Below are positions 1 through 5,846 of a stretch of DNA of 5,846 nt, piece after piece. A model generated the notes under the pieces. The model saw nothing but the letters and a program-made list of their open reading frames with translations, made no database searches and was not told the DNA's origin. Every line of letters starts with the position of its first letter. Positions within the stretch are counted from its first letter, which is position 1. The translations under genes were made by a program, and so were the position numbers. The DNA comes from T1SED10-198M sp003554345 [NCBI: Candidatus Sumerlaeota bacterium] (lineage in GTDB: Bacteria > Sumerlaeota > T1SED10-198M), in assembly GCA_003554345.1 (NCBI GenBank), contig PWGE01000289.1:1-5846 (forward strand). The letters run 5' to 3'.

Positions 1-710
<710 letters not shown>

Positions 711-753
711 GGGTAAAATAATCTTCCTTCCTTGTAATAAAGTTTTTCAACCC

Positions 754-781
754 ATTATAGCAAAATTATTTAAACTCTAAA
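754..781 (-). promoter_or_regulatory. Extended -10 promoter of the stress-protein/gltX operon
   Basis: On the minus strand, bases 762-754 read TGCTATAAT, a perfect sigma70-type -10 hexamer with the extended TGn element. A partial -35, TTTAGA (4 of 6 matches to TTGACA), lies at 781-776 with a 16-base spacer. Transcription would start near base 747 and give a leader of about 37 bases before the ATG at 710. The match is by eye; no start site has been measured. Confidence 0.65.
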
Positions 782-968
782 ATTGAGCTCCCGCACCCGG
801 GGATAATTATATTAATAAGGAAGCATGAATACGTAAAAGTCAATGAAAGAGCCGGTTTAAAAGAACATAAAATGTGGCCATAAAGAGAGACAATACATCT
901 TACCTCCCGGCTCCGGGCAGGAGTTATCTGTTTCTCTGTAAGTGTTTAAAAAGTAGCAGGGGCAGGCT

Positions 969-1226
969 ATGAAAGAAAGGCGATTTTCTGAGTGGAGGCG
1001 ACGTTTTCAGAGAATGCTGGATGGGGTTTGCCAGGCACCTGTCTCCGCCTGGTTTTACCGCAGCGATTTTTTCCCGGGGCCTTTATTACGGATTATCCTC
1101 TTTGTTTCCAGGTTAATTCTTCTGATGTTATTTCCCATTCTGATTCATTCATGCGCAGGGTATTGTTTTTTTCAGGAGGGAGATGCTGCGCATTTATTTT
1201 TTTGTAATTATAAAAGGTGGTTATAA
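969..1226 (+). CDS. Doubtful small membrane protein (85 residues)
   Basis: I do not recognise this product. The frame opens with ATG six bases after AGGGG, a usable ribosome binding site. It would encode an Arg-rich amphipathic N-terminus (KERRFSEWRRRFQRM), one hydrophobic segment at about residues 39-60 (LLRIILFVSRLILLMLFPIL), and a short Cys-containing tail (C62, C66, C78). Against it: no family is recognisable, another open frame overlaps it on the same strand (992-1207), and a terminator-like hairpin with a T run lies inside it (1151-1203), which would cut the message before the stop. The segment could equally be a non-coding RNA or the remnant of a larger membrane-protein gene. The concentration of Arg before a single span fits a real small membrane protein but can arise by chance. 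Confidence 0.25.
   Translation: MKERRFSEWRRRFQRMLDGVCQAPVSAWFYRSDFFPGPLLRIILFVSRLILLMLFPILIHSCAGYCFFQEGDAAHLFFCNYKRWL
1151..1203 (+). terminator. Terminator-like hairpin followed by a T run
   Basis: ATGCGCAG at 1151-1158 pairs perfectly with CTGCGCAT at 1186-1193. TTA and seven T residues follow, ending at 1203. The 27-base loop is long for a factor-independent terminator and itself contains seven T and an AGGAGGG. It could end a plus-strand RNA from the 900-1150 region, or act as a regulatory fold ahead of the gene at 1347. Confidence 0.35.
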
Positions 1227-1304
1227 TAATAAAAAAAGATTTAATTTTTTTGTAAAATGTTTTCGTTGATTTTATCAGTAAGGCATATAAAATTTAAAGT
1301 AAGC

Positions 1305-1337
1305 AAAGGAGTGAAATGTTTTAAAAGAAAGGAGGTG
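1305..1337 (+). promoter_or_regulatory. Leader with two ribosome binding sites and a two-codon mini-ORF
   Basis: AAAGGAGGTG at 1328-1337 is a near-perfect complement of the 16S rRNA 3' end, and it sets the ATG at 1347 (about 11 bases from GGAGG). Just upstream, a second site AAAGGAG (1305-1311) is followed after four bases by ATG TTT TAA (1316-1324), a minimal start-Phe-stop frame. The stop lies 3 bases before the main ribosome binding site. Possible -10 hexamers occur upstream (TATAAT 1222-1227, TATAAA 1286-1291), but neither has a convincing -35. Confidence 0.5.
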
Positions 1338-1346
1338 GAAATTTAA

Positions 1347-2744
1347 ATGAGAACGACTGGTGAAAACAGGAACAAAGTTTTTTCAGTATATTTATTCATT
1401 GTTTTTTTATTCATTGTGTCATCATCTCTCCTGGCAAATATTCAGGATATTGATCAGCCGCAACGTGTATGGAGTAAATCGGCAGGAGAATATCCGTGGT
1501 TTCAGGAGGATGACTCAACCCGCGCTTTTGCCCTGAATCCAGTTACCGGAAATGTTCTGGTTGGTTCGTTCCATTCTGAAGGGGGAATCTATATCTTATC
1601 CCATGACAATGGAGAAGTGGTTGGTAAGCTTGCCGGCTCAGATGAAATAATAACTGATTTTGGAGTTACATCATTAGCCGTGACCCATTCAGGGAAGATT
1701 TTTGCCACTAATTTGACATATGAACAGAATCATGTCAGCCATCTCTACTACTGGGAGTCGGAAGATGCCGATAATTATCAGGTTTTAACCACGAATTTTG
1801 ATCACCGGGCTGGTGATTGGATGGATGCCTGTGAAGATGCCGCGGGAAATGTGAGAATTGTCATCAGCGGTCCTCAATTTACCCGAAATCCATATGTCAA
1901 TTACATCTATTATAATTCTTCTGCCGACGGATGGTCGAACACCGTTTTGCAGATGAGTGGGGCGCCCTCTTCCGCGGATAATCTCAGAATGGCCACTATT
2001 GCACCTCAAAGCCACGATGAATACGAAATATGGTTGAAAGATATCAGTGATGAAATCTACAGGTTTTACCTGGATGGTAATTACAGGGAAAGAAGCCTTG
2101 ATGCGGGTTCTCTCACTGTGATGAGTAATGTTATAAAGACTCCTGACAGCACCTATATAGCATCAGCTCCTACCAGTGGTGGTGGCCGGCTGGCTCTTTA
2201 TGATGTTGAAGAGGGTCGAATGCTTGAAAACCACCCTTTTACTAATTCTAATACCAATGAAAATGCCACCGGTGATGTTGATTTAGCCGTTATAAATGAG
2301 TCCCTTTATATGATGGTGGGTGTTACTAATAACTCTGTTTCACTCTACCGGTCACAACAGCAACTTTCTGATGTGCCCGTTCACTGGCAAGCGACGGCTT
2401 CTGTTGATGAACCAACTCGTATGGATGATGAAAATATCTGGCTTACTGATCTGAATGAAGCGCTGACCCTGGCCCGCCGGGAAAATAAGAAGGTGCTGGT
2501 TTATTGTTACACCCCTCAAGCAGAAATGTGTCAGGAATATGATAATTATTTTGAGACTTCAGAATTCCGGGAAAAATTGCATGAATATATTCCTGTGCGC
2601 TTGAATATTGCTGAAGAAACCCATTACGCAAATGACTTGAATATATTTCGGGTGCCATCCATTATAATTATGGATCACCACGAGGAGGAAGTATTACGCA
2701 TTACGGAACCACTTGAGCGGGAGGAACTTTATAACAGCCTTTAA
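1347..2744 (+). CDS. Secreted DUF4623-like propeller protein with a C-terminal thioredoxin-like domain (AxxC)
   Basis: A 465-residue exported protein. Residues 1-30 form a signal peptide: a basic start (MRTTGENRNK), a hydrophobic core (VFSVYLFIVFLFIV), and a likely cut after SSSLLA. Residues about 38-345 are strand-rich and resemble DUF4623 proteins (RVWSK..., then STRAFALNPVTGNVLVGS, GGIYILSHDNGEVVGKL), a pattern suggesting blades of a beta-propeller; this family call is from memory of its style. Residues about 362-465 read as a DUF255/thioredoxin_7-like domain: ALTLARRENKKVLVYCYT, then a motif position, NYFETSEFREKL, VRLN, and RVPSIIIMD with the expected cis-proline at P437. The usual CxxC is A392-E-M-C395, so the nucleophilic cysteine is missing while the second remains; another Cys sits in the strand at C387. 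A normal thiol-disulfide reaction is therefore unlikely. The start is fixed by a strong ribosome binding site. The gene converges on the next one with a 3-base gap. The ligand or substrate is unknown. Confidence 0.85.
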   Translation: MRTTGENRNKVFSVYLFIVFLFIVSSSLLANIQDIDQPQRVWSKSAGEYPWFQEDDSTRAFALNPVTGNVLVGSFHSEGGIYILSHDNGEVVGKLAGSDEIITDFGVTSLAVTHSGKIFATNLTYEQNHVSHLYYWESEDADNYQVLTTNFDHRAGDWMDACEDAAGNVRIVISGPQFTRNPYVNYIYYNSSADGWSNTVLQMSGAPSSADNLRMATIAPQSHDEYEIWLKDISDEIYRFYLDGNYRERSLDAGSLTVMSNVIKTPDSTYIASAPTSGGGRLALYDVEEGRMLENHPFTNSNTNENATGDVDLAVINESLYMMVGVTNNSVSLYRSQQQLSDVPVHWQATASVDEPTRMDDENIWLTDLNEALTLARRENKKVLVYCYTPQAEMCQEYDNYFETSEFREKLHEYIPVRLNIAEETHYANDLNIFRVPSIIIMDHHEEEVLRITEPLEREELYNSL

Positions 2745-2747
2745 TCT

Positions 2748-5417
2748 TTATCGGGAGCTCTTTTTTAAATAAATACTTATTCCAATAAGAGCGGCTAAAC
2801 CTGCGATTGCTGCAGCCAAACTGAGAAACCATGGGACGGGAAGAAAAGTGAGTTTAATGTCTTTGCTGCCTGCAGGTACTTCAAATCCGAGAAAGGCGGT
2901 ATTGACGGTAATCATATCCTTCTTTTCTCCATCAATCTCAAGGTGCCAATCAGGGAAAGCCGGTATGGTCGTTGCTACCGATGTTTCTTCTTCAAAATTT
3001 CCGGACAGGTGATAAAAACCCTTTCCCTTTTCTTTTGTTTCCAGGGAAAAAGATTGTGGGGGGTCACCCAGGCTGTCTTTTTTGTTTTCCTGGATGAAAA
3101 CAATGCGACTCTCATTTTCAATGACGTCATGTTGATTCTGAGTGATCCATTCTTTTAAATATTCTGTATCCTCATATGAAATGATGGTATCAGGTACATA
3201 GAATCGAGGATAAGCTCGGGGATTGTAAAAAAGTTCGGAATGCTTTTCGCCGGGAGTAAAATAGTCGGGTTCATCATGTTCAGCTATTACCCGGTAGTTG
3301 ATAAAGGTGCCGCGGGGCATGGTGTTTTCGAGTACTACCTTTTCAACCGTCAATGGTTGGTTGAAAGGCAGATAAGTATAGTAATTCCCCATCCATTGAC
3401 GCTGAGGATGGTAATGAGGCCATCTGTTAACAATAGTAAGGTCACTGGTTCGACTGTGAATTTTTTCGAATTCCTGAACTTTCCAGAAATCGTAGGTTTC
3501 TTCTAAATAGCGCAATGGTTTAATGATTTCTTCTTCTTCAGCCTGGATTCTCAGTCTGCCGGCAGTTTCTCCGCGTTTTAGGGGAGCTGGAGAGTCAATG
3601 GCATTGACCAACCCTATTCCTTTCCATTCGTGGGGTGAATCTGTTTCAAAAAGCACTTTTTCTGAGGTGGGAGGAAGAATACTGGTAGTGGTAACAACCC
3701 CTTCTTTAGAAGGGTTGCCAATGATGTAACGTACAGAAAGCATATCCAGAAGGAGTGGGGAAACAGCGTCGAGAAGTAACAGTTCATGATCAACCCTGGT
3801 GGGTTTTCTTACCTGGAACAACTCAAAAAATTGAGCATAATCTTTGTACAGGAGGGGGTTGAGACCCTGGATACCTTCCAGTCCAAACCATTGCATGAAA
3901 TTAGGACTGCCAAAATGTAAAATACGACGGTCATAAGCGTCTTTGCCATGGAGTTGGGTGTAATTATAACCGGCCACCCTGTATTCTGAAGGTGAAGGCA
4001 TTTCGGTTTGGAGATACTGTATATGGGGAGGGATTTCAAATTCGTCCCAGCCTATTTCACGATAATCGTACCGAAACTGAAAAAACCAGCCATTGAATAG
4101 AAGAACACCTATTACCGGTAAGAGAGCAAATTTTTGATTGTGAATTATATAAAATAAGCCGATTCCCAGAAGGTTGACTCCTGCACAGGTAAGAAGAAAG
4201 GCTGGTGGGGAGAGCAGTATGAGCATAGATAAAGAAGTGGGAGGTAAGAGTATGTCCCGGGCAAAAAATACACCTGATGCGACGAAAATAAGAGAGCAGC
4301 AGAATACGATGAGTGATATCAGCCGGCTTTTCTCAGAACGGGAAACTCTGAAAGAACTATCAAGCCACCAGGCAAGAAAAAAGGGTAGAGTTGCCAGGCT
4401 GAGCATAAGAGCCCGGGAAGGATTGATGATTTTATCAAGTACGGGAATGAATTGAAAAAACCAGTAAAGACCGTATTGACCGAGAGCCAGTAAGAAACCC
4501 GTAATAAAGATAACATAATAGACACTCAGGCCGGTGAATTTTTTGAGTCCCAGGAAAAGGGGAAATATACCGATAAGTCCGACAAAAATGGTTTTGTCCA
4601 GGTTTTCCGGCGTGCTTATACCACCAAGCAGAGAAAGGGGTATTTCATGGAAGTGCAGTTGTTGTTCAAAAATTCTCCCCGCTTCGACAGTGGTCCTCAG
4701 TGTCATGGGTACCATGCGTACCAGCGAGATCAAAGTGGGTAGGGCAAGAAGAAAAGTGAAAAAACCGATAAATGCCAGCTGTAAAAAAATGATTCTTATA
4801 TTCCTGAACCTGGCTTTTACAAGAAAGGTGACTGCTGTAAGCAGTACCAGGACAGTTGCATACAGAGAGGTGTGGACATTGCCAATGTGGAAGATGAGGG
4901 CCAGGACAATGGGTACACCGGTGAGATAATGAGAAAGCCTGTTTTTTTCGAAAGCTCTGATAGTCAGGGAGAGCAAGAAGGGGAGGTAAACCATGGCAAA
5001 GAATATGACGGGATTAATGAATTTCCCCTGGATGCCGCCTGATAGAGCGAAAAGAAGTGCGCCGGCAAAAGAGGGGCCCACTCTGAATTTCAGGATTCGC
5101 AGACCGGTATAGGTCAGGACAAAGGCGAGTAAATGATGAAGAAAAGTGAAAAGGTTATAGGCAAAAGTATCCGGAAGGAAATAAAATAACCAGCGCAAAG
5201 GGTAAATGGTGGCGTTTTGAATGTTATAAACCAGAGGACTGCCGCCACTGATGAAACTTTCCCAGGTACTCAGGTCGGGAAACTGATAGAGGGTGAACAT
5301 GGGAAAAAGCAGAAGTAAATTATCGCCGTCCAGCGAAATTCCCTGAAAACGGTAATAAAATAGCAGTGTTGCAACAAAAAGCAGGGAAAGAGCGCTGAAA
5401 TCTTTTTTGCCAGCCAT
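2748..5417 (-). CDS. YfhO-family multi-spanning membrane protein (GT-C type)
   Basis: An 889-residue integral membrane protein. About a dozen hydrophobic spans fill residues 7-445, followed by a large extracytoplasmic part (about 446-862) and one last span (864-884) ending in a basic tail (LKKSSR). YfhO-type landmarks are visible: D30 and D32 in the first outer loop (SLDGDNLLLLFP), GGSPLVYNIQNATIYPLRW at 58-76, NPSRALML with R335, LLDMLSVRYII at 556-566, NPRAYPRFYVPD at 732-743, and a terminal beta-rich section with FPDWHLEIDG (821-830) and FLGFEVPAGSKDIKL. GT-C enzymes use polyprenyl-phosphate sugars outside the membrane; Bacillus YfhO is implicated in glycosylating lipoteichoic acid. Here the acceptor is unknown, and no partner glycosyltransferase or flippase lies beside it. 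No Shine-Dalgarno precedes the ATG, and no other good start exists nearby. It converges with the plus-strand gene. Confidence 0.85.
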   Translation of the reverse strand: MAGKKDFSALSLLFVATLLFYYRFQGISLDGDNLLLLFPMFTLYQFPDLSTWESFISGGSPLVYNIQNATIYPLRWLFYFLPDTFAYNLFTFLHHLLAFVLTYTGLRILKFRVGPSFAGALLFALSGGIQGKFINPVIFFAMVYLPFLLSLTIRAFEKNRLSHYLTGVPIVLALIFHIGNVHTSLYATVLVLLTAVTFLVKARFRNIRIIFLQLAFIGFFTFLLALPTLISLVRMVPMTLRTTVEAGRIFEQQLHFHEIPLSLLGGISTPENLDKTIFVGLIGIFPLFLGLKKFTGLSVYYVIFITGFLLALGQYGLYWFFQFIPVLDKIINPSRALMLSLATLPFFLAWWLDSSFRVSRSEKSRLISLIVFCCSLIFVASGVFFARDILLPPTSLSMLILLSPPAFLLTCAGVNLLGIGLFYIIHNQKFALLPVIGVLLFNGWFFQFRYDYREIGWDEFEIPPHIQYLQTEMPSPSEYRVAGYNYTQLHGKDAYDRRILHFGSPNFMQWFGLEGIQGLNPLLYKDYAQFFELFQVRKPTRVDHELLLLDAVSPLLLDMLSVRYIIGNPSKEGVVTTTSILPPTSEKVLFETDSPHEWKGIGLVNAIDSPAPLKRGETAGRLRIQAEEEEIIKPLRYLEETYDFWKVQEFEKIHSRTSDLTIVNRWPHYHPQRQWMGNYYTYLPFNQPLTVEKVVLENTMPRGTFINYRVIAEHDEPDYFTPGEKHSELFYNPRAYPRFYVPDTIISYEDTEYLKEWITQNQHDVIENESRIVFIQENKKDSLGDPPQSFSLETKEKGKGFYHLSGNFEEETSVATTIPAFPDWHLEIDGEKKDMITVNTAFLGFEVPAGSKDIKLTFLPVPWFLSLAAAIAGLAALIGISIYLKKSSR

Positions 5418-5429
5418 AGGAGTAAGCTC

Positions 5430-5435
5430 ATTATA
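5430..5435 (-). promoter_or_regulatory. Candidate -10 box just upstream of the YfhO gene
   Basis: The minus strand has a perfect TATAAT ending 12 bases before the ATG. If used, transcription would begin about five bases before the start codon, giving an almost leaderless message. This would agree with the absence of a ribosome binding site in GAGCTTACTCCT. The -35 position (CTACCA, 17-base spacer) matches only 3 of 6, so the promoter is uncertain. Confidence 0.4.
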
Positions 5436-5573
5436 GTATATTTTTATAAAGGTGGTAGGAATTTTAACAGAATATCACAAACAGAAGCATGGTGAACAGC
5501 CCCTTTATTTTGTTGCCCGGAAAATATACGATAGCTTTTTCGGGAACTTACAGGATACGCTCTCATACGGAAT

Positions 5574-5588
5574 ACTCCTCTGAAAATA
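5574..5588 (+). repeat. 15-base direct repeat, copy 1
   Basis: ACTCCTCTGAAAATA, identical to copy 2 at 5755-5769 and 181 bases away. The match extends leftwards as AAT, apart from one inserted A in copy 2. A chance 15-base match anywhere in a window this size is expected roughly 0.02 times, so a duplication is likely. Confidence 0.75.
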
Positions 5589-5660
5589 GACTCTTCATAA
5601 TACAATGTACTTTGATAAAAAACTTGAACCTCACTATTGGCTTGCTGCTTCCCTGGGAGC

Positions 5661-5700
5661 GCCGATCTCCGACTTACAGTCCGCCTCTGGCGGAATCGGC
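5661..5700. repeat. Two-tier palindromic hairpin (REP-like)
   Basis: GCCGAT at 5661-5666 pairs with ATCGGC at 5695-5700. Nested inside, TCCGCC at 5680-5685 pairs with GGCGGA at 5689-5694 around a 3-base loop. The two stems stack directly on the 3' side, leaving a 13-base bulge on the 5' side. The alternative pair GGAG 5656-5659 with CTCC 5667-5670 competes with the outer stem. The G+C content is well above the surroundings. No T run follows, so it is not a typical terminator. Confidence 0.6.
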
Positions 5701-5729
5701 ATCTTATTCTTATTTTCATTGTTGGTGGC

Positions 5730-5747
5730 GTTAGCACTCGTGCTGAC
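5730..5747. repeat. Short perfect-type hairpin, second stem of the same segment
   Basis: GTTAGCA at 5730-5736 pairs with TGCTGAC at 5741-5747 (7 pairs, one of them G-U) around the loop CTCG. It lies 8 bases from repeat copy 2 and may form the end of the same element as the 5661-5700 hairpin. Confidence 0.55.
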
Positions 5748-5754
5748 ATGAATA

Positions 5755-5769
5755 ACTCCTCTGAAAATA
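5755..5769 (+). repeat. 15-base direct repeat, copy 2
   Basis: Second copy of ACTCCTCTGAAAATA, preceded by AATA where copy 1 has AAT. With copy 1 it brackets a segment of 166 bases carrying the two strong hairpins. Confidence 0.75.
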
Positions 5770-5846
5770 AAACCCTGGAAAAGAGGTTTTACATCGATAA
5801 TACGGTGATGAAGTCGAGATAAGTCCAGAAAGAATAAGAAACCAGA

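What the first reader, a model, noticed from the sequence alone, without database searches (positions are those of the whole stretch)
2433..2741. Thioredoxin-like domain with AxxC in place of CxxC, fused to a DUF4623-like secreted propeller
The C-terminal domain keeps the thioredoxin_7/DUF255 frame, including the helix ALTLARRENKK, the strand VLVYCYT, the second cysteine C395 and the cis-proline P437. The attacking cysteine position is Ala392 (codon GCA at 2520-2522, two base changes from a Cys codon). An exported protein with this domain would not be an ordinary disulfide reductase. C387, two residues into the adjacent strand, might substitute as a redox or metal ligand together with C395. 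The architecture, propeller first and degenerate thioredoxin fold last, is unfamiliar to me and may mark a binding or scaffolding family.
Basis: partly seen in the sequence, partly recalled or inferred. Interest (0 to 1): 0.6.

Follow-up and report, generated by a model that had tools for sequence, protein, structure and literature searches.

The report
Redox-dead thioredoxin tail on exported proteins
The protein ends in a thioredoxin-shaped domain that has lost its chemistry; in the poorly known bacterial phylum Sumerlaeota such dead domains sit at the very end of many different exported proteins, so they probably serve as a binding or attachment handle rather than an enzyme.

Summary
Window 1347-2741 encodes a 465-residue, probably exported protein whose last ~105 residues form a thioredoxin fold (AlphaFold2 pLDDT 91; Z about 14 to thioredoxins and cDsbD) with Ala392 at the attacking-cysteine position. 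It is not a lone mutation: a second protein of the same genome has another N-terminus (Golvesin_C) and the same AxxC. In Sumerlaeota (named through), 26 of 37 matches to the neutral Pfam model in four genomes lack the first cysteine, as do 81 of 98 rows read with our own profile; outside the phylum 5 of 43. The buried catalytic Asp is lost too (0 of 69), and a [FY][RK] pair appears in the former substrate groove (48 of 69; 0 of 51 CxxC domains). 70 of 81 rows end within 14 residues of the C-terminus, on 11 front-part classes without blastp links. C387 is private to this protein (1 of 80), so a C387-C395 pair is not supported. Most likely a non-redox binding handle; partner unknown. The DUF4623-like propeller usually occurs without this tail. 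A new variant of a known fold.

The parts
1347..2744 (+). ORF of the protein (465 aa) with stop; ribosome-binding-site-like AAAGGAGGTGG at 1328-1338
1347..1433 (+). signal-peptide-like N-terminus (about residues 1-29, hydrophobic run YLFIVFLFIVSSSLLA)
   Evidence: sequence; a loose heuristic accepts 64 of 64 relatives and 91 of 154 control ORFs, so it is weak evidence
1431..2402 (+). all-beta N-terminal module, DUF4623-like propeller by its relatives; 10 matches in 9 proteins of the same genome
   Evidence: fold of this part alone not resolved
2424..2741 (+). C-terminal redox-dead thioredoxin-fold domain (residues 360-465), ending at the stop codon
2502..2504 (+). Tyr386 at the buried catalytic Asp position (E. 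coli Trx Asp26, numbering recalled)
   Evidence: Asp 0 of 69 in the degenerate C-terminal group, 36 of 51 in CxxC domains
2505..2507 (+). Cys387, private to this protein
   Evidence: Cys in 1 of 80, Phe in 68
2520..2522 (+). Ala392 codon GCA at the attacking-cysteine position
2529..2531 (+). Cys395, former resolving cysteine
   Evidence: Cys in 30 of 69, Ser in 24
2646..2657 (+). Phe434-Arg435-Val436-Pro437: [FY][RK] pair before the cis-proline, in the former substrate groove
   Evidence: [FY][RK] 48 of 69 against 0 of 51 CxxC domains

Best explanation
The C-terminal domain is a redox-dead thioredoxin-fold module that the phylum Sumerlaeota uses as a common C-terminal tail of exported proteins. 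The catalytic set is gone (first cysteine, buried aspartate, usually the tryptophan before the cysteine), while the fold is kept. The groove that once gripped a substrate next to the cis-proline has gained a conserved aromatic-basic pair. Shown here: the fold (predicted), the losses, the new pair, the C-terminal position and the varied N-termini. Inferred: the domain binds a partner non-covalently through the old active-site face, as redox-inactive PDI domains do (recalled), and so holds carbohydrate- or ligand-binding front domains (Golvesin-like, propeller-like, kelch, laminin-G, CBM48) at a site in the envelope.
For: Same-genome second copy with another N-terminus and AxxC. With the neutral Pfam model PF13899, 26 of 37 matches in four phylum genomes lack the first Cys, and 23 of those 26 end within 14 residues of the C-terminus. 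With our profile 81 of 98 phylum rows lack it against 5 of 43 outside rows (3 of the 43 unreadable); each of the 30 phylum genomes with fetched loci has at least one. Position 26: Asp 0 of 69, Tyr/Phe 58 of 69; [FY][RK] 48 of 69 against 0 of 51. Tail of 14 residues or less in 70 of 81 against 7 of 17 CxxC rows of the phylum, Fisher p 2e-4, rows not independent. 11 front-part classes among 65 by blastp; Pfam tally of the 65: Thioredoxin_7 50, Golvesin_C 16, Laminin_G_3 4, Kelch_1 4, CBM_48 4. Signal-like start in 64 of 64. AF2 pLDDT 91, Z 14.2-14.6.
Against: No partner found; I looked at neighbouring genes at three loci only. The resolving Cys survives in 30 of 69, so a thiol role is not excluded for those. 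11 of 81 rows are not C-terminal. 21 of 69 lack the [FY][RK] pair. The trees are too weak to show one origin: supported branches force only 2 changes of the degenerate C-terminal label; the best trees need 4 and 10 changes for the Cys trait, and only 1 supported independent pair exists, so the residue co-changes may rest on few events. Our profile was built from degenerate domains and loci were fetched strongest first: 98 rows out of 309 phylum matches. The signal rule also accepts 91 of 154 controls.
Confidence: 0.6

Rival explanations
1. Sorting signal: the domain is a recognition tag read by a dedicated export or surface-attachment machine, as the C-terminal domain of type IX secretion cargo is.
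For: C-terminal place, signal-like start, many different cargo domains, several copies in many genomes.
Against: No machine identified. The T9SS tail Por_Secre_tail is found in 1 of 40 genomes (its control rang in 1 of 14 genomes only). SprA_N rang in 0 of 40 but also in none of the 14 controls, so that search says nothing. In the window's genome (87.7% complete) only 2 proteins with the tail were found.
Confidence: 0.2
2. Monothiol or metal site: Cys395, alone or with Cys387, still does thiol chemistry or holds a metal.
For: Cys at the resolving position in 30 of 69; both cysteines present in this protein.
Against: Ser in 24 and other letters or a gap in the rest; Cys387 in 1 of 80; the buried Asp that serves Cys35 is lost in all 69.
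Confidence: 0.08
3. Passive stabiliser: the domain only keeps the front domains soluble or protected, with no specific partner.
For: Thioredoxin is widely used as a solubility tag (recalled); the first-Cys position varies freely (V 17, S 14, A 12, N 8 of 69 and more).
Against: The loop pair [FY][RK] in 48 of 69 argues for selection on a surface.
Confidence: 0.12
4. Lone loss of function or assembly error in this gene.
For: Only one such protein is in the window.
Against: Paralog with the same AxxC; 79 other distinct degenerate rows in the phylum; GCA is three bases from a Cys codon.
Confidence: 0.01

Closest known systems
Thioredoxin_7 (PF13899) and the C-terminal domain of DsbD
   Same: Closest sequence family and among the closest solved folds; DsbD also carries its thioredoxin domain at the C-terminus.
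   Different: No CxxC and no buried Asp here, no DsbD membrane part; many different front domains instead of one.
Redox-inactive thioredoxin domains of eukaryotic PDIs (b and b' domains, ERp27; recalled)
   Same: Thioredoxin fold without active cysteines that binds ligands non-covalently.
   Different: Eukaryotic, ER proteins; no specific link tested here.
T9SS C-terminal domain (Por_Secre_tail, PF18962)
   Same: Shared C-terminal module on many different exported proteins.
   Different: Ig-like fold (recalled), not thioredoxin; found in 1 of 40 genomes of the phylum.
DUF4623 (PF15416); PDB 4ftd is the best profile match
   Same: N-terminal module of this protein, through its relatives.
   Different: The window's own sequence gives no DUF4623 hit.

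Membership tests
Thioredoxin_7 / thioredoxin superfamily fold | thioredoxin fold | tested here: met
   AF2 pLDDT 91.1; Foldseek best E 2e-7, prob 1.00; VIA Z to 14.6
Thioredoxin_7 / thioredoxin superfamily fold | Pfam gathering score for PF13899 | tested here: inconclusive
   28.7 bits for the domain alone, 24.7 in the whole protein, 28.6 in the genome search; cut-off 27
Redox-active thioredoxin / DsbD-type reductase | CxxC motif | tested here: not met
   AEMC here; first Cys absent in 81 of 98 phylum rows and 26 of 37 Pfam matches
Redox-active thioredoxin / DsbD-type reductase | buried catalytic Asp (Asp26) | tested here: not met
   Tyr386 here; Asp 0 of 69
Redox-active thioredoxin / DsbD-type reductase | disulfide reductase activity | not testable with these tools
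   needs an assay
Redox-inactive ligand-binding thioredoxin domain (PDI b'-like mode) | conserved ligand site on the fold without CxxC | tested here: inconclusive
   [FY][RK] 48 of 69 against 0 of 51; ligand unknown
T9SS cargo C-terminal domain | Por_Secre_tail domain | tested here: not met
   no such hit in the protein; 1 of 40 phylum genomes
T9SS cargo C-terminal domain | SprA translocon in the genome | tested here: inconclusive
   0 of 40, but 0 of 14 controls too
DUF4623 | Pfam gathering score for PF15416 | tested here: not met
   no hit for the window; one paralog 22.3 bits, cut-off 28.9

The most novel reading that the evidence does not exclude
Sumerlaeota have turned a thioredoxin into a C-terminal sorting or attachment tag: a dedicated envelope partner recognises the [FY][RK]-x-P/G patch of the dead active site and so docks many different binding proteins on the cell surface.
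Probability: 0.22. Interest if true: 0.8.

Novelty: new variant of a known kind. Interest (0 to 1): 0.5.

Why it matters
Sumerlaeota are little studied (recalled). A shared C-terminal module on many exported binding proteins is a concrete handle on how they place or display proteins; I did not survey their secretion systems beyond two T9SS markers. It also offers a bacterial, phylum-wide case of a thioredoxin fold that dropped its redox residues and changed its groove, testable against the CxxC copies of the same genomes. Searches of the held open-access papers, judged from their listings, showed no description of it; subscription papers and preprints are not held.

Tried and rejected
Rejected: lone mutation (relatives); C387-C395 pair; a special conserved residue in place of the Cys (V 17, S 14, A 12, N 8 of 69 and more); homology of the window's front part with the common 18-member front part that also bears this tail (hhalign probability 1.1%; no blastp hit). 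Led nowhere: viral-contig scan with the domain (2 pattern matches, none confirmed); SprA_N search (no control rang); single-sequence fold of the N-terminal part (pLDDT 40; no fold search made with it); a paper search on sorting domains in Planctomycetes (0 papers). The Sumerlaeota paper PMC8092238 was seen only as four passages for six terms: one mention of thioredoxin reductase, nothing on this domain. The C387-C395 distance could not be measured. An independent-pairs test of the co-changes had 1 supported pair and no power. One search prints residue labels 4 too low. One weak own-genome match (G000:C290, E 0.07) was not read.

Rows and selection: the 98 phylum rows come from loci fetched strongest first out of 309 phylum matches at E 1e-3 (summed over its 40 genome rows); one row is a truncated duplicate of another, so 80 distinct degenerate domains. 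From 10 of the 40 genomes no locus was fetched. Searches use 136 rows with at least 95 aligned residues and a readable first-Cys position. Two of its 26 degenerate matches (L221, L238) are long proteins of another layout, one more (L215) has the tail inside.

Full report
What is in the window. The + strand ORF 1347-2744 codes for 465 residues with a signal-like start, an N-terminal module and a C-terminal domain that ends at the stop codon. The neighbours are a universal stress protein (123-710, -) and a YfhO-type membrane protein (2748-5417, -), both on the other strand.

The domain. Residues 360-465 alone match Thioredoxin_7 (E 1.5e-6) and, under their cut-offs, Thioredoxin and Thioredoxin_2. 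AlphaFold2 on an alignment of 12 domains gives mean pLDDT 91.1 and alternating strands and helices as in thioredoxin. Foldseek's best matches are DsbD C-terminal domains and thioredoxins; VIA-align gives Z 14.6 to a thioredoxin-like protein and 14.2 to cDsbD. Ala392 stands for the attacking cysteine; Cys395 and Pro437 at the cis-proline position are kept. GCA is three bases from a Cys codon.

It is a family, not an accident. The same genome holds a second protein, 315 residues, with Golvesin_C in front and the same kind of domain at the end, 49% identical, also AxxC, with Phe in place of Cys387. A third match is an ordinary 157-residue CPPC thioredoxin; a fourth, weak one was not read. A genome-contig scan with relatives from other genomes of the phylum (full proteins with this tail) gave 11 loci: nine titled Sumerlaeota or Sumerlaeia, one candidate division BRC1, one only 'bacterium'. 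Contigs of 61247 and 6955 bases there equal in length those of G013 and G006, which the tool calls same phylum as the window; so the phylum is Sumerlaeota.

How common. Our profile A1, built from degenerate domains, hits all 40 phylum genomes held at E 1e-3 or better, 309 matches in all, ordinary CxxC proteins included. At E 1e-14 it hits 32 of 40 in the phylum and 37 of 346 others; at most 12 candidates per genome were scored there.

Cysteine counts. Of 98 phylum rows read, 81 lack the first Cys and 17 have it; of 43 outside rows, 35 have it, 5 lack it and 3 are cut before it. One of the 81 is a truncated duplicate. These rows were fetched strongest first, which favours degenerate ones. As a neutral control I took Pfam's own PF13899 model to four phylum genomes and read all 37 matches: 26 lack the first Cys and 11 have it; 23 of the 26 and 5 of the 11 end within 14 residues of the C-terminus. 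G001, a single 3.3 Mb contig, has 9 without and 4 with the Cys in that control. Each of the 30 phylum genomes from which loci were fetched has at least one degenerate copy.

More than the cysteine is lost. In the 69 C-terminal degenerate rows the position of E. coli Asp26 is never Asp (Tyr 32, Phe 26), against Asp in 36 of 51 CxxC rows. The Trp before the first Cys is present in 40 of 51 CxxC rows and is Gly, Asn, Gln, Asp or Glu in 55 of the 69. The cis-proline is Pro in 50 and Gly in 19; of those 19 only 2 keep the second Cys, against 28 of the 50 with Pro. What is gained is an aromatic-basic pair two residues before the proline: [FY][RK] in 48 of 69, against 0 of 51. In E. coli thioredoxin these are Arg73-Gly74 of the substrate-binding loop (numbering recalled). 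The 5 outside rows without Cys also lack Asp26, and 2 of the 5 have the pair; of 11 phylum degenerate rows that are not C-terminal, 3 have it (all).

Place and partners in the chain. Of the 81, 70 end within 14 residues of the C-terminus; of the 17 CxxC rows, 7 do (Fisher p 2e-4, rows not independent). The median number of residues after the domain is 1. A loose signal-peptide rule accepts 64 of 64 tailed proteins and 91 of 154 other ORFs of the same loci, so it supports export but weakly. Among 65 tailed proteins the front parts fall into 11 classes without blastp links; the largest are 24 (Golvesin and linked types) and 18 (a family with fronts such as WQSAGTL, propeller-like by appearance only), and the window's front part is alone. 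Pfam on the 65 finds Thioredoxin_7 in 50, Golvesin_C 16, Laminin_G_3 4, Kelch_1 4, CBM_48 4 and an OB-fold family 3. Linkers in the aligned 18 look rich in Ala, Pro, Thr and Ser (by eye).

The front module here. It has 10 matches in 9 proteins of the same genome, and further ones in 9 other phylum genomes and 2 outside, of 147 genomes searched. Of those 9 proteins only the window's bears the thioredoxin tail; one runs off its contig. The alignment shows the complete relatives ending about where the window's tail begins. One relative hits DUF4623 and the profile's best PDB match is 4ftd, followed by TRIM2 chains (NHL propellers, recalled). So 'DUF4623-like propeller' is fair, and the tail is an add-on.

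History. Trees on about 100 columns are poorly resolved. The degenerate C-terminal group is strongly clustered (8 or 11 changes against a shuffled mean of 45.8), yet one origin is neither shown nor excluded. The two genomes held of one other phylum carry a degenerate tail too, behind a front part that looks Golvesin-like by eye, so the architecture is not strictly confined to Sumerlaeota.

How it most likely works. With first Cys, Asp26 and mostly the Trp gone, thiol-disulfide exchange by the usual route should not be possible (established mechanism of thioredoxins, recalled). The fold, the C-terminal place and the new pair in the old groove speak for a non-covalent binding module shared by many exported proteins. 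Whether its partner is an anchor in the envelope, a sorting machine or the front domains themselves is open. A T9SS is not indicated: Por_Secre_tail in 1 of 40 genomes; the SprA test was uninformative.

Known or new. Dead thioredoxin domains are known (PDI b' domains, recalled). I found no description of this family in the listings or in the passages of PMC8092238. I rate it a new variant of a known kind.

Noticed in passing
G096:C1:1450216-1450545, G347:C244:13733-14071, G048:C77:48981-49307, G070:C20:1062-1358: Outside the phylum several matches carry one in-frame TGA; in the rows read the frame after it begins just before the second Cys, as expected for selenocysteine (UxxC) thioredoxins of a known type.
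   Followed up: partly
L137, L138 (genomes G167, G304, the two genomes held of one other phylum): Golvesin-like front (by eye) plus degenerate C-terminal thioredoxin outside Sumerlaeota: transfer or older origin.
   Followed up: partly
19 of 69 degenerate rows, e.g. L066, L075, L013: Cis-proline replaced by glycine, nearly always together with loss of the second Cys (17 of 19).
   Followed up: no
G001:C1:2847816-2850701 (L066): Three neighbouring same-strand genes, each with a different front and the same kind of dead tail.
   Followed up: no
L019, L015, L114, L063, L031, L059, L061, L064: Second layout: degenerate thioredoxin followed by about 150-230 more residues.
   Followed up: no
window 5571-5590 and 5751-5770: Near-copies of 20 bases (AATACTCCTCTGAAAATAGA / AATAACTCCTCTGAAAATAA) about 180 bases apart; seen by eye only, possible remnant of a mobile element.
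   Followed up: no
window 969-1226 (+): 85-residue ORF between the stress-protein gene and the finding; not tested, may be spurious.
   Followed up: no
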